A stretch of 64,000 bases of DNA. It comes from Tenacibaculum todarodis. Its GTDB lineage: Bacteria; Bacteroidota; Bacteroidia; Flavobacteriales; Flavobacteriaceae. Numbering within the stretch: position 1 is the first letter of the stretch; each line of letters begins with the position of its first letter. Shown here piece after piece: positions 1 through 64,000 of this stretch. Position numbers and translations under genes: made by a program. The DNA is taken from NCBI RefSeq assembly GCF_001889045.1, contig NZ_CP018155.1, forward strand, positions 1,049,001 to 1,113,000, given 5' to 3'. Below the pieces are notes generated by a model that was not told the origin of the DNA, searched no databases, and saw only the letters and a program-made list of their open reading frames with translations.

Positions 1-3000
1 ATCACTTGCCGTTACTTCCGCTAGGTTCGTGTATTCTCCTGTAGCATTAATCGTTGCTTCAATAACTAAGGTTACCGTTGCTTGATTCGCTATGCTTCCA
101 ATTGTCCAAACCCCTGTGTTGGTATCGTAACTTCCTTGACTTGCAGTGTTATTTGTTAACGTGTATCCTGTTGGGATTTGATCCGTTACCACAACGCCTG
201 GTGCTTCGTTTGGTCCGTTGTTGTTTACTGAAATTGTAAATTCAACCGTATCGCCTGGACTTGGTGTTGTGCTATTATCTGCATCAACGGTGATTGCTGA
301 TGTTTTGTCTAAACTGATGTCTGAGGTTGGTTGTACACCATCGTCTCCTGGGATTTCTCCATCTCCATCGTCTTCATCGTCTGGATCGTTTTCTACGTTT
401 CCATCATTGTCTGTATCTACGCCATTGTTTGGTGTAGAATCTGGATCGAAATTATCACTTGCCGTTACTTCAGCTAAGTTCGTGTATTCTCCTGTTGCAT
501 TAATCGTTGCTGTGATTGTTAGTGTTACTGTTGCTTGGTTTGCTATGGTTCCAATTGTCCAAACTCCTGTGTTGGTATCGTAACTTCCTTGACTTGGCGT
601 ATTACCTGTCATGGTATATCCATCTGGTAATTCATCCGTTACCACAACGCCTGGTGCTTCGTTTGGTCCGTTGTTGTTTACTGAAATTGTAAACTCAACC
701 GTATCGCCTGGACTTGGTGTTGTACTTGCATCTGCATCGTTCGTAATTGCTGATGTTTTGTCTAAACTGATATCCGACGTTGGTTGTACGCCATCGTCTC
801 CTGGTAATTCTCCATCTCCATCGTCTTCATCGTCTGGATCGTTTTCTACGTTTCCATCATTGTCTGTATCTACGCCATTGTTTGGGGTTGAATCTGGATC
901 GAAGTTATCACTTGCCGTTACTTCCGCTAGGTTCGTGTATTCTCCTGTTGCATTAATCGTTGCTGTGATTACTAAGGTTACCGTTGCTTGGTTTGCTATC
1001 GTTCCAATGGTCCAAATTCCTGTGTTGGTATCGTAACTTCCTTGACTTGCAGTGTTATTGGTTAACGTGTATCCTGTTGGTATTTGATCCGTTACCACAA
1101 CGCCTGGTGCTTCATTCGGGCCGTTGTTGTTTACTGAAATTGTAAACTCAACCGTGTCGCCTGGACTTGGTGTGGTGCTATTATCCGCATCAACCGTAAT
1201 CGCTGATGTTTTATCTAAACTGATATCCGACGTTGGTTGTACGCCATCGTCTCCTGGTAATTCTCCATCTCCATCGTCTTCATCGTCAGGATCGTTTTCT
1301 ACATTTCCATCATTGTCTGTATCTACGCCATTGTTTGGTGTAGAATCTGGATCGAAGTTATCACTTGCCGTTACTTCAGCTAAGTTCGTGTATTCTCCTG
1401 TTGCATTAATCGTTGCTGTGATTGTTAAGGTTACCGTTGCTTGATTCGCTATGGTTCCAATTGTCCAAACTCCTGTGTTGGTATCGTAACTTCCTTGACT
1501 TGGCGTATTACCTGTCATGGTATATCCATCTGGTAATTCATCCGTTACCACAACGCCTGGTGCTTCGTTCGGGCCGTTGTTGTTTACTGAAATTGTAAAC
1601 TCAACCGTGTCGCCTGGACTTGGTGTGGTGCTATTATCCGCATCAACGGTGATTGCTGATGTTTTGTCTAAACTGATATCTGAGGTTGGTTGTACGCCAT
1701 CGTCTCCTGGTAATTCTCCATCTCCATCATCTTCATCGTCTGGATCGTTTTCTACGTTTCCATCATTGTCCGTATCTACGCCATTGTTTGGGGTAGAATC
1801 TGGATCGAAGTTATCACTTGCCGTTACTTCCGCTAGGTTCGTATACTCTCCTGTTGCATTAATCGTTGCTGTGATTGTTAGTGTTACTGTTGCTTGGTTT
1901 GCTATCGTTCCGATGGTCCAAACTCCTGTGTTGCTATCGTAACTTCCTTGACTTGCAGTGTTATTGGTTAACGTGTATCCTGTTGGGATTTGATCCGTTA
2001 CCACAACGCCTGGTGCTTCGTTCGGGCCGTTGTTGTTTACTGAAATTGTAAACTCAACCGTGTCGCCTGGACTTGGTGTTCCACTATTATCCGCATCAAC
2101 GGTGATTGCTGATGTTTTGTCTAAACTGATATCTGAGGTTGGTTGTACACCATCGTCTCCTGGTAATTCCCCGTCTCCATCATCTTCATCATCTGCATCG
2201 TCTTCTACATTTCCATCATTGTCCGTATCTACGCCATTGTTTGGGGTTGAATCTGGATCAAAGTTATCACTTGCCGTTACTTCCGCTAGGTTCGTATACT
2301 CTCCTGTTGCATTAATCGTTGCTGTGATTGTTAGTGTTACTGTTGCTTGGTTTGCTATCGTTCCGATTGTCCAAACTCCTGTGTTGCTATCGTAACTTCC
2401 TTGACTTGCAGTGTTATTGGTTAACGTGTATCCTGTTGGGATTTGATCCGTTACCACAACGCCTGGTGCTTCGTTCGGGCCGTTGTTGTTTACTGATATG
2501 GTAAACTCAACCGTATCGCCTGGACTTGGTGTTGTACTTGCATCTGCATCGTTCGTAATTGCTGATGTTTTGTCTAAACTGATATCTGAGGTTGGTTGTA
2601 CACCATCGTCTCCTGGTAATTCCCCGTCTCCATCATCTTCATCGTCTGGATCGTTTTCTACGTTGCCATCATTGTCTGTATCAACACCATTGTTTGGGGT
2701 TGAATCTGGATCAAAGTTATCACTTGCCGTTACTTCCGCTAGGTTCGTATACTCTCCTGTTGCATTAATCGTTGCTGTGATTGTTAGTGTTACTGTTGCT
2801 TGGTTTGCTATCGTTCCGATTGTCCAAACTCCTGTGTTGCTATCGTAACTTCCTTGACTTGCAGTGTTATTGGTTAACGTGTATCCTGTTGGGATTTGAT
2901 CCGTTACCACAACGCCTGGTGCTTCGTTCGGGCCGTTGTTGTTTACTGATATGGTAAACTCAACCGTATCGCCTGGACTTGGTGTTGTACTTGCATCTGC

Positions 3001-6000
3001 ATCGTTCGTAATTGCTGATGTTTTGTCTAAACTGATATCTGAGGTTGGTTGTACACCATCGTCTCCTGGTAATTCCCCGTCTCCATCATCTTCATCGTCT
3101 GGATCGTTTTCTACGTTGCCATCATTGTCTGTATCAACACCATTGTTTGGGGTTGAATCTGGATCAAAGTTATCACTTGCCGTTACTTCCGCTAGGTTCG
3201 TATACTCTCCTGTTGCATTAATCGTTGCTGTGATTGTTAGTGTTACTGTTGCTTGGTTTGCTATCGTTCCAATGGTCCAAATTCCTGTGTTGCTATCGTA
3301 ACTTCCTTGACTTGCAGTGTTATTTGTTAAGGTATATCCTGTTGGTATTTGATCCGTTACCACAACGCCTGGTGCTTCATTCGGGCCATTGTTGTTTACG
3401 GAAATTGTAAACTCAACCGTATCGCCTGGACTTGGGGTTGTGCTATTATCGGCATCAAAGGTGATTGCTGATGTTTTGTCTAAACTGATGTCTGAAGTTG
3501 GTTGTACTCCATCGTCTCCTGGGATTTCTCCATCGCCATCATCTTCATCATCTGCATCGTCTTCTACATTTCCATCATTGTCCGTATCTACGCCATTGTT
3601 TGGTGTAGAATCTGGATCGAAGTTATCACTTGCCGTTACTTCAGCTAAGTTCGTGTATTCTCCTGTTGCATTAATCGTTGCTGTGATTGTTAAGGTTACC
3701 GTTGCTTGATTCGCTATGGTTCCAATTGTCCAAACTCCTGTGTTGGTATCGTAACTTCCTTGACTTGCGGTGTTATTTGTTAACGTGTATCCTGTTGGGA
3801 TTTGATCCGTTACCACAACGCCTGGTGCTTCGTTTGGTCCGTTGTTGTTTACGGAAATTGTAAACTCAACCGTGTCGCCTGGACTTGGTGTGGTGCTATT
3901 ATCCGCATCAACCGTAATCGCTGATGTTTTGTCTAAACTGATATCCGACGTTGGTTGTACGCCATCGTCTCCTGGCTCTTCTCCATCTCCATCATCTTCA
4001 TCATCTGGATCGTTTTCTACGTTGCCATCATTGTCCGTATCTACGCCATTGTTTGGGGTTGAATCTGGATCGAAGTTATCACTTGCCGTTACTTCCGCTA
4101 AGTTCGTGTATTCTCCTGTTGCATTAATCGTTGCTGTGATTACTAAGGTTACCGTTGCTTGATTCGCTATGGTTCCAATTGTCCAAACCCCTGTGTTGGT
4201 ATCGTAACTTCCTTGACTTGGTGTGTTGTCTGTTAAGGTATATCCTGTTGGGATTTGATCCGTTACCACAACGCCTGGTGCTTCATTCGGGCCATTGTTG
4301 TTTACTGAAATTGTAAACTCAACCGTATCGCCTGGACTTGGTGTGGTGCTATTATCCGCATCAACCGTAATCGCTGATGTTTTGTCTAAACTGATGTCTG
4401 AGGTTGGTTGTACGCCATCGTCTCCTGGTAATTCTCCATCTCCATCATCTTCATCATCGGGATCGTTTTCTACATTTCCATCATTGTCCGTATCTACGCC
4501 ATTGTTTGGTGTAGAATCTGGATCGAAGTTATCACTTGCCGTTACTTCCGCTAGGTTCGTATACTCTCCTGTTGCATTAATCGTTGCTGTGATTGTTAAG
4601 GTTACCGTTGCTTGGTTTGCTATCGTTCCAATGGTCCAAATTCCTGTGTTGCTATCGTAACTTCCTTGACTTGGCGTATTACCTGTCATGGTATATCCAT
4701 CTGGTAATTCATCCGTTACCACAACGCCTGGTGCTTCGTTTGGTCCGTTGTTGTTTACTGAAATTGTAAACTCAACCGTATCGCCTGGACTTGGTGTGGT
4801 ACTTGCATCTGCATCGTTCGTAATTGCTGATGTTTTGTCTAAACTGATATCCGACGTTGGTTGTACGCCATCGTCTCCTGGTAATTCTCCATCTCCATCA
4901 TCTTCATCGTCTGGATCGTTTTCTACATTTCCATCATTGTCCGTATCTACGCCATTGTTTGGGGTTGAATCTGGATCGAAGTTATCACTTGCCGTTACTT
5001 CGGCTAAGTTCGTGTATTCTCCTGTTGCATTAATCGTTGCTGTGATTGTTAAGGTTACCGTTGCTTGATTCGCTATGGTTCCAATTGTCCAAACTCCTGT
5101 GTTGGTATCGTAACTTCCTTGACTTGCAGTGTTGTCTGTTAAGGTATATCCTGTTGGGATTTGATCCGTTACCACAACGCCTGGTGCTTCGTTTGGTCCG
5201 TTGTTGTTTACTGAAATTGTAAACTCAACCGTATCGCCTGGACTTGGTGTGGTGCTATTATCTGCATCAACGGTGATTGCTGATGTTTTGTCTAAACTGA
5301 TATCCGACGTTGGTTGTACGCCATCGTCTCCTGGTAATTCTCCATCTCCATCATCTTCATCGTCTGGATCGTTTTCTACGTTGCCATCATTGTCTGTATC
5401 TACGCCATTGTTTGGGGTTGAATCTGGATCGAAGTTATCACTTGCCGTTACTTCGGCTAAGTTCGTGTATTCTCCTGTTGCATTAATCGTTGCTGTGATT
5501 GTTAAGGTTACCGTTGCTTGATTCGCTATGGTTCCAATTGTCCAAACTCCTGTGTTGGTATCGTAACTTCCTTGACTTGCAGTGTTGTCTGTTAAGGTAT
5601 ATCCTGTTGGGATTTGATCCGTTACCACAACGCCTGGTGCTTCGTTTGGTCCGTTGTTGTTTACTGAAATTGTAAACTCAACCGTATCGCCTGGACTTGG
5701 TGTGGTGCTATTATCTGCATCAACGGTGATTGCTGATGTTTTGTCTAAACTAATATCCGACGTTGGTTGTACGCCATCGTCTCCTGGTAATTCTCCATCT
5801 CCATCATCTTCATCGTCTGGATCGTTTTCTACGTTGCCATCATTGTCTGTATCTACGCCATTGTTTGGGGTTGAATCTGGATCGAAGTTATCACTTGCCG
5901 TTACTTCGGCTAAGTTCGTGTATTCTCCTGTTGCATTAATCGTTGCTGTGATTACTAAGGTTACCGTTGCTTGATTCGCTATGGTTCCAATTGTCCAAAC

Positions 6001-6663
6001 TCCTGTGTTGGTATCGTAACTTCCTTGACTTGCAGTGTTACTTGTTAAGGTATATCCTGTTGGTATTTGATCCGTTACCACAACGCCTGGTGCATCATTC
6101 GGGCCATTGTTGTTTACGGAAATTGTAAACTCAACCGTATCGCCTGGACTTGGTGTGGTGCTATTATCCGCATCAACCGTAATTGCTGATGTTTTGTCTA
6201 AACTGATGTCTGAGGTTGGTTGTACGCCATCGTCTCCTGGTAATTCTCCATCTCCATCGTCTTCATCGTCTGGATCGTTTTCTACATTACCATCATTGTC
6301 CGTATCTACGCCATTGTTTGGGGTTGAATCTGGATCGAAGTTATCACTTGCCGTTACTTCAGCTAAGTTCGTGTATTCTCCTGTTGCATTAATCGTTGCT
6401 GTGATTGTTAAGGTTACCGTTGCTTGATTCGCTATGGTTCCAATGGTCCAAATTCCTGTGTTGCTATCGTAACTTCCTTGACTTGCAGTGTTATTGGTTA
6501 ACGTGTATCCTGTTGGTATTTGATCCGTTACCACAACGCCTGGTGCATCGTTTGGTCCATTATTGTTTACGGAAATTGTAAACTCAACCGTATCGCCTGG
6601 ACTTGGTGTGGTGCTATTATCCGCATCAACCGTAATCGCTGATGTTTTGTCTAAACTGATGTC
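1..6663 (-). repeat. 453-bp tandem repeat array (DUF11 units)
   Basis: Near-identical 453-bp units encode 151 residues each; about 14.7 copies are visible and the array continues past the left edge. The units starting near 2483 and 2936 look identical, while others differ by small patches shuffled between copies, as expected from gene conversion or unequal crossing-over. Each unit contains one DUF11 domain plus the Asp-rich linker. Confidence 0.95.
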
Positions 6664-9600
6664 TGAGGCATCATCAATTCCTCCGCCTGGAGTATTATTT
6701 GCTTCATCATCTTCACTTTGATCTCCGTCATCATTATTGGGAGTAGAATCTGGATCAAAATTATTACTTTTTGTAACTTGAGTTATATTTTCATATTCAC
6801 CTGAAGCTTTAATTGTAGCTATAATATTTAAGGTCGCTGTTTGTTGATTAGTAATAGTACCAACATTCCATAAACCTGTATTATTATCAAAAGAACCAAC
6901 ATCTGCATTTGCACTAACAAATTCATATCCATCTGGTAAATGATCTTCAACTTCAACTCCATTTGCATCGCTTGGTCCATCATTATTTAATTTTATAACA
7001 AATGTTACCGTATCAAAAGGTGTAAATGTTGTACTTGCATCTGCATCTGTTGTTAATTCAGAAGTTTTAGTTAAACTTAAATCTGAAACCGAAGAAACCG
7101 CAATATAAACAGTAGCTTGATCACAATCTTGTGGTGTACCATTATCACATATTTCATATACAAATGCATCTGTTCCTGTAAATGTTGGACTTGTTGGAGT
7201 ATAACTAAACTCTCCATTTGCCATTAATTGTACTGTACCATTTGTTGGTCCTGAAACTGGATTTATATTAACCGTTTGTGTATTTCCCTCAGGATCAAAA
7301 TCATTATTTAAAACATTTCCAGTAATTGTTCTGTCTGGAACAGTAATATACGCATCATCATTTGCTATTGTAACATTTTCAATTTCATCTGAAATTACAG
7401 TTATTGTAACAGTAGTTTCATCACATAACGATGGTGTACCATCATCACAAATTGTATAAGAAAATGTGTCTTCACCAATAAAACCATTAGTTGGATTATA
7501 AGTATATGTTCCATTAGGGTTTATTGATACTGTTCCGTTTGAAGGGTTTGTATTACTTGTTACTGTTATATTGTTTCCATCTACATCAAAATCATTATTT
7601 AAAACAGTACCTGTAACTTGTGTATTTTCTTTGGTAATATTTGTATCCGGATTTGCAATTGGTGGTAAGTTATTATTGCTTCCTTCAGGTAAAACTTCAA
7701 TATAAACTGTTGCTGTATCAGTCGCTAGCGGGTTTCCATCATCTACAATTGTATAAGTAAAACTATCTTCTCCAACATAATTTGCTGGTGCTGTATATGT
7801 ATATTCTCCTGTTATAGCATTAATATTAACTGTAACACCTTGCGCTGTTGTTACTGTTGTTGAAGTTACGGTTTGTGTATCTCCTTCAAAATCTTCATCA
7901 TTTGTTAAAACATTTCCTGAGACACTTTGATTTTCATATACAAAATTGAAATCATTTACAGCAAGCGTACAATTTTCTAAAATAGTAACCTCTTGTGTTT
8001 GTTCACACCCATAATCATCAGTTATTGTTACAGTATAAGTTCCTGCTTCTAAATTGTTAAATACTCCTGTGTTTTGAGCTGTTTGATTTCCAGTAATAAG
8101 GTAAGAATAAGGCGCTTTTCCACCTTCTGCAAGAATAGTAACTGATCCTGTTCCTGCACATGAAATATCTTCCTGGCTAGAAATAGAAGCTGATAAAGCT
8201 GCAGTAACTCCTAAAATCTCATAACTTTCTGTTGCTTCACATCCATTTAAGTCTTTTGCTATAACGATATAATTTCCTGCTCCTAAATTACTAATTACTG
8301 CTGTTGTTGCCGTAAATCCGTTTGGACCTGTCCATGAATATGTATAATCAGACGATGAACCTACCGTTCCTCCTGTGGTACTTGCTGTTAACTGCCCTGT
8401 AGTATCACCAAAACAAACAACATTAGCCATATTAGTTGAAATACTTACTTCTACAATTGCATCTGGTTCTGTAATTTCTCTTGATAAATTTGCTGTACAT
8501 CCTTTTGAGTCGGTTACTACAACATTATAAGTACCATCTTCTAGAGAAATTAAATTTTTATTTGAAGAAGTAAATCCATTAGGACCTGTCCAAGAATATG
8601 TATAATCCAAAGTTCCTCCAGTTACGGTTAATTCAATAGAACCGTCATTACCGTTTTTACATGATACTGGGTTTATTGCAGCTCCTAAACTAAGTAAGTT
8701 CGGTTCGGTTATTGTTATTGTTTTATTTGTAGGACAAGCTTGTGAATCTATTATTGATACTGTATAAACACCTGCTAATAATCCTGTTAATTGATCTGTA
8801 GTATTGTTTGATGCTGTTGTTGTTTGTAATGTCGTACCTGAAGCGTCTTTCCATGTATAAGTAAATGGTGCTGTACCATTAGAAACAGTTGCTGTTGCTG
8901 TTGAGCTTTCTCCATTACAAAATATTTCTGTAAAGGTAGCTTCTAAACTAATTGTACAGTTTATAGCATTGATTGTAACAGTATCCATTGCTGTACAGTC
9001 ATTTTCATCTGTTACAGTTACCGTATAATCTCCTGGTAATAAACCAGAAACTGTTTGTGTTGTTCCTACTGAAGTATTACTACTATTTACCCATGAGTAT
9101 GTATAATCTGTTGTTCCTCCTGTTGGAGTTGCTGTTACACTTCCTTCAGTTCCATTTAAAGTTAATTGATGCGATACTACACTTGCATTAGCAACCAATA
9201 CTTCACTTGGTTCTGTAATAGTAACGGTTGCTTCAGAAAAACATCCTTTTGAATCTGTTACTTTTACTGTATAAACTCCTGTTGGAACTCCTGATAAAGT
9301 TGCAGAATTTGTTCCAACTGAACTATTAGATGAATTTGTCCACGCATAAATTAAAGGTGGATTTAACGCTGTAACCGATGCCACAGCAGAACCTGTACTT
9401 TCTCCTTTACACCCTACTGGTGTTGGTATAACTGAATCAATAACTACTGCTGTATTACAGTTATAAGGATTAATAACAGCTGTATCTGTTGCAGTACACC
9501 CGAAAGAATCAGTTATTGTCACTAAATAACTTCCAGGCGGTACATTTGATACGGTTTCAGTGTTATAAATTCCCCCCTGTGAAGATCCATCAGATTCTAA

Positions 9601-12600
9601 TTCTACCAAATCCCATACATAAGTAAAAGTACCTGAACCTCCAGATGGACTTGCGGTTAAAGTTCCATCATTAAAATCTACTCCTGTTTCATCTGTAGCT
9701 GTAGCTATAACTTCAACTAACGCTGGTTCTGTAATTGTTACTGTTGTTGTTGTTTCACAATCTTTACTATCTTTTATTGTAATTGTATGCAATCCTGCTG
9801 ATAAATCTGTTGCGGTTGCACTTGTTGAAGCACTATTATCCCAAGAATACGTATAACTTCCATTTCCTCCCGAAACAGTTACCGTTGCTGATCCGTTTGA
9901 TTCACCTTTACAAACTACAGGACTATTTTCTACTGCGGTTGCTATTAAAGCTAACGCTGGTTCTGTAATTGTTACTGTAGCTGTAGTTTCACAATCTTTG
10001 CTATCTTTTATTGTAATTGTATGCAATCCTGCTGATAAATCTGTTGCGGTTGCACTTGTTGAAGCACTATTATCCCAAGAATACGTATAACTTCCATTTC
10101 CTCCTGAAGCCGTTACCGTTGCTGATCCGTTTGATTCACCTTTACAAACTACTGGACTATTTTCTACTGCCGTTGCTGTTAAAGCTAACGCTGGTTCTGA
10201 TATCGTTACCGTAGTTGTTGTTTCACAATCTTTACTATCTTTTATTGTAATTGTATGCAATCCTGCTGATAAATCTGTTGCGGTTGCACTTGTTGAAGCA
10301 CTATTATCCCAAGAATACGTATAACTTCCATTTCCTCCCGAAACAGTTACCGTTGCTGATCCGTTTGATTCACCTTTACAAACTACAGGACTATTTTCTA
10401 CTGCGGTTACTATTAAAGCTAACGCTGGTTCTGTAATTGTTACTGTAGCTGTAGTTTCACAATCTTTGCTATCTTTTATTGTAATTGTATGCAATCCTGC
10501 TGATAAATCTGTTGCGGTTGCACTTGTTGAAGCACTATTATCCCAAGAATACGTATAACTTCCATTTCCTCCTGAAGCCGTTACCGTTGCTGATCCATTT
10601 GATTCACCTTTACAAACTACTGGGCTGTTTTCTACTGCCGTTGCTGTTAAAGCTAACACTGGTTCTGATATCGTTACCGTAGTTGTTGTTTCACAATCTT
10701 TACTATCTTTTATTGTAATTGTATGCAATCCTGCTGATAAATCTGTTGCAGTTGCACTGGTTGAAGCACTATTATCCCAAGAATACGTATAACTTCCATT
10801 TCCTCCTGAAACAGTTACCGTTGCTGATCCGTTTGATTCACCTTTACAAACTACAGGACTATTTTCTACTGCGGTTGCTGTTAAAGCTAACGCTGGTTCT
10901 GATATCGTTACCGTAGTTGTTGTTTCACAATCTTTACTATCTTTTATTGTAATTGTATGCAATCCTGCTGATAAATCTGTTGCAGTTGCACTGGTTGAAG
11001 CACTATTATCCCAAGAATACGTATAACTTCCATTTCCTCCTGAAACAGTTACCGTTGCTGATCCGTTTGATTCACCTTTACAAACTACAGGACTATTTTC
11101 TACTGCGGTTGCTATTAAAGCTAACGCTGGTTCTGATATCGTTACCGTAGTTGTTGTTTCACAATCTTTACTATCTTTTATTGTAATTGTATGCAATCCT
11201 GCTGATAAATCTGTTGCAGTTGCACTGGTTGAAGCACTATTATCCCAAGAATACGTATAACTTCCATTTCCTCCTGAAACAGTTACCGTTGCTGATCCGT
11301 TTGATTCACCTTTACAAACTACAGGACTATTTTCTACTGCGGTTGCTGTTAAGGCAACCGGCTCTACTACCGTGAAGTCTTCAGTTGCAAACATACAACC
11401 TTGAGCATCAGTAACTGTAACACTATAATCACCAGCAGATAATCCTGAAATATTTTGTGTTGTTTCTCCATTACTCCATTCAAATTGATAAGATCCATAA
11501 CCTTCAGAAACAGAAATATTAATTGCTCCATTACTTTCTCCATTACAAGTTACAGGTGTAATAGTTTCAGATATTTCGATTGGACTTGGTAGATTTAAAA
11601 AGCCTTCATCAACTATAGCAGGTAATATACATCCATTATCAAAAGTTCCTTCATAAGTTAATTCAGCTTTAAAAGTTCCTGTAAAATCATTGATTCCTGT
11701 ATAATCAAAAGTTCCTGATAATTGGTTAGAAGTACCAACTTCTACATTATTTAAATAAAACACCCAAGAATAATCATTTGCTGCAGCCGTACAACCCGAT
11801 TGATCTATAACTCCAGAATAATTTATGGAAGTATTACATTCATCCCTAGAAATTGAAGCTGTAGCTTCAGGACATGGTACACACACTTCCGGATTTATAA
11901 ATACTCTATTTTCAATACTACAATCAGAGTTTATATAATTAATTGTTGAAGTTCCTGGATCAGAAATCCCACAAGCTTCAACTGTAGAAACAATTGAATA
12001 ATTTAAAATTACAGATTCATTTGCAACTCTATCAATAAACCAATCTATTTCTTGCGCTGTTGAAGTAAAAGTCCCCTTACTAGATGATAATGAGTTTGGC
12101 ACAATTTGAAATTCACTAGAAATTACATCATTTACCAATGACTCTCCAGGTAAGGGTGTCGCTGCGGCGATTAACTGTCCTAAAATTTGATTATAAATAT
12201 TTGATAAATCCGCAGCATCATCTGTATAATATGCTCCTGCATTTTGAATTCTATCTAACGTATGTCTTGATACATTTTCTTGGTCATTACTAAGAGTTCC
12301 TGTAAAACCTACCGTAAATATATTTTGATCGTAAGTTTCTCCATTTACAGTAATTGTTTCTATATCATCAGCTGCAGTAAAAGCTCTTGTTTGACATGCT
12401 GTATCAAGAGTAGTATCACTACATTGACCATCTCCAGTAACATTTGTTCCTAAACCATTGTGCCATCTTGCTACACCATCTGTAAATAAAATAATGCTTC
12501 TAGATGTTCTACAGTTAAATGTGGCTTGAGGAGCCGGAGGAGATAAAATCTCTTTTGCTTTTATTAAAGCATCTTCAAAGTTTGTTGATCCGCCTGTGGT

Positions 12601-13035
12601 TATATCATCAATCTGATCTAATATACTTTGTTTTGAAGCGCCTCCAGTTAAATTAATTTCAGTTGAGGCAAAGGAATTATAACTAACAATTGCAACCTTA
12701 TTTTCTTGAGTTGGGTCATTTTGATTTGTAAAAATATTTTCTACAAAATCTTTTGCGGCATCTTGTGCAACTTCTAATAAAGTTTTGGTTTGTCCATTTA
12801 TAGTAATTTCATCTGCCATACTTCCAGAATTATCTATTAATAAGACAACTTCTTGAGGTTGTACTGCTGGATTACCTGTTACTGTTAAGGTTACGTCAAA
12901 TTGATTACAGTTTTGCCCATTTGCTACAATGTCTTTATTAATTGTTAGATTTTGACTAAATGAAGTAAGTGTATAAGCAAAAAACATTAGAATTAGTCCA
13001 ATGTATCTTTTATTTTGTGTAAATATTTTTTTCAT
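1..13035 (-). CDS. Giant VWA-SprB-DUF11 surface adhesin (3' end outside window)
   Basis: One open frame runs from ATG at 13035 to the left edge, giving at least 4345 residues; I checked the frame at 12840, 11193, 9540, 8520, 7140 and 303. Residues 1-28 form a signal peptide ending TSFSQ. A von Willebrand A domain follows, with the MIDAS motif DNSGS at 68-72. About 15 SprB-like repeats cover roughly 490-1690, seven of them nearly identical 78-residue copies. Three cadherin/Ig-like modules span about 1690-1980, then a diverged DUF11 and nearly 15 copies of a 151-residue DUF11 unit. Each unit ends in an Asp-rich stretch with DTDNDGN, resembling calcium-binding loops. SprB-type proteins are cell-surface adhesins exported by the type IX system and are linked to gliding. 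The C-terminal sorting domain, if present, lies outside the window. An adhesin role is inferred from domains only. Confidence 0.92.
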   Translation of the reverse strand, partial: MKKIFTQNKRYIGLILMFFAYTLTSFSQNLTINKDIVANGQNCNQFDVTLTVTGNPAVQPQEVVLLIDNSGSMADEITINGQTKTLLEVAQDAAKDFVENIFTNQNDPTQENKVAIVSYNSFASTEINLTGGASKQSILDQIDDITTGGSTNFEDALIKAKEILSPPAPQATFNCRTSRSIILFTDGVARWHNGLGTNVTGDGQCSDTTLDTACQTRAFTAADDIETITVNGETYDQNIFTVGFTGTLSNDQENVSRHTLDRIQNAGAYYTDDAADLSNIYNQILGQLIAAATPLPGESLVNDVISSEFQIVPNSLSSSKGTFTSTAQEIDWFIDRVANESVILNYSIVSTVEACGISDPGTSTINYINSDCSIENRVFINPEVCVPCPEATASISRDECNTSINYSGVIDQSGCTAAANDYSWVFYLNNVEVGTSNQLSGTFDYTGINDFTGTFKAELTYEGTFDNGCILPAIVDEGFLNLPSPIEISETITPVTCNGESNGAINISVSEGYGSYQFEWSNGETTQNISGLSAGDYSVTVTDAQGCMFATEDFTVVEPVALTATAVENSPVVCKGESNGSATVTVSGGNGSYTYSWDNSASTSATATDLSAGLHTITIKDSKDCETTTTVTISEPALALIATAVENSPVVCKGESNGSATVTVSGGNGSYTYSWDNSASTSATATDLSAGLHTITIKDSKDCETTTTVTISEPALALTATAVENSPVVCKGESNGSATVTVSGGNGSYTYSWDNSASTSATATDLSAGLHTITIKDSKDCETTTTVTISEPVLALTATAVENSPVVCKGESNGSATVTASGGNGSYTYSWDNSASTSATATDLSAGLHTITIKDSKDCETTATVTITEPALALIVTAVENSPVVCKGESNGSATVTVSGGNGSYTYSWDNSASTSATATDLSAGLHTITIKDSKDCETTTTVTISEPALALTATAVENSPVVCKGESNGSATVTASGGNGSYTYSWDNSASTSATATDLSAGLHTITIKDSKDCETTATVTITEPALALIATAVENSPVVCKGESNGSATVTVSGGNGSYTYSWDNSASTSATATDLSAGLHTITIKDSKDCETTTTVTITEPALVEVIATATDETGVDFNDGTLTASPSGGSGTFTYVWDLVELESDGSSQGGIYNTETVSNVPPGSYLVTITDSFGCTATDTAVINPYNCNTAVVIDSVIPTPVGCKGESTGSAVASVTALNPPLIYAWTNSSNSSVGTNSATLSGVPTGVYTVKVTDSKGCFSEATVTITEPSEVLVANASVVSHQLTLNGTEGSVTATPTGGTTDYTYSWVNSSNTSVGTTQTVSGLLPGDYTVTVTDENDCTAMDTVTINAINCTISLEATFTEIFCNGESSTATATVSNGTAPFTYTWKDASGTTLQTTTASNNTTDQLTGLLAGVYTVSIIDSQACPTNKTITITEPNLLSLGAAINPVSCKNGNDGSIELTVTGGTLDYTYSWTGPNGFTSSNKNLISLEDGTYNVVVTDSKGCTANLSREITEPDAIVEVSISTNMANVVCFGDTTGQLTASTTGGTVGSSSDYTYSWTGPNGFTATTAVISNLGAGNYIVIAKDLNGCEATESYEILGVTAALSASISSQEDISCAGTGSVTILAEGGKAPYSYLITGNQTAQNTGVFNNLEAGTYTVTITDDYGCEQTQEVTILENCTLAVNDFNFVYENQSVSGNVLTNDEDFEGDTQTVTSTTVTTAQGVTVNINAITGEYTYTAPANYVGEDSFTYTIVDDGNPLATDTATVYIEVLPEGSNNNLPPIANPDTNITKENTQVTGTVLNNDFDVDGNNITVTSNTNPSNGTVSINPNGTYTYNPTNGFIGEDTFSYTICDDGTPSLCDETTVTITVISDEIENVTIANDDAYITVPDRTITGNVLNNDFDPEGNTQTVNINPVSGPTNGTVQLMANGEFSYTPTSPTFTGTDAFVYEICDNGTPQDCDQATVYIAVSSVSDLSLTKTSELTTDADASTTFTPFDTVTFVIKLNNDGPSDANGVEVEDHLPDGYEFVSANADVGSFDNNTGLWNVGTITNQQTATLNIIATIKASGEYENITQVTKSNNFDPDSTPNNDDGDQSEDDEANNTPGGGIDDASDISLDKTSAITVDADNSTTPSPGDTVEFTISVNNNGPNDAPGVVVTDQIPTGYTLTNNTASQGSYDSNTGIWTIGTIANQATVTLTITATINATGEYTNLAEVTASDNFDPDSTPNNGVDTDNDGNVENDPDDEDDGDGELPGDDGVQPTSDISLDKTSAITVDADNSTTPSPGDTVEFTISVNNNGPNDAPGVVVTDQIPTGYTLTSNTASQGSYDTNTGVWTIGTIANQATVTLVITATINATGEYTNLAEVTASDNFDPDSTPNNGVDTDNDGNVENDPDDEDDGDGELPGDDGVQPTSDISLDKTSAITVDADNSTTPSPGDTVEFTISVNNNGPNEAPGVVVTDQIPTGYTLTDNTASQGSYDTNTGVWTIGTIANQATVTLTITATINATGEYTNLAEVTASDNFDPDSTPNNGVDTDNDGNVENDPDDEDDGDGELPGDDGVQPTSDISLDKTSAITVDADNSTTPSPGDTVEFTISVNNNGPNEAPGVVVTDQIPTGYTLTDNTASQGSYDTNTGVWTIGTIANQATVTLTITATINATGEYTNLAEVTASDNFDPDSTPNNGVDTDNDGNVENDPDDEDDGDGELPGDDGVQPTSDISLDKTSAITNDADASTTPSPGDTVEFTISVNNNGPNEAPGVVVTDELPDGYTMTGNTPSQGSYDSNTGIWTIGTIANQATVTLTITATINATGEYTNLAEVTASDNFDPDSTPNNGVDTDNDGNVENDPDDEDDGDGELPGDDGVQPTSDISLDKTSAITVDADNSTTPSPGDTVEFTISVNNNGPNEAPGVVVTDQIPTGYTLTDNTPSQGSYDTNTGVWTIGTIANQATVTLVITATINATGEYTNLAEVTASDNFDPDSTPNNGVDTDNDGNVENDPDDEDDGDGEEPGDDGVQPTSDISLDKTSAITVDADNSTTPSPGDTVEFTISVNNNGPNEAPGVVVTDQIPTGYTLTNNTASQGSYDTNTGVWTIGTIANQATVTLTITATINATGEYTNLAEVTASDNFDPDSTPNNGVDTDNDGNVEDDADDEDDGDGEIPGDDGVQPTSDISLDKTSAITFDADNSTTPSPGDTVEFTISVNNNGPNEAPGVVVTDQIPTGYTLTNNTASQGSYDSNTGIWTIGTIANQATVTLTITATINATGEYTNLAEVTASDNFDPDSTPNNGVDTDNDGNVENDPDDEDDGDGELPGDDGVQPTSDISLDKTSAITNDADASTTPSPGDTVEFTISVNNNGPNEAPGVVVTDQIPTGYTLTNNTASQGSYDSNTGVWTIGTIANQATVTLTITATINATGEYTNLAEVTASDNFDPDSTPNNGVDTDNDGNVENDPDDEDDGDGELPGDDGVQPTSDISLDKTSAITNDADASTTPSPGDTVEFTISVNNNGPNEAPGVVVTDQIPTGYTLTNNTASQGSYDSNTGVWTIGTIANQATVTLTITATINATGEYTNLAEVTASDNFDPDSTPNNGVDTDNDGNVEDDADDEDDGDGELPGDDGVQPTSDISLDKTSAITVDADNSGTPSPGDTVEFTISVNNNGPNEAPGVVVTDQIPTGYTLTNNTASQGSYDSNTGVWTIGTIANQATVTLTITATINATGEYTNLAEVTASDNFDPDSTPNNGVDTDNDGNVENDPDDEDDGDGELPGDDGVQPTSDISLDKTSAITVDADNSTTPSPGDTVEFTISVNNNGPNEAPGVVVTDELPDGYTMTGNTPSQGSYDTNTGVWTIGTIANQATVTLTITATINATGEYTNLAEVTASDNFDPDSTPNNGVDTDNDGNVENDPDDEDDGDGELPGDDGVQPTSDISLDKTSAITVDADNSTTPSPGDTVEFTISVNNNGPNEAPGVVVTDQIPTGYTLTNNTASQGSYDTNTGIWTIGTIANQATVTLVITATINATGEYTNLAEVTASDNFDPDSTPNNGVDTDNDGNVENDPDDEDDGDGELPGDDGVQPTSDISLDKTSAITNDADASTTPSPGDTVEFTISVNNNGPNEAPGVVVTDELPDGYTMTGNTPSQGSYDTNTGVWTIGTIANQATVTLTITATINATGEYTNLAEVTASDNFDPDSTPNNGVDTDNDGNVENDPDDEDDGDGEIPGDDGVQPTSDISLDKTSAITVDADNSTTPSPGDTVEFTISVNNNGPNEAPGVVVTDQIPTGYTLTNNTASQGSYDTNTGVWTIGSIANQATVTLVIEATINATGEYTNLAEVTASD
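9721..11358 (-). repeat. 234-bp tandem repeat array (SprB units, seven copies)
   Basis: Seven near-identical 234-bp units (78 residues) encode SprB repeats with the core VCKGESNGSATVTVSGG. The left four copies alternate between two subtypes, forming a 468-bp dimer duplicated once, while the right three copies are of a single subtype. Further diverged SprB units lie on both sides. Confidence 0.93.
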
Positions 13036-13074
13036 ATCTCCTTTTCTTTAATTTTATTTTAAAAACTTTAATAC

Positions 13075-13599
13075 TTATCTCAATTCAGGATCAGGTACAT
13101 AAGTTTTTAAACTAACTGAAGTTATTACGCTATTACATTCTTTAGACATAACACTTACTTTGGAGCACTTCCAATAATTTTTTACGTTTTTATTTGGTGC
13201 TTTAAATGTTACTTTTAATTGCTTTTTTTCTCCAGGAAGAATATTAATTTCCTTAAAAGATTTATTATTATAGGTTATCGTAGATGATATACTTACGGGC
13301 AACATATTTTTCGAGTGAAAAGATTTTGCTTCTTTTATATTTTTAAGGCAAGTTTCAACATCTTCATTTATACTAATCAAATAGACTGAAGGCTTTTTAG
13401 ATAAATTAGTAAGGAGTAGTTTATAACTAACGTTTTCTTTTGACAAAGATTTCTTAGTTTTATTTCCTATAACTTCTAATTTAGCTAGGCAATTGGTTTT
13501 GTTTTGAAATTTTTCTACTGAAGGTTTAGTATAAGTTACTCCACTTACACTAACAAGAACTAAAAGTACTAACCCTAATAATTTTACTACCCTTTTCAT
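13075..13599 (-). CDS. Small secreted protein of unknown function
   Basis: The 174-residue product has a clear N-terminal signal peptide (MKRVVKLLG, then a Leu/Val-rich core to about residue 24). I recognise no family. The mature part holds five cysteines and a segment LPGEKKQLKVTFKAP near residues 124-138, typical of Ig-like beta-sandwich proteins, so a small immunoglobulin-like fold is possible. It lies between two giant surface-protein genes on the same strand. Its stop is 39 bp before the start of the VWA adhesin, so the two are probably co-transcribed. It could be an export partner or a surface subunit of the adhesin; nothing in the sequence decides this. Confidence 0.75.
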   Translation of the reverse strand: MKRVVKLLGLVLLVLVSVSGVTYTKPSVEKFQNKTNCLAKLEVIGNKTKKSLSKENVSYKLLLTNLSKKPSVYLISINEDVETCLKNIKEAKSFHSKNMLPVSISSTITYNNKSFKEINILPGEKKQLKVTFKAPNKNVKNYWKCSKVSVMSKECNSVITSVSLKTYVPDPELR

Positions 13600-13883
13600 A
13601 ATAAATCATTTTATCAATTATTATTCTTATCAATAAAATTCTTAAATAAAATTGTCTTGTTTTTTAAAACAAATTCTGTACTTAAGAACCTAGGGGAACT
13701 AAATACGGGGAAACAACCTAATAAGGGTATAGGTTTAATCGGGGAAATAGGGATAAAACTTAGAGTATTATAAGAAGATTACAACATTTTGTTGTGGGGA
13801 AAGAAAAATAATTCTCCTTATTGTTAGTCAAATGTATAGATAAATTAGAAATAATTATAGGGTGATTTTCCCCATTTTAATAC
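13600..13883. other. Intergenic region with repeated GGGGAA motifs
   Basis: This 284-bp gap separates the HYR gene from the small secreted protein gene. It carries GGGGAA at 13693, 13707, 13741 and 13797 (plus strand) and TTCCCC at 13869, unusual in such AT-rich DNA. It should contain the promoter for the 13599 gene, but I could not assign convincing -33/-7 boxes. I see no RNA gene or ORF here. Confidence 0.4.
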
Positions 13884-16800
13884 CTAATTACCACTATTAG
13901 GAGTAGAATCTGGGTCTAATTGGTTATTTTGTGTTACTTCTGAAACATTAGTAATTGTACCAACTCTTGCTACTATAGCTGCAATTTTCAATTCTATTGT
14001 TTGACCATTTGGCACAGTAATATTACTTAAATCCCAAATATTAGTAATAGTATTATATGTTGTTCCTGCAGGGATAATTGAATTACTAGCATCATATTGA
14101 AGTCCAAATGGGAGTATATCTGTAACCTGAACACCAAAAGCTTCTTCAGGTCCATCATTTTTCAATCTTACTGTATAAATGATTCTATCTCCAACTTTGA
14201 CGATAGCATTATTAACTGTTTTTGTTATGCTTAAATCAGCAGTACAAGAAGTTACTATTACATTCTGATTTGCCGTTGTTGAATTTCCACTGGCATCCGT
14301 AAATGTCCAAGTAACAACTGTAGTTCCTAAAGTCGTGATTGGAAACGTTGTCGTTGTTGTTCCATTGATGGTCGCTGGATCACAAGCATCTGTTGTGGTT
14401 GGCGTCGTTGGTGTTCCACTACACTCAAAAGTCTCGTCTGCTATTGTTGGCGTTACTGGAGCTGTCGTATCTTGAACAATTACATTCTGATTTGCCGTTG
14501 TTGAATTTCCACTGGCATCCGTAAATGTCCAAGTAACAACTGTAGTTCCTAAAGTCGTGATTGGAAAAGTTGTTGTGGTTGTTCCGTTGATGGTCGCTGG
14601 ATCACAAGCATCTGTTGTGGTTGGCGTCGTTGGTGTTCCACTACATTCAAATGTCTCATCTGCAATGGTTGGTGTTACTGGTGCTGTCGTATCCTGAATA
14701 ATTACATTCTGATTTGCCGTTGTTGAATTTCCACTGGCATCCGTAAATGTCCAAGTAACAACTGTAGTTCCTAAAGTCGTGATTGGAAACGTTGTCGTTG
14801 TTGTTCCGTTGATGGTTGATGGGTCACATCCATCTGTTGTGGTTGGCGTCGTTGGCGTTCCACTACACTCAAAAGTCTCATCTGCAATTGTTGGTGTTAC
14901 TGGAGCTGTTGTATCTTGAACAATTACATTCTGATTTGCCGTTGTTGAATTTCCACTGGCATCCGTAAATGTCCAAGTAACAACTGTAGTTCCTAAAGTC
15001 GTGATTGGAAACGTTGTCGTTGTTGTTCCATTGATGGTCGCTGGATCACAAGCATCTGTTGTGGTTGGCGTCGTTGGTGTTCCACTACACTCAAAAGTCT
15101 CGTCTGCTATTGTTGGCGTTACTGGAGCTGTCGTATCTTGAACAATTACATTCTGATTTGCCGTTGTTGAATTTCCACTGGCATCCGTAAATGTCCAAGT
15201 AACAACTGTAGTTCCTAAAGTCGTGATTGGAAAAGTTGTTGTGGTTGTTCCGTTGATGGTCGCTGGATCACAAGCATCTGTTGTGGTTGGCGTCGTTGGT
15301 GTTCCACTACATTCAAATGTCTCATCTGCAATGGTTGGTGTTACTGGTGCTGTCGTATCCTGAATAATTACATTCTGATTTGCCGTTGTTGAATTTCCAC
15401 TGGCATCCGTAAATGTCCAAGTAACAACTGTAGTTCCTAAAGTCGTGATTGGAAACGTTGTCGTTGTTGTTCCGTTGATGGTTGATGGGTCACATCCATC
15501 TGTTGTGGTTGGCGTCGTTGGCGTTCCACTACACTCAAAAGTCTCATCTGCAATTGTTGGTGTTACTGGAGCTGTTGTATCTTGAACAATTACATTCTGA
15601 TTTGCCGTTGTTGAATTTCCACTGGCATCCGTAAATGTCCAAGTAACAACTGTAGTTCCTAAAGTCGTGATTGGGAAAGTCGTTGTAGTAGTTCCGTTGA
15701 TGGTCGCTGGGTCACATCCATCTGTTGTGGTTGGCGTCGTTGGCGTTCCACTACACTCAAAAGTCTCATCTGCAATTGTTGGTGTTACTGGAGCTGTTGT
15801 ATCTTGAACAATTACATTCTGATTTGCCGTTGTTGAATTTCCACTGGCATCCGTAAATGTCCACGTTACAACTGTGGTTCCTAAGGTCGTGATTGGAAAA
15901 GTTGTTGTGGTTGTTCCGTTGATGGTCGCTGGATCACAAGCATCTGTTGTGGTTGGCGTCGTTGGTGTTCCACTACATTCAAATATCTCATCTGCAATGG
16001 TTGGTGTTACTGGAGCTGTCGTATCCTGAATAATTACATTCTGATTTGCCGTTGTTGAATTTCCACTGGCATCCGTAAATGTCCACGTTACAACTGTGGT
16101 TCCTAAGGTCGTGATTGGGAAAGTCGTCGTAGTAGTTCCATTGATAGTTGCTGGATCACAAGCATCTGTTGTGGTTGGCGTCGTTGGTGTTCCACTACAC
16201 TCAAAAGTCTCATCTGCTATTGTTGGCGTTACTGGTGCTGTCGTATCCTGAATAATTACATTCTGATTTGCCGTTGTTGAATTTCCACTGGCATCCGTAA
16301 ATGTCCAAGTAACAACTGTAGTTCCTAAAGTCGTGATTGGAAAAGTTGTTGTGGTTGTTCCGTTGATGGTTGCTGGATCACAAGCATCTGTAGTGGTTGG
16401 CGTTGTTGGTGTTCCGCTACACTCAAAAGTCTCATCTGCAATCGTTGGTGTTACTGGAGCTGTCGTATCTTGAATGATTACATTCTGATTTGCCGTTGTT
16501 GAATTTCCACTCGCATCAGTAAATGTCCACGTAACAACTGTAGTTCCTAAAGTCGTGATTGGGAAAGTCGTTGTAGTAGTTCCGTTGATGGTCGCTGGAT
16601 CACAAGCATCTGTTGTGGTTGGCGTCGTTGGTGTTCCACTACATTCAAATGTCTCATCTGCAATGGTTGGTGTTACTGGAGCTGTCGTATCTTGAACAAT
16701 TACATTCTGATTTGCCGTTGTTGAATTTCCACTGGCATCCGTAAATGTCCAAGTAACAACTGTAGTTCCTAAAGTCGTGATTGGAAAAGTTGTTGTAGTA

Positions 16801-19800
16801 GTTCCATTGATAGTTGCTGGATCACAAGCATCTGTTGTGGTTGGCGTCGTTGGTGTTCCACTACATTCAAATGTCTCATCTGCAATGGTTGGTGTTACTG
16901 GAGCTGTCGTATCTTGAACAATTACATTCTGATTTGCCGTTGTTGAATTTCCACTGGCATCCGTAAATGTCCAAGTAACAACTGTAGTTCCTAAAGTCGT
17001 GATTGGAAAAGTTGTTGTAGTAGTTCCATTGATAGTTGCTGGATCACAAGCATCTGTTGTGGTTGGCGTCGTTGGTGTTCCACTACATTCAAATGTCTCA
17101 TCTGCAATGGTTGGTGTTACTGGAGCTGTCGTATCTTGAACAATTACATTCTGATTTGCCGTTGTTGAATTTCCACTGGCATCCGTAAATGTCCAAGTAA
17201 CAACTGTAGTTCCTAAAGTCGTGATTGGAAAAGTTGTAGTTGTGGTTCCATTGATGGTCGCTGGATCACAAGCATCTGTTGTTGTTGGCGTCGTTGGTGT
17301 TCCACTACACTCAAAAGTCTCGTCTGCTATTGTTGGCGTTACTGGTGCTGTAGTATCCTGAATAATTACATTCTGATTTGCCGTTGTTGAATTTCCACTG
17401 GCATCCGTAAATGTCCAAGTAACAACTGTAGTTCCTAAAGTCGTGATTGGAAAAGTTGTTGTGGTTGTTCCGTTGATGGTCGCTGGATCACAAGCATCTG
17501 TTGTGGTTGGCGTCGTTGGTGTTCCACTACATTCAAATGTCTCATCTGCAATGGTTGGTGTTACTGGAGCTGTCGTATCTTGAACAATTACATTCTGATC
17601 CGCGGTTGTTGAATTTCCACTGGCATCCGTAAATGTCCAAGTAACAACTGTAGTTCCTAAAGTCGTGATTGGAAAAGTTGTTGTAGTAGTTCCATTGATA
17701 GTTGCTGGATCACAAGCATCTGTTGTGGTTGGCGTCGTTGGTGTTCCACTACATTCAAATGTCTCATCTGCAATGGTTGGTGTTACTGGAGCTGTCGTAT
17801 CTTGAACAATTACATTCTGATTTGCCGTTGTTGAATTTCCACTGGCATCCGTAAATGTCCAAGTAACAACTGTAGTTCCTAAAGTCGTGATTGGAAAAGT
17901 TGTTGTAGTAGTTCCATTGATAGTTGCTGGATCACAAGCATCTGTTGTGGTTGGCGTCGTTGGTGTTCCACTACATTCAAATGTCTCATCTGCAATGGTT
18001 GGTGTTACTGGAGCTGTCGTATCTTGAACAATTACATTCTGATTTGCCGTTGTTGAATTTCCACTGGCATCCGTAAATGTCCAAGTAACAACTGTAGTTC
18101 CTAAAGTCGTGATTGGAAAAGTTGTTGTAGTAGTTCCATTGATAGTTGCTGGATCACAAGCATCTGTTGTGGTTGGCGTCGTTGGTGTTCCACTACATTC
18201 AAATGTCTCATCTGCAATGGTTGGTGTTACTGGAGCTGTCGTATCTTGAATGATTATATTCTGATTTGCCGTTGTTGAATTTCCACTGGCATCCGTAAAT
18301 GTCCAAGTAACAACTGTAGTTCCTAATGTTGTGATTGGAAAAGTCGTCGTAGTAGTTCCATTGATAGTTGCTGGATCACAAGCATCTGTTGTGGTTGGCG
18401 TCGTTGGTGTTCCACTACATTCAAATATCTCATCTGCAATGGTTGGTGTTACTGGAGCTGTCGTATCTTGAACAATTACATTCTGATCCGCGGTTGTTGA
18501 ATTTCCACTGGCATCCGTAAATGTCCAAGTAACAACTGTAGTTCCTAAAGTCGTGATTGGAAAAGTTGTTGTGGTTGTTCCGTTGATGGTCGCTGGATCA
18601 CAAGCATCTGTTGTGGTTGGCGTCGTTGGTGTTCCACTACATTCAAATGTCTCATCTGCAATGGTTGGTGTTACTGGAGCTGTCGTATCTTGAACAATTA
18701 CATTCTGATTTGCCGTTGTTGAATTTCCACTGGCATCCGTAAATGTCCAAGTAACAACTGTAGTTCCTAATGTTGTGATTGGAAAAGTCGTCGTAGTAGT
18801 TCCATTGATAGTTGCTGGATCACAAGCATCTGTTGTGGTTGGCGTCGTTGGTGTTCCACTACACTCAAAAGTCTCGTCTGCTATTGTTGGCGTTACTGGT
18901 GCTGTAGTATCCTGAATAATTACATTCTGATTTGCCGTTGTTGAATTTCCACTGGCATCCGTAAATGTCCAAGTAACAACTGTAGTTCCTAAAGTCGTGA
19001 TTGGAAAAGTTGTTGTGGTTGTTCCGTTGATGGTCGCTGGATCACAAGCATCTGTTGTGGTTGGCGTCGTTGGTGTTCCACTACATTCAAATGTCTCATC
19101 TGCAATGGTTGGTGTTACTGGAGCTGTCGTATCTTGAACAATTACATTCTGATTTGCCGTTGTTGAATTTCCACTGGCATCCGTAAATGTCCAAGTAACA
19201 ACTGTAGTTCCTAAAGTCGTGATTGGAAAAGTTGTTGTAGTAGTTCCATTGATAGTTGCTGGATCACAAGCATCTGTTGTGGTTGGCGTCGTTGGTGTTC
19301 CACTACATTCAAATGTCTCATCTGCAATGGTTGGTGTTACTGGAGCTGTCGTATCTTGAACAATTACATTCTGATTTGCCGTTGTTGAATTTCCACTGGC
19401 ATCCGTAAATGTCCAAGTAACAACTGTAGTTCCTAAAGTCGTGATTGGAAAAGTTGTTGTAGTAGTTCCATTGATAGTTGCTGGATCACAAGCATCTGTT
19501 GTGGTTGGCGTCGTTGGTGTTCCACTACATTCAAATGTCTCATCTGCAATGGTTGGTGTTACTGGAGCTGTCGTATCTTGAATGATTATATTCTGATTTG
19601 CCGTTGTTGAATTTCCACTGGCATCCGTAAATGTCCAAGTAACAACTGTAGTTCCTAATGTTGTGATTGGAAAAGTCGTCGTAGTAGTTCCATTGATAGT
19701 TGCTGGATCACAAGCATCTGTTGTGGTTGGCGTCGTTGGTGTTCCACTACATTCAAATATCTCATCTGCAATGGTTGGTGTTACTGGAGCTGTCGTATCT

Positions 19801-22400
19801 TGAACAATTACATTCTGATCCGCGGTTGTTGAATTTCCACTGGCATCCGTAAATGTCCAAGTAACAACTGTAGTTCCTAAAGTCGTGATTGGAAAAGTTG
19901 TTGTGGTTGTTCCGTTGATGGTCGCTGGATCACAAGCATCTGTTGTGGTTGGCGTCGTTGGTGTTCCACTACATTCAAATGTCTCATCTGCAATGGTTGG
20001 TGTTACTGGAGCTGTCGTATCTTGAACAATTACATTCTGATTTGCCGTTGTTGAATTTCCACTGGCATCCGTAAATGTCCAAGTAACAACTGTAGTTCCT
20101 AATGTTGTGATTGGAAAAGTCGTCGTAGTAGTTCCATTGATAGTTGCTGGATCACAAGCATCTGTTGTGGTTGGCGTCGTTGGTGTTCCACTACACTCAA
20201 AAGTCTCGTCTGCTATTGTTGGCGTTACTGGTGCTGTCGTATCCTGAATAATTACATTCTGATTTGCCGTTGTTGAATTTCCACTGGCATCCGTAAATGT
20301 CCACGTAACAACTGTAGTTCCTAATGTAGTAATTGGAAAAGTTGTTGTGGTTGTTCCATTGATGGTCGCTGGATCACAAGCATCTGTTGTGGTTGGCGTC
20401 GTTGGTGTTCCACTACATTCAAATGTCTCATCTGCAATGGTTGGTGTTACTGGAGCTGTCGTATCTTGAATGATTATATTCTGATTTGCCGTTGTTGAAT
20501 TTCCACTGGCATCCGTAAATGTCCAAGTAACAACTGTAGTTCCTAATGTTGTGATTGGAAAAGTCGTCGTAGTAGTTCCATTGATAGTTGCTGGATCACA
20601 AGCATCTGTTGTGGTTGGCGTCGTTGGTGTTCCACTACACTCAAAAGTCTCGTCTGCTATTGTTGGCGTTACTGGTGCTGTCGTATCTTGAACAATTACA
20701 TTCTGATCCGCGGTTGTTGAATTTCCACTGGCATCCGTAAATGTCCAAGTAACAACTGTAGTTCCTAAAGTCGTGATTGGAAAAGTTGTTGTGGTTGTTC
20801 CGTTGATGGTCGCTGGATCACAAGCATCTGTTGTGGTTGGCGTCGTTGGTGTTCCACTACATTCAAATATCTCATCTGCAATGGTTGGTGTTACTGGAGC
20901 TGTCGTATCTTGAACAATTACATTCTGATCCGCGGTTGTTGAATTTCCACTGGCATCCGTAAATGTCCAAGTAACAACTGTAGTTCCTAAAGTCGTGATT
21001 GGAAAAGTTGTTGTGGTTGTTCCGTTGATGGTCGCTGGATCACAAGCATCTGTTGTGGTTGGCGTCGTTGGTGTTCCACTACATTCAAATGTCTCATCTG
21101 CAATGGTTGGTGTTACTGGAGCTGTCGTATCTTGAACAATTACATTCTGATTTGCCGTTGTTGAATTTCCACTGGCATCCGTAAATGTCCACGTTACAAC
21201 GGTAGTTCCTAAGGTCGTGATTGGAAACGTTGTTGTGGTTGTTCCATTGATGGTCGCTGGATCACAAGCATCTGTTGTGGTTGGCGTCGTTGGTGTTCCA
21301 CTACACTCAAAAGTCTCGTCTGCTATTGTTGGTGCTACTGGAGCTGTAGTGTCAACTTCGTCTATAGTAATAGAACCTAAATCAACTGGACATTGATTAT
21401 TTCCCCATCTTGTCCATATGTTATAGGTTCCTGGCGCTAAAGAAGAATAAGTCACACTTCCACTTGCATCACTTGGAGCAGGAGATTCATATGAAGCTTG
21501 ATTATCTAAACTAAATTCAATATTTGTTCTTGCAGTATTATCTAGAAATGAAAATGTAATAGTTCCATTATCCTGGTTACATTCGCTATCAGTTTTAGTA
21601 ACTGTTACATCAGGAGCACTTCTATAGGTTACTCTTACAACATCTGTATCTGTACAACCATTTGCATCTGTTACAGTTACTGTATAGTTTACATTTTGAT
21701 TTCCATCACCTCCAGTTTTTGTATGTACAAAAGATTGTGTTTGCCCAGCTCCTAAACCATTATCCCATGAATAGGTAAGTCCCGTTCCGTTTGCTGTTGC
21801 AGATAAATTTGTTGTTTCTCCTTCACATAAGGTAATATTTGGGCCTGCATTTGCATTAATATTTGTTACTGTAATAGCAACAGTATAACTTATAATACAT
21901 AAAGGATCTTGATTTGCTGTATCTTGACCTATAAGACTCCAAGTTCCTATAGGATTATCTCCAATATAACTTGATAAACCTGGTGCGCCGAAAGATCCGC
22001 TAACCGGTGTGCCTGATGGAGATCCTCCTGAACTATTAAAAGCTGTTGTTACATTATTAATACTTGTACTTCCTGACCAAGTACCTGTTGCAGCAAGAGT
22101 TGTGTTTCCTATTGGCCCTGAAATTATAAATCCGGTTTCATTATGATAAGAATTTCCCGTATTAGGAGATGCGCAAGAACCATCTGTTTTGTTCCAAGTA
22201 ATAATTACAGAGACACTTTCTACAACACATCCACTTGGAAAATCTGAAGCTGCAAATACAACCCCAGGTAATGTCTCTGTTTCTCCATCAACAGTAACAA
22301 TACCACCAGAATACGTTTTAGTAACTGTTTGGGCTGAAATTCCAAGGACATTTACTAAAAATAGAAAAAATATAATTTTTTTAAAACTAATTATCTTCAT
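13884..22400 (-). CDS. Giant secreted HYR-repeat protein
   Basis: The 2838-residue protein starts with a signal peptide ending GISAQ. Residues about 25-180 resemble the P/Homo-B-type beta-sandwich found after proteases (motif IGTWSLIGQD). A PKD-like and a SprB-like module follow to residue 349. Residues 350-2716 are exactly 32 tandem HYR repeats of 74 residues (the last lacks one residue), each with two cysteines (FECSG and DACDP) that probably form an internal disulfide. A DUF11 domain (about 2717-2838) ends the protein with DSTPNSGN and the stop. Each repeat carries DTT, which fits the Bacteroidota O-glycosylation motif D(S/T)(A/I/L/V/M/T). HYR domains are extracellular Ig-like folds linked to adhesion. 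No type IX C-terminal domain is recognisable. A stalk-like adhesin is inferred. Confidence 0.93.
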   Translation of the reverse strand: MKIISFKKIIFFLFLVNVLGISAQTVTKTYSGGIVTVDGETETLPGVVFAASDFPSGCVVESVSVIITWNKTDGSCASPNTGNSYHNETGFIISGPIGNTTLAATGTWSGSTSINNVTTAFNSSGGSPSGTPVSGSFGAPGLSSYIGDNPIGTWSLIGQDTANQDPLCIISYTVAITVTNINANAGPNITLCEGETTNLSATANGTGLTYSWDNGLGAGQTQSFVHTKTGGDGNQNVNYTVTVTDANGCTDTDVVRVTYRSAPDVTVTKTDSECNQDNGTITFSFLDNTARTNIEFSLDNQASYESPAPSDASGSVTYSSLAPGTYNIWTRWGNNQCPVDLGSITIDEVDTTAPVAPTIADETFECSGTPTTPTTTDACDPATINGTTTTTFPITTLGTTVVTWTFTDASGNSTTANQNVIVQDTTAPVTPTIADETFECSGTPTTPTTTDACDPATINGTTTTTFPITTLGTTVVTWTFTDASGNSTTADQNVIVQDTTAPVTPTIADEIFECSGTPTTPTTTDACDPATINGTTTTTFPITTLGTTVVTWTFTDASGNSTTADQNVIVQDTTAPVTPTIADETFECSGTPTTPTTTDACDPATINGTTTTTFPITTLGTTVVTWTFTDASGNSTTANQNIIIQDTTAPVTPTIADETFECSGTPTTPTTTDACDPATINGTTTTTFPITTLGTTVVTWTFTDASGNSTTANQNVIIQDTTAPVTPTIADETFECSGTPTTPTTTDACDPATINGTTTTTFPITTLGTTVVTWTFTDASGNSTTANQNVIVQDTTAPVTPTIADETFECSGTPTTPTTTDACDPATINGTTTTTFPITTLGTTVVTWTFTDASGNSTTADQNVIVQDTTAPVTPTIADEIFECSGTPTTPTTTDACDPATINGTTTTTFPITTLGTTVVTWTFTDASGNSTTANQNIIIQDTTAPVTPTIADETFECSGTPTTPTTTDACDPATINGTTTTTFPITTLGTTVVTWTFTDASGNSTTANQNVIVQDTTAPVTPTIADETFECSGTPTTPTTTDACDPATINGTTTTTFPITTLGTTVVTWTFTDASGNSTTANQNVIVQDTTAPVTPTIADETFECSGTPTTPTTTDACDPATINGTTTTTFPITTLGTTVVTWTFTDASGNSTTANQNVIIQDTTAPVTPTIADETFECSGTPTTPTTTDACDPATINGTTTTTFPITTLGTTVVTWTFTDASGNSTTANQNVIVQDTTAPVTPTIADETFECSGTPTTPTTTDACDPATINGTTTTTFPITTLGTTVVTWTFTDASGNSTTADQNVIVQDTTAPVTPTIADEIFECSGTPTTPTTTDACDPATINGTTTTTFPITTLGTTVVTWTFTDASGNSTTANQNIIIQDTTAPVTPTIADETFECSGTPTTPTTTDACDPATINGTTTTTFPITTLGTTVVTWTFTDASGNSTTANQNVIVQDTTAPVTPTIADETFECSGTPTTPTTTDACDPATINGTTTTTFPITTLGTTVVTWTFTDASGNSTTANQNVIVQDTTAPVTPTIADETFECSGTPTTPTTTDACDPATINGTTTTTFPITTLGTTVVTWTFTDASGNSTTADQNVIVQDTTAPVTPTIADETFECSGTPTTPTTTDACDPATINGTTTTTFPITTLGTTVVTWTFTDASGNSTTANQNVIIQDTTAPVTPTIADETFECSGTPTTPTTTDACDPATINGTTTTTFPITTLGTTVVTWTFTDASGNSTTANQNVIVQDTTAPVTPTIADETFECSGTPTTPTTTDACDPATINGTTTTTFPITTLGTTVVTWTFTDASGNSTTANQNVIVQDTTAPVTPTIADETFECSGTPTTPTTTDACDPATINGTTTTTFPITTLGTTVVTWTFTDASGNSTTANQNVIVQDTTAPVTPTIADETFECSGTPTTPTTTDACDPATINGTTTTTFPITTLGTTVVTWTFTDASGNSTTANQNVIIQDTTAPVTPTIADETFECSGTPTTPTTTDACDPATINGTTTTTFPITTLGTTVVTWTFTDASGNSTTANQNVIIQDTTAPVTPTIADETFECSGTPTTPTTTDACDPATINGTTTTTFPITTLGTTVVTWTFTDASGNSTTANQNVIIQDTTAPVTPTIADEIFECSGTPTTPTTTDACDPATINGTTTTTFPITTLGTTVVTWTFTDASGNSTTANQNVIVQDTTAPVTPTIADETFECSGTPTTPTTTDGCDPATINGTTTTTFPITTLGTTVVTWTFTDASGNSTTANQNVIVQDTTAPVTPTIADETFECSGTPTTPTTTDGCDPSTINGTTTTTFPITTLGTTVVTWTFTDASGNSTTANQNVIIQDTTAPVTPTIADETFECSGTPTTPTTTDACDPATINGTTTTTFPITTLGTTVVTWTFTDASGNSTTANQNVIVQDTTAPVTPTIADETFECSGTPTTPTTTDACDPATINGTTTTTFPITTLGTTVVTWTFTDASGNSTTANQNVIVQDTTAPVTPTIADETFECSGTPTTPTTTDGCDPSTINGTTTTTFPITTLGTTVVTWTFTDASGNSTTANQNVIIQDTTAPVTPTIADETFECSGTPTTPTTTDACDPATINGTTTTTFPITTLGTTVVTWTFTDASGNSTTANQNVIVQDTTAPVTPTIADETFECSGTPTTPTTTDACDPATINGTTTTTFPITTLGTTVVTWTFTDASGNSTTANQNVIVTSCTADLSITKTVNNAIVKVGDRIIYTVRLKNDGPEEAFGVQVTDILPFGLQYDASNSIIPAGTTYNTITNIWDLSNITVPNGQTIELKIAAIVARVGTITNVSEVTQNNQLDPDSTPNSGN
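14253..21353 (-). repeat. 222-bp tandem repeat array (32 HYR units)
   Basis: The 7101-bp array equals 32 x 222 bp minus one codon. Diagnostic variants recur at multiples of 222: the cacatccatc variant near 14825 and 15491 (666 bp apart), and the tgaatgattatattc variant near 18249 and 19581 (1332 bp). This shows higher-order duplication of three-unit and six-unit blocks. Confidence 0.95.
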
Positions 22401-22477
22401 ATTACATTGGAAATAATAAACTTATTATAATTCAATCAAAAATACAAATTATTATTATTAGTAAAATATATTTCCTT

Positions 22478-25318
22478 TTAATTACCGCTATTGGGCACAG
22501 AATCAATATCTAGTTGATCATTTTGCTTAACTTCCGCTGTATTAATAATAATTCCAGCTGAATTTATTACAGCTGCCAAATTTAAAACTATAGTTTCTCC
22601 ATTATTGAATGTTATACCGCTTAAATCCCAGACATTTGCAATAGTATTATATGTTGTACCAGCTGGAATTGTTGATAGAGCAGCTCTATAAATCACCCCA
22701 TTAGGTAAAACATCTATAACTTGTACATTTGTTGCATCAAAAGGTCCATTATTTTTTAAAGTTAATGTATAAATAATTACTGACCCTATTTTTGGAATTG
22801 CATTATCGACTGTTTTTGTTAAATTCAAATCAACAGAAATTAAATCAACTGAATCTGATGATGAGTTGGTCTTTGTTAAACTATTAGTCTGATCTCCACT
22901 AGCAGTTGCAGTGTTATCTACCTTTCCATTTTGGAAATTAGCCAAAGTAGTAATATAACTAGCATTGTAAATCCATGTTTCTCCTACATCTAATTTATTA
23001 TCATTATCAGTATCACCACTTGTTGGCCCGGATATATTTCCTCCTAGTAATGGATCATTAACAATAACGTTTTCTAATTCAACTTCTCCAGGATTTGTAA
23101 CTGTAAAAGTGTAATTAACTAAGTCTCCTATTTGAGTACCATTTCCACCATCATTAAAAGTACCTTCTTTGGTTAACGCTATTTCACCATTAAGTATAGT
23201 TACTGGCTCAGTTAAATCGTCTGGAGTAATATTAGGCACTGGCTCTGTAGAGTCTGATGTATATGTTATTGTATTAGTAGCTGTTACTCCACCTGATTCA
23301 TCTTTTGCTTTAGCTACAATAGTAATAGTGAAAATTTGGCTAGGATTTATAGTTCCTATATTCCAATTTGGACTTGTCCAAGTTCCAGATCCAGGACTGG
23401 GTGTTCCACTAACTAAATCAAATTGACTTGGTAGCACATCATTAATCACTAAATTATTTACTGGATCTACTCCAAAACTTCTTACTGTAATAGTAAAAGT
23501 AACTTCATCGCCTTCTAAAATAGGGTCAGCATTATCTATTTTTGTCACTTGAATATCAGGATCACATGTATATAAAGTTACTACTCCTGAGTCATAAGAA
23601 CAAGTTCCTTTTGTAACTCTAACAAAGTAATCTCCAACACCTTCCGTATTTGGATTAAAAGTTTGAGATGTAGCACCTGGAATTAGTACATCATTTTTAT
23701 ACCATTGATATGCTTGAAAATCTCCTGTTACTTCTTCCAAGTTAGAACCAGGAAAACAACCTCCACCAGTAATATCTATAAAAACCTGTGGTACTGTATC
23801 AAATCCTGAAAAATAACCTGCTAAACCAGCATTAGCCCCTAAACTCATAAATGTTCCAACACTTATTGGTCCAGGAGTTACAACAGATATTTCTCCTGTT
23901 AGGTCGTCATTTGGAGGGGTTCCGTTTCCTTTACTTACATAAACAGTTTTCCAATCTGAGGTTCCTGTAACAGGAACAGAAACTACATTTGCTAATGGAA
24001 TTCTAGTTCCGTTTTCATAAACTTCAATATCTCCATCTGCAGTTAATGTACTTACTGTAATTGTTAATGCAGATATATTAGAATCTACACCTGCTATTCG
24101 ATGAATTTGTGGTACTTCATTTAGGGTATCAGGTAATAAACAATTTACTGGCGCAATAAAATTCATACCTAAAGTTTGCCTTCCAGACGCTCCTGATAAA
24201 CACTGATATGCATAGGTATTTTTACTAGTTGTTACATGCATATTTGCACCAACTAAATTATTAGAATAATTTGAACCTGGTATTACTAAATAATCTCCAT
24301 TGTTAATTGTCCCAATTAAATTACCTCCTGCAAATACTTGTGTACCATCTTCAGTAGCAACTATAACAGGAAATTCTCCTTCATTAGATGTATTACCATT
24401 ACCTCTTACAAAAACATATTCTCTTCCTAAAACATTTGTAGAAACCGGTTGATCTATACCAACATCTCTACTTCCACTACCTGAGGCTACACCAAAATTT
24501 AATCCACCATTCACAATAGCTATATTTCTTGTTGCTGTAATAGTGGCACCTAACCAACCATTTTGGTTTGCTGCTGTTTCTGTTTGCTGCGCTTCTAACA
24601 CATAAGTTTCACCGGCATCAAGGAAAATTTCAAGGTTATCATCTGTTATACCGTCGGGATCTGTTTCTTCTCTAAATTCACAACCTGGATCGTAACCAAA
24701 TATGTTTACTCTTGTGCCATCTTCAGTAGCCATAATACCTAAACTAGTGCTTAAGTTACCATTTGTTGCAGTATTTGGTATTCCTCCCCATCTAAAATCT
24801 ACTCCTAAAGCTTTAATTCCTTTACATGTTAAAGACCCTGCTTGAGAACCTGAACGTCCTCTATAATTTACATAAAATTTTTGTCCACCAGGTGCTTCAA
24901 ATCGTAAACCTGAATTGGTTAAAACTCTACCTGTATTACCATTAGTTACAAGTGTTATATTATTATTTCCATTTGTTAAACCTCCAGTTGTAAATGGATC
25001 TGTATCTGTATCTCCTGTACTATTTATAATATGAGGGTTGGTATTAGATAAATTTGTAATTACTTTCCAAGGTGTAGTACTTATTCCTCTATATACATTA
25101 ACAGTAAAAGTTGTTGCTTCTGGAGTTGAAAGATAAATTGCTTGTTCTTTTATTGCTGGAGCGTTTTGATTGTTAGATCTTGTAGGGTTTCTACCATTTG
25201 TACCCGCAGTTTGCTTAAGTGGTGGTAAATAATGTTTAAAATCTAATTGAGCAGTAACATTACTTATATTTAAAAATATAAGTGAATATAATAACAATAA
25301 TAAGCTGCTGTTCTTCAT
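22478..25318 (-). CDS. IgGFc-binding-like / DUF11 secreted protein
   Basis: The 946-residue protein has a signal peptide (core LLLLLYSLIF, ending NVTAQ). Residues about 60-510 match the IgGFc-binding N-terminal domain style: repeated ATEDGT segments, LVIPGS and a long beta-rich region. An Ig/PKD-like module with AYQWYKN follows near 550-600. Three DUF11-type domains complete it; the middle one (GDLVNYTFTVTNPG to LDVGETW) is of the DUF7507 type. The C terminus is DSVPNSGN, almost the same as in the downstream HYR protein 77 bp away, so the pair is probably one transcription unit with a shared fate at the surface. No standard type IX sorting domain is visible. An adhesive or matrix role is inferred from the domains. 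Confidence 0.9.
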   Translation of the reverse strand: MKNSSLLLLLYSLIFLNISNVTAQLDFKHYLPPLKQTAGTNGRNPTRSNNQNAPAIKEQAIYLSTPEATTFTVNVYRGISTTPWKVITNLSNTNPHIINSTGDTDTDPFTTGGLTNGNNNITLVTNGNTGRVLTNSGLRFEAPGGQKFYVNYRGRSGSQAGSLTCKGIKALGVDFRWGGIPNTATNGNLSTSLGIMATEDGTRVNIFGYDPGCEFREETDPDGITDDNLEIFLDAGETYVLEAQQTETAANQNGWLGATITATRNIAIVNGGLNFGVASGSGSRDVGIDQPVSTNVLGREYVFVRGNGNTSNEGEFPVIVATEDGTQVFAGGNLIGTINNGDYLVIPGSNYSNNLVGANMHVTTSKNTYAYQCLSGASGRQTLGMNFIAPVNCLLPDTLNEVPQIHRIAGVDSNISALTITVSTLTADGDIEVYENGTRIPLANVVSVPVTGTSDWKTVYVSKGNGTPPNDDLTGEISVVTPGPISVGTFMSLGANAGLAGYFSGFDTVPQVFIDITGGGCFPGSNLEEVTGDFQAYQWYKNDVLIPGATSQTFNPNTEGVGDYFVRVTKGTCSYDSGVVTLYTCDPDIQVTKIDNADPILEGDEVTFTITVRSFGVDPVNNLVINDVLPSQFDLVSGTPSPGSGTWTSPNWNIGTINPSQIFTITIVAKAKDESGGVTATNTITYTSDSTEPVPNITPDDLTEPVTILNGEIALTKEGTFNDGGNGTQIGDLVNYTFTVTNPGEVELENVIVNDPLLGGNISGPTSGDTDNDNKLDVGETWIYNASYITTLANFQNGKVDNTATASGDQTNSLTKTNSSSDSVDLISVDLNLTKTVDNAIPKIGSVIIYTLTLKNNGPFDATNVQVIDVLPNGVIYRAALSTIPAGTTYNTIANVWDLSGITFNNGETIVLNLAAVINSAGIIINTAEVKQNDQLDIDSVPNSGN

Positions 25319-25422
25319 GTCAATTAAATAAACAATATCACATTTACCAATTCGTGCAATAAATATAATTTATAAGACACAAAAATATATAATGAAGTCA
25401 CAATTACAAGTATTAATACCAT

Positions 25423-25453
25423 AAAAAAAAGGACTGTTTTATAAACAATCCTT
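25423..25453 (-). terminator. Terminator after rny
   Basis: Stem aaggactg/caatcctt with one mismatch. On the minus strand it is followed by a U run (plus-strand A run at 25423-25430). It lies just after the rny stop. Confidence 0.65.
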
Positions 25454-25478
25454 AATTATATTTTACTTTTTATAAATT

Positions 25479-27044
25479 TTACTTAGCTACATTAACAGCT
25501 CTTGTTTCCCTAATAACAGTAACTTTAACTTGTCCTGGGTACGTCATATCATTTTGTATTTTCTGAGAAATATTAAATGATAATTCTGCTGCTTTAGTAT
25601 CATTTACTTTAGCACTTTCTACCATAACACGTAATTCTCTACCAGCTTGGATAGCGTATGCTTTTTGAACTCCGTTAAAACCAAAAGCAATTTCTTCTAA
25701 ATCTTTTAAACGTTGTATATAAGAATCTAGCACTTGACGTCTTGCACCTGGTCTTGCTCCTGATATTGCATCACAAACTTGTACAATTGGAGAAATTAAA
25801 CTCTTCATTTCTATTTCGTCGTGGTGAGCACCAATAGCATTACAAACATCTGGTTTTTCACCATATTTCTCTGCCCATTGCATTCCTAATAATGCGTGTG
25901 GTAATTCGCTTTCAGTATCTGGTACTTTACCTATATCATGTAATAAACCTGCACGTTTTGCAGCTTTTGCGTTTAAGCCCATTTCTGCAGCCATAATTCC
26001 ACAAAGATTAGCAACTTCACGAGAGTGCTGTAATAAGTTTTGTCCGTATGAAGAACGATATTTCATTCTACCTACAGCTTTAATTAATTCTGGGTGTAAA
26101 CCATGAATACCTAAATCGATAACTGTACGTTTTCCAACCTCTATAATCTCTTGATTTATTTGTTTTTCAGTTTTCTTAACAACTTCTTCAATTCTTGCAG
26201 GGTGAATTCTACCATCAGTAACTAGTTTATGCATTGATAAACGTGCTACTTCTCTACGAACAGAATCGAAACAAGAAAGTATAATTGCTTCTGGTGTATC
26301 ATCTACAATAATTTCTACTCCTGTTGCAGCTTCTAAAGCTCTGATGTTTCTACCTTCTCGCCCAATAATACGTCCTTTAACATCATCTGACTCTAAGTTA
26401 AATACTGATACACAGTTCTCAACTGCTTGCTCAACACCTACTCTTTGGATAGTTCCTAAAACAACTTTACGTGCTTCTTGTTCTGCGGTTAATTTTGCTT
26501 CTTCAATTGAAGTTTGAATAAATGCCATTGCTTCAGATTTTGCTTCATCCTTTAAAGATGTTACTAACTCTGCTTTTGCTTCATCTGCAGATAAACCAGA
26601 AATTTGCTCAAGCATATCTACATGACGATTATGCATTTTTTCTAACTCGCCTTCTTTTTTATCTAAAAACTCTAATTTATAATCGAAGTCTTTTTCTTTT
26701 TGAGCTAGAGATTTATTAAGTTTTGTACCTTTATCTAATTCAGAAGATACTCTAGATTCTTTATCTCTAATACGTTTTTCAACGTCACCAATTTTCTTTT
26801 CTCTAGTTAAAATTACTTTTTCATGCTCAGATTTTAACTCTATAAATTTTTCTTTAGCTTGTAATATTTTATCCTTTTTTATAGATTGAGCTTCTACATT
26901 TGCCTCTTTTAAGATGCTTCTAGCCTCCTTTTTTGTTTGTAATATTAATTTATTAGATTTAGATTTCTCTAACATTTTAGCAATCAAAAAACCGATTACT
27001 ATTCCAACTATTCCTGCAACTGCAAGAAGTACTATTTCGTTCAT
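25479..27044 (-). CDS. rny: Ribonuclease Y
   Basis: RNase Y is a membrane-anchored endoribonuclease that starts mRNA decay. The 521-residue length is normal for the family. Residues 4-22 form the N-terminal membrane helix, 30-200 a long charged coiled coil, 211-275 the KH domain with [13 protein letters not shown], and the HD domain follows with LLHDIGK at 367-373 and a downstream HH-D pair (GAHHDE). It is the last gene of a minus-strand unit: coiled-coil protein, zapA, the 6S-type RNA, then rny. Identification is certain from motifs and architecture. Confidence 0.98.
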
Positions 27045-27062
27045 AATTGTTGATTTATATAT

Positions 27063-27249
27063 AAAAAAAAAAGCCTACATCAGCAAGGTTTTTTAAAACT
27101 CCTAAAAAACAGGTTTAGGACTAACTGGCTTATCAAGGATCCGTCTAAGAATTAGTAAACTAATAATAACGGCGTGCTTTCCTAACCAAAACTCATCCTT
27201 TTTAAATCTATAACGTTGAGTTTAACAAACAATGTACTAATGTAGGCAG
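27063..27249 (-). ncRNA. ssrS: 6S RNA, 6S-Flavo type
   Basis: On the minus strand, GCCUACAUUAG (from 27247) pairs with CUGAUGUAGGC (ending 27073) as an 11-bp closing stem around a 175-nt molecule. The far end holds a hairpin (UUAGU/ACUAA inside CCGU/ACGG). A long U run follows the stem at 27072-27063, fitting a 3' end. 6S RNA mimics an open promoter and sequesters RNA polymerase. The position directly downstream of zapA matches the known ssrS neighbourhood in other bacteria. No ORF occupies this stretch. The family was assigned from structure and context, not by a covariance search. Confidence 0.8.
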
Positions 27250-27276
27250 TATTGTAATGTATTTTAAAGAACTTTT

Positions 27277-27567
27277 TTACTCTAAATGAGAACTTACTAT
27301 TTTTGTAAGTTCATTTATCTTTTCTAATGCTTCGGTATTTTCTACTTCAGTAATTATTGAAGTTATAGCTGCTTTAGATGCAAATTGTAAGGCACACATT
27401 GCCAATACATCTTGTTTATCGCTTACCGCATAATTTTGTTCATATTTAGTAACTAATTCATTAATGCTTTTTGCTGCTTTACGCATACCTTCTTCTTCTT
27501 CTGTGTTATTAACACTCAATGGATATGTACGACCAGCTATTACTACATTAACTTTTAATTTTGCCAC
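27277..27567 (-). CDS. zapA: Cell division protein ZapA
   Basis: ZapA binds FtsZ and bundles its filaments at the division site. The 96-residue protein has the typical N-terminal beta segment with a RTYPLSV motif, then EEEGMRKAAKSIN and a C-terminal helix for coiled-coil dimerisation. It starts 16 bp after the stop of the upstream coiled-coil gene and is followed by the 6S-type RNA and rny, so the three genes appear co-directional and probably co-transcribed. The Flavobacteriaceae form is short, as usual. Confidence 0.92.
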   Translation of the reverse strand: MAKLKVNVVIAGRTYPLSVNNTEEEEGMRKAAKSINELVTKYEQNYAVSDKQDVLAMCALQFASKAAITSIITEVENTEALEKINELTKIVSSHLE

Positions 27568-27583
27568 TTAAAGAACTTTTTTT

Positions 27584-27874
27584 TTATGAATTTAATTGAA
27601 GAATGCATTTATCAATCTCCCTAATTAAAGCATTTATTTTGAGTTTTGTTTCTCTTGTATTTTCTTTACTACCTTCTATAGTTTTAGCAACTTTTAACAA
27701 ACTATATTGTTCAGCTTGTTTATTAATTTGCTTATCTTTTTCTTTTAATAGATGTTGTAAACTTGTGTTATTTTGTAACAAAGCCTTGTTTTCTTCTTGT
27801 AAAAATTCATAATTGTTAAGTAAGTTTTGCAACTTTTCTTCCAATAAATGAATGGCTTTTAACGTATTACTCAT
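27584..27874 (-). CDS. Small coiled-coil protein upstream of zapA
   Basis: The 96-residue product has no signal peptide and is almost wholly heptad-like (residues about 5-70, rich in Leu, Glu, Gln, Asn and Lys), ending in a helical tail. A small coiled-coil gene of this type directly before zapA is common in Bacteroidota; a role at the division site, like ZapB in other bacteria, is inferred from shape and position, not homology. It is the first gene of the unit with zapA and rny and is divergent from the M23 peptidase gene. Confidence 0.85.
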   Translation of the reverse strand: MSNTLKAIHLLEEKLQNLLNNYEFLQEENKALLQNNTSLQHLLKEKDKQINKQAEQYSLLKVAKTIEGSKENTRETKLKINALIREIDKCILQLNS

Positions 27875-28030
27875 CTATCAATTTAATAATAAACTATCCC
27901 CCAAATTTAACATTCTCTTCTTAATAAAGCAATAAAATTTTATCTTTTTATTAAACCACTGTTATTCAGAACACTAAGGCCATTATAAATTTGGCACAAA
28001 TTTAGTACTTTAGCAGTTAAACATTGCACT

Positions 28031-29719
28031 TTGAAAAAACACATTTTACTTCTATTTATTTTTATGTATTCCTTCGGATTTTCTCAAAAATATCCACAAA
28101 CCGATTTTGAAAATCCTTTAAAAATTCCGCTTGTATTATCGGGTACTTTTGGTGAGTTGCGTAGCAATCACTTCCACTCTGGTTTAGACATTAAAACACA
28201 AGGAAGACAAGGAATTAAAATTTATGCTCCGGCAGATGGTTATGTATCTAGAATTAAAGTTTCTCAATGGGGTTTTGGTAAAGCAATTTATATTACACAC
28301 TACAACGGTTACACAACGGTTTATGCACATCTTCAAAAATTTGAAGAGCCTATAGAAAAGTATGTAAAAAGCATTCAGTACAAAAAAGAAAATTATCAAA
28401 CTGGTAATATTTTTCCTTCGGAAGAAAAGTTCCCTGTAAAAAAAGGCGATGTTATTGGTTTTACTGGTGACACAGGTGGTTCTGGCGGTCCACATTTACA
28501 CTTTGAAATTCGTGATACAGCAACAGAACACATTATAAATCCGATGCATTTTGGAATTTTTCCAGAAGATACAAAATCACCTACTTTACAAAAAGCCAAA
28601 GTATATGCTTTAGATAATAATTCTCGTATCAATCAAGCTTCTAAAGATGTTGTTTTAAATATAAAAAATGTTGGCGATAATAAATACGTAACCAATAGAA
28701 TTACCGCAAATGGTTATATTGGTTTTGGGGTTAATGCTTTTGATAGGTTGAATGGAGCTGCCAACAAAAACGGAATTTACAGTCTAGAAATGAACGTAAA
28801 CGGGGAACGTTATTATTACCACGATGTAGAAACCTTCTCTTTTGCTGAAAGTAAATTCATTAATCTATTAATTGATTATCCTTTTTATAAAAAATTTAAA
28901 AGCCGATTTCAAAAGACACATAAAGTAAAATCTAATAAACTAAGTATTTACAGCGATTTATTAGATAATGGAAAAATTTATATTGAAGACGGAGTAAATT
29001 ATAACATCGAAATTATTGCTAAAGATTTTAAAGGAAATTCATCTAACTTAAAAATACCCGTAAAAGGAGTTCCAAACAACACTATTTTTTCTTCAAAAGA
29101 CACAACTGCTTATAAAGTTAAAGCAAAGAATTTTAATAAATTTCAACAAGAAAATGTAACCATTGCTTTTCCTAAAAACACATTTTATAAGGACTTATTT
29201 TTAGATTTTAAGGTTGAAAACGGAGTTGCTAAAGTACATGAATCAACGATTCCTTTAGATAAAAAATTTACACTAACTTTTGATGTTTCTTCTTATTCTG
29301 GAGCTGAAAAAGAACAACTCTATATTGCCAATGTTACCAATAAAAAATATCCAAGGTACGTTGCAACAAAGAAAAAAGAAACTACATTTTATTGTACAAC
29401 TAAAACGCTTGGAAGTTATAAATTACTTTCAGATAAAATAAACCCTAAAATTTCATTACTAAATTTTAAAAATGAACAATGGTTATCTAAAGCTAAAACG
29501 CTAAAAGTTAAAATTTCTGATATTGGTTCAGGAATTAAAAATTTTAGAGCAACCATAGACGGAGAATGGATTTTAATGGAATACAATCATAAACGCGGAA
29601 TTTTAACCTATAATTTTAATGATAAAAAGTTGGTTGGCAGCAAACATCTTTTTAAACTTGTAGTCTCTGACAATGTTGGAAATACCAAAAACATTTCTGC
29701 AACATTTTTCAGAAAGTAA
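28031..29719 (+). CDS. M23 family metallopeptidase, secreted
   Basis: This 562-residue LytM-type zinc peptidase probably cuts peptidoglycan cross-links or regulates amidases in the envelope. The signal peptide (MKKHILLLF to FGFSQ) depends on a TTG start at 28031. The catalytic domain spans about 35-165: HFHSGLD supplies His49 and Asp53, and GPHLHFE supplies His155 and His157. The remaining 400 residues are a beta-rich extension without a recognised domain. It is divergent from the division gene unit, with a possible -7 box taaatttg at 27986. Family assignment is firm; the substrate is unknown. Confidence 0.93.
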   Translation: MKKHILLLFIFMYSFGFSQKYPQTDFENPLKIPLVLSGTFGELRSNHFHSGLDIKTQGRQGIKIYAPADGYVSRIKVSQWGFGKAIYITHYNGYTTVYAHLQKFEEPIEKYVKSIQYKKENYQTGNIFPSEEKFPVKKGDVIGFTGDTGGSGGPHLHFEIRDTATEHIINPMHFGIFPEDTKSPTLQKAKVYALDNNSRINQASKDVVLNIKNVGDNKYVTNRITANGYIGFGVNAFDRLNGAANKNGIYSLEMNVNGERYYYHDVETFSFAESKFINLLIDYPFYKKFKSRFQKTHKVKSNKLSIYSDLLDNGKIYIEDGVNYNIEIIAKDFKGNSSNLKIPVKGVPNNTIFSSKDTTAYKVKAKNFNKFQQENVTIAFPKNTFYKDLFLDFKVENGVAKVHESTIPLDKKFTLTFDVSSYSGAEKEQLYIANVTNKKYPRYVATKKKETTFYCTTKTLGSYKLLSDKINPKISLLNFKNEQWLSKAKTLKVKISDIGSGIKNFRATIDGEWILMEYNHKRGILTYNFNDKKLVGSKHLFKLVVSDNVGNTKNISATFFRK

Positions 29720-29770
29720 AAACCCATCTAAGCTCTCCATGAGGTAGGAATAAATGGGTGAATTTTTTTA
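29720..29770 (+). terminator. Possible terminator after M23 gene
   Basis: Inverted arms acccatcta and taaatgggt enclose about 30 nt and are followed by a T run. The stem is imperfect, so the call is tentative. Confidence 0.4.
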
Positions 29771-29779
29771 AAATTCCCT

Positions 29780-29845
29780 GTCATTCCTGCGTAGGCAGGA
29801 ATCTAGATTAAGTTTATTTTGGATTCCTGCCTTCGCAGGAATGAC
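29780..29845. repeat. Inverted pair of a 24-bp REP-like element
   Basis: Positions 29780-29803 and 29822-29845 are inverted copies of a 24-bp sequence (gtcattcctgcgtaggcagg and on), differing at one base. Each copy is itself partly palindromic around cctgc..gcagg. Repeats of this kind are scattered between genes in many flavobacterial genomes. Confidence 0.8.
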
Positions 29846-29895
29846 AAGTATTAGAAAAACAAGAAAAGAGAATTAAGACCTAAAGCAAATATATT

Positions 29896-32346
29896 TTGAA
29901 ACATATTTTACTGTTATTTATACTAATACCTTCTGTGCTTTTTGCTCAAAAAACAGCTACTATTAAAGGTAAACTTACCAATAAATACAATGCACCAATT
30001 GAAGGTGTTGCAATTTCTTATCAAGGAAAAGGAACAATTACAGACAAAGAGGGTCGTTATCAATTTACCATTCCAATTCGTAAAACGGTTGCCGTAACTT
30101 TTACGCATGTTTCATACAAATCTGTTAGTAAAAAATTTACAGCTCGTGGCGTAAAAACATTTACCTACTCGCCTACTTTGCGTTTTAAAACAGAAGAAAT
30201 TGAAGAAGTAATTGTTAGAAACAGAAAAAAAGAAGCTGAAGGAATCACAACAATTTCAACCGAAAAAGTTAAAAATCTAATTGGTGCAAATGCTGGTGTA
30301 GAAAATGTTTTAATGACACTCCCTGGAGTTAGTAATAATAACGAGTTAAGCACACAATATAATGTTCGTGGTGGTAATTTTGATGAAAACTTGGTGTATG
30401 TAAACGGAATTGAAATTTATAGACCTTTCCTGGTTCGTTCTGGACAACAAGAAGGTTTAAGTTTTATCAATTCACACATGATTCAGAATATTAATTTTTC
30501 TGCTGGAGGATTTCAAGCAAAATACGGCGATAAATTATCATCTGTTTTAGACATTACCTACAGAAAACCAACTGAATTTGGTGCGCAAATAGATATGAGT
30601 TTATTAGGCGGAAGTGCAACTATTGAAGGTACTTTACTAAACAATAAATTAAGCGCAATTCTTGGCATTCGTTATAGAGATAACAGTTTGTTTGTGAATA
30701 GTAAGCAAACTGATGTTAATTTTAGACCAAAATTTACAGATGTTCAAACATTTCTTTCTTATGAAGTTAACGAAAAACTGTCTCTAAATTTCCTTGGAAA
30801 TTTCTCATTAAACGATTACAACTACAAACCATTATCGCGAAGAACTCGTTTTGGAACTGTTGTAGATCCGTTAGAATTAATTGTTTATTATGACGGTCAA
30901 GAAAAAGATAGTTACCAAACCCTTTTTGGCGCATTTTCTGCAGATTATCAAGTAAATGAAAACTTAAACATCACCGCAACAGTTTCTAGTTTTAATACGC
31001 AAGAAGAAGAATATTTTGATATTGCGGCTTCATATAATTTAGGTGAAGTTGATAGCAATATTGGTTCCGATAATTTTGGAGATGTTCAGTTTTCTGAAGG
31101 AATTGGCTCACAAATAAATCACGCTCGAAACGATTTAGATGCATTAATTACAAACGTTCAAGTAAAAGCAACGTTGAAAGATGGTAAAAACGAATGGCGA
31201 GCAGGTGTAAAATATCAAACAGAAAATATAAAAGACCGCATTAGAGAATGGGAAATCATCGATTCTTTAGGTTTTTCTATTCGTCCTTCACATCATAACA
31301 TTGGTAACAACCAACCTTACACTCCTTTTACTGGACCTATTGAACCTTTTCAAGACATTAGAGCAGAAAATGATGTAGATATTAATAGAGTTTCTGGTTT
31401 TGTGCAATTCAGTAGAAAAACAATGTTAAACGAACATCAAGTTTGGTTTAATGCAGGCGTAAGAGCACAAAGTTGGTCAGTTAATGCCGAAGGTTTTTCC
31501 GAAGAAGATCATTTTATATTTAGTCCAAGAGGGCAATTTGCTATAAAACCCGATTGGGATAAAGACATGTTATTTAGAATTTCTGGTGGTTGGTATTCTC
31601 AACCTCCGTTTTATAAGGAATTAAGAGATAATAATGGCGAAGTAAATCCAGAAGTAAAAGCACAAAAATCCATTCATATTGTTGCTGGAAACGAATACAG
31701 TTTTAGACTTTGGGAACGTCCTTTTAAGTTAACTACAGAACTGCATTACAAAAACTTGTCTGATGTAAATTCATATACAGTAGATAATGTAAGAATTAGA
31801 TATAGAGCAGATAATGTAACAAATGCGTATGCTTACGGATTAGATGTTCGTTTAAATGGTGAGTTTGTTCCTGGAAGCGAAAGTTGGGTAAGTTTAGGCT
31901 ATTTAAAAACCGAAGAAAACATTAACAACCAAGGTTATATTGCAAGACCAACCGACCAACGTTTAAAAGTGGGAATTTTATTTCAAGATTATGTGCCAAA
32001 TTTACCAGATTTAAAAGCTTATTTAAATTTGGTGTACAATACAGGTTTACCTGGAGGTTCGCCAGCGTATGCAGATGTTTATCAATTTCAGAATAGATTA
32101 AAAGACTATAAACGTGCAGATATTGGCGTTTCTTATGTTTTTGCAGATGCTAAAAAACAATATAAAACTGGTTTTTTAAGTAATTTCAAAGAATTAACAG
32201 CTGGTTTAGAACTCTTTAACATGTTTGATATCTTGAACTCTAACACTAATACTTGGGTACGCGATGTGTATTCTAAACAGCAATACGGAATACCTAACTT
32301 TATGACAGGTAGAGTATTGAACTTTAAAGTTGGAATGAAGTTTTAA
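29896..32346 (+). CDS. TonB-dependent receptor with carboxypeptidase-regulatory domain
   Basis: An outer-membrane beta-barrel that takes up a large ligand using TonB energy. The 816-residue protein uses a TTG start at 29896. It has a signal peptide (to LFAQ), an N-terminal CarboxypepD_reg-like domain (about 20-100, ATIKGKLTNKYNAPIEGV), a plug domain (about 115-230, with TQYNVRGGNFDENLVYVNG) and a barrel that ends in the aromatic residue of KVGMKF, as outer-membrane proteins do. No SusD-like partner is next to it, so a glycan substrate is less likely than a metal chelate or small ligand, but the ligand cannot be told. Confidence 0.94.
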   Translation: MKHILLLFILIPSVLFAQKTATIKGKLTNKYNAPIEGVAISYQGKGTITDKEGRYQFTIPIRKTVAVTFTHVSYKSVSKKFTARGVKTFTYSPTLRFKTEEIEEVIVRNRKKEAEGITTISTEKVKNLIGANAGVENVLMTLPGVSNNNELSTQYNVRGGNFDENLVYVNGIEIYRPFLVRSGQQEGLSFINSHMIQNINFSAGGFQAKYGDKLSSVLDITYRKPTEFGAQIDMSLLGGSATIEGTLLNNKLSAILGIRYRDNSLFVNSKQTDVNFRPKFTDVQTFLSYEVNEKLSLNFLGNFSLNDYNYKPLSRRTRFGTVVDPLELIVYYDGQEKDSYQTLFGAFSADYQVNENLNITATVSSFNTQEEEYFDIAASYNLGEVDSNIGSDNFGDVQFSEGIGSQINHARNDLDALITNVQVKATLKDGKNEWRAGVKYQTENIKDRIREWEIIDSLGFSIRPSHHNIGNNQPYTPFTGPIEPFQDIRAENDVDINRVSGFVQFSRKTMLNEHQVWFNAGVRAQSWSVNAEGFSEEDHFIFSPRGQFAIKPDWDKDMLFRISGGWYSQPPFYKELRDNNGEVNPEVKAQKSIHIVAGNEYSFRLWERPFKLTTELHYKNLSDVNSYTVDNVRIRYRADNVTNAYAYGLDVRLNGEFVPGSESWVSLGYLKTEENINNQGYIARPTDQRLKVGILFQDYVPNLPDLKAYLNLVYNTGLPGGSPAYADVYQFQNRLKDYKRADIGVSYVFADAKKQYKTGFLSNFKELTAGLELFNMFDILNSNTNTWVRDVYSKQQYGIPNFMTGRVLNFKVGMKF

Positions 32347-32387
32347 TTAGAATATTTAGTTTGATTCTTAACTAATTTCCAGGTAAC

Positions 32388-33335
32388 TTCGCTAACGTTG
32401 AATATTAACAATTAAAACTGTGAATATTCTTTTTAACATTGTGGGTAATGCAAAAAATGAGAAATACAATTATATTTTTATTTTTAATAACATCAATTTT
32501 TTCTTGTAAAAAAGAGATTAAACCTTTCTTTGATTGTCCAGATGAAAGGTGGCCAGATTTCGGAATTTACTCAAGAAATGATAGTATCATATTCTGTGAT
32601 ACAACAAGAGTTAATATTGTAGCTGACGGTCACGAAAAATATGAGATTTTAGCAACCTATAAAAATAAGATTGAATATTTGAGTAAACGAAAAGCTGGAA
32701 GTGGAACTGAAACAATTTACGACCTTAAAACTGGAAAAACTATAAGGAATGAGTTTGGTCCTTATGATAAATCATATAAAAATGGAAAATTAATAATTGA
32801 ACCTATAAGAATGTTCTTTTATTGGGACAAACAATATGAGGAAAATAATTGGACTCAAAAATATTACTCTGTTTTTAAAGAGGAAATTTACGTTGAAAAT
32901 GATAGCATAAAAATAACGGAAAAGGAATTCATTTTAAAACCACCATTAATTAGTGAAAAAGCTTTAATTCGAGCAAATGAATATTTTAAAGAAACTATTG
33001 AATTGAAAAATAAAAAATCTGATGAATATGAAAAGAACTTATGGTCATTACAAGAAATATTACTGACTTGTGCTTTAAATGGAGATAAACTATCAAAACA
33101 AAGATTATTAAATTTTAAAAATACATTTCCAAAATATGATTTGGAAAGATTGAATAAAAGTATTGAAATATTAAAACAGTTTGAAAACAAAGCACATACC
33201 CACAACACCGTATAAAATTAATTGCTAGTTTTGGCTCACTTGGGAAATTCCTTCGGAATTTCGCCGTTCGTGTTAAATCTAGTAAATTAGTTGCTTGAAA
33301 CACGCAACTAATCTTATACATAAACCGTTAGCGAA
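32388..33335 (+). mobile_element. Single-gene cassette framed by nested inverted repeats
   Basis: Outer arms ttcgctaacg (32388-32397) and cgttagcgaa (33326-33335) are perfect inverted copies. An inner pair, ttgtgggta (32439-32447) and tacccacaa (33197-33205), tightly brackets one gene. The right flank (33206-33335) is GC-richer and structured (gaaattccttcggaattt hairpin; gttgcttgaaacacgcaac hairpin). The gene's last codons and stop are supplied by the right flank. I know similar flanks around unrelated single genes in Bacteroidota, which suggests a mobile cassette. No transposase or integrase is present. Confidence 0.55.
32457..33215 (+). CDS. Putative lipoprotein of unknown function, cassette-borne
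   Basis: Starting at ATG 32457, the 252-residue product has a hydrophobic leader and a lipobox-like SIFSC with Cys near residue 17, so it is probably a lipoprotein. ATG 32448 and TTG 32439 are alternative starts. The mature protein is rich in Lys, Glu and Tyr, with no recognised domain. The last residues THNTV are encoded by the conserved-looking right arm of the flanking repeat, so the stop comes from the cassette rather than from the gene. It has no functional link to its neighbours. Recent acquisition is inferred. Confidence 0.7.
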   Translation: MRNTIIFLFLITSIFSCKKEIKPFFDCPDERWPDFGIYSRNDSIIFCDTTRVNIVADGHEKYEILATYKNKIEYLSKRKAGSGTETIYDLKTGKTIRNEFGPYDKSYKNGKLIIEPIRMFFYWDKQYEENNWTQKYYSVFKEEIYVENDSIKITEKEFILKPPLISEKALIRANEYFKETIELKNKKSDEYEKNLWSLQEILLTCALNGDKLSKQRLLNFKNTFPKYDLERLNKSIEILKQFENKAHTHNTV

Positions 33336-33355
33336 ATATTAAAAATAATACACAT

Positions 33356-33386
33356 AAAAAATCCAGCTCAAAGAGCTGGATTTTTC
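33356..33386 (-). terminator. Terminator after FKBP gene
   Basis: Perfect 9-bp stem atccagctc/gagctggat (33361-33381) with A and T runs on both sides; it can act in both directions. Confidence 0.8.
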
Positions 33387-33412
33387 AATTCTATAAAAAC
33401 ATACTTACTGTA

Positions 33413-33856
33413 TTAAGCAGTAGCAGTTTCTTTAATTTCAACAACTTCAAGATCAAAAATAAGATCTCTACCTGCTAACGGATGATTACCATCTATAACA
33501 ATAGTATCTTCTTTCACCTCAGCAATCATTAAATTAATTTCTTGACCATCTGGTCCTTTAGAAACAAGTCCCATACCAACTTGTGGTTCCATATCTTGTG
33601 GTAAATCTGTTTTCTTAATTTCTTGAATCATTTCTTTAACAACATCTCCATAAGCATCTGCTTTAAGAATTGTAATGGTTTTCTTTTCGCTTAATTTCAT
33701 GTCAATTAAACCGTTCTCAAAACCTGGAATTAATCTTCCTTCTCCTAAAACAAATTCTGCTGGCTCTTTTCCTTCAGAAGTATCAAAAATTTGTCCGTCT
33801 TCTAATTTACCTGTATAATGTACTACTACTGTGCTATTCGCTTTTACTTGACTCAT
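33413..33856 (-). CDS. FKBP-type peptidyl-prolyl isomerase, SlyD-like
   Basis: A cytoplasmic prolyl isomerase and folding helper. The 147-residue protein has no signal peptide. The split FKBP domain (VVVHYTGKLEDGQIFDTS at 11-28 and FENGLIDM near 46-53) holds an inserted flap domain (about 70-125), followed by NHPLAGRDLIFDLEV, a strongly SlyD-specific block with the NHPLAG motif. The histidine-rich metal-binding tail of E. coli SlyD is missing; the chain ends EIKETATA. It is monocistronic, with its own terminator. Confidence 0.93.
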   Translation of the reverse strand: MSQVKANSTVVVHYTGKLEDGQIFDTSEGKEPAEFVLGEGRLIPGFENGLIDMKLSEKKTITILKADAYGDVVKEMIQEIKKTDLPQDMEPQVGMGLVSKGPDGQEINLMIAEVKEDTIVIDGNHPLAGRDLIFDLEVVEIKETATA

Positions 33857-34007
33857 ACTATATCTTTTAATTTAATAATTCATTTTTATTTACTGGAACT
33901 ATTAAGACCAAAACCGAGCCAAAAGAGAAAACAGCAGTTTATAAACCTTTAATCAGCAACTTTGTCAGTTAACCTATCATCTTATGACAAATCGGTTAAA
34001 AACACAT

Positions 34008-34040
34008 AAAAAAAATCCAGCCTTTCAGCTGGATTTTTCA
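34008..34040 (-). terminator. Terminator after AOS-family gene
   Basis: Nine-bp stem aaatccagc/gctggattt (34013-34036) flanked by A and T runs. The stem resembles the one after the FKBP gene. Confidence 0.78.
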
Positions 34041-34059
34041 ATTTTATAAATTACAAAAC

Positions 34060-35307
34060 CTACATCATTGCCGCAGCAACTTTTTTATAAGTTCCGTCTT
34101 CTAATTTCTCTCTAATAGCAGAAAACGCAGTAATAGTTTCATCTACATCTTCTTGTGTGTGTCTTGCTGTTGGAATTAACCTTAAAATAATTAATCCTTT
34201 TGGTATTACAGGATACACAACTATTGAACAAAATACACTGTGGTTTTCGCGTAAATCGTGTACCATTGCCATTGCTTCAGGTATTTCTCCTTTTAAATAA
34301 ACTGGTGTAATACACGTTTGTGTTGTTCCTAAATCGAAACCAGCAGTACGTAAACCAGATTGTAATGCATTGGTAATTTTCCAAAGATTATCTTTTAATT
34401 CTGGCATTGTACGTATCATATCCAAACGTTTTAACGCACCTTTTACCATTGGCATTGGTAACGATTTTGCAAACATTTGAGAACGCATATTGTATTGTAA
34501 ATACTGTATTATATCTTTATCCGCAGCAAAGAAAGCACCAATACCAGCCATTGATTTTGCAAAAGTTGCAAAATAAACGTCTATTCCGTCTTGTACTCCT
34601 TGCTCAAAACCAGTACCTCTACCGTCTTTTCCTAAAGTTCCAAAACCGTGTGCATCATCTACCAATAAACGGAAGTTATATTTCTCTTTTAACGCAACAA
34701 TCTCTTTTAATCTACCTTGTTCTCCACGCATTCCAAAAACACCTTCAGAAACTAATAAGATTCCTCCACCCGTTTTTTCTGCCATTCTTGTAGCACGTTG
34801 TAAATTTTTCTCACAGCTTTCAATATCATTATGTCTATACACAAAACGCTTACCAGCATGCAAACGAACACCATCAATAATACAAGCGTGTGTGTCCATA
34901 TCGTACACAATAATATCGTCTTTGTTTACCAAAGCATCAATGGCAGAAACCATTCCTTGGTAACCAAAGTTTACTAAATATGCAGCTTCTTTATCCACAA
35001 ATTCAGCACATTCTTGCTCTAATTGTTCGTGGTATTTTGTATGACCAGACATCATTCTTGCACCCATTGGGTACGCTAATCCGTCTGTTGCAGCAGAATC
35101 TCCATCAGCTTTTAAAACTTCTGGATGATTTGCCAAACCTAAATAATCATTGATACTCCAAGTAACTACTTTCTTACCATTAAAAGACATTCTGTTAGAA
35201 ATTGGTCCTTCTAACTTTGGAAAAACATAATACCCTTCTGCTTTATCAGCCCATTTTCCTAACGGTCCTTTATCTTCCTTAATCCTCTCAAATAAATCCT
35301 TTACCAT
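34060..35307 (-). CDS. PLP-dependent AOS-family acyltransferase (candidate cysteate fatty acyltransferase)
   Basis: This 415-residue fold-type I PLP enzyme belongs to the alpha-oxoamine synthase family (glycine C-acetyltransferase, serine palmitoyltransferase, cysteate fatty acyltransferase), which condenses an amino acid with an acyl thioester. The Schiff-base lysine is Lys251 in ATFAKSM. LLVDDAHGFG supplies the cofactor Asp and His; SGHTKYHEQLE is the substrate-side motif. No threonine dehydrogenase gene is adjacent, which argues against the threonine-degradation role. Flavobacteria make sulfonolipids with such an enzyme, needed for efficient gliding in Flavobacterium johnsoniae. A good promoter (TTTG, 20 nt, TAATTTCG) precedes it. 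The family is firm; the substrate is inferred. Confidence 0.85.
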   Translation of the reverse strand: MVKDLFERIKEDKGPLGKWADKAEGYYVFPKLEGPISNRMSFNGKKVVTWSINDYLGLANHPEVLKADGDSAATDGLAYPMGARMMSGHTKYHEQLEQECAEFVDKEAAYLVNFGYQGMVSAIDALVNKDDIIVYDMDTHACIIDGVRLHAGKRFVYRHNDIESCEKNLQRATRMAEKTGGGILLVSEGVFGMRGEQGRLKEIVALKEKYNFRLLVDDAHGFGTLGKDGRGTGFEQGVQDGIDVYFATFAKSMAGIGAFFAADKDIIQYLQYNMRSQMFAKSLPMPMVKGALKRLDMIRTMPELKDNLWKITNALQSGLRTAGFDLGTTQTCITPVYLKGEIPEAMAMVHDLRENHSVFCSIVVYPVIPKGLIILRLIPTARHTQEDVDETITAFSAIREKLEDGTYKKVAAAMM

Positions 35308-35334
35308 TTGTTACTTCTAATTTTTTGTAGGTTG

Positions 35335-35366
35335 CGAAATTAACGTTTTTTTAAGAACTATTCAAA
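35335..35366 (-). promoter_or_regulatory. Bacteroidota-type promoter of AOS-family gene
   Basis: Minus-strand TTTG (35366-35363), a 20-nt spacer, then TAATTTCG (35342-35335), close to the consensus TTTG-N19/20-TAnnTTTG. It lies 28 bp before the start codon. Confidence 0.7.
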
Positions 35367-35376
35367 TAGATTTTTT

Positions 35377-35460
35377 GGGGGCGTTCGAGCGGGCTTTCCG
35401 CACTCGCTTTTTGTTCATACTTCACAAAAGAGCTCAAACAAATGCTGCAATCCCTAACGC
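35377..35460. repeat. Dispersed intergenic repeat, copy 1
   Basis: About 84 bp beginning ggggcgtt and ending ccctaacgc. It shares with 60421-60507 the blocks ggcgtt, gggctttc, ctcgcttttt, aaagagctcaaacaa and caatccctaacgc in the same order. The ends form gcgtt/aacgc inverted repeats. It may be a structured element of the Flavo-1 kind, but this was not tested. Confidence 0.75.
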
Positions 35461-35503
35461 GGGAAAACTTGGTGATTTTTGTCATTCTTATGCGGACAGG
35501 AAA

Positions 35504-35534
35504 TCCATAGAAAGTTAGCATAGATTTCTATGGA
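35504..35534. repeat. Palindromic element before XDH terminator
   Basis: Ten-bp inverted arms tccatagaaa (35504-35513) and tttctatgga (35525-35534), preceded by gtcattcttatgcggacagg, which resembles the REP-like repeat at 29780. Confidence 0.5.
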
Positions 35535-35541
35535 ATAACAA

Positions 35542-35577
35542 AAAAAATCCCCTAAAAGCCTTACATTTTAGGAGATT
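35542..35577 (-). terminator. Terminator after molybdenum hydroxylase operon
   Basis: Stem atcccctaaaa/ttttaggagat (35547-35576, one mismatch) next to a plus-strand A run, placed just after the large-subunit stop on the minus strand. Confidence 0.65.
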
Positions 35578-35604
35578 CATATTAAAAAAATTATCTATTA
35601 ATAT

Positions 35605-37761
35605 TTAACCAACTATATTTTCTTCTTTTTTTAATTCAGCAATAAACGGTTGTTTATACATTCGATTACCCAATGCTTTATGTATTGCGTTTGCCACTGC
35701 TCCACCAGCCGGCGGAAGTCCTGGTTCTCCTAGTCCTGTTGGTGACAATTCATTTTCCACAAAATGAACCTCTACTTTAGGAGTTTCATTCATTCTTATT
35801 AATCTGTAAGTATCAAAGTTTTTATTTGATGGTTTTCCGTCTTTAAACGTTAAATCACCATACATTGCATGTCCAATTCCGTCTAAAACACCACCTTCAA
35901 CTTGATTTTTAGCTCCAGTTGGATTTACTACTATTCCACAATCTACCGCAGCAACTACTTTAGTAACAACAGGTAAATCATTTTTAATAACAACCTCAGC
36001 TAACTCTGCAACATGTGTGTTGTGGCTATAATAAGCTGAAAAACCTTGGTAAACACCTTCTTTTGCTTTTCCCCAACCACCTTTTTCGGCAGCCAGTTTT
36101 ATGGTGTCTTCCATTCGTTTTCCTGAATATTCTATATTTTTATCTTCTGTATTTTTTACATTTTGCAATAAATCAATTCGTAATTGAACTGCATCTTTAC
36201 CAATTTCATCTGCCAATTCATCAAAGAAAGATTGTTCTGCAAACGCTAAAAAGTTAGTATAAGGCGCTCTCCAGGCCCCTGTTGTTATATTGCTTTGGTA
36301 ATTTCCTGTAGAAACTTTATAATTAGGAATACAACCTGCAGGAAAAAAATTAGGAATTAATCCATACATATTTCCATTTATTGCAGCTTCTTTTAAATGA
36401 TAACCTGTAATTTTATTATCTTTTATAGATGCTGCAATTCTATATTTTATTGCGGGTCTATAAATTCCGTCTGTCATATCATCTTCACGAGAAAACACCA
36501 CTTTTACGGGTTTATTAGAAAGTAAAGAAACTTCTGCGGCTTCCATAGCAAAATCGCCATATAAACGACGACCAAATCCACCGCCCATTCTTGTCATTTC
36601 TAACTCTATTTCTTCTGGCTTTCTTTTTAATAATTGAGCAACGTTACCAACAGTCCACTGTGGAGTTTGAATTGGCCCAACTAAATGTACTTTTTCTGCA
36701 GTTACATTTGCATAAAAATTCATTGGTTCTAAACAATTGTGTGGTAAAAATGGTGAATGATAGGTTCTTTCAATCACTTTATCTGCTTTAGAAAATGCTT
36801 TTTTAACATTTCCGTCTTCCCTTCTAACTTCAGACTTGTTACTGTTTAAAATTTTAGTCAGCATTTTATCGTGATCATCCGTACTTTCTAACTTTTCATT
36901 ACTTACCCAAGTAGCTTTTATAGCTTTTTTACCTTTCATTGCTGCCCAAGTATTACTTGCTAAAACTGCAACTTTATCGCCAAATTTTATCACTTGAGAA
37001 ACTCCGTTTACTTTTTTAGCTTCAGTATCATCAAAACTTGCTAAGGTTTGCCCAAATGCTGGCGGACGTAGAACCGAAACATACTGCATTCCTTCAGCTA
37101 CATAATCTAAACCAAACAAGGGTTTTCCTGTAACAATTTTATCTAAATCTACATTGGTAGCACTTTTTCCTATAATTGTATACTCCGAAGGCTTTTTTAG
37201 CGTAACATTTTCTGGAACTTCTAATAAAGCCGCTTCATTTACAACATCGCCATAACCTAATGTTTCTCCTTTTGCATTGGTAATTACCCCTTTTGAAGCC
37301 GAACAAGTTGCAGCATCAACATTCCATTTTATAGCTGCAGCATTAATTAGCATTTGCTTTGTGGTTGCACCTGTTTGCCTTAAAGCATCCCAACCAAAAC
37401 GTATTGATTGACTTCCTCCTGCAACTTGACGTTGATACTCTTTATTGTTATACTTCCCTTGTGCTACATGAACTTTATTCCATTCAACATCTAATTCTTC
37501 TGCAATAATCATTGGCATAGACGTTTTTACACCTTGTCCAATTTCTGGGTTTGGTGAAAAAATAGTTACATAACCTTCCTTTGAAATTTTAATAAATGCA
37601 TTAAAATCATTGAAATTTAAATTTTCTACATCCACGGATGGTGTTACGTTGGGTTTACAAGCTGATAACAGATTGAAACCAATCATAATTCCACCACTTG
37701 CCAAAGCAGATGTTTTTAAAAAATTTCTTCTGCTAAAACTATATTTTTTTGGAGATTCCAT
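35605..37761 (-). CDS. Molybdenum hydroxylase large subunit (IorB/aldehyde oxidase type)
   Basis: This molybdopterin-binding subunit of a xanthine dehydrogenase-family hydroxylase oxidises an aldehyde or N-heterocycle. The 718-residue protein begins with a Tat-type leader (SRRNFLKTSALASGG), so it is exported folded with its cofactor. Cofactor-binding blocks include GGGFGRR and GAWRAP, and the active-site Glu lies in GLGEPGLPP near the C terminus. This layout matches isoquinoline 1-oxidoreductase beta subunits. The partner 2Fe-2S subunit gene lies 81 bp upstream. No FAD subunit is present, so electrons probably go to a cytochrome or other periplasmic acceptor. The substrate cannot be told. Confidence 0.93.
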   Translation of the reverse strand: MESPKKYSFSRRNFLKTSALASGGIMIGFNLLSACKPNVTPSVDVENLNFNDFNAFIKISKEGYVTIFSPNPEIGQGVKTSMPMIIAEELDVEWNKVHVAQGKYNNKEYQRQVAGGSQSIRFGWDALRQTGATTKQMLINAAAIKWNVDAATCSASKGVITNAKGETLGYGDVVNEAALLEVPENVTLKKPSEYTIIGKSATNVDLDKIVTGKPLFGLDYVAEGMQYVSVLRPPAFGQTLASFDDTEAKKVNGVSQVIKFGDKVAVLASNTWAAMKGKKAIKATWVSNEKLESTDDHDKMLTKILNSNKSEVRREDGNVKKAFSKADKVIERTYHSPFLPHNCLEPMNFYANVTAEKVHLVGPIQTPQWTVGNVAQLLKRKPEEIELEMTRMGGGFGRRLYGDFAMEAAEVSLLSNKPVKVVFSREDDMTDGIYRPAIKYRIAASIKDNKITGYHLKEAAINGNMYGLIPNFFPAGCIPNYKVSTGNYQSNITTGAWRAPYTNFLAFAEQSFFDELADEIGKDAVQLRIDLLQNVKNTEDKNIEYSGKRMEDTIKLAAEKGGWGKAKEGVYQGFSAYYSHNTHVAELAEVVIKNDLPVVTKVVAAVDCGIVVNPTGAKNQVEGGVLDGIGHAMYGDLTFKDGKPSNKNFDTYRLIRMNETPKVEVHFVENELSPTGLGEPGLPPAGGAVANAIHKALGNRMYKQPFIAELKKEENIVG

Positions 37762-37842
37762 GCTTTAAGTAATTTTAATTAGTTTCCCGTTTTCACGGGA
37801 ATGACAATTTTAAGGTTTCTTCTTCGAAGAACGTTTTTTCAA

Positions 37843-38304
37843 TTAAGACATTTTTTTTGCAGCAATTGCTACTGCTTTTTCTATTCTATTATACGAAGCA
37901 CATCTACACAAATTACCGTGCATTGCTTGTCTTATTTCTTCTTGTGAAGGTGATGGATTGTCTTTAAGAAACGAAGCCGCAGTCATAATTTGCCCTGCTT
38001 GACAATAACCACATTGTGGCACATCTACTTCTTTCCAAGCTTCTTGTAATGGATGATCTCCTTCTTTAGACAAACCTTCAATTGTTGTGATTTCTTCTGA
38101 ATCTAATTCAGAAACTTTTAGCTGACAACTTCGCATTGCTATTCCATTTAAGTGAATGGTACAAGCTCCGCATTGTGCAATACCACAACCAAATTTTGTT
38201 CCTACTAAATTTAACTCGTCTCTTAAAACCCATAATAAAGGTGTGTCTTCATCCGCAGAAAAAGACTTGAGTTCTCCGTTTATTTTTAAAGTGTAGTTTG
38301 GCAT
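37843..38304 (-). CDS. 2Fe-2S subunit of molybdenum hydroxylase (IorA type)
   Basis: The 153-residue protein carries two 2Fe-2S clusters that carry electrons from the molybdenum subunit. The N-terminal ferredoxin-like cluster is bound by CGIAQCGACTIHLNG and the downstream Cys of MRSC. The C-terminal helical cluster uses CGYCQAGQ and NLCRCASY. It starts at ATG 38304 and is followed by the large subunit gene. It has no Tat leader of its own, so it is probably exported together with its partner. Small-subunit identity is certain from the cysteine pattern. Confidence 0.95.
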   Translation of the reverse strand: MPNYTLKINGELKSFSADEDTPLLWVLRDELNLVGTKFGCGIAQCGACTIHLNGIAMRSCQLKVSELDSEEITTIEGLSKEGDHPLQEAWKEVDVPQCGYCQAGQIMTAASFLKDNPSPSQEEIRQAMHGNLCRCASYNRIEKAVAIAAKKMS

Positions 38305-38379
38305 TTTAAGTAGTTTTTAATTTATTGGTAAAAGTTACGAAAAAATTGAATATTAATCCTTTAATTATTTCTTAAAATA

Positions 38380-38408
38380 AAAAAGTGAAGCTTTCGCTTC
38401 ACTTTTTA
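38380..38408 (-). terminator. Terminator after 66-aa gene
   Basis: Ten-bp stem aaagtgaagc/gcttcacttt with a 4-nt loop, flanked by A and T runs. Confidence 0.8.
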
Positions 38409-38412
38409 TTAA

Positions 38413-38613
38413 TTATTTTTTGTTTACAAATAAACCAATCAAGAGCGTTACTATACCTGCACCTAGAGTAATATATGCACTGTTGTTATCTTGTGCTTCA
38501 AATTCTGCTATACCAATATCTAAAGATGCTTCTGGTACAATTATTTCGTATGCTCCGTAAGCTACTAATAGAATTCCTACTACAATTAAAATTGTTTTTA
38601 TTGTTTTGTTCAT
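38413..38613 (-). CDS. Small two-helix membrane protein
   Basis: The 66-residue product has two predicted membrane helices (about 6-24 and 46-62) joined by an acidic, presumably periplasmic, loop. The layout resembles small DUF3185-type proteins, but I do not assign the family firmly. It follows the beta-barrel gene by 30 bp and ends at a strong terminator, so both probably share the regulated promoter at 39147-39206. Function unknown; a role in envelope stress is only suggested by the neighbours. Confidence 0.75.
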   Translation of the reverse strand: MNKTIKTILIVVGILLVAYGAYEIIVPEASLDIGIAEFEAQDNNSAYITLGAGIVTLLIGLFVNKK

Positions 38614-38643
38614 AATTATATTGTTTAAAAGTTAATTAATTTT

Positions 38644-39117
38644 TTAGAATTGGTATCTAATACCTAAAGCTATATCAAAATCTAAATCGTCGCTATAACT
38701 ATCGTTAAAACCTAACTCTGGTCTAATATCTAGAGACATTAATAAAGGAATATCAAAATTATATTCGATACCTAGATTAGCTGCTGCTAAAAAAAATGTT
38801 CCATCATTTCCTGGAGTACTAAAAGAACCCAAACCTGCACCAGCACCAACGTACCAGTTAAAACCGTCTTCTCCTAAAGGATTCACCCATTGGTATAGAC
38901 CTACTAACTTAAAGGCATCTACATTGTTTGAGTTTCTAAAACCTAAATCAAATTCTAAACGGTTATTATCATCTAAATATCTTTGATAAGAGATTTCTCC
39001 ACCAAATCCATCATTGTCTCCAACTCTTAAACCTAAAGCGTTTTTAGAGATATCTTGTGCTGACATTGCTCCTGTTATTAAAAATAAAATTGCAATTAAA
39101 ATGTTTGTGTTTTTCAT
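38644..39117 (-). CDS. Small outer-membrane beta-barrel protein
   Basis: The 157-residue protein has a signal peptide (to GAMSAQD) and alternating amphipathic strands typical of an eight-strand porin-like barrel, ending in the aromatic C-terminal residue of GIRYQF, the usual barrel-assembly signal. About 135 mature residues is the minimum size for such barrels. It is divergent from the AraC-family regulator gene, and its promoter carries the half-site pair described at 39147-39206, so it is probably controlled by that regulator. Ligand and function unknown. Confidence 0.85.
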   Translation of the reverse strand: MKNTNILIAILFLITGAMSAQDISKNALGLRVGDNDGFGGEISYQRYLDDNNRLEFDLGFRNSNNVDAFKLVGLYQWVNPLGEDGFNWYVGAGAGLGSFSTPGNDGTFFLAAANLGIEYNFDIPLLMSLDIRPELGFNDSYSDDLDFDIALGIRYQF

Positions 39118-39146
39118 GTTATATATTTTTTAAATTGATTACAATG

Positions 39147-39206
39147 TAAAATTACTGCAACTACTAAGTTTTTATTTGCTCTATAGAAATGATTATTAAC
39201 TCATTT
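39147..39206 (-). promoter_or_regulatory. Candidate AraC-type promoter/operator of beta-barrel gene
   Basis: On the minus strand: half-site AAATGAGTTAA (39206-39196), half-site TATAGAGCAAA (39185-39175, 21 bp on), then -7 box TAATTTTA starting at 39154, 31 bp after the second half-site start. Three other promoters nearby have the same spacing. Confidence 0.7.
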
Positions 39207-39243
39207 AAAAACTATATCTTTATTTTTTTGTAGAACTCATTAT

Positions 39244-40281
39244 ATGATAACAATTAATATTACTGCCAAAAGTACTGAAGGTACGGTTAAGCAAATTCAA
39301 GAAATTATTGGTGGTACAATTATAGAACGTTGGGGCGAATATATTTTGAGTGTAAATAACAATATTGCTACTGGTAAAATTACTTTTATTACGTTTGAAT
39401 GGGGAGGAAGTGTTTTAGAATATGATATAACTTTCTTAGAAGATATAACTTTGGTTATGGATACTTCTGAATTTAACCCAATTCATTTTACCTATTTAAC
39501 TGAAGGACATTGTTTTCATAGATTTGAATTAGAAAATAAAAAAAGGAAATTAACTCAATTTCAATCTGTAATAATTACAAGTAAAGATGGTGGTTATAAT
39601 TATGGATATTTTGAAAAGAATGTTAAGTTGAACATTCATGTTATTCAAATTAGTAGATTAAAATTTATTAGGAAACGTTTAAATGATGCTTCTCAATTAA
39701 ATAAACGTTTGTATGAAGTTTTTTACGATCAACAACACGAAAATGTTTTCGCTTATTTTGGAACGTATAATTTAAAGTTAGCAAACCTTATTAAAAGATA
39801 TAATAAGGTAAAACAAAAAGGAATGATTAAAATTTTGATAAAAGAAGGTATTATTTATCAAATTTTATCAGAACATATTTTACAACATAATAAAGATGTA
39901 AAAACAAATAAGCAACCTAACACTTCGCTAAGTAAAAAAGAATTAAATAGTGTTAGAAAAATAGCACAAAAAATTTCTAACAATGTAGCTGAAGATTATA
40001 ATGTGGAAGAATTGGCAATTACTCTTGGTTTACCACAAGCAAAATTACAGGAAGGTTTTAAAATATTATTTTCTAGAACAGTAATTGAATACATAAGGCA
40101 TGTAAGGCTAGAAGAAGCTCGTGACTTAATTAATAATACGGATTATAACATCTCTCAAATAGTCTATTCTATTGGCTTTAGTAGCAGAAGTTACTTTTCA
40201 AAAATATTTAAAAAGAAATATGGAATTAGCCCAAGTAAGTTTTTAAAAAACAAGCAAAACGTAACAATTAAAGCTTCTTAA
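39244..40281 (+). CDS. AraC-family transcriptional regulator
   Basis: The 345-residue protein has a C-terminal AraC-type double helix-turn-helix (about 245-335), with the second helix region reading YNISQIVYSIGFSSRSYFSKIFKKKYGISPSKF, here named by its family motif GFSSRSYFSKIFKK. The N-terminal 240 residues do not match a cupin sensor I recognise, and there is no signal peptide or membrane segment, so it is a cytoplasmic regulator with an unknown signal. It is divergent from the beta-barrel gene. Four nearby promoters share half-sites spaced 21 bp, the classic spacing for AraC dimers, making them its likely targets. That link is inferred. Confidence 0.92.
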   Translation: MITINITAKSTEGTVKQIQEIIGGTIIERWGEYILSVNNNIATGKITFITFEWGGSVLEYDITFLEDITLVMDTSEFNPIHFTYLTEGHCFHRFELENKKRKLTQFQSVIITSKDGGYNYGYFEKNVKLNIHVIQISRLKFIRKRLNDASQLNKRLYEVFYDQQHENVFAYFGTYNLKLANLIKRYNKVKQKGMIKILIKEGIIYQILSEHILQHNKDVKTNKQPNTSLSKKELNSVRKIAQKISNNVAEDYNVEELAITLGLPQAKLQEGFKILFSRTVIEYIRHVRLEEARDLINNTDYNISQIVYSIGFSSRSYFSKIFKKKYGISPSKFLKNKQNVTIKAS

Positions 40282-40283
40282 CC

Positions 40284-40916
40284 TTAATTTGATACTATTT
40301 TTTGAATATTAAATTTAGTTCTATAGGGTTTTGAAATTAAATATTTAATTTCCTCTAAACTTGTTTTTTTATTCAACCATTTATTTTTAAAAATACCTGG
40401 TATTTGTAATGGCATTACATCATATATATTATTTATTGAGTTTAATTTCTTATTTGCGTCTGTGTTAATTATAGAACATGTTGTAAAACCATCTTCCGTA
40501 GTGTTGTATATACCTGCCAAATAAAAAGGTTCTCTATTCTTTTTTTCAACTAAATAATTTTGTACTGTATTTGTCTCTAATTTGTGAGCATAAAAGCCGG
40601 TTGCTAAAACTAAACACCTTCTATTTTTTAAAGATTTTGTAAATAATACATTGTTAAATATATCTTCAACTCTTGTGTGTAGTGTTCTTTTTAGTTTTTG
40701 AAAATTTTTCCAGCTACCTTCAAAATTTTGAGGTAAAATACCCCAAATCCCATAGTTAATCTCAATTGGATTATCCATAGTAATAATAGAAACATTTTGC
40801 TCTTTTAATCCATCAATTTTTAATTTAGGTTTATAAAGATATGGATGCTTAAATTTTATTTTAGCAAAATCCTCTATAGTAGTTCTACTTGCTATGTTAG
40901 ATAATTTATAATTCAT
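40284..40916 (-). CDS. SRAP (YedK/HMCES) family protein lacking catalytic residues
   Basis: SRAP proteins cross-link to abasic sites in single-stranded DNA through Cys2. This 210-residue protein keeps the fold markers WGILP, RRCLVLATGFY, FYLAGIYN and the FTTCSIINT strand. The start MNY puts Asn where the obligatory Cys2 should be; no upstream start restores it. By motif alignment the active-site Asn is His (LHTR), the Glu after GFY is Ala, and the His before MP is Asn. It should therefore be unable to form the usual thiazolidine cross-link, but may still bind DNA. The promoter shares the AraC-type half-sites. Its 3' end faces the regulator gene, 2 bp away. Confidence 0.85.
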   Translation of the reverse strand: MNYKLSNIASRTTIEDFAKIKFKHPYLYKPKLKIDGLKEQNVSIITMDNPIEINYGIWGILPQNFEGSWKNFQKLKRTLHTRVEDIFNNVLFTKSLKNRRCLVLATGFYAHKLETNTVQNYLVEKKNREPFYLAGIYNTTEDGFTTCSIINTDANKKLNSINNIYDVMPLQIPGIFKNKWLNKKTSLEEIKYLISKPYRTKFNIQKIVSN

Positions 40917-40936
40917 TTTCTTCTATTTATTAAGAA

Positions 40937-40996
40937 CAAAAATAATTTTACTACACTCTTTTTTTTAACGCATATCAATATAAAATTTGCTCATTT
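40937..40996 (-). promoter_or_regulatory. Candidate AraC-type promoter/operator of SRAP gene
   Basis: On the minus strand: AAATGAGCAAA (40996-40986), ATATGCGTTAA (40975-40965, 21 bp on), then a perfect TATTTTTG -7 box starting at 40944, 31 bp after the second half-site start. Confidence 0.72.
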
Positions 40997-41014
40997 AAAA
41001 AAAACGCCTTTAGC

Positions 41015-41074
41015 AGATGAGTTAATAATTAACGTATTAGAGCAAAACAACAGTATTCTTTCAACATAACTTTG
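41015..41074 (+). promoter_or_regulatory. Candidate AraC-type promoter/operator of DUF1328 gene
   Basis: Half-sites AGATGAGTTAA (41015-41025) and ATTAGAGCAAA (41036-41046), 21 bp apart, then TAACTTTG at 41067-41074, again 31 bp after the second half-site start. Divergent from the SRAP promoter. Confidence 0.72.
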
Positions 41075-41125
41075 CTGTGTGCAAAAACTGTACACACAAT
41101 TAATATTAACCTTAAAACTTATATT

Positions 41126-41287
41126 ATGTTACGTTGGTCAATCACATTTATTATTATAGCAATTGTTGCAGGAATTTTAGGATTCTCGGGAATTGCAGGA
41201 ACAGCAACAGGAATTGCAAAGATTCTATTTTTCATCTTTATTGTATTATTTATAATATCATTATTAAGAGGAAAAAAAGCAATTTAA
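41126..41287 (+). CDS. DUF1328 (YtjA-like) small membrane protein
   Basis: The 53-residue protein starts at ATG 41126 (MLRWSITF), the standard family start; the longer in-frame extension upstream overlaps the promoter and is rejected. Two membrane helices with small-residue patches ([18 protein letters not shown]) define the DUF1328 family, found widely and often induced by stress, with no known biochemical function. A strong terminator follows at once, so it is monocistronic, driven by the half-site promoter at 41015-41074. Confidence 0.9.
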
Positions 41288-41310
41288 ATTATAGATTTCA
41301 AAATATTATT

Positions 41311-41345
41311 AAGAAGAATGATTTTTAATCATTCTTCTTTTGTTT
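41311..41345 (+). terminator. Terminator after DUF1328 gene
   Basis: Thirteen-bp perfect stem aagaagaatgatt/aatcattcttctt with a 3-nt loop followed by T residues. Confidence 0.85.
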
Positions 41346-41394
41346 TTATTGAACATAATTTAACATAAACACCTTGAAAAGTTAATTTTTTACG

Positions 41395-41454
41395 AAATGA
41401 GCAAAGAACGAATTCAAATGAGCAAATGTAGACTCTATCTACTCCATACATTTG
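41395..41454 (+). promoter_or_regulatory. Candidate AraC-type promoter/operator of secreted-protein gene
   Basis: Two identical half-sites AAATGAGCAAA (41395-41405 and 41416-41426), 21 bp apart, followed by TACATTTG at 41447-41454. The second half-site overlaps the place where a -33 TTTG would be, and no TTTG is there, as expected for an activator-dependent promoter. Confidence 0.75.
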
Positions 41455-41543
41455 TAGTGTAGTTGTTTAACAACCAACTTAAAAGATGTAAAGTAGTAAG
41501 CATCAAAAAAATAAATTACTTAAAAATTAAAAACATATATATT

Positions 41544-42032
41544 ATGAAAAATTTCATTTTAACCTTAACATTATTATCAACCGGAATTTTATTTGCACAA
41601 GAAAATGTAGTGCAAGTAGATTTAATAGAAAAAACAAAAAATGTAACTCTTGTGGCTATCGAAGATGGAAAATCTGTTGAAAAAGATGTAAAAATAATTA
41701 CATTAAAAGAAACAGAAGTAAGACTTAATCCAAATCAAAAACACATGTTAAATCAACAAAGAATTGAAACACCAATTAGTGTTACTAAAATTGTTATGAT
41801 TAACGAAGATGAAGATGCTTATTATGACAGAGCCGTAAAAGTAAGTTATTCTTTACCTGCAGGAACAGCTTTAGCAAAAGACTCTACTATTAATTTAACC
41901 AAAATAATCCACAGTTCAGATACTGATGAATCAGAAGATAAAAATTATACCGGTTCTGGATATTTTAATCAAGAAGGAGAATTTATCGCTTCTTATTATG
42001 ATGATTATAAATTGAATTTAGAAGCATTTTAA
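41544..42032 (+). CDS. Secreted protein of unknown function
   Basis: The start is ATG 41544, which gives a clean signal peptide (MKNFILTLTLLSTGILFAQ); the in-frame extension upstream would bury it. The mature part (about 143 residues) is acidic and Lys-rich with no recognised domain; it contains KDVKIITLKETEV and a central KIVMINEDEDAYYDR segment. About 90 bp of leader separates it from the half-site promoter. A terminator follows, then dps. It probably acts in the periplasm or outer membrane. Function unknown. Confidence 0.8.
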   Translation: MKNFILTLTLLSTGILFAQENVVQVDLIEKTKNVTLVAIEDGKSVEKDVKIITLKETEVRLNPNQKHMLNQQRIETPISVTKIVMINEDEDAYYDRAVKVSYSLPAGTALAKDSTINLTKIIHSSDTDESEDKNYTGSGYFNQEGEFIASYYDDYKLNLEAF

Positions 42033-42054
42033 TAATTTAAATACTACATATCCT

Positions 42055-42082
42055 AAAGGATGGTTTCTTACCATCCTTTTTT
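42055..42082 (+). terminator. Terminator between secreted-protein gene and dps
   Basis: Ten-bp stem aaaggatggt/accatccttt followed by T residues; some read-through into dps is possible because dps has no clear promoter of its own. Confidence 0.8.
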
Positions 42083-42109
42083 ATAAAAGCTAACTTAAAG
42101 TTAAAAACA

Positions 42110-42613
42110 ATGAATTACTTAAACATACAAACAGAAAAAATATTACCTGTAGCTAAGGAATTAAATCAATTATTAGCAGATTATCACATTTACTATCAGA
42201 AATTGAGAAACTTCCATTGGAATATCACAGGGAAAAACTTCTTTGAATTACATGAAAAATTTGAAGAAATGTACATAGATGCAAGAGCCAAAATAGATGA
42301 AATAGCTGAAAGAATAGTTACATTACAATATCATCCTATAAGTAGATATAGTAAGTATTTAAAAATTTCTTCAATATCAGAAGAAACACCTTTTAAAACA
42401 GATAGAGACATGGTTAATACATTATTGGAAGACCATAAAACATTATTAATTCAAATGAATAATGTCATAAAAAAAGCTGAAGATGCAAAAGATGAAGGAA
42501 CAATAGATATAATAGGCGGTTACATTGGTCAGTTAGAAAAAACTAGTTGGATGCTAAACGCATGGTCTAAAAATACTGTAGAACAATTTAAAAACGAAAT
42601 AATATTATCATAA
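42110..42613 (+). CDS. dps: Dps family DNA-binding ferritin
   Basis: Dps stores iron as a 12-subunit shell and protects DNA from hydroxyl radicals. The 167-residue length is normal. The inter-subunit ferroxidase ligands are all present with the right spacing: His36, His48, Asp63 and Glu67 (NFHWNITG, FELHEKFEEMY, KIDEIAERI). The N terminus lacks a lysine-rich tail, so DNA binding may be weak. It lies between a probable target of the AraC-type regulator and a MscS gene, 14 bp before the latter, which supports a stress-response setting. Confidence 0.95.
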   Translation: MNYLNIQTEKILPVAKELNQLLADYHIYYQKLRNFHWNITGKNFFELHEKFEEMYIDARAKIDEIAERIVTLQYHPISRYSKYLKISSISEETPFKTDRDMVNTLLEDHKTLLIQMNNVIKKAEDAKDEGTIDIIGGYIGQLEKTSWMLNAWSKNTVEQFKNEIILS

Positions 42614-42627
42614 AAACAGAAAAAATA

Positions 42628-43494
42628 ATGCAAGCAGAAAAAGCAATAAACAAAGCAACAAATACAATAGACAACTGGTGGAACTCTTTATTAAGTAACC
42701 TTCCTAATATTATTGTAGCCATATTAGTTTTAACAATATCTTTTTTTATATCTCAAAAAGTGAGTATACTAATTGAAAAAATTGTTTCAAAAAAAGTAAA
42801 AAAGAAAGCCGTTAGTGGTGTTATTAGTAAAATTATTTCTGTAATAATAATATTGGCTGGTTTATTTATTGCATTAAATATTTTAAATTTAGACGAAGCA
42901 CTTACCTCTTTATTAACTACAGCGGGTATTGCTGGTGCAGTTATTGGTTTATCTTTACAAGGAACATTATCTAATACTATTTCTGGTATTGTTTTATCTT
43001 TTAGAGAACGTATTAAAATTGGAAACTGGGTAGAAACTAATGGATTTTCCGGTGAAGTTATAGATATAAATTTAAAAGAGTTTGTATTAAAAGAAGCCGA
43101 TAATAACATTGTAATTATCCCCAATAAAGATGTTTTAGAAAGCCCTTTAAAAAACTATTCTCTTACGACAAGAATGCGAGTAAGGTTAGAATGTGGTGTT
43201 GGTTACGAATCTGATTTAGATAAAGTTGAAGCATTAACAAAAGAAACTATTGCTAAAGCCTTTGACCAGGTTTTAAGCAATGAAAACGTAGAATTTTATT
43301 ATACCGAATTTGGTGGTAGTTCTATAAATTTTTTATGTAGATTTTGGATTGATGCAGAAAACTCATTAGAAAAATTGATAGCTAAAAACAATGCAATAAA
43401 AGAAATTAAAAAAGCTTTTGATAAAGCAGGAATCAATATTCCATTTCCTATTAGAACACTTCAATTTGATAATACATTGGATGTTTCTAAATAA
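42628..43494 (+). CDS. Small-conductance mechanosensitive channel, MscS family
   Basis: MscS channels open under membrane tension and release solutes during osmotic downshock. The 288-residue protein is close to E. coli MscS size. It has three membrane helices in the first 125 residues; the pore-lining helix has the Gly/Ala pattern TTAGIAGAVIGLSLQGTL, then the beta domain with RIKIGNWVE and IPNKDVLESPLKN, and the alpha-beta C-terminal domain ending PFPIRTLQF. It follows dps by 14 bp and is probably co-transcribed. A bidirectional terminator follows. Confidence 0.95.
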   Translation: MQAEKAINKATNTIDNWWNSLLSNLPNIIVAILVLTISFFISQKVSILIEKIVSKKVKKKAVSGVISKIISVIIILAGLFIALNILNLDEALTSLLTTAGIAGAVIGLSLQGTLSNTISGIVLSFRERIKIGNWVETNGFSGEVIDINLKEFVLKEADNNIVIIPNKDVLESPLKNYSLTTRMRVRLECGVGYESDLDKVEALTKETIAKAFDQVLSNENVEFYYTEFGGSSINFLCRFWIDAENSLEKLIAKNNAIKEIKKAFDKAGINIPFPIRTLQFDNTLDVSK

Positions 43495-43518
43495 TACTAA
43501 AATTACAAAAATTGATAC

Positions 43519-43552
43519 TAAAAAAAGCACATTTTAAATGTGCTTTTTTTAT
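43519..43552. terminator. Bidirectional terminator between mscS and cysteine synthase-like gene
   Basis: Stem aaaaaagcacattt/aaatgtgctttttt between two converging genes; works on either strand. Confidence 0.85.
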
Positions 43553-44547
43553 TTCATAAATCCATTTTCACGCATCCAAGAATCCGAATATATTTTATCC
43601 ATATATCTTATTCCATGATCTGGAAGAATTACTACAACTACGCTATCTTTAGAAAACATTCCTTTTTCTGCGTATTGTTTGGTTGCTTGTATTACAGCAC
43701 CTGAGGTGTAACCACAAAGTAAACCTTCTTCTTGCACTAAGGCTCTAGATGATAAAGCAGCTTCTTTATCAGTTACTTTTTCATATACATCAATTACATC
43801 AAAATCTGTAGCAGACGGAATTAAGTTTTTACCTAAACCTTCAATCTTATAAGGTTTTATTTCATTTTCATCAAACTTGCAAGTTTCATGGTATTTCTTC
43901 AATACAGAACCAACAGCATCTACTCCTAATACTTTTATAGTAGAATTTTGTTCTTTTAAAAATTTACCAGTTCCTGAAATGGTTCCTCCTGTTCCACTTG
44001 CTACAACTACATGCGTTACTTTTCCGTTGGTTTGCTCCCAAATTTCTGGACCAGTAGATCTATAATGCGCTTCAATATTCAATTCATTAAAATATTGATT
44101 TATATAAATTGAATTTGGTGTTTCTCTATGAATTCTTTTTGCTGTTTCGTAATAAGAACGAGGGTCTTTTGCAGGTACATTGGCAGGACAAACATGTACG
44201 TTTGCTCCCATTGTTTTTAAAACGTCAATTTTATTTTGTGAAGATTTATCGCTTACTGCTAAAATACATTTATATCCTTTTACTAGAGCTATCATTGCAA
44301 TTGAGAAACCTGTATTTCCTGAAGTTGTTTCTACAATAGTATCGCCTGGTTTTAGAATTCCTTTCTTCTCAGCATTTTCAATAATATGTAATGCAATTCT
44401 ATCTTTTGCTGATTGACCAGGATTAAAAGATTCTAATTTTGCGTAAAAAACACCTTCTAAATCTGTAGTAACTCTATTTAATTTAACTAATGGTGTTTGA
44501 CCAATTAACTCTATAATATTATTGTAAACGTTTTGATTTCTAGTCAT
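43549..44547 (-). CDS. Cysteine synthase family PLP enzyme (cysteine or cysteate synthase)
   Basis: This fold-type II PLP enzyme catalyses beta-replacement on a serine derivative. The 332-residue protein has the cofactor lysine Lys48 in NPGQSAKDR, the substrate loop TTSGNTG (about 75-81) and the phosphate-binding loop GTGGTISG. The Ser-Ala before the lysine differs from the usual Ser-Val, and no serine acetyltransferase gene is adjacent, so the acceptor may not be sulfide. Since an AOS-family acyltransferase lies 9 kb away, cysteate synthase for sulfonolipids is an alternative. A TACTTTTG box and a terminator-like hairpin lie in the leader. Confidence 0.85.
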
Positions 44548-44566
44548 TTCTGTTATTAGTATTCAT

Positions 44567-44599
44567 AAAAAAACCTCATAGACTGAATGCTATGAGGTT
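44567..44599 (-). terminator. Terminator-like hairpin in leader of cysteine synthase-like gene
   Basis: Perfect 10-bp stem aacctcatag (44572-44581)/ctatgaggtt (44590-44599), followed on the minus strand by a U run (44571-44567). It may simply end the S9 peptidase transcript, but it lies downstream of a probable promoter, so it could be an attenuator. Confidence 0.75.
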
Positions 44600-44613
44600 C
44601 TTTCAATCGACTG

Positions 44614-44644
44614 CAAAAGTACGTTTTCTTATAGAATTATAAAA
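44614..44644 (-). promoter_or_regulatory. Probable promoter of cysteine synthase-like gene
   Basis: Minus-strand TACTTTTG (44621-44614) matches TAnnTTTG; 19 nt upstream is TTTT (44644-44641) instead of TTTG. It begins directly after the S9 peptidase stop codon. Confidence 0.6.
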
Positions 44645-46837
44645 CTACAGCTTCACCTTTACTTTATCAATCTTATTTTCTAGTGCTAAAAAGAATGTAT
44701 AATCTCTTGCAACTTCCTTTAAAGCATCAAATCTACCAGAAGCGCCACCATGACCAGCTTCCATATTTGTGTGCATCATTAATAAATTATCGTCAGTTTT
44801 TAACTCACGCAATTTTGCCACCCATTTTGCTGGTTCCCAATATTGTACTTGACTATCGTGTAAACCTGTTGTTACCAACATATTTGGATACGTTTGTGCT
44901 TTTACTTGATCATATGGTGAATATGATTTTATATAGTCGTAATATTCTTTATCCTTCGGATTTCCCCATTCATCAAACTCTCCAGTTGTTAACGGAATAC
45001 TTTCATCTAACATGGTAGAAATTACATCTACAAATGGTACAGCTGATATAATTCCATTGTATAATTCTGGATTCATATTTACAATTGCTCCCATTAATAA
45101 ACCTCCTGCTGAACCTCCGCTTGCATATAAATGCTCAGCTGAAGTATAGTTATTTTCAATTAAATATTTTGAGCAATCAATAAAATCTGTAAACGTATTT
45201 TTCTTGTTCAGCATTTTACCATCTTCGTACCATTCTCTTCCTAGGTACTGGCTTCCACGAATGTGCGCCAATGCATATACAAAACCTCTGTCTAATAAAC
45301 TTAAACGCGTTGTGCTAAAACTATCTGGAATTGTATAACCATAAGATCCATACGCATACTGTAATAATGGTGTGTCTTTACCTAATTTAGTATCTTTATG
45401 GCGTACAATTGAAACGGCAACCTTTTTTCCGTCTCTTGCTGTTACCCAAACACGTTCGCTTATATAATTTGCTTTATTAAATTTACCTCCAAGTACTTCT
45501 TGTTCTTTTTTAACGTCTTTAGATTTATCGCTCATATTAAAATCTACCACCGAGTTTGGTGTTGTCATTGATGTATATGAATATCTAATTACATCGGTAT
45601 CAAATTCTGGGTTTCCATACACACCTGCTGCGTAGGTTTCTTCATCAAACGGTAAATAATAATCGGCTTTATTATCCCAACGTTTAATGCGAACTTTATT
45701 TAAACCTTCGTTTCTTTCTTCTAAAACTAAATATTCTTTAAAGATTGAAATGTCTTCCAATAATGTATCATCTCTATGCGGAATTACATCTACCCAGTTT
45801 TCTTTTGAAGTTTTTTCAACTGGCGTTTTCATCAACTTAAAATTAGTTGCGCCATCTTTATTGGTTTTTATGTAAAAATGATCTCCGTAATGTGCAATAT
45901 CGTATTCTAAATCGCGCTCACGAGCTTGAATCATTTTTAATTCGCCATTAGGATTATCAGCATCTAAAACTTGGTATTCCGTAGAAACCGTTGCAGAAGA
46001 ACCAATAACTATATATTTATCTGATTTTGTTTTGTAAACAAATGCGTTATATGTTTCGTCTTTTTCCTCAAAAACTAACTCATCTAATTTAGAATCTGAT
46101 CCTAAAACGTGTTTATAAATTTTAGAACTACGCAACGTTATTGGATCTTTTTTAGCATAAAACAATGTTGTATTATCATTTGCCCAAGTAGAACCTCCTG
46201 TCGTATTTTCTATAATATCTTTATAAATTTTACCCGTTTCTAAATTTTTAATTCTGATAAAATATTGCCTTCTACTTACTGTATCTACTGCAAAAGAAGC
46301 TAATTTGTTATCTGGAGAAACACTTAAACCACCTAATTGAAAATAATCGTGCCCTTTTGCTTCATCATTTACATTAAACATGATTTCTTCAGTAGCTTCT
46401 AAATTTCCTTTTTTACGAGCGTAAATAGGATATTGTTGCCCTTTTTCATAACGCGTAATGTAGTAATAACCTCTATTTTTATAAGGTACAGAAGAATCGT
46501 CTTCTTTAATTCTACCTTTCATTTCTTGAAATAATGTTTCTTGAAAATCTTTGGTATACGCAGTTACTTTATCAAAATAAGCATTTTCTTCATTTAGATA
46601 ATCATACACTTTTTGTGTCTGAGCATCTTTCTCTTTTGCATTTTTTTGTTCTTCAGAAAGACGCATCCAAAAGTAATTGTCTGTACGTTTGTCTCCGTGA
46701 ATTTCTAATTCTTTGGGTTGCTTTTCTGCAACTGGTGGTGTAGCGTTATTGTCTTTCATTTCTTTCTTTTGCTCTTTTTTACAAGCGGTAGCAAAAATAA
46801 GACTAAAAACTGTAACTAATAGCAGTTGATTTTTCAT
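44645..46837 (-). CDS. S9A family oligopeptidase (oligopeptidase B-like) lipoprotein
   Basis: A serine peptidase that cleaves short peptides, usually after basic residues in oligopeptidase B. The 730-residue protein has a lipoprotein leader with lipobox FATAC (Cys19), so it is membrane-anchored outside the cytoplasm, unlike the E. coli enzyme. A beta-propeller (about 60-440) precedes the hydrolase domain. The catalytic triad is Ser576 (GGSAGG), Asp661 (GLHDSQ) and His696 (EAGHGG). The gene is monocistronic and divergent from the AsmA gene. Confidence 0.95.
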   Translation of the reverse strand: MKNQLLLVTVFSLIFATACKKEQKKEMKDNNATPPVAEKQPKELEIHGDKRTDNYFWMRLSEEQKNAKEKDAQTQKVYDYLNEENAYFDKVTAYTKDFQETLFQEMKGRIKEDDSSVPYKNRGYYYITRYEKGQQYPIYARKKGNLEATEEIMFNVNDEAKGHDYFQLGGLSVSPDNKLASFAVDTVSRRQYFIRIKNLETGKIYKDIIENTTGGSTWANDNTTLFYAKKDPITLRSSKIYKHVLGSDSKLDELVFEEKDETYNAFVYKTKSDKYIVIGSSATVSTEYQVLDADNPNGELKMIQARERDLEYDIAHYGDHFYIKTNKDGATNFKLMKTPVEKTSKENWVDVIPHRDDTLLEDISIFKEYLVLEERNEGLNKVRIKRWDNKADYYLPFDEETYAAGVYGNPEFDTDVIRYSYTSMTTPNSVVDFNMSDKSKDVKKEQEVLGGKFNKANYISERVWVTARDGKKVAVSIVRHKDTKLGKDTPLLQYAYGSYGYTIPDSFSTTRLSLLDRGFVYALAHIRGSQYLGREWYEDGKMLNKKNTFTDFIDCSKYLIENNYTSAEHLYASGGSAGGLLMGAIVNMNPELYNGIISAVPFVDVISTMLDESIPLTTGEFDEWGNPKDKEYYDYIKSYSPYDQVKAQTYPNMLVTTGLHDSQVQYWEPAKWVAKLRELKTDDNLLMMHTNMEAGHGGASGRFDALKEVARDYTFFLALENKIDKVKVKL

Positions 46838-46946
46838 TTCTTTTGGATTAGTTTATAATATCTTTAAAAATACAAATTTTAACTTAGAATAACTCAAATG
46901 AACTACTTTTAACATTATATGAGCTAAGTTCTTTTTTATAAAAAAG

Positions 46947-46954
46947 TATCTTTG
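46947..46954 (+). promoter_or_regulatory. -7 box before AsmA gene
   Basis: TATCTTTG is an exact TAnnTTTG match 34 bp upstream of ATG 46988; the -33 region is a weak match. Confidence 0.6.
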
Positions 46955-46987
46955 TACTATGTTTAATTTAAATGTAGATTTTGATTT

Positions 46988-49618
46988 ATGAAAAAGGAAA
47001 AACAACAGAAATCACTTACTAAAAGAATACTTAAATGGAGTGTTTCTATTCTTCTTATTGTATTAATTGCGTTAGTTGCAATTCCGTATGTATTTAAAGA
47101 TAAAATTGTACAAATGGTAACCAATACCATTAACAATAATATAAATGCAACGGTTACTTTTAACGAAGCCGATTTAAGCTTTCTAAAAAGCTTTCCTTTA
47201 GCGAGTTTAACCGTTAATAATGTTTCGGTAGTAAACAAAGAACCTTTTGTTGGCGATACGTTATTCGTAGCTAAAACATTGAGTTTAGATATGAAAATTA
47301 CTGAACTTTTTAAAAATGCAGATGAAACAATCGATTTAAAAAGTATTGCTACAGCTAACGGAAAAGTAAATATTATTTTAAATAAAGAAGGTCTTGGAAA
47401 TTACTACATTGCTTTAAAAAATGAAACACAAGAAAGCACAGCAGAAAACAACAGTTCTTTTTCATTTAATATTCAAGATTATAAAGTAGATAATTTACAG
47501 TTTAATTATTTAGATAGAAGCACTAACACACAGTTACAATTAGACAGTATTTACCATACAGGAAAAGGAAATTTTGCTGATGATATTCTAGATTTAGACA
47601 CAAAATCAACTGCAAAAGTTTCGTTTAATTTAGACAAGGTTAACTATATAAATAATGTAGCCGTTTCTTTGGATGCCGTTATAGGAATTGACCTAAAAAA
47701 CGCTAAATATACTTTTAAAGAAAACACAGGTTATATAAACCAATTACCTTTAGAATTCAATGGTTTTATTCAACTTGTAGAAGAAGGTCAATTGTACGAT
47801 ATTAGTTTTAAAACACCAACTTCATCCTTTAAAAATGCGTTAGCTCTATTGCCTTCTCAGTATTCTGGTAATTTAAAATCGATTAAAACCGAAGGGAATT
47901 TTGACCTAAATGGTCTTGTAAAAGGAACCTATTCTAAAAATACAATTCCAACGTTAGATATTTCATTTTCATCTAACAATGCTATGTTTAAATATGCCGA
48001 TTTACCAAAATCGGTTAAAAATATAAACATCAATTCTAAAATAATTAACAAAACAGGGAATTTAAAAGACACCTATGTAAACGTTAATAAACTGAATTTT
48101 AAAATTGATGAAGATGTCTTTTCTGCAAATGGAAATGTTAGTAATATTACTACAAACCCAAAGGTTAATATTACAGCAAACGGCGTTATAAATATAGCGA
48201 ACATTAGCAAAGTATATCCTGTTAAATTAGAAAATGAATTAGCCGGAATTTTAAAAGCAGATGTTACTACAAATTTTGATATGAATGCTGTTGAAAAAGG
48301 GAATTATCAGCAAATAAAAAATGCAGGAACAATTTCTTTAAACAACTTTAAATATGAAGGGAAAGATGTTGCAAAACCTTTCTTTATTGATAAAACTGCT
48401 ATTGCTTTCAACACAAATTCAATAAAATTGAATGAGTTTAAAGCTAAAACAGGAACATCTGATCTTTCTTTAAACGGAAATTTAGATAATTTTTATGGTT
48501 TCTTATTTAAAGACCAAGTTTTAAAGGGAAATTTTGACTTGAATTCTAACAATTTAAAAGTTGCAGATTTTCTTTCAACTGAAACAAAAACCGAAGGTGA
48601 AACTGATACCAAAACAGCAAAACTGAAAATCCCTTCTTTTTTAGACATCAAATTAAATGCAAAAGCCAAAACCGTTGTTTATGACAATATTAACTTGTCT
48701 AATGTTTCTGGAAACCTATTTATTAAAGATGAAGCGGTAGACTTACAAAACTTAAAAACAGATGTTTTTGGTGGAAATATTGGTTTCAACGGAAATGTTT
48801 CTACCAAAGGAGATGCATCTAAATTTAATATGAATTTAAACTTAAAAGAGTTAAATATTGCTGACTCTTTTGGAAACTTAGACATGTTAAAAGCCATTGC
48901 TCCAATTGCAAAAACTATTGAAGGAAAAATAAACTCTACTATAAAAGTATCTGGTCTTTTAAATGAAGATATGACGCCAGATTTAAAGTCTATTTCTGGA
49001 AATTTATTGGGTCAATTACTTGACACTAAATTAAAAGCTAGCAATTCAACTGTACTAAAATCGGTGAGTTCTAAAGTAGATTTTTTAGACGTTAGCAAGC
49101 TAAACCTTAATAATGTTAAAGCCTTATTTACTTTTGAAAATGGTAACGTAAATGTAAAACCATTCAATCTTAATTATAAAGATATTGAAATGCAAGTTGG
49201 CGGTAAACATGGTTTTGATAATTCAATGAATTATGACATTACTTTTAATATTCCTGTTAAATACCTAGGAACAGAAGCCACCAATTTACTTTCTAAATTA
49301 TCTCCTAAACAAACAGCAGACATTAAAACCATACCTATAAAAGCTATTTTAACTGGAAATTTTACAAGCCCTAGTTTTTCAACAAATATTAAAGACGCCA
49401 CTTCTAACTTAATAACACAATTAATAGAAAAACAAAAACAAGATTTAAAAGATAAAGGGAAAGATAAAATTAAAAACTTATTAGGCTTAGGAAACACTAA
49501 AAACGATACTATTAAGAAAGATTCAACCAAAACAACAAATACTCCTAAAGATAAAATTAAAGGAATTTTGGGCGGTTTTTTTAGTAAGAAGAAAAAAGAT
49601 ACAACAAAAAAGAAATAA
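46988..49618 (+). CDS. AsmA family protein
   Basis: AsmA-like proteins are bridge-like envelope proteins implicated in phospholipid transport to, or assembly of, the outer membrane. The 876-residue protein has an N-terminal anchor helix (about 18-36, VSILLIVLIALVAIPYVF) after a Lys-rich cytoplasmic tip, an AsmA N-terminal domain, a long repetitive beta region, and an AsmA C-terminal domain near 600-790 (GGNIGFNGNVS, then MQVGGKHGF). The C terminus is very Lys-rich. Flavobacterial AsmA proteins have this size. It has its own promoter and terminator. Confidence 0.9.
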   Translation: MKKEKQQKSLTKRILKWSVSILLIVLIALVAIPYVFKDKIVQMVTNTINNNINATVTFNEADLSFLKSFPLASLTVNNVSVVNKEPFVGDTLFVAKTLSLDMKITELFKNADETIDLKSIATANGKVNIILNKEGLGNYYIALKNETQESTAENNSSFSFNIQDYKVDNLQFNYLDRSTNTQLQLDSIYHTGKGNFADDILDLDTKSTAKVSFNLDKVNYINNVAVSLDAVIGIDLKNAKYTFKENTGYINQLPLEFNGFIQLVEEGQLYDISFKTPTSSFKNALALLPSQYSGNLKSIKTEGNFDLNGLVKGTYSKNTIPTLDISFSSNNAMFKYADLPKSVKNININSKIINKTGNLKDTYVNVNKLNFKIDEDVFSANGNVSNITTNPKVNITANGVINIANISKVYPVKLENELAGILKADVTTNFDMNAVEKGNYQQIKNAGTISLNNFKYEGKDVAKPFFIDKTAIAFNTNSIKLNEFKAKTGTSDLSLNGNLDNFYGFLFKDQVLKGNFDLNSNNLKVADFLSTETKTEGETDTKTAKLKIPSFLDIKLNAKAKTVVYDNINLSNVSGNLFIKDEAVDLQNLKTDVFGGNIGFNGNVSTKGDASKFNMNLNLKELNIADSFGNLDMLKAIAPIAKTIEGKINSTIKVSGLLNEDMTPDLKSISGNLLGQLLDTKLKASNSTVLKSVSSKVDFLDVSKLNLNNVKALFTFENGNVNVKPFNLNYKDIEMQVGGKHGFDNSMNYDITFNIPVKYLGTEATNLLSKLSPKQTADIKTIPIKAILTGNFTSPSFSTNIKDATSNLITQLIEKQKQDLKDKGKDKIKNLLGLGNTKNDTIKKDSTKTTNTPKDKIKGILGGFFSKKKKDTTKKK

Positions 49619-49637
49619 TAGTAATTCTAAAATTGTT

Positions 49638-49668
49638 AAAAGGAGCGAAACAAATCGCTCCTTTTTTT
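49638..49668 (+). terminator. Terminator after AsmA gene
   Basis: Stem aaaggagcga/tcgctccttt followed by T residues. Confidence 0.85.
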
Positions 49669-49739
49669 ATGCTAAGTTGATTTTAAATTAATTTGAAAAG
49701 CACTAAGTTTGTTTCCTAATAATTTATAACAAAAGAATA

Positions 49740-50063
49740 ATGTTTGGAGATTTATCTGGAATGATGGACAAGCTGAAAGATGCTCAAAAAAAGGTTGAAG
49801 AAACAAAACAACGTTTAAACAATGTACTTATTGATGAATCTTCTTCCGAAGGAAAAATAAAAGTTACTGTTACTGCAAATAGAGAGATTAGAGCTATTAA
49901 CATCGACAATTCACTACTTTCTGATGCAGAAGAACTAGAAGATTATTTAGTTTTAACGTTAAACAAAGCTTTAAAAAGAGCAGGAGAAATTAACGAACAA
50001 GAAATGGCGGTTGCTGCTAAAAGCGGAATGCCAAATATTCCTGGAATGGATATGTTTAAATAA
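49740..50063 (+). CDS. YbaB/EbfC nucleoid-associated protein
   Basis: A small dimeric DNA-binding protein. The 107-residue chain starts [18 protein letters not shown], a helix, then the three-strand sheet ([19 protein letters not shown]) and a C-terminal helix with [11 protein letters not shown], ending [12 protein letters not shown], all typical of YbaB. In many bacteria it sits beside dnaX-recR, but here it precedes a DUF2752 gene, whose ATG overlaps this stop by one base (taATG), so the two are translationally coupled. Confidence 0.95.
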
Positions 50064-50368
50064 TGTTCTTAGAATTTAACATACAAGACTACTTATTACC
50101 TTGTTTAAATAAAAAAATCTTTGGGATAGATTGTCCAGGATGTGGTATACAACGTTCTGTTGTTCATCTTGTAAAAGGAGAATTTACAGAAGCTTTTTAC
50201 TTGTACCCTGCAATTTTTACTTTAGTTCTTTTGTTTGCTTTTATTTTGATAAACAAAAAACTGAAACTAAAACACGCTTCAAAAATTATTTTTACTTTAG
50301 CTATTATTAATGTGCTAATAATTTCTATCAGTTATATTATAAAAATGAACTTTATATTTAATCTTTAA
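50063..50368 (+). CDS. DUF2752 membrane protein
   Basis: The 101-residue protein has the DUF2752 signature CPGCGIQRSVVHLVKGEF with nearby cysteines (residues about 25-42) and two or three membrane helices after it. Function is unknown for the family. Its ATG overlaps the ybaB stop codon, and a CCC-motif membrane protein gene starts 19 bp downstream, so the three form a small operon ending at a strong terminator. Confidence 0.9.
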   Translation: MFLEFNIQDYLLPCLNKKIFGIDCPGCGIQRSVVHLVKGEFTEAFYLYPAIFTLVLLFAFILINKKLKLKHASKIIFTLAIINVLIISISYIIKMNFIFNL

Positions 50369-50387
50369 TAAAAAAAATCAACCAAAA

Positions 50388-50756
50388 ATGGACAAACCAA
50401 CCGTATCAAATTCAAATGATTACAATTACATGGAAAAACAAAAACTACCTAATGCTACAGGAGTAATAATCTTAGGAATATTATCTATTGTAACTTGTTG
50501 CTGTTATGGTATTATTGGTTTAATTCTAGGTATAGTTGGTCTTGTTTTAGCTAAAAAAGCGAAACAAGTATATCTTGCCTCGCCAGAAGAATACACAGGA
50601 TTTTCTAATGTTAAAACAGGTAAAATCTTATGTATTGTTGGTATTGTTTTAAACGTATTGTTTATTGCTTATATCGTAGGAATTGTTGCTTACATTGGTT
50701 GGGATGCATTATCTGATCCTGAATTACTTCAGCAAAGAATACAAGAATTACAATAA
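50388..50756 (+). CDS. CCC-motif (DUF4190-like) membrane protein
   Basis: The 122-residue protein has two membrane hairpins: GVIILGILSIVTCCCYGIIG with the three-cysteine signature, and GKILCIVGIVLNVLFIAYIV. Between them a polar loop contains SPEEYTGFSNVKTG. The pattern matches small proteins annotated as CCC-motif membrane proteins in Bacteroidota, of unknown function, usually next to DUF2752, as here. It has no signal peptide. Confidence 0.88.
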   Translation: MDKPTVSNSNDYNYMEKQKLPNATGVIILGILSIVTCCCYGIIGLILGIVGLVLAKKAKQVYLASPEEYTGFSNVKTGKILCIVGIVLNVLFIAYIVGIVAYIGWDALSDPELLQQRIQELQ

Positions 50757-50760
50757 AAGA

Positions 50761-50796
50761 AAAAGCGGTTATTTATTAAAATAACCGCTTTTTTTA
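50761..50796. terminator. Bidirectional terminator between CCC-motif and DUF58 genes
   Basis: Stem aaaagcggttatt/aataaccgctttt, shared by two converging operons. Confidence 0.85.
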
Positions 50797-52125
50797 TATC
50801 AAGCCTTTTGCTTTAAATTCTAAATACTTATTAATAACATTTACAGATAAGTTATTAGGTTTTGTAAGTATTGCATGCACTCCAGCTTTCTCTAGTTCTT
50901 TTACCATTCGTTTTTTCTCGTAGGCAAATTTTTCTCCTATTGTTTTGTGGTAAATTCCTTGAACATCTTCGGCATTTGTTGCAATTAATTCATCTAACTC
51001 TGTATTTTCAAAAAATACGGTAATTAGTAAATGCTTTTTACTTATCGCTTTTAAATATAGTAATTGACGTTTAAGTGCAGAAATATGCTCAAAATTTGTG
51101 TACACAATTAACAAACTACGCTGGTTAATTTTTCTTTTAATGGTTGCGTATAACAAGCTAAAATCAGTATCAGAAAAACTGGTATTTAAGTTATATAACG
51201 TTTCATTTATAGTTGTTAAATGTGTTTTCTTATTACTTGCAGCAACAATATTTTCTACCTTTTTTGCAAAAGTTAACATTCCTGCTTTATCATTTTTCAA
51301 CAATGCTATATTTGAAAAAGCTAGTGTAGAATTAATTGCATAATCCACTAATTTTAAATTCTCAAAAGGCATTTTCATAACGCGTCCCATATCTATAATA
51401 GAATATATTGGTTGCGATTTTTCATCTTGATATTGGTTCACCATCAATGCGCCTTTTTTAGCGGTAGCTTTCCAATTTATAGTTCTAACATCATCTCCAG
51501 GAACGTAACTTTTAATTTGTTCAAATTCCATAGTGTGCCCAATTCTTCTAATCTTTTTTAAGCCATATTCCGTAAGTCTATTGCTCATTGCCAAAAACTC
51601 ATATTTTTTCATTTGAATATAAGATGGATACACAGCAACCTTTTGTTGGTTATCAAAACTAAACCTACGTGCAATAATTTTTAATTGTGAAGATGCGAAA
51701 ACATGTACAAAACCAAAGTGGTATTCGCCACGTTCAACAGGTGTTACTTGATAATCGAATTGATAGTTTTCTGAAGATTTTATAGTTGAAAAATGATTAA
51801 AATCTCTTTTTTGAAACTGACTAGGTAATTCATCTATAACTTTTACAAAAACCTGAAATGGATATTTATTATCGATTTGAATTGAAACTGGATTCTCATC
51901 AGAATTTGAAAACTTTTCTGACAAAATTCTCTTTGCTGAAATCGCTGTTTTATTCCTGAAAAGTAAAACGAAATCAAACAACGTTAGCACACCAAAAATT
52001 AGTACACAAACCCACGCAAGACTGTATAAAAAGGGCAACCAATAAGACAATAAAAACAATGCAGACAAGCCTGCGATGTAATAGAAAAATTGATCGTGTA
52101 CAAATATGGATTTATAAAACTTCAC
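50794..52125 (-). CDS. DUF58 domain-containing membrane protein
   Basis: The 443-residue protein has two N-terminal membrane helices (about 13-50), a beta region, then the DUF58 core with RRIGHTMEFEQIKSYVPGDDVRTINWKATAK at its centre (marker: PGDDVRTINWKATAK) and a VWA-like tail. DUF58 proteins pair with MoxR ATPases, and the moxR-type gene lies 5 bp upstream. The pair is thought to act as a chaperone system that matures or regulates envelope complexes. It is the last gene of a six-gene minus-strand operon. Confidence 0.93.
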   Translation of the reverse strand: MKFYKSIFVHDQFFYYIAGLSALFLLSYWLPFLYSLAWVCVLIFGVLTLFDFVLLFRNKTAISAKRILSEKFSNSDENPVSIQIDNKYPFQVFVKVIDELPSQFQKRDFNHFSTIKSSENYQFDYQVTPVERGEYHFGFVHVFASSQLKIIARRFSFDNQQKVAVYPSYIQMKKYEFLAMSNRLTEYGLKKIRRIGHTMEFEQIKSYVPGDDVRTINWKATAKKGALMVNQYQDEKSQPIYSIIDMGRVMKMPFENLKLVDYAINSTLAFSNIALLKNDKAGMLTFAKKVENIVAASNKKTHLTTINETLYNLNTSFSDTDFSLLYATIKRKINQRSLLIVYTNFEHISALKRQLLYLKAISKKHLLITVFFENTELDELIATNAEDVQGIYHKTIGEKFAYEKKRMVKELEKAGVHAILTKPNNLSVNVINKYLEFKAKGLI

Positions 52126-52130
52126 AGCTA

Positions 52131-53147
52131 TTATCTTGGAACTTCAACAGATTGAACAATCATTTCTATAACTTTATCGGCAGTTAAACCTTCCATTTCT
52201 CGCTCTGGAGTTAGCATTACACGATGACGTAAAACAGGATATAAACTCTTTTTAACATCTTCCGGAGTTACAAAATCTCTTCCGTTAATTGCTGCAAATG
52301 CTTTTGAAGCCATTAAAACCGCAATACTTGCACGTGGAGAACCACCTAAATACAAATGAGGATGATTACGTGTATTTGTTATAACTTCTGCTATATATTT
52401 TACAATTTTTTCTTCAACAAGAATATCAAAAATGTTATTTCTATACGTTAACAAATCTGCTTCAGAAAGTACAGATGTTATTAATTCTTGTGGCTTCTGC
52501 CCTTTTCTAGCGTTATGATTGCTAATAATTTTAACCTCTTCTTCTAAATTTGGATAACCAACATTAATTTTGAATAAAAAACGGTCTAATTGTGCTTCTG
52601 GCAATGCATACGTTCCTTCTTGCTCAATAGGATTTTGAGTTGCCAACACCATAAACGGCGGACTCATTTTGTACTGTGTTCCGTCTATAGTTACTTGGCG
52701 TTCTTCCATCGCTTCAAACAATGCAGATTGCGTTTTGGCTGGCGCTCTGTTTATTTCATCAATTAAAACAAAATTTGAAAATACAGGTCCTTTTTTAAAC
52801 TCAAAATCAGACGTTTTCATGTTTAAAACTGAAGTTCCTAAAACATCCGAAGGCATTAAATCTGGCGTAAATTGAATACGACTAAAATCCGTACTTATTG
52901 TTTTTGCTAACAACTTTGCAGTTACTGTTTTTGCAACTCCAGGAACACCTTCAATTAAAACATGTCCGTCTGCTAATAAAGACACTAAAAGTAATTCCAT
53001 AAAATCCTCTTGCCCAACAATTACTTTTTGTAGTTGTGCTTTTATTGAAGAAACTGCTTCTTTTAACTTCGATAAATCAATACGATTTTTAAATTCGTTT
53101 TGATTTTCTAAAATATTTTCATTTTGCTGATTTTCAGTATTTTCCAT
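52131..53147 (-). CDS. MoxR family AAA+ ATPase
   Basis: An AAA+ chaperone-like ATPase. The 338-residue protein has Walker A GVPGVAKT (about 70-77), Walker B VLIDEINR, sensor 1 ATQNP and the C-terminal lid with GGSPRAS, all diagnostic for MoxR. It lies 2 bp downstream of the DUF4350 gene and 5 bp upstream of the DUF58 gene. The substrate is unknown; the conserved partner set suggests action on a membrane or surface complex. Confidence 0.96.
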   Translation of the reverse strand: MENTENQQNENILENQNEFKNRIDLSKLKEAVSSIKAQLQKVIVGQEDFMELLLVSLLADGHVLIEGVPGVAKTVTAKLLAKTISTDFSRIQFTPDLMPSDVLGTSVLNMKTSDFEFKKGPVFSNFVLIDEINRAPAKTQSALFEAMEERQVTIDGTQYKMSPPFMVLATQNPIEQEGTYALPEAQLDRFLFKINVGYPNLEEEVKIISNHNARKGQKPQELITSVLSEADLLTYRNNIFDILVEEKIVKYIAEVITNTRNHPHLYLGGSPRASIAVLMASKAFAAINGRDFVTPEDVKKSLYPVLRHRVMLTPEREMEGLTADKVIEMIVQSVEVPR

Positions 53148-53149
53148 TG

Positions 53150-54346
53150 CTATTGTGTTTTACTTTTATAGGTTTCAATTAAGCTGTTTAATGCAATTAA
53201 TTGTTCTTTTGAAACCGTATTTAATTGTTGAATTTGTGCTATTTTTTTGAAAACTTTCTCAGTGTCTTCTTCAGTATTATTACTTCTTGAGGCTAAATGT
53301 TTATAAAACGATTGATTTAGCACATCCGTTGGAATATTCATTTTACTTCTAACCCAAACTAAAAAATAATTAATTTTTTGATTGGCTATTTTTTGATGCT
53401 GAGATTTCTCATAATACATATTACTAATTGTCCTTGTAAATGCTAATGTTTGGTTTTTTAACGGTGTTATAATTGGTATGTCTCTTTGTTCTCTTTTTCC
53501 TTTGAAAAACACAAAAAACAACACACCAATTAGAGCAATATAATATGCCCATTTTAAACTTTTAGAATTTAAAATATAATTTAATGGTGACGTAATTTTA
53601 TCTTTCCCTGTTTTATAATATGCATCCCAAAGTATTGGTTTTTCTGGATCTAAATACGATAATACTGATGCAACATACGCATCATTTTTTTGATGCAAAA
53701 TATTATAATTTGTAAAAGCTAACGGAAATGTATTGATGTAAAAATTACCTTTCCCAAATTTATGTTTTATAAAATTAACGCCACTTTTTAAAGCTACACT
53801 GTCTTTATCAAACATGGTTATTTTACCTAAAGCTGTAGTATTTATGGTGTCTATTTCTTCAAAATAAATACGCGGCATTGGTCTATCAAAACTATATTTT
53901 TTATCCGAAAAAGCAGGGTTTAACAAAGAAACATAGTGTTTTTCATTCAGTTCTAAAGTAGATAACGAACTGGTTTTTAATCCTAAAGTATCTATTTGAC
54001 TTCCATTTGTAGACAAAAACACATCATTACCTCTTTCTACGAATTTTAAAAGTTCATTAAACTCGTCTTCTCCAAAATTAATTCCTCCATCTACAAAGAA
54101 ATACGTTCCGTTTACTGTGCTATCTTGTAAGAAAACATACGGAGCTGCATTAATGTCTTTTATGGTTGAATTGGAAAGAAAACTTGGTAATTCTTTTCTT
54201 AAAACATAGGTTCCGTAGGGCATTTTGTGTTTTGCCACATAAGAAGGAAACCAACTTATAGGTTTTACTTTTGTTGCATCTGCATAGATTAACAAGACTA
54301 CAATTGCTATAAAAAGTGCTATATATATTTTTACTTTCTTATTCAC
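53150..54346 (-). CDS. DUF4350 domain-containing membrane protein
   Basis: The 398-residue protein has an N-terminal membrane helix (6-22), an extracytoplasmic DUF4350 domain (about 35-240; markers YGTYVLRKELPSF and FVERGNDVFLSTNG), a second helix (about 268-286) and a cytoplasmic tail. DUF4350 folds like the GATase-like domains of gliding and maturation proteins, but its role is unknown. The start overlaps the end of the DUF4129 gene by 8 bp. It belongs to the MoxR/DUF58 operon. Confidence 0.9.
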   Translation of the reverse strand: MNKKVKIYIALFIAIVVLLIYADATKVKPISWFPSYVAKHKMPYGTYVLRKELPSFLSNSTIKDINAAPYVFLQDSTVNGTYFFVDGGINFGEDEFNELLKFVERGNDVFLSTNGSQIDTLGLKTSSLSTLELNEKHYVSLLNPAFSDKKYSFDRPMPRIYFEEIDTINTTALGKITMFDKDSVALKSGVNFIKHKFGKGNFYINTFPLAFTNYNILHQKNDAYVASVLSYLDPEKPILWDAYYKTGKDKITSPLNYILNSKSLKWAYYIALIGVLFFVFFKGKREQRDIPIITPLKNQTLAFTRTISNMYYEKSQHQKIANQKINYFLVWVRSKMNIPTDVLNQSFYKHLASRSNNTEEDTEKVFKKIAQIQQLNTVSKEQLIALNSLIETYKSKTQ

Positions 54347-55073
54347 CTATTTTACTTTTTAAGTTCGTAAAAAGGCTTGCTGCTTTGGTAAATTCAGTTT
54401 CATCAATATCAAAGTTTCCATACCAAACAAAATCGTATAAACGTGTGCTTTCTGTAAATTGATGATGCACTTTAGTTGCTTGTAACTCTTTAATATAATC
54501 TTCGTTTGTTTTCTCTTGTTGCCAAATTATCAGTTCTTTATCCGCTAATTTTTGTAAAATTAACAAATAGTAATAACGAACCGCTAAACGATAATTTTTA
54601 TTAGTTACAGACTGATTTACAAGCTCTTGTAAATCGCTATTTTTAATCAACTCTTCTTCATCTGTAATATGAATAGCTGCTATTTTAGCGTTTTTATTTT
54701 TTAAATTATTGGTATCAATTTTTAAGAAAAACTTCAAAATAAAATACAGTAAAACAGCTAAAAGAATATAAGGTAATATTGATAAAAAGTCTTTTATTAA
54801 ACCTAAAGCAGGAGAAATATCATCAAATATCCAAGAAAGTCCTTTTTTAACCAATCTACCCAACCAGTTCCAAAGGCGATCTAAAATATTGTCTTCTTTC
54901 TTTTGAACGTTATAATTAAAATCATCCGAATTTCTATACTTCTCTATAGATTGCTCATCAAATTTCGTTAGAGAAACTTGGGTACTATCTATTTGTATTC
55001 CTTCAAAATCTTGCTGCGCAAAACTTCCGAAGGAAAAGATAAAAAACGATATAAAAATTATAAAATGCTTCAA
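54339..55073 (-). CDS. DUF4129 domain-containing membrane protein
   Basis: The 244-residue protein has a signal peptide (to FGSFAQQ), a short periplasmic part, one membrane helix (about 95-113) and a cytoplasmic DUF4129 region with YRLAVRYYYLLILQKLADKEL (marker: VRYYYLLILQKLAD) and a Trp-rich tail. DUF4129 genes nearly always accompany MoxR, DUF58 and DUF4350 genes, as here. The function of the set is undetermined. It overlaps the DUF4350 gene and starts 2 bp after the upstream membrane-protein stop. Confidence 0.9.
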   Translation of the reverse strand: MKHFIIFISFFIFSFGSFAQQDFEGIQIDSTQVSLTKFDEQSIEKYRNSDDFNYNVQKKEDNILDRLWNWLGRLVKKGLSWIFDDISPALGLIKDFLSILPYILLAVLLYFILKFFLKIDTNNLKNKNAKIAAIHITDEEELIKNSDLQELVNQSVTNKNYRLAVRYYYLLILQKLADKELIIWQQEKTNEDYIKELQATKVHHQFTESTRLYDFVWYGNFDIDETEFTKAASLFTNLKSKIGE

Positions 55074-55075
55074 AA

Positions 55076-55963
55076 TTACTCTCCTAATCTATCAATTTGT
55101 TCAATAGTTCCTGATGCATATTTTTGTTCGTTTATATCGAAATAAATTAACACTGTAGATACTAATGTTACTGCGTAAAACAAAAATCGCCCAACGTAAG
55201 AAACAACTGTTAAAAACAAATAAATTGGATCAGAAAAAATACTCATAATTGCCATTGGATCATTTTCTCCAATACCAGACATTGATTTAATAAGCATATA
55301 GATTATAGAAGGTATAGAAAAAATACTACCTAAAACGCCAATTAATAAACCAACTACAATTAAAACCCCAAAGGTTTCCCACCAATGATTTTTTATAAAA
55401 GTAAAGCTATAACTAATAGCATCCATTACTTCTTTTCCTTTAAAAACATAAATTGAAGAAGCTAATGTTAAAGGTATTGCAACATAAATTCCTGGAATTA
55501 CACAAAAAAGCATTCCTACAAAAACCATTATACCAACTAAAAAACCTAAACCTACAAATGCCCAAAGATTGTTACTTACGTTCTGTTTTATTTCTTCATA
55601 ATTAGTTTTTCCTTCATTGTCTATATAAGATTTTATATAATACATTGCAGCAACGTTTATCATTATATAAGCAATTAAGTATGAGAAAAACATTACAAAA
55701 GTTGCTATTACCATTCCTGCACCACTATATTGTGTTTGTGCATTATTAGGGTTACTCCAATCAACATCCGAAAATAAATTAGATTGCTCATAAGAATAAT
55801 ATAAAATACCCGCTAAAGCAATTAAGATTGGAATTAAAGCAATCTTAAATGTTGTTGTAAAAAACGGTTTCCATTCTAGTCTAAAAAACTTGAATGTATC
55901 TGTAATTATTGCACCTAAATCGCGCTCTTTTTTAAACTCTACGTACTCGTTATTGTTTCTCAT
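55076..55963 (-). CDS. Multi-pass membrane protein in MoxR operon
   Basis: The 295-residue protein has about six membrane helices and Gly-rich turns (GLGFLVGIMVFVGMLFCVIPGIY, marker CVIPGIYVAIPLTLA). The CVIPGIY motif is seen in DUF4013/DUF975-type membrane proteins. Function unknown. It overlaps the SpoIIM gene upstream by 14 bp and is 2 bp from the DUF4129 gene, so it is an integral operon member. Confidence 0.85.
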   Translation of the reverse strand: MRNNNEYVEFKKERDLGAIITDTFKFFRLEWKPFFTTTFKIALIPILIALAGILYYSYEQSNLFSDVDWSNPNNAQTQYSGAGMVIATFVMFFSYLIAYIMINVAAMYYIKSYIDNEGKTNYEEIKQNVSNNLWAFVGLGFLVGIMVFVGMLFCVIPGIYVAIPLTLASSIYVFKGKEVMDAISYSFTFIKNHWWETFGVLIVVGLLIGVLGSIFSIPSIIYMLIKSMSGIGENDPMAIMSIFSDPIYLFLTVVSYVGRFLFYAVTLVSTVLIYFDINEQKYASGTIEQIDRLGE

Positions 55964-56918
55964 TTTGCATTTTTTTAGTTAGTTGAATTGGGTATATTAT
56001 GTAATAAAATATAATAGTTGATAGTGATATTAATATGATAAAAATTGCTAGCCAATCTGGCATTTCTGTATGTCTAGTTACAAAACCTTCTAAAAAACCG
56101 GCAACTATAAAAAATGGAATTGTACTTACCATAATTTTTAAACCTGCTTTTATACTCTTTTTAAAAGATTCTAAACGCGAGTATGTTTTTGGAAACAATA
56201 AACCGTTACCCAACACCAAACCTGCACAACCTGCAATTACAATTACTGAAATCTCTATAGTTCCATGAATCCAAATGGTTCTGGAAGATTCCCAAAACAA
56301 GCCTTTATCATAGAAAAAGTACAGAAATGAGCCTAACATTATTCCGTTTTGCATCATTATATATAAAGTTCCTACAGAAAACAACATTCCAAAAACAAAG
56401 GCATACATAGCAACACGAATATTGTTAATTGTTATACCAATAAACATTTCGGTTTCATTTGCTTTTTTATAAACCGCCATTGGATCTCCGTTTTCAATGT
56501 TTTCCAAAGTCATATTTACATAAGCATCGCCCATAATTAAACGTACAAAATCTGCATCTTTTGAAGCTGAAAAAGCACCAACTAATGTAAAAAAACCAAA
56601 AACCACAAAGGCAATTAGTAGTTGTTTTTGATGTTGATAAAATTCTAGCGGAAACTCTTTTAAGAAAAATTGAACAAATCTATTCTTCCCTTCTTTTTTT
56701 GTTTTGTAAATTTTAATATGTGCAGTTGAAGCAATAGAATTTAAGTATGCTTCTGTATTACTAGCAGGATAAAATGTTTTTGCGTAGCTTAAATCGTCTG
56801 TAACTTCAATATATAAATCCGATAATTGATCTGGAGAAACCTGCTTTTTATTTGACAAAACGTCATCAAAAAGCTGCCACTTTTCTTTATTTTTTGATAC
56901 AAAAGAAGCTTCTCTCAT
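55950..56918 (-). CDS. SpoIIM (stage II sporulation protein M) family membrane protein
   Basis: The 322-residue protein has a soluble N-terminal part (about 1-95) and five or six membrane helices with the SpoIIM core IRVAMYAFVFGMLFSVGTLYIMMQNGIMLG (marker MQNGIMLGSFLYFF) and HGTIEISVIVIAGCAGL. Non-sporulating bacteria carry it beside MoxR and RDD genes; it has no link to sporulation there. It is the first gene of the operon, divergent from the RDD gene 77 bp away. Confidence 0.92.
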   Translation of the reverse strand: MREASFVSKNKEKWQLFDDVLSNKKQVSPDQLSDLYIEVTDDLSYAKTFYPASNTEAYLNSIASTAHIKIYKTKKEGKNRFVQFFLKEFPLEFYQHQKQLLIAFVVFGFFTLVGAFSASKDADFVRLIMGDAYVNMTLENIENGDPMAVYKKANETEMFIGITINNIRVAMYAFVFGMLFSVGTLYIMMQNGIMLGSFLYFFYDKGLFWESSRTIWIHGTIEISVIVIAGCAGLVLGNGLLFPKTYSRLESFKKSIKAGLKIMVSTIPFFIVAGFLEGFVTRHTEMPDWLAIFIILISLSTIIFYYIIYPIQLTKKMQNEKQ

Positions 56919-56995
56919 TTATAAATTAAAGACTAAAAAGATTAATGAAATTATTATATTCGCAATTCTTATTTGACAACAAATAACGATAAAAA

Positions 56996-57709
56996 ATGGA
57001 TAACTTTCAAATAGAAACAGCTCAAAATATTACTTTACAACAAAATGCAGCACATATAACTACGCGTATTGGTTCTTATTTGTTAGATACGCTAATAATT
57101 GTGCTTTATGTTATCGTTTTAATGTTCGTTATGGGTTGGTTAAATATTGATGAGGGATTTACGCTTTATGTATTTGGGACCATTTTTGGTTTACCTATTT
57201 TCTTCTACAGTTTACTTTTTGAAGTTTTACTAAACGGACAAACTCCAGGAAAAATAATTAACAAATTAAGAGTTGTAAAATTAGATGGTACTAAACCTAC
57301 TTTTGGAAGCTATCTTTTACGCTGGATGTTGCGTGTAATCGATTTTAACTTAGCAAGTGGTTCTGTTGCTGTATTAACTATTTTATTAAACGGAAAAGGA
57401 CAACGTTTAGGAGATATTGCAGGAGGAACAACTGTTATTAGTGAGAAAAAACGAGTTACTTTAAATACTTTAGGTGTAGATGTTGCTATAGATTACAAAC
57501 CAACGTTTCCACAAGTTACTATGCTTTCTGATAGTGATATGCAAACCATAAAACAATTGTACAGGAAATCTAAACGAACTAGAAATCATAAAATAATTCT
57601 AAAACTACACGTTAAAATTATAGAACTTACCAATATAAAAACAGATTTGCAGCCAATGGATTTTGTTGAATTGGTTATTAAAGATTATAATTATTACACA
57701 CAACAATAA
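56996..57709 (+). CDS. RDD family membrane protein
   Basis: The 237-residue protein has the RDD domain in residues about 18-150: three membrane helices with the arginine of TTRIGSYLLDTL and the Asp pair region, then NGQTPGKIINKLRVVKLDG and RLGDIAGGTTVIS. The C-terminal 80 residues are cytoplasmic and basic. The family may act in transport or as an accessory to the adjacent SpoIIM-MoxR operon, from which it is divergent. A TATATTCG box at 56955 is a possible -7 element. Confidence 0.93.
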   Translation: MDNFQIETAQNITLQQNAAHITTRIGSYLLDTLIIVLYVIVLMFVMGWLNIDEGFTLYVFGTIFGLPIFFYSLLFEVLLNGQTPGKIINKLRVVKLDGTKPTFGSYLLRWMLRVIDFNLASGSVAVLTILLNGKGQRLGDIAGGTTVISEKKRVTLNTLGVDVAIDYKPTFPQVTMLSDSDMQTIKQLYRKSKRTRNHKIILKLHVKIIELTNIKTDLQPMDFVELVIKDYNYYTQQ

Positions 57710-57712
57710 ACA

Positions 57713-57741
57713 AAAAAAGCGACCCAATGGTCGCTTTTTTT
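57713..57741. terminator. Bidirectional terminator between RDD gene and rocD
   Basis: Stem aaaaaagcgacc/ggtcgctttttt with a 4-nt loop between converging genes. Confidence 0.85.
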
Positions 57742-57769
57742 GTTTATTTACTTTCTTAAATAAGAATGA

Positions 57770-59008
57770 TTAAAACTCAGAGATTGTTTTCTTAATAATT
57801 GAAATACAATCCATTAATTGTTCTTTGTTCATTACCAAAGGTGGCGCAAAACGAATTATGTTTCCATGTGTTGGCTTTGCTAATAAACCGTTATCGCGTA
57901 ATTTCATACAAATATCCCAAGCTGTTGAGCTTTCTTCAGTATCATTTATTAAAATTGCATTTAATAACCCTTTACCTCTGACAGATTTTACAAGCTCGTT
58001 TTCTTTAGCAAATTCAGCAAGTTCTGCTCTAAACATTTGCCCTAAAGCTTCTGCATTGTCTGCTAATTTTTCATCTTTAACAACCTCTAAAGCTGCAACT
58101 GCTACTGCTGCTGCAACAGGATTTCCTCCAAAAGTAGAACCATGATTTCCAGGTTTAATAACGTTCATTACGTTATCATTTGCTAACACGGCAGAAACAG
58201 GATACGCGCCTCCGCTTAGTGCTTTTCCTAAAATTAAAACATCTGGTTTTACGTTTTCATGATCTACAGCTAACATTTTACCTGTTCTTGCAATTCCGGT
58301 TTGTACTTCATCAGCAATAAAAAGCACATTATAATCTGCACACATTTTTTTAGCAGCAGCTAAATATCCTTCAGAAGGAACATAAACACCCGCTTCACCT
58401 TGTATTGGTTCTACTAAAAATGCAGCAATATTGTTACTACTTTCTAATGCTTCTTGTAATTCTTGTAAATTATCATATTCAATCTTTAAAAACCCTTTAG
58501 TATAAGGTCCAAAGTTTTTTCTTGCAACTGGATCGTTAGAGAATGAAATAATAGTAGTAGTTCTTCCATGAAAGTTATTTTCACAAACAATAATTTCTGC
58601 TTTATTTTCATCAATCCCTTTTACTTCATACGCCCATTTTCTAGCTAATTTTAAAGCAGTTTCCACGGCTTCTGCGCCAGTATTCATTGGTAATAATTTA
58701 TCGAAACCAAAAAGTTCAGTAGCATATTTTTCATAAGAACCTAACATGTCATTATAAAATGCACGAGACGTTAAGGTTAATGTTTTTGCTTGATTTACCA
58801 TTGCATCTACAATTCTTGGATGGCAATGTCCTTGGTTTACGGCAGAATATGCAGAAAGAAAATCGTAATATCTTTTTCCTTCAACATCCCAAACATATAC
58901 TCCTTCTCCTTTGCTTAAAACCACAGGAAGTGGATGATAGTTATGTGCTCCGTATTTGTTCTCTAATTCAATCGCTTTTTGCGAAGTTAATTGGTCTAAA
59001 ATAGCCAT
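57770..59008 (-). CDS. rocD: Ornithine aminotransferase
   Basis: Transfers the delta-amino group of ornithine to 2-oxoglutarate, giving glutamate semialdehyde, which links arginine and proline metabolism. The 412-residue length is typical. The fold-type I PLP lysine is Lys262 in [37 protein letters not shown] and the cofactor Asp in [10 protein letters not shown] are all present, and the N-terminal [13 protein letters not shown] is characteristic for rocD. A structured leader (59040-59110) may control it. Confidence 0.96.
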
Positions 59009-59039
59009 TTTAAATAATATTTAATTAATAAAAAAACCA

Positions 59040-59110
59040 TTCCTGTTCTACCTTTATCCTTTCAGTAAAAACTGAAAATTCAGCGTGGGAAAGAAATCAT
59101 CCCCGAAGGT
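59040..59110 (-). promoter_or_regulatory. Possible structured leader upstream of rocD
   Basis: On the minus strand a UUCG-capped hairpin (CACCUUCGGGGAUG) is followed by two mutually exclusive hairpins sharing UUUCAG: CUGAA-UU-UUCAG and UUUCAGU-UUU-ACUGAAA. Overlapping alternatives of this kind suggest a switch. I do not recognise a known riboswitch class. Confidence 0.3.
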
Positions 59111-59184
59111 GCAAATTACAAATTAATAGTGACTTTTCTTAAAATAATGTGTCATAAAAAGGAATCAAAAAATCAAAAAAAATT

Positions 59185-60342
59185 ATGAACCAAGTTATTG
59201 AAACGTACAACAATTTAACAGGCTCTTTTGGAGCTCCAATTGCAGCATTAGCCATTATTATAATAGGATGGTTTGTAGCTGGAATCTTAAAAAAAGTAGT
59301 TAAAAACCTTATTAAAAAATCGGGCGTAGATGATTCTTTAAGCAGTAAAAAAGTAAACTTTGCAGATGTAATTGCAAAATTGTTATACTACTTAGTAATG
59401 ATTTTTGTGTTTATGCTAGCGCTTAACAAACTAGGAATGACAAGTGTTTTAGAACCAGTAAAAGGTTTACTTGATGGATTTTTAGGCTATATTCCAAACA
59501 TTATCGGTGCAGGTTTAGTGGCTTACATTGGTTATATGTTGGCAACAATTGTATCTGAATTAGTTGGCTTATCTGGAGATACAATTCAAAAATTTGCTCC
59601 AAAATTACGCTTACCAGAAAATATAGATTTAGTAGATATATTAAAGAAAGTAGTATTTATTTTCATCTTTATTCCTTTATTAATATCAGCATTAAACATT
59701 TTAAATATTAGTTCAGTTTCAGAGCCAGCAAGCGAAATGTTACAAAGCTTCTTTAGTGCAATTCCTAAAGTATTAGTGGCAACAATAATCATGATAATCT
59801 TTGTAGTTGGAGGTCGTTTCTTAAGCGAGCTATTAAAAGATTTATTAGACAGTTTAAACTTAAACCAAGTAATGCAAAAATCTGGTTTAACAGCAGTTAC
59901 AGGAAAAACAAACATAGAACGTTTAATAGCAAATATTGTGTATGCTTTTATTATTTTATTCGGTTTAGTTACTGCAATAGAAAAATTAGAGTTCACAAAA
60001 TTATCAGAAATGATGAATACTGTAATTGAATTAGGTGGTAATATCTTATTCGGTTTAGTAATCTTAGCAATAGGAAATTGGGTTGCAAATGTTGCCTCTA
60101 AAAACTTCTTAAAATCAGACGATAATCCATTTGTAGCCAACATTATAAAAGTAGCAATTTTAGCAATCTTTTTAGCAATTGGTTTACGCAGAATGGGTAT
60201 TGCAGATGATATTATAAACCTAGCATTTGGTATCACTTTAGGCGCAGTTGCCTTAACAGTTGTATTAGCTTTCGGTTTAGGAGGTCGTGAAGCAGCAGGA
60301 AAACAAATGACAAAAATTTTAGATAAGTTTAATAAAAAATAA
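59185..60342 (+). CDS. Conserved-TM-helix mechanosensitive channel-like protein
   Basis: The 385-residue membrane protein contains four repeats of the conserved TM helix (about 15-35, 90-120, 190-220 and 280-300), each with a glycine-rich pattern such as YIPNIIGAGLVAYIGYMLA, then a last MscS-like pore helix LAFGITLGAVALTVVLAFGLGGREAAGK (marker GLGGREAAGK). The family is related to MscS but lacks its C-terminal cytoplasmic vestibule. It is probably an osmotic-stress channel or scaffold. The gene is monocistronic. Confidence 0.88.
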   Translation: MNQVIETYNNLTGSFGAPIAALAIIIIGWFVAGILKKVVKNLIKKSGVDDSLSSKKVNFADVIAKLLYYLVMIFVFMLALNKLGMTSVLEPVKGLLDGFLGYIPNIIGAGLVAYIGYMLATIVSELVGLSGDTIQKFAPKLRLPENIDLVDILKKVVFIFIFIPLLISALNILNISSVSEPASEMLQSFFSAIPKVLVATIIMIIFVVGGRFLSELLKDLLDSLNLNQVMQKSGLTAVTGKTNIERLIANIVYAFIILFGLVTAIEKLEFTKLSEMMNTVIELGGNILFGLVILAIGNWVANVASKNFLKSDDNPFVANIIKVAILAIFLAIGLRRMGIADDIINLAFGITLGAVALTVVLAFGLGGREAAGKQMTKILDKFNKK

Positions 60343-60361
60343 ACTTTAAAATCATATCATT

Positions 60362-60391
60362 AAAAAGCATCTCAATTGAGGTGCTTTTTTT
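60362..60391 (+). terminator. Terminator after channel-like gene
   Basis: Stem aaaaagcatctc/gaggtgctttttt (one G-T type pair) with a short aatt loop and a T run. Confidence 0.8.
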
Positions 60392-60420
60392 ATGCAGAAA
60401 AATAGAACAATCTTAATTTG

Positions 60421-60507
60421 GGCGTTACCTAAAAAGGTCGGGCTTTCACTACTCGCTTTTTTTGAAAAATAAAAAAGAGCTCAAACAAGCCGTTCAATCC
60501 CTAACGC
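60421..60507. repeat. Dispersed intergenic repeat, copy 2
   Basis: About 87 bp, matching 35377-35460 in block order (ggcgtt, gggctttc, actcgctttttt, aaagagctcaaacaa, caatccctaacgc). The inner part between ctcgctttttt and aaagagctc differs in sequence, which fits conservation of ends rather than of the middle. Confidence 0.75.
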
Positions 60508-60534
60508 AAATGCGGTTCCATACTTAAAAAACAA

Positions 60535-60605
60535 ACCACATAGAAACATAGAACATAAAGATTCACTCACTCAAAAAAACTATGTGTTCTATGTTTCTAT
60601 GTGGT
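60535..60605. repeat. Long inverted repeat
   Basis: Left arm 60535-60557 begins accacatagaaacatagaac; right arm 60581-60605 is its near-perfect reverse complement with a 2-bp insertion. It can form a hairpin with a 23-nt loop. No U run follows, so it is not a terminator. Confidence 0.75.
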
Positions 60606-60650
60606 AAAATAATCCGTGATTCCGTGGTGAAAAAATCAATATCTTTTCCT

Positions 60651-60658
60651 TAATTTTG
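60651..60658 (+). promoter_or_regulatory. -7 box of rlmD-like gene
   Basis: TAATTTTG is an exact TAnnTTTG match, 22 bp before ATG 60681; the -33 box is poor. Confidence 0.6.
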
Positions 60659-60680
60659 CAAATCCAATAAACAACAGAGA

Positions 60681-62135
60681 ATGCCACGTAGAGAACGAAA
60701 CAAGTTTGTAAAAAGAAATCAAATTTTAGAATTAAAAATTGAAGATTATGCCTTTGGCGGAAAAGGAATTGCAAGAATAAAATCTGAAGAAGGAAGCTTT
60801 GTTGTTTTCGTTCCTAATACATTACCAGGACAATTGGTAAAAGCACAGATTAAAAAATCGAGTAAAAAGTACGCAGAAGCTAAATTAATTGATGTTTTAG
60901 AAGATTCAGAAAACGAAGTCGACGTTCCTTTTCAAGACATTCCTGGAGCTCCGTATATTAAATTACCGATAGATTTACAACATCAATATAAAAAAGAAAG
61001 TACACTTTCACTCTTTAAACGTATTGGAAAAGTTGAAAATATTGAAGATGTTTTTGACGAGTTTATAACCTCACCAAATGTATTTCATTACAGAAATAAA
61101 ATGGAATATGGTTTTTCTGCAATTGGTTACGACAGAGTAAACAAAACCGATGTAGATGAATTTACTTTAGGTTTTAAACGTCGTGGAGTTTGGTGGATGG
61201 GAGATAATCTTGATAAAGATTCTGGTTTATTCGACAAAGAGTTTGAAGACAACTTAATAAACATTAGAAAATACTGTCAAGATACAGGTTTAGCACCTTG
61301 GCACGGACCAAAAAGAGAAGGATTCTTTAGATATTTTGTAGTTAGAAAATCATACAAAACAAACGAACTTTTATTCAATTTAGTAACCACATCACCAGAA
61401 TTAGACAAATTCGATTTACATGAGTTTGCAGCCTTTTTAAAAGGAATTTTTGGAGACAGAATTGCAGGTTTATTACACACAATTAACGATGAAGTTGGCG
61501 ATAGAACCATTGCAACTTCTGGAAGTATAAATCTTGTTTACGGAAAAGACAAAATTGTAGAAGAATTGTTAGGTTTAAATTTTGAAATTAGCATGAAAAG
61601 CTTCTTTCAAACAAACCCAAAATCTGCCGAAAAACTATATACAAAAGTTATCGATTATGCTTTAGAAAATAAAGCTGCAATTGACAATACTGTTGTTATG
61701 GATTTATTTTGTGGAACTGGAACTATTGGTCAAATATTAGCTTCAAAAAGTGAAAACGCAAAAATAGTTGGTGTAGATATTGTAGCTTCAGCAATTGAAG
61801 ATGCTAAGAAAAATGCCAAACGTAATAATATTGAAGGTTTAGAATTTTATGCTGCAGATGTTGGTAAGTTTTTAAATGAACATCCACAATATCAAAATAA
61901 GATTAGAACCCTAATTTTAGATCCAGCCAGAGCAGGAATTGCACCAAAAACGCTAAAGAAAATCATTAACCTAAATGCAGACAGAATGGTGTATGTTTCT
62001 TGTAACCCTGCAACACAAGCACGTGATACAGAAATGTTACGAGAAGCTGGTTACGAGTTAAAAAAGATTAGTTTGGTAGATCAATTTCCGCATACAAGTC
62101 ATATAGAAACGGTTGTTTTGTTTGAAAAGGTGTAA
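60681..62135 (+). CDS. rlmD: 23S rRNA (uracil-5)-methyltransferase, RlmD/RumA type
   Basis: Adds a methyl group to C5 of a uracil in 23S rRNA using SAM. The 484-residue protein has an N-terminal TRAM domain (about 12-70), a central domain, and a Rossmann methyltransferase domain with the SAM motif FCGTGTIG at 343-350. The catalytic nucleophile is Cys441 in VSCNPATQARD. The usual cysteines for the RlmD iron-sulfur cluster are not evident, so it could be an RlmCD-like enzyme with other target uracils. The exact target is uncertain. Confidence 0.92.
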   Translation: MPRRERNKFVKRNQILELKIEDYAFGGKGIARIKSEEGSFVVFVPNTLPGQLVKAQIKKSSKKYAEAKLIDVLEDSENEVDVPFQDIPGAPYIKLPIDLQHQYKKESTLSLFKRIGKVENIEDVFDEFITSPNVFHYRNKMEYGFSAIGYDRVNKTDVDEFTLGFKRRGVWWMGDNLDKDSGLFDKEFEDNLINIRKYCQDTGLAPWHGPKREGFFRYFVVRKSYKTNELLFNLVTTSPELDKFDLHEFAAFLKGIFGDRIAGLLHTINDEVGDRTIATSGSINLVYGKDKIVEELLGLNFEISMKSFFQTNPKSAEKLYTKVIDYALENKAAIDNTVVMDLFCGTGTIGQILASKSENAKIVGVDIVASAIEDAKKNAKRNNIEGLEFYAADVGKFLNEHPQYQNKIRTLILDPARAGIAPKTLKKIINLNADRMVYVSCNPATQARDTEMLREAGYELKKISLVDQFPHTSHIETVVLFEKV

Positions 62136-62210
62136 ATAAGTTTATTCGTTTACTTACTCTTGCTGTTTGTTTTAGGGTTTATTTGTTTATTTGTATAAAA
62201 ATAAGCTATT

Positions 62211-62570
62211 ATGAAAGTATATTCATTTGAAAAATTGACGGTTTGGCAAGAATCAAAAAATCTTGTAAAAGATATTTATAGATTAACAAAAGATTTTCCT
62301 TCTGAAGAAAGATTTGGTTTAATTTCTCAGTTAAGAAGAGCATCCGTTTCAATCGCTTCAAATTTAGCAGAAGGAACATCAAGAAAAACAAATAAAGACA
62401 AAGCACGTTTTACAACAATTTCTTTTAGTTCTGCAATGGAAGTGTTAAATCAACTCATAATTTCTAAAGAATTAAACTTTATTTCTGAAAAAGATTATAT
62501 TTTAGTGCGAGAAAAATTAGAGAAAATCACCAACATGTTAAATGCTTTACGAAACTCTCAACTCAAATAA
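62211..62570 (+). CDS. Four-helix bundle protein (S23 family)
   Basis: The 119-residue protein is the S23-type four-helix bundle (TIGR02436): FEKLTVWQESKNLVKDIY at the start, QLRRASVSIASNLAEG in the middle and a long third helix. Family members were first seen inside 23S rRNA intervening sequences and form pentamers; a nucleic-acid role is suspected. The flanks are rich in gtttattt and its complement (62150-62205 and 62565-62600), a loose inverted repeat. It separates the methyltransferase gene from DUF6452, which suggests insertion. Confidence 0.92.
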   Translation: MKVYSFEKLTVWQESKNLVKDIYRLTKDFPSEERFGLISQLRRASVSIASNLAEGTSRKTNKDKARFTTISFSSAMEVLNQLIISKELNFISEKDYILVREKLEKITNMLNALRNSQLK

Positions 62571-62602
62571 ACACATACACGTTTAAACAAATAAACATAT
62601 AA

Positions 62603-63070
62603 ATGAATAAACGATTTATTATATTTTTAATTGCTACAGTATCCTTAAATTCCGCTTGCGAAATAGATGATATTTGTGTAGAACCTACAACACCTAATTT
62701 AGTGTTACGCTTTTACGATGCAACAAGTACAACAACAATAAAAGCAACAGACTCACTATATATTTGGGCAGAAGGAAAAGATAGTCTTTACTTAAACGAA
62801 GCTGTAGATTCTATTGCAATTCCGTTAAATCCGTTAACATCAGAAACAGTTTATAATCTATCTCAAGGAACTTTATTACTAAATAAATTAACGATAACCT
62901 ATACTCCTGAAGAGGAATTCACATCTCGCTCTTGCGGTTATCGTTTTACTTATAAGGATGTTTCTTTAAGTTTAGATTCACCATCAAACAGTTGGATTTC
63001 TTCAATAACTCCAACCATAATTCCGTCAATAACAAATCAAGACTCAGCGCATGTACAAGTATTTCATTAG
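62603..63070 (+). CDS. DUF6452 family lipoprotein
   Basis: The 155-residue protein has a lipoprotein leader with lipobox LNSAC (Cys19), followed by EIDDICVEPTTPNLVLRFYD, the mark of the DUF6452 family (marker CVEPTTPNLVLRF). The rest is beta-rich with one further Cys. Function unknown; probably in the outer membrane or periplasm. It overlaps the DUF6048 gene by 20 bp, so the two are translationally linked. Confidence 0.9.
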   Translation: MNKRFIIFLIATVSLNSACEIDDICVEPTTPNLVLRFYDATSTTTIKATDSLYIWAEGKDSLYLNEAVDSIAIPLNPLTSETVYNLSQGTLLLNKLTITYTPEEEFTSRSCGYRFTYKDVSLSLDSPSNSWISSITPTIIPSITNQDSAHVQVFH

Positions 63071-63749
63071 CATTTTATTGATTATTATTTCGATTGACGG
63101 GTTTTCTCAAGAAAAAGAAAAAACCGAAGTGAAAAAAGATTCGGTAACCTATAAAACTGGTTATGGAATTAGAGTTGGTCTAGATATAAGTAAACCAATT
63201 AAGTCCATATTAGATGATTCTTACAGCGGATTTGAAATTACTGGAGATTATAGAATTACTAAAAACTGGTATGCTGCAGCAGAATTAGGTTACGAAGAAG
63301 AAAACACAATTGAAGATTTTACAAATTCTACCGCAAAAGGGAGCTATATTAGATTAGGCGCAAACTACAATGCTTATGAAAATTGGCTAGATATGAATAA
63401 TGAAATCTTTGTTGGTTTTAGATATGGTTTTAGCATTTTTGACAATACAGTAAATAGCTATACTCCAAATACAGGAAACACTTATTTTATAGCAAACCAA
63501 ATAGATACACCTTTTACTGATACTGGTTTAACGGCACATTGGGCAGAATTACAATTAGGTTTAAAAGCAGAAACACTTAAAAACCTGTTTATTGGTTTAA
63601 GTTTTTCTTACAAAGTAGGTATCAGTATAGACGACCCAGAAAACTTTAAAACCCTCTTTGCACCTGGTTTTAACAGAGTATATGCTAACAATGTTGGTTT
63701 TGGCTTTAACTACACTATTTCCTATTTAATTCCGTTTGTTAATAAGTAA
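63051..63749 (+). CDS. DUF6048 family outer-membrane protein
   Basis: The 232-residue protein has a signal peptide (to SIDGFSQ) and strands of an outer-membrane barrel; GYGIRVGLDISKPIKSIL and FNYTISYLIPF are typical DUF6048 segments. The start at ATG 63051 lies inside the end of the DUF6452 gene. The family is a beta-barrel of unknown function that regularly follows DUF6452. Together they may form an outer-membrane lipoprotein-barrel pair; that is inference from the linkage. Confidence 0.88.
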   Translation: MYKYFISILLIIISIDGFSQEKEKTEVKKDSVTYKTGYGIRVGLDISKPIKSILDDSYSGFEITGDYRITKNWYAAAELGYEEENTIEDFTNSTAKGSYIRLGANYNAYENWLDMNNEIFVGFRYGFSIFDNTVNSYTPNTGNTYFIANQIDTPFTDTGLTAHWAELQLGLKAETLKNLFIGLSFSYKVGISIDDPENFKTLFAPGFNRVYANNVGFGFNYTISYLIPFVNK

Positions 63750-63810
63750 TTGTCGGTGGTTTTACTGTTTTTAGTAAATTTATCCCACGTTTAAAACAAA
63801 TTTATTAACA

Positions 63811-64000
63811 ATGAATAAAATACCTAGCGTAAATTTAGCAGACTTTTTATCTAATGATGCAACTCGCAAACAAAAATTTATAGATGAAATTGGTCATGCC
63901 TACGAAAACATTGGCTTTGTAGCCTTAAAAGGACATTTCTTAGACGACAAACTCGTTGACGATTTATATACAGAAATTAAAAACTTTTTCGACTTACCTG
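63811..64000 (+). CDS. Isopenicillin N synthase-like 2OG/Fe(II) oxygenase (5' part only)
   Basis: ATG 63811 opens a frame that runs to the right edge (63 codons). The N-terminal segment IPSVNLADFLSNDATRKQ, then IGHAYENIGFVALKGHFLDD and YTEIKNFFDLP, matches the N-terminal DIOX_N domain of isopenicillin N synthase-family oxygenases. The catalytic HxD...H part is outside the window. A biosynthetic role for beta-lactams should not be assumed; flavobacteria carry such enzymes with unknown substrates. Confidence 0.85.
   Translation, partial: MNKIPSVNLADFLSNDATRKQKFIDEIGHAYENIGFVALKGHFLDDKLVDDLYTEIKNFFDLP

Follow-up and report, generated by a model that had tools for sequence, protein, structure and literature searches.

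A Putative AraC-Type Activator of a Small Stress Regulon in Flavobacteriaceae

Genes and operator-promoters at the locus

We examined a stretch of 64,000 nucleotides from Tenacibaculum todarodis, which is referred to as a whole as the window. The genes and features that concern us here are, in order of position:

38380..38407, no strand: terminator-like stem closing the beta-barrel unit, behind the small membrane protein gene
38413..38613, minus: small membrane protein, 66 aa, 30-bp gap to the beta-barrel gene
38644..39117, minus: probable outer-membrane beta-barrel protein, 157 aa (sequence read by eye and an earlier reader's label)
39147..39206, minus: operator-promoter 1, half-sites AAATGAGTTAA and TATAGAGCAAA, -7 box TAATTTTA, upstream of the outer-membrane beta-barrel gene
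39244..40281, plus: AraC-family regulator, 345 aa (Pfam HTH_18 5.9e-20, HTH_AraC 1.2e-10)
40284..40916, minus: SRAP-like protein (Pfam SRAP 5.2e-26)
40937..40996, minus: operator-promoter 2, half-sites AAATGAGCAAA and ATATGCGTTAA, -7 box TATTTTTG, upstream of the SRAP-like gene
41015..41074, plus: operator-promoter 3, half-sites AGATGAGTTAA and ATTAGAGCAAA, -7 box TAACTTTG, upstream of the DUF1328 gene
41126..41287, plus: DUF1328 small membrane protein, 53 aa (Pfam PF07043 3.7e-16)
41311..41339, no strand: terminator-like stem separating the DUF1328 unit from operator 4
41395..41454, plus: operator-promoter 4, half-sites AAATGAGCAAA and AAATGAGCAAA, -7 box TACATTTG, upstream of the secreted-protein gene
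41544..42032, plus: probable secreted protein, 162 aa (N-terminus resembling a signal peptide when read by eye, no Pfam match)
42110..42613, plus: Dps (ferritin-like), 167 aa (Pfam Ferritin 2.9e-27)
42628..43494, plus: MscS-type channel, 288 aa (Pfam MS_channel_2nd 8.5e-17)

The C-terminal double helix-turn-helix (HTH) of the regulator (residues 257–335) places this protein in the AraC/XylS family, and its HTH region is covered by profile matches to PDB entries that include AraC and SoxS. The N-terminal part of about 230 residues (1–230) gave no Pfam match, including none of the AraC_binding (cupin) type. It is probably this part that senses the signal.

A sequence-only reading of this DNA had described one AraC-like geometry at four promoters, and direct reading of the sequence confirmed this description at all four. 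The half-sites of each pair start 21 bp apart, every first half-site fits ARATGAGYWAA, and every -7 box starts 31 bp after the second half-site, the box of the first site (TAATTTTA) ending in A instead of G. Second half-sites had been said to end mostly in GAGCAAA, as three of the four do, the exception being ATATGCGTTAA. No RNA element matched Rfam at gathering score in 38300–43700, and generic sigma-70 promoter matches, which were fewer than in shuffled sequence, were uninformative.

For counting, the full motif was defined as two direct half-sites 21 bp apart followed by a TAnnTTTR box. The window contains exactly four matches at up to two mismatches, compared with 0.06 expected from 100 dinucleotide shuffles, for a pattern that was written to cover the four sites. 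The whole genome of 3.02 Mb contains five exact matches, namely the four window sites and one distant from the locus and outside the window, upstream of a DUF2383 gene (Pfam 4.1e-40). When the genome was searched with the two half-sites of the earlier pattern and no -7 box, three window sites and the new DUF2383 site were returned (four matches), with none for the reversed pattern. Beyond the exact matches to the full motif there is one with two mismatches (C1:1195648), which we dropped as a target as it lies inside a coding ORF. Ten more have three mismatches and were set aside, matches to the reversed control being equally frequent (10 at up to three mismatches).

At all five exact sites of this genome the proximal half-site ends 20 bp before TAnnTTTR, and, as the earlier reading had it for the window, no TTTG occupies the -33 position. 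The proximal half-site thus lies at the upstream core element and the element itself is poor, as in class II activator promoters.

Co-occurrence of operator and regulator

Among 97 sampled congeneric genomes, 34 contain the motif, with a total of 91 sites and none for the reversed pattern. The presence of the motif tracks that of the regulator: in the 96 genomes other than that of the window, 31 carry both, 5 only the regulator, 2 only the motif, and 58 neither (Fisher p about 1.2e-17, not corrected for ancestry). The 91 sites against none for the reversed pattern, with the shuffle and genome counts, refute an origin of the four-site pattern by coincidence in AT-rich DNA. Nothing was found in favour of such an origin, which we regard as vanishingly improbable.

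The match between site and regulator is not perfect. The strict site is absent from 5 of 36 regulator-bearing relatives; of these five, G008, G059, and G083 have sites at one or two mismatches, and the other two are G086 and G110. Conversely, G094 and G111 each have one strict site and no regulator homologue at E 1e-20, G111 being 59% complete.

A similar association appears at the level of the family. Besides the genome of the window, 8 of 299 genomes carry the strict site. Of the ten strict sites in these genomes, nine stand upstream of genes of the same families, the exception being in G272. All eight genomes encode a regulator homologue at E 1e-40, as compared with 87 of 298 genomes overall (p 4e-5). 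Seven of them are among the 29 genomes with a homologue below 1e-130 (p 3e-7), and all eight among the 30 below 1e-115 (p 4e-9), a cut that was chosen after seeing the list.

We also collected 80 loci through the AraC protein alone, without use of the motif. A site at up to two mismatches is present at 68 of these loci and absent from 12, whereas the reversed control gave a site at 1 of 80. The spacing is essentially fixed: at up to one mismatch the 80 loci hold 98 sites with spacers of 14 and 20 and no more than four at any other tested spacer pair. This claim rests on the tabulated spacer grid; a strict search with free spacers in the 97 genomes returned many 58-base (14/20) matches and others scattered in length, and scattered matches came from the reversed control too. 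A few near variants of the spacing occur as 13/20 in G024 and G065 and as 14/21 in G026.

Sequence comparison indicates that the recognition helices of the regulator are nearly invariant across homologues and that the half-site is well kept. Columns outside the pattern (about TTAW) recur before both half-sites at the same 21-bp shift. The regulator alignment (A2) comprised 55 of the 80 loci and the window, with L243 left out for a stop in the translated stretch. The half-site is less conserved in the most distant third of the loci, where, for example, 67% of sites have G as the third base.

The motif could instead be bound by another protein, such as an AraC paralogue of the same subfamily, the AraC gene at this locus being merely linked to the targets. 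Several Flavobacteriaceae do encode numerous homologues of this protein, in part lying near one another. Moreover, G028, G067, and G115 contain sites and only distant regulator homologues (about 26–36% identity), so that these genomes must use a different member of the subfamily; two sites of G028 flank a 27% homologue. Against this stands the genome of the window, where a single homologue reaches E 1e-20 and there are nevertheless five exact sites, as well as the co-occurrence of close regulators with sites across genus and family. We consider binding by another protein unlikely. Judged from sequence, the co-occurrence table and the fixed spacing at loci fetched by protein strongly support the proposal that the regulator acts on these promoters.

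Target genes and transcription units

The beta-barrel protein is unmatched in Pfam, and in NCBIfam it reaches an outer-membrane match only below threshold (E 0.044). Its relatives lie behind 15 of 203 collected sites, in which identical site sequences are counted once, and are present at 32 of the 80 AraC loci. The small membrane protein gene (38413..38613) is probably co-transcribed with it. The SRAP-like family lies behind 12 of the 203 sites. Active SRAP proteins (HMCES/YedK) use Cys2, Asn, Glu, and His as catalytic residues; the protein encoded at 40284 has no Cys2, and the residues aligned with Asn, Glu, and His of PDB 2f20 are changed. Its previous description as an inactive SRAP protein therefore fits its predicted sequence.

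The DUF1328 gene is present in 31 of 97 genomes, all of which have a regulator homologue, and absent from 6 of 37 regulator-bearing genomes. Its upstream region contains the motif at up to one mismatch at 25 of 28 readable loci. For this gene and for dps, locus counts come from the 30 top-ranking loci of the respective search, two of each being without a readable ORF.

Relatives of the secreted protein lie behind 13 of the 203 sites. In the window its gene, dps, and mscS follow one another, no terminator-like site being found between them, and operator-promoter 4 probably serves dps and mscS as well. The best motif upstream of the window dps has seven mismatches, and this gene thus has no operator of its own here. 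In regulator-bearing genomes dps has its own operator at zero to two mismatches at 17 of 26 readable loci, and at 8 of the remaining 9, including that of the window, it follows the secreted-protein gene. The dps orthologues of the regulator-less G005 and G011 are without the motif (six mismatches, as in shuffles). G107 was set aside as a third such control because in that genome dps follows mscS after 17 bp, where a promoter of its own is not expected. The tentative inclusion of dps and mscS in the sequence-only reading is supported by the dps operators in regulator-bearing genomes and by the arrangement of these genes.

The families behind sites include Dps, DUF1328, YtxH, DUF2383, MscS, and hemerythrin, with an LEA-like protein in relatives; CsbD and a ribosome-hibernation-type S30AE protein lie behind sites in single genomes, and there are also families without a name and a small number of further ones, GH3 for example. 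Most nameable targets protect resting or stressed cells, and the families as a group represent generic protection genes instead of one pathway, as in a general stress regulon. A fifth unit of the predicted regulon lies elsewhere in the genome, and the regulon extends far beyond what the window reveals.

The regulator itself lies outside its own predicted regulon. No own-strand site at up to two mismatches occurs between -450 and +60 of the regulator start at any of 78 loci (2 of the 80 were left out for want of a readable regulator ORF), and we rejected auto-activation through this motif. In the divergent region before the regulator gene a site is present at 13 of the 78 loci.

Proposed activation and related systems

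Our main reading, to which we assign a probability of about 0.86 on sequence evidence, is class II-type activation: in Flavobacteriaceae the AraC protein would switch on a small and conserved stress regulon from a Bacteroidota promoter. The protein encoded at 39244–40281 would bind pairs of direct WTGAGYHAA half-sites, with starts 21 bp apart, through its two HTH motifs. The proximal half-site, which ends 20 bp before the Bacteroidota -7 box (TAnnTTTG), would take the place of the -33 TTTG element, and the bound regulator may recruit RNA polymerase with the housekeeping sigma factor. Five units would be controlled: the beta-barrel and small membrane proteins; the SRAP-like protein; DUF1328; the secreted protein with Dps and MscS; and the distant DUF2383 protein. 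In relatives the predicted targets extend to YtxH, hemerythrin, and an LEA-like protein; CsbD and S30AE are predicted for single genomes. Binding by this particular protein, operon read-through, and stress as the cue are predictions.

We infer direct activation from the position of the operator. The protein could also repress at these sites, or switch sign with a ligand, the regulon being derepressed under stress: a protein bound at the proximal site would cover part of the -33 region and could there block polymerase, and the sites in the divergent region ahead of the regulator gene at 13 loci would fit this role. However, the five promoters of this genome are without TTTG at -33, as expected if they depend on an activator, a half-site pair in constant phase with the -7 box is the class II layout known for AraC, and one fixed spacing would be unnecessary for repression. 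We judge repression to be very unlikely.

The general stress regulons under sigma B (Bacillus), RpoS (Escherichia), and EcfG (Alphaproteobacteria) contain overlapping types of target: Dps, CsbD, YtxH, S30AE hibernation factor, MscS, and DUF1328. Since alternative sigma factors run stress gene sets in other phyla, the repeats with their downstream box might be read as the promoter of such a factor instead of an activator operator. This is more improbable still, given that the downstream box keeps the housekeeping standard TAnnTTTG, that an element occurring twice at a 21-bp interval, on one face of the helix, points to a two-HTH protein and not to a sigma factor, that the out-of-pattern columns recur at the same shift, and that motif presence tracks the AraC gene. 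Unlike the sigma-driven regulons, this one is predicted to depend on an AraC-type activator, and with a housekeeping -7 box and sites that track the AraC gene we do not file it with that kind.

More tentatively, and at slightly less than even odds, a general stress response of Flavobacteriaceae may be run by an AraC-type activator replacing an alternative sigma factor, with one protein and one 58-bp operator-promoter module. The regulon (Dps, YtxH, DUF1328, DUF2383, MscS, hemerythrin, CsbD, and hibernation factor) would partly come and go with the regulator, and the wider subfamily would be radiating to other signals, including blue light via BLUF-fused paralogues. To our knowledge, no master regulator of the general stress response is established in Bacteroidota, and among open-licence papers, as judged by title and start of abstract, we found no description of such a regulator or of this regulon. 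If true, our main reading names a regulator, defines its operator exactly, and supplies a brief set of targets, all in a family of importance to the sea. The same result would give function by association to unnamed families (the catalytically degenerate SRAP protein, the beta-barrel protein, and the secreted protein) and show how an AraC activator fits onto a TAnnTTTG promoter, knowledge that helps to predict promoters and to build tools in the phylum.

The activator design is classic. At araI1-araI2 of araBAD in Escherichia coli, AraC binds direct half-sites 21 bp apart with the proximal one against the core promoter, and the present system shares the double-HTH protein, the 21-bp direct half-sites, the proximal site at the core promoter, and a regulator gene adjoining its targets. 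In contrast to AraC, the regulator gave no Pfam match to an arabinose-type N-terminal domain, and its gene lacks an own-strand operator at all 78 loci. The targets, unlike araBAD, are of stress type, one of them far off in the genome, and the promoter is of the Bacteroidota TAnnTTTG type with a half-site replacing the -33 element. With SoxS, MarA, Rob, RamA, and GadX of enterobacteria the protein has the AraC-family DNA-binding domain in common (sub-threshold matches in NCBIfam, and matches in PDB). SoxS, MarA, and RamA consist of a single domain and recognise one asymmetric box, whereas the regulator described here has an N-terminal part of about 230 residues and a two-site direct-repeat operator.

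Predicted operators around the AraC-family gene

At four places around an AraC-family gene, the sequence-only reading had described paired direct half-sites of 11 bp, spaced 21 bp apart, and had proposed this gene as the activator of the four promoters. On re-reading, all four operators were as described (window positions):

39147..39206 (minus), operator before a beta-barrel protein gene
39244..40281 (plus), AraC-family regulator gene
40937..40996 (minus), operator before an SRAP-like gene
41015..41074 (plus), operator before a DUF1328 gene
41395..41454 (plus), operator before a secreted-protein gene
41544..42032 (plus), the secreted-protein gene
42110..42613 (plus), dps
42628..43494 (plus), mscS

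As proposed, a TAnnTTTG-like box follows the second half-site by 31 bp at all four, except that at one site the −7 box has A as its last base (TAATTTTA); one second half-site also deviates (ATATGCGTTAA). At up to two mismatches the window contains exactly these four sites, against 0.06 expected. Since the motif (strict site: two direct half-sites, then TAnnTTTR; spacers 14 and 20) was written to cover these four sites and subsequently broadened with sites from relatives, fair tests must come from places outside those sites.

The window is C1:1049001-1113000 of a single-contig genome (G000; 3,019,213 bases). A search of this genome with the originally proposed two-half-site pattern, without the −7 box, returned four matches and no reversed ones, namely three window sites and a distant site at C1:1786327. 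The fuller motif has five exact matches, the four window sites and the same distant site, where both spacers and the −7 box are exact (TATATTTG); below these come one match at two mismatches and ten at three, and the reversed control gave ten at up to three. The fifth site ends 64 bp upstream of the start of a 149-aa protein of family DUF2383 (Pfam 4.1e-40). The motif therefore predicted a new target that was absent from the original list.

Co-occurrence of operator and regulator

Searching related genomes, 97 congeneric and 299 of the family, uncovered further sites and never a reversed one. The genus sample, drawn evenly, contains 91 strict sites in 34 of 97 genomes (reversed motif, 0), and a regulator homologue (E ≤1e-20) occurs in 37 of the 97. 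Leaving out the window's own genome, 31 of 96 genomes carry motif and regulator, 5 have just the regulator, 2 (G094 and G111) just the motif, and 58 lack the two (Fisher p 1.2e-17, uncorrected for shared ancestry); with a stricter regulator cut (E below 1e-100) these counts become 28, 3, 5 and 60.

In the family sample (299 genomes, 236 genera; reversed motif, 0) eight genomes besides the window's own have a strict site. Nine of their ten sites precede genes of the same target families: DUF1328 (three), DUF2383, beta-barrel, LEA-like, SRAP-like, secreted and a fragment looking like Dps. In the exception, G272, the site and the beginning of a 384-aa ORF overlap. At E 1e-40 a homologue of the regulator is present in all eight genomes, and in 87 of the 298 genomes other than the window's (p 4e-5). 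Seven fall among the 29 with a regulator E below 1e-130 (p 3e-7), and all eight among the 30 below 1e-115, a cut picked after the list had been seen (p 4e-9). The 30 loci from this regulator search (29 relatives and the window's) show a site at up to three mismatches in 23 cases and a reversed one in none.

Independently of the motif, we fetched 80 loci by regulator alignment alone (the top 80 among 480 confirmed stretches, from Tenacibaculum, Polaribacter, Kordia, Aquimarina, Cellulophaga, Maribacter, Muricauda, Algibacter and further genera), a test that partly overlaps with the genus test through shared genomes. A site at up to two mismatches is present in 68 of these best 80 loci and absent from 12, and the reversed pattern occurs in one. 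In the same loci, spacers of exactly 14 and 20 gave 98 matches at up to one mismatch, and every other cell of the 21 by 19 spacer grid gave at most four.

We collected 203 distinct sites at up to one mismatch; because some come from loci fetched for having the motif, this collection describes the site and does not test it. The consensus is approximately TTAWWTGAGYHAA-N8-TTAWWTGAGYHAA-N20-TAnnTTTG-TA. TTAW columns, which lie outside the search pattern, recur before both half-sites at a 21-bp shift, which argues that both are read by one protein. The proximal half-site ends 20 bp upstream of the −7 box, at the place where Bacteroidota promoters have TTTG, and the layout resembles the well-known AraC arrangement. 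Half-site conservation is good, though weaker in the loci below 56% identity to the window's regulator. The sites, their spacing, their co-occurrence with the regulator and their target families support and widen the proposal that the AraC-family protein acts on the four promoters. It would occupy both half-sites, as a dimer or with one double-HTH unit per half-site, and would activate from the −33 position.

Predicted target genes and natural controls

Simple clustering assigned the genes behind the 203 sites to DUF1328 (38), Dps (35), YtxH (28), DUF2383 (19), beta-barrel protein (15), secreted protein (13), SRAP-like (12), MscS (6), GH3 (5), LEA-like (4) and rarer families including hemerythrin (2), CsbD (1) and S30AE (1). 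By the script's rule, nine sites lacked an ORF. Closer inspection accounted for some of them, for instance through a start codon further upstream or a locus that stops too soon; two of the nine, in G095 and G103, precede a 27-aa frame. General stress regulons in other phyla contain similar types of target, and the set would be switched on by stress. Since the name "general stress response" reflects gene content only, we class the finding as a new predicted AraC-family regulon and treat the broader reading as a separate possibility. In searches of open-licence papers, none of the titles and abstract openings listed dealt with this regulon.

Orthologues of the window's Dps also occur in regulator-less genomes. 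Upstream of dps in two of these (G005 and G011), the best match has six mismatches, the same as shuffled DNA; the third (G107) is uninformative because its dps closely follows mscS. Among the readable dps genes of regulator-bearing genomes, 17 of 26 show zero to two mismatches upstream. Eight of the nine without their own operator, the window's included, sit behind the secreted-protein gene (gaps 77-362 bp); for the ninth (G035) no upstream ORF of at least 100 aa was found. By eye, the dps upstream regions of G005 and G011 (loci L341 and L342) share a TTGAC-spacer-TATATTA-like stretch, which may point to another type of promoter for dps in these genomes. DUF1328 occurs in 31 of the 97 genus genomes, each of which also has a regulator homologue, and six regulator-bearing genomes do without it. 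An upstream site at up to one mismatch precedes 25 of 28 readable DUF1328 genes, and the other three have one at three mismatches.

The SRAP-like protein (40284-40916) has no Cys2, and at the positions aligned with Asn, Glu and His of PDB 2f20 it carries other residues; relatives occur in 47 of the 80 regulator loci (best 80 of 480). Judging from the window's copy, the one aligned, this is a conserved, probably non-catalytic SRAP branch. Strict sites in L155 (G095; 568, plus) and L182 (G103; 2663, minus) precede a 27-aa frame kept in both (by eye, alignment; MIMRDLIKIILMNLRQLGRAAGYALRH in L155), with no longer gene nearby on the strand of the site, and mark a candidate regulated microprotein or small RNA. 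A stress-gene cluster in G115 (L141) carries four strict sites, for its beta-barrel, LEA-like, DUF1328 and secreted-protein genes. The cluster further includes SRAP-like, Dps, S30AE-like, MscS, patatin and PLD (cardiolipin-synthase-like) genes but no AraC gene, and only distant regulator homologues lie elsewhere in that genome.

The regulator and its subfamily

The regulator (345 residues) has an AraC double HTH at its C-terminus, and known PDB chains match this part (query 221-337) in a profile search; no Pfam family matches residues 1-230. Across the loci, the two recognition-helix regions (around LQEGFK and SSRSYFSK) show almost no variation. No operator lies on the regulator's own strand in 78 loci, and a divergent one precedes its gene in 13 of the 78, as it does in the window. 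In a tree, the window's regulator clusters with Tenacibaculum and one Polaribacter, a grouping that has support; paralogues of 33-37% and BLUF-fused ones lie outside, with long-branch joins unsure. The BLUF-fused paralogues (about 480-506 aa) carry this blue-light sensor domain behind the AraC HTH (L069:1471-2910, G009; L067:1405-2922, G026; L071:1477-2910, G024; Pfam BLUF 1.7e-26, 7.6e-26 and 4.3e-24), and their genes are convergent with a second AraC gene. A search of open-licence papers on BLUF and AraC in Bacteroidetes listed nothing related. Some genera have at least three homologues of this AraC close together (G191:C48, G244:C1:1721899-1729230, G309:C3, G272:C1:158123-165000 and G261:C1:3186590-3190706), so the subfamily has expanded.
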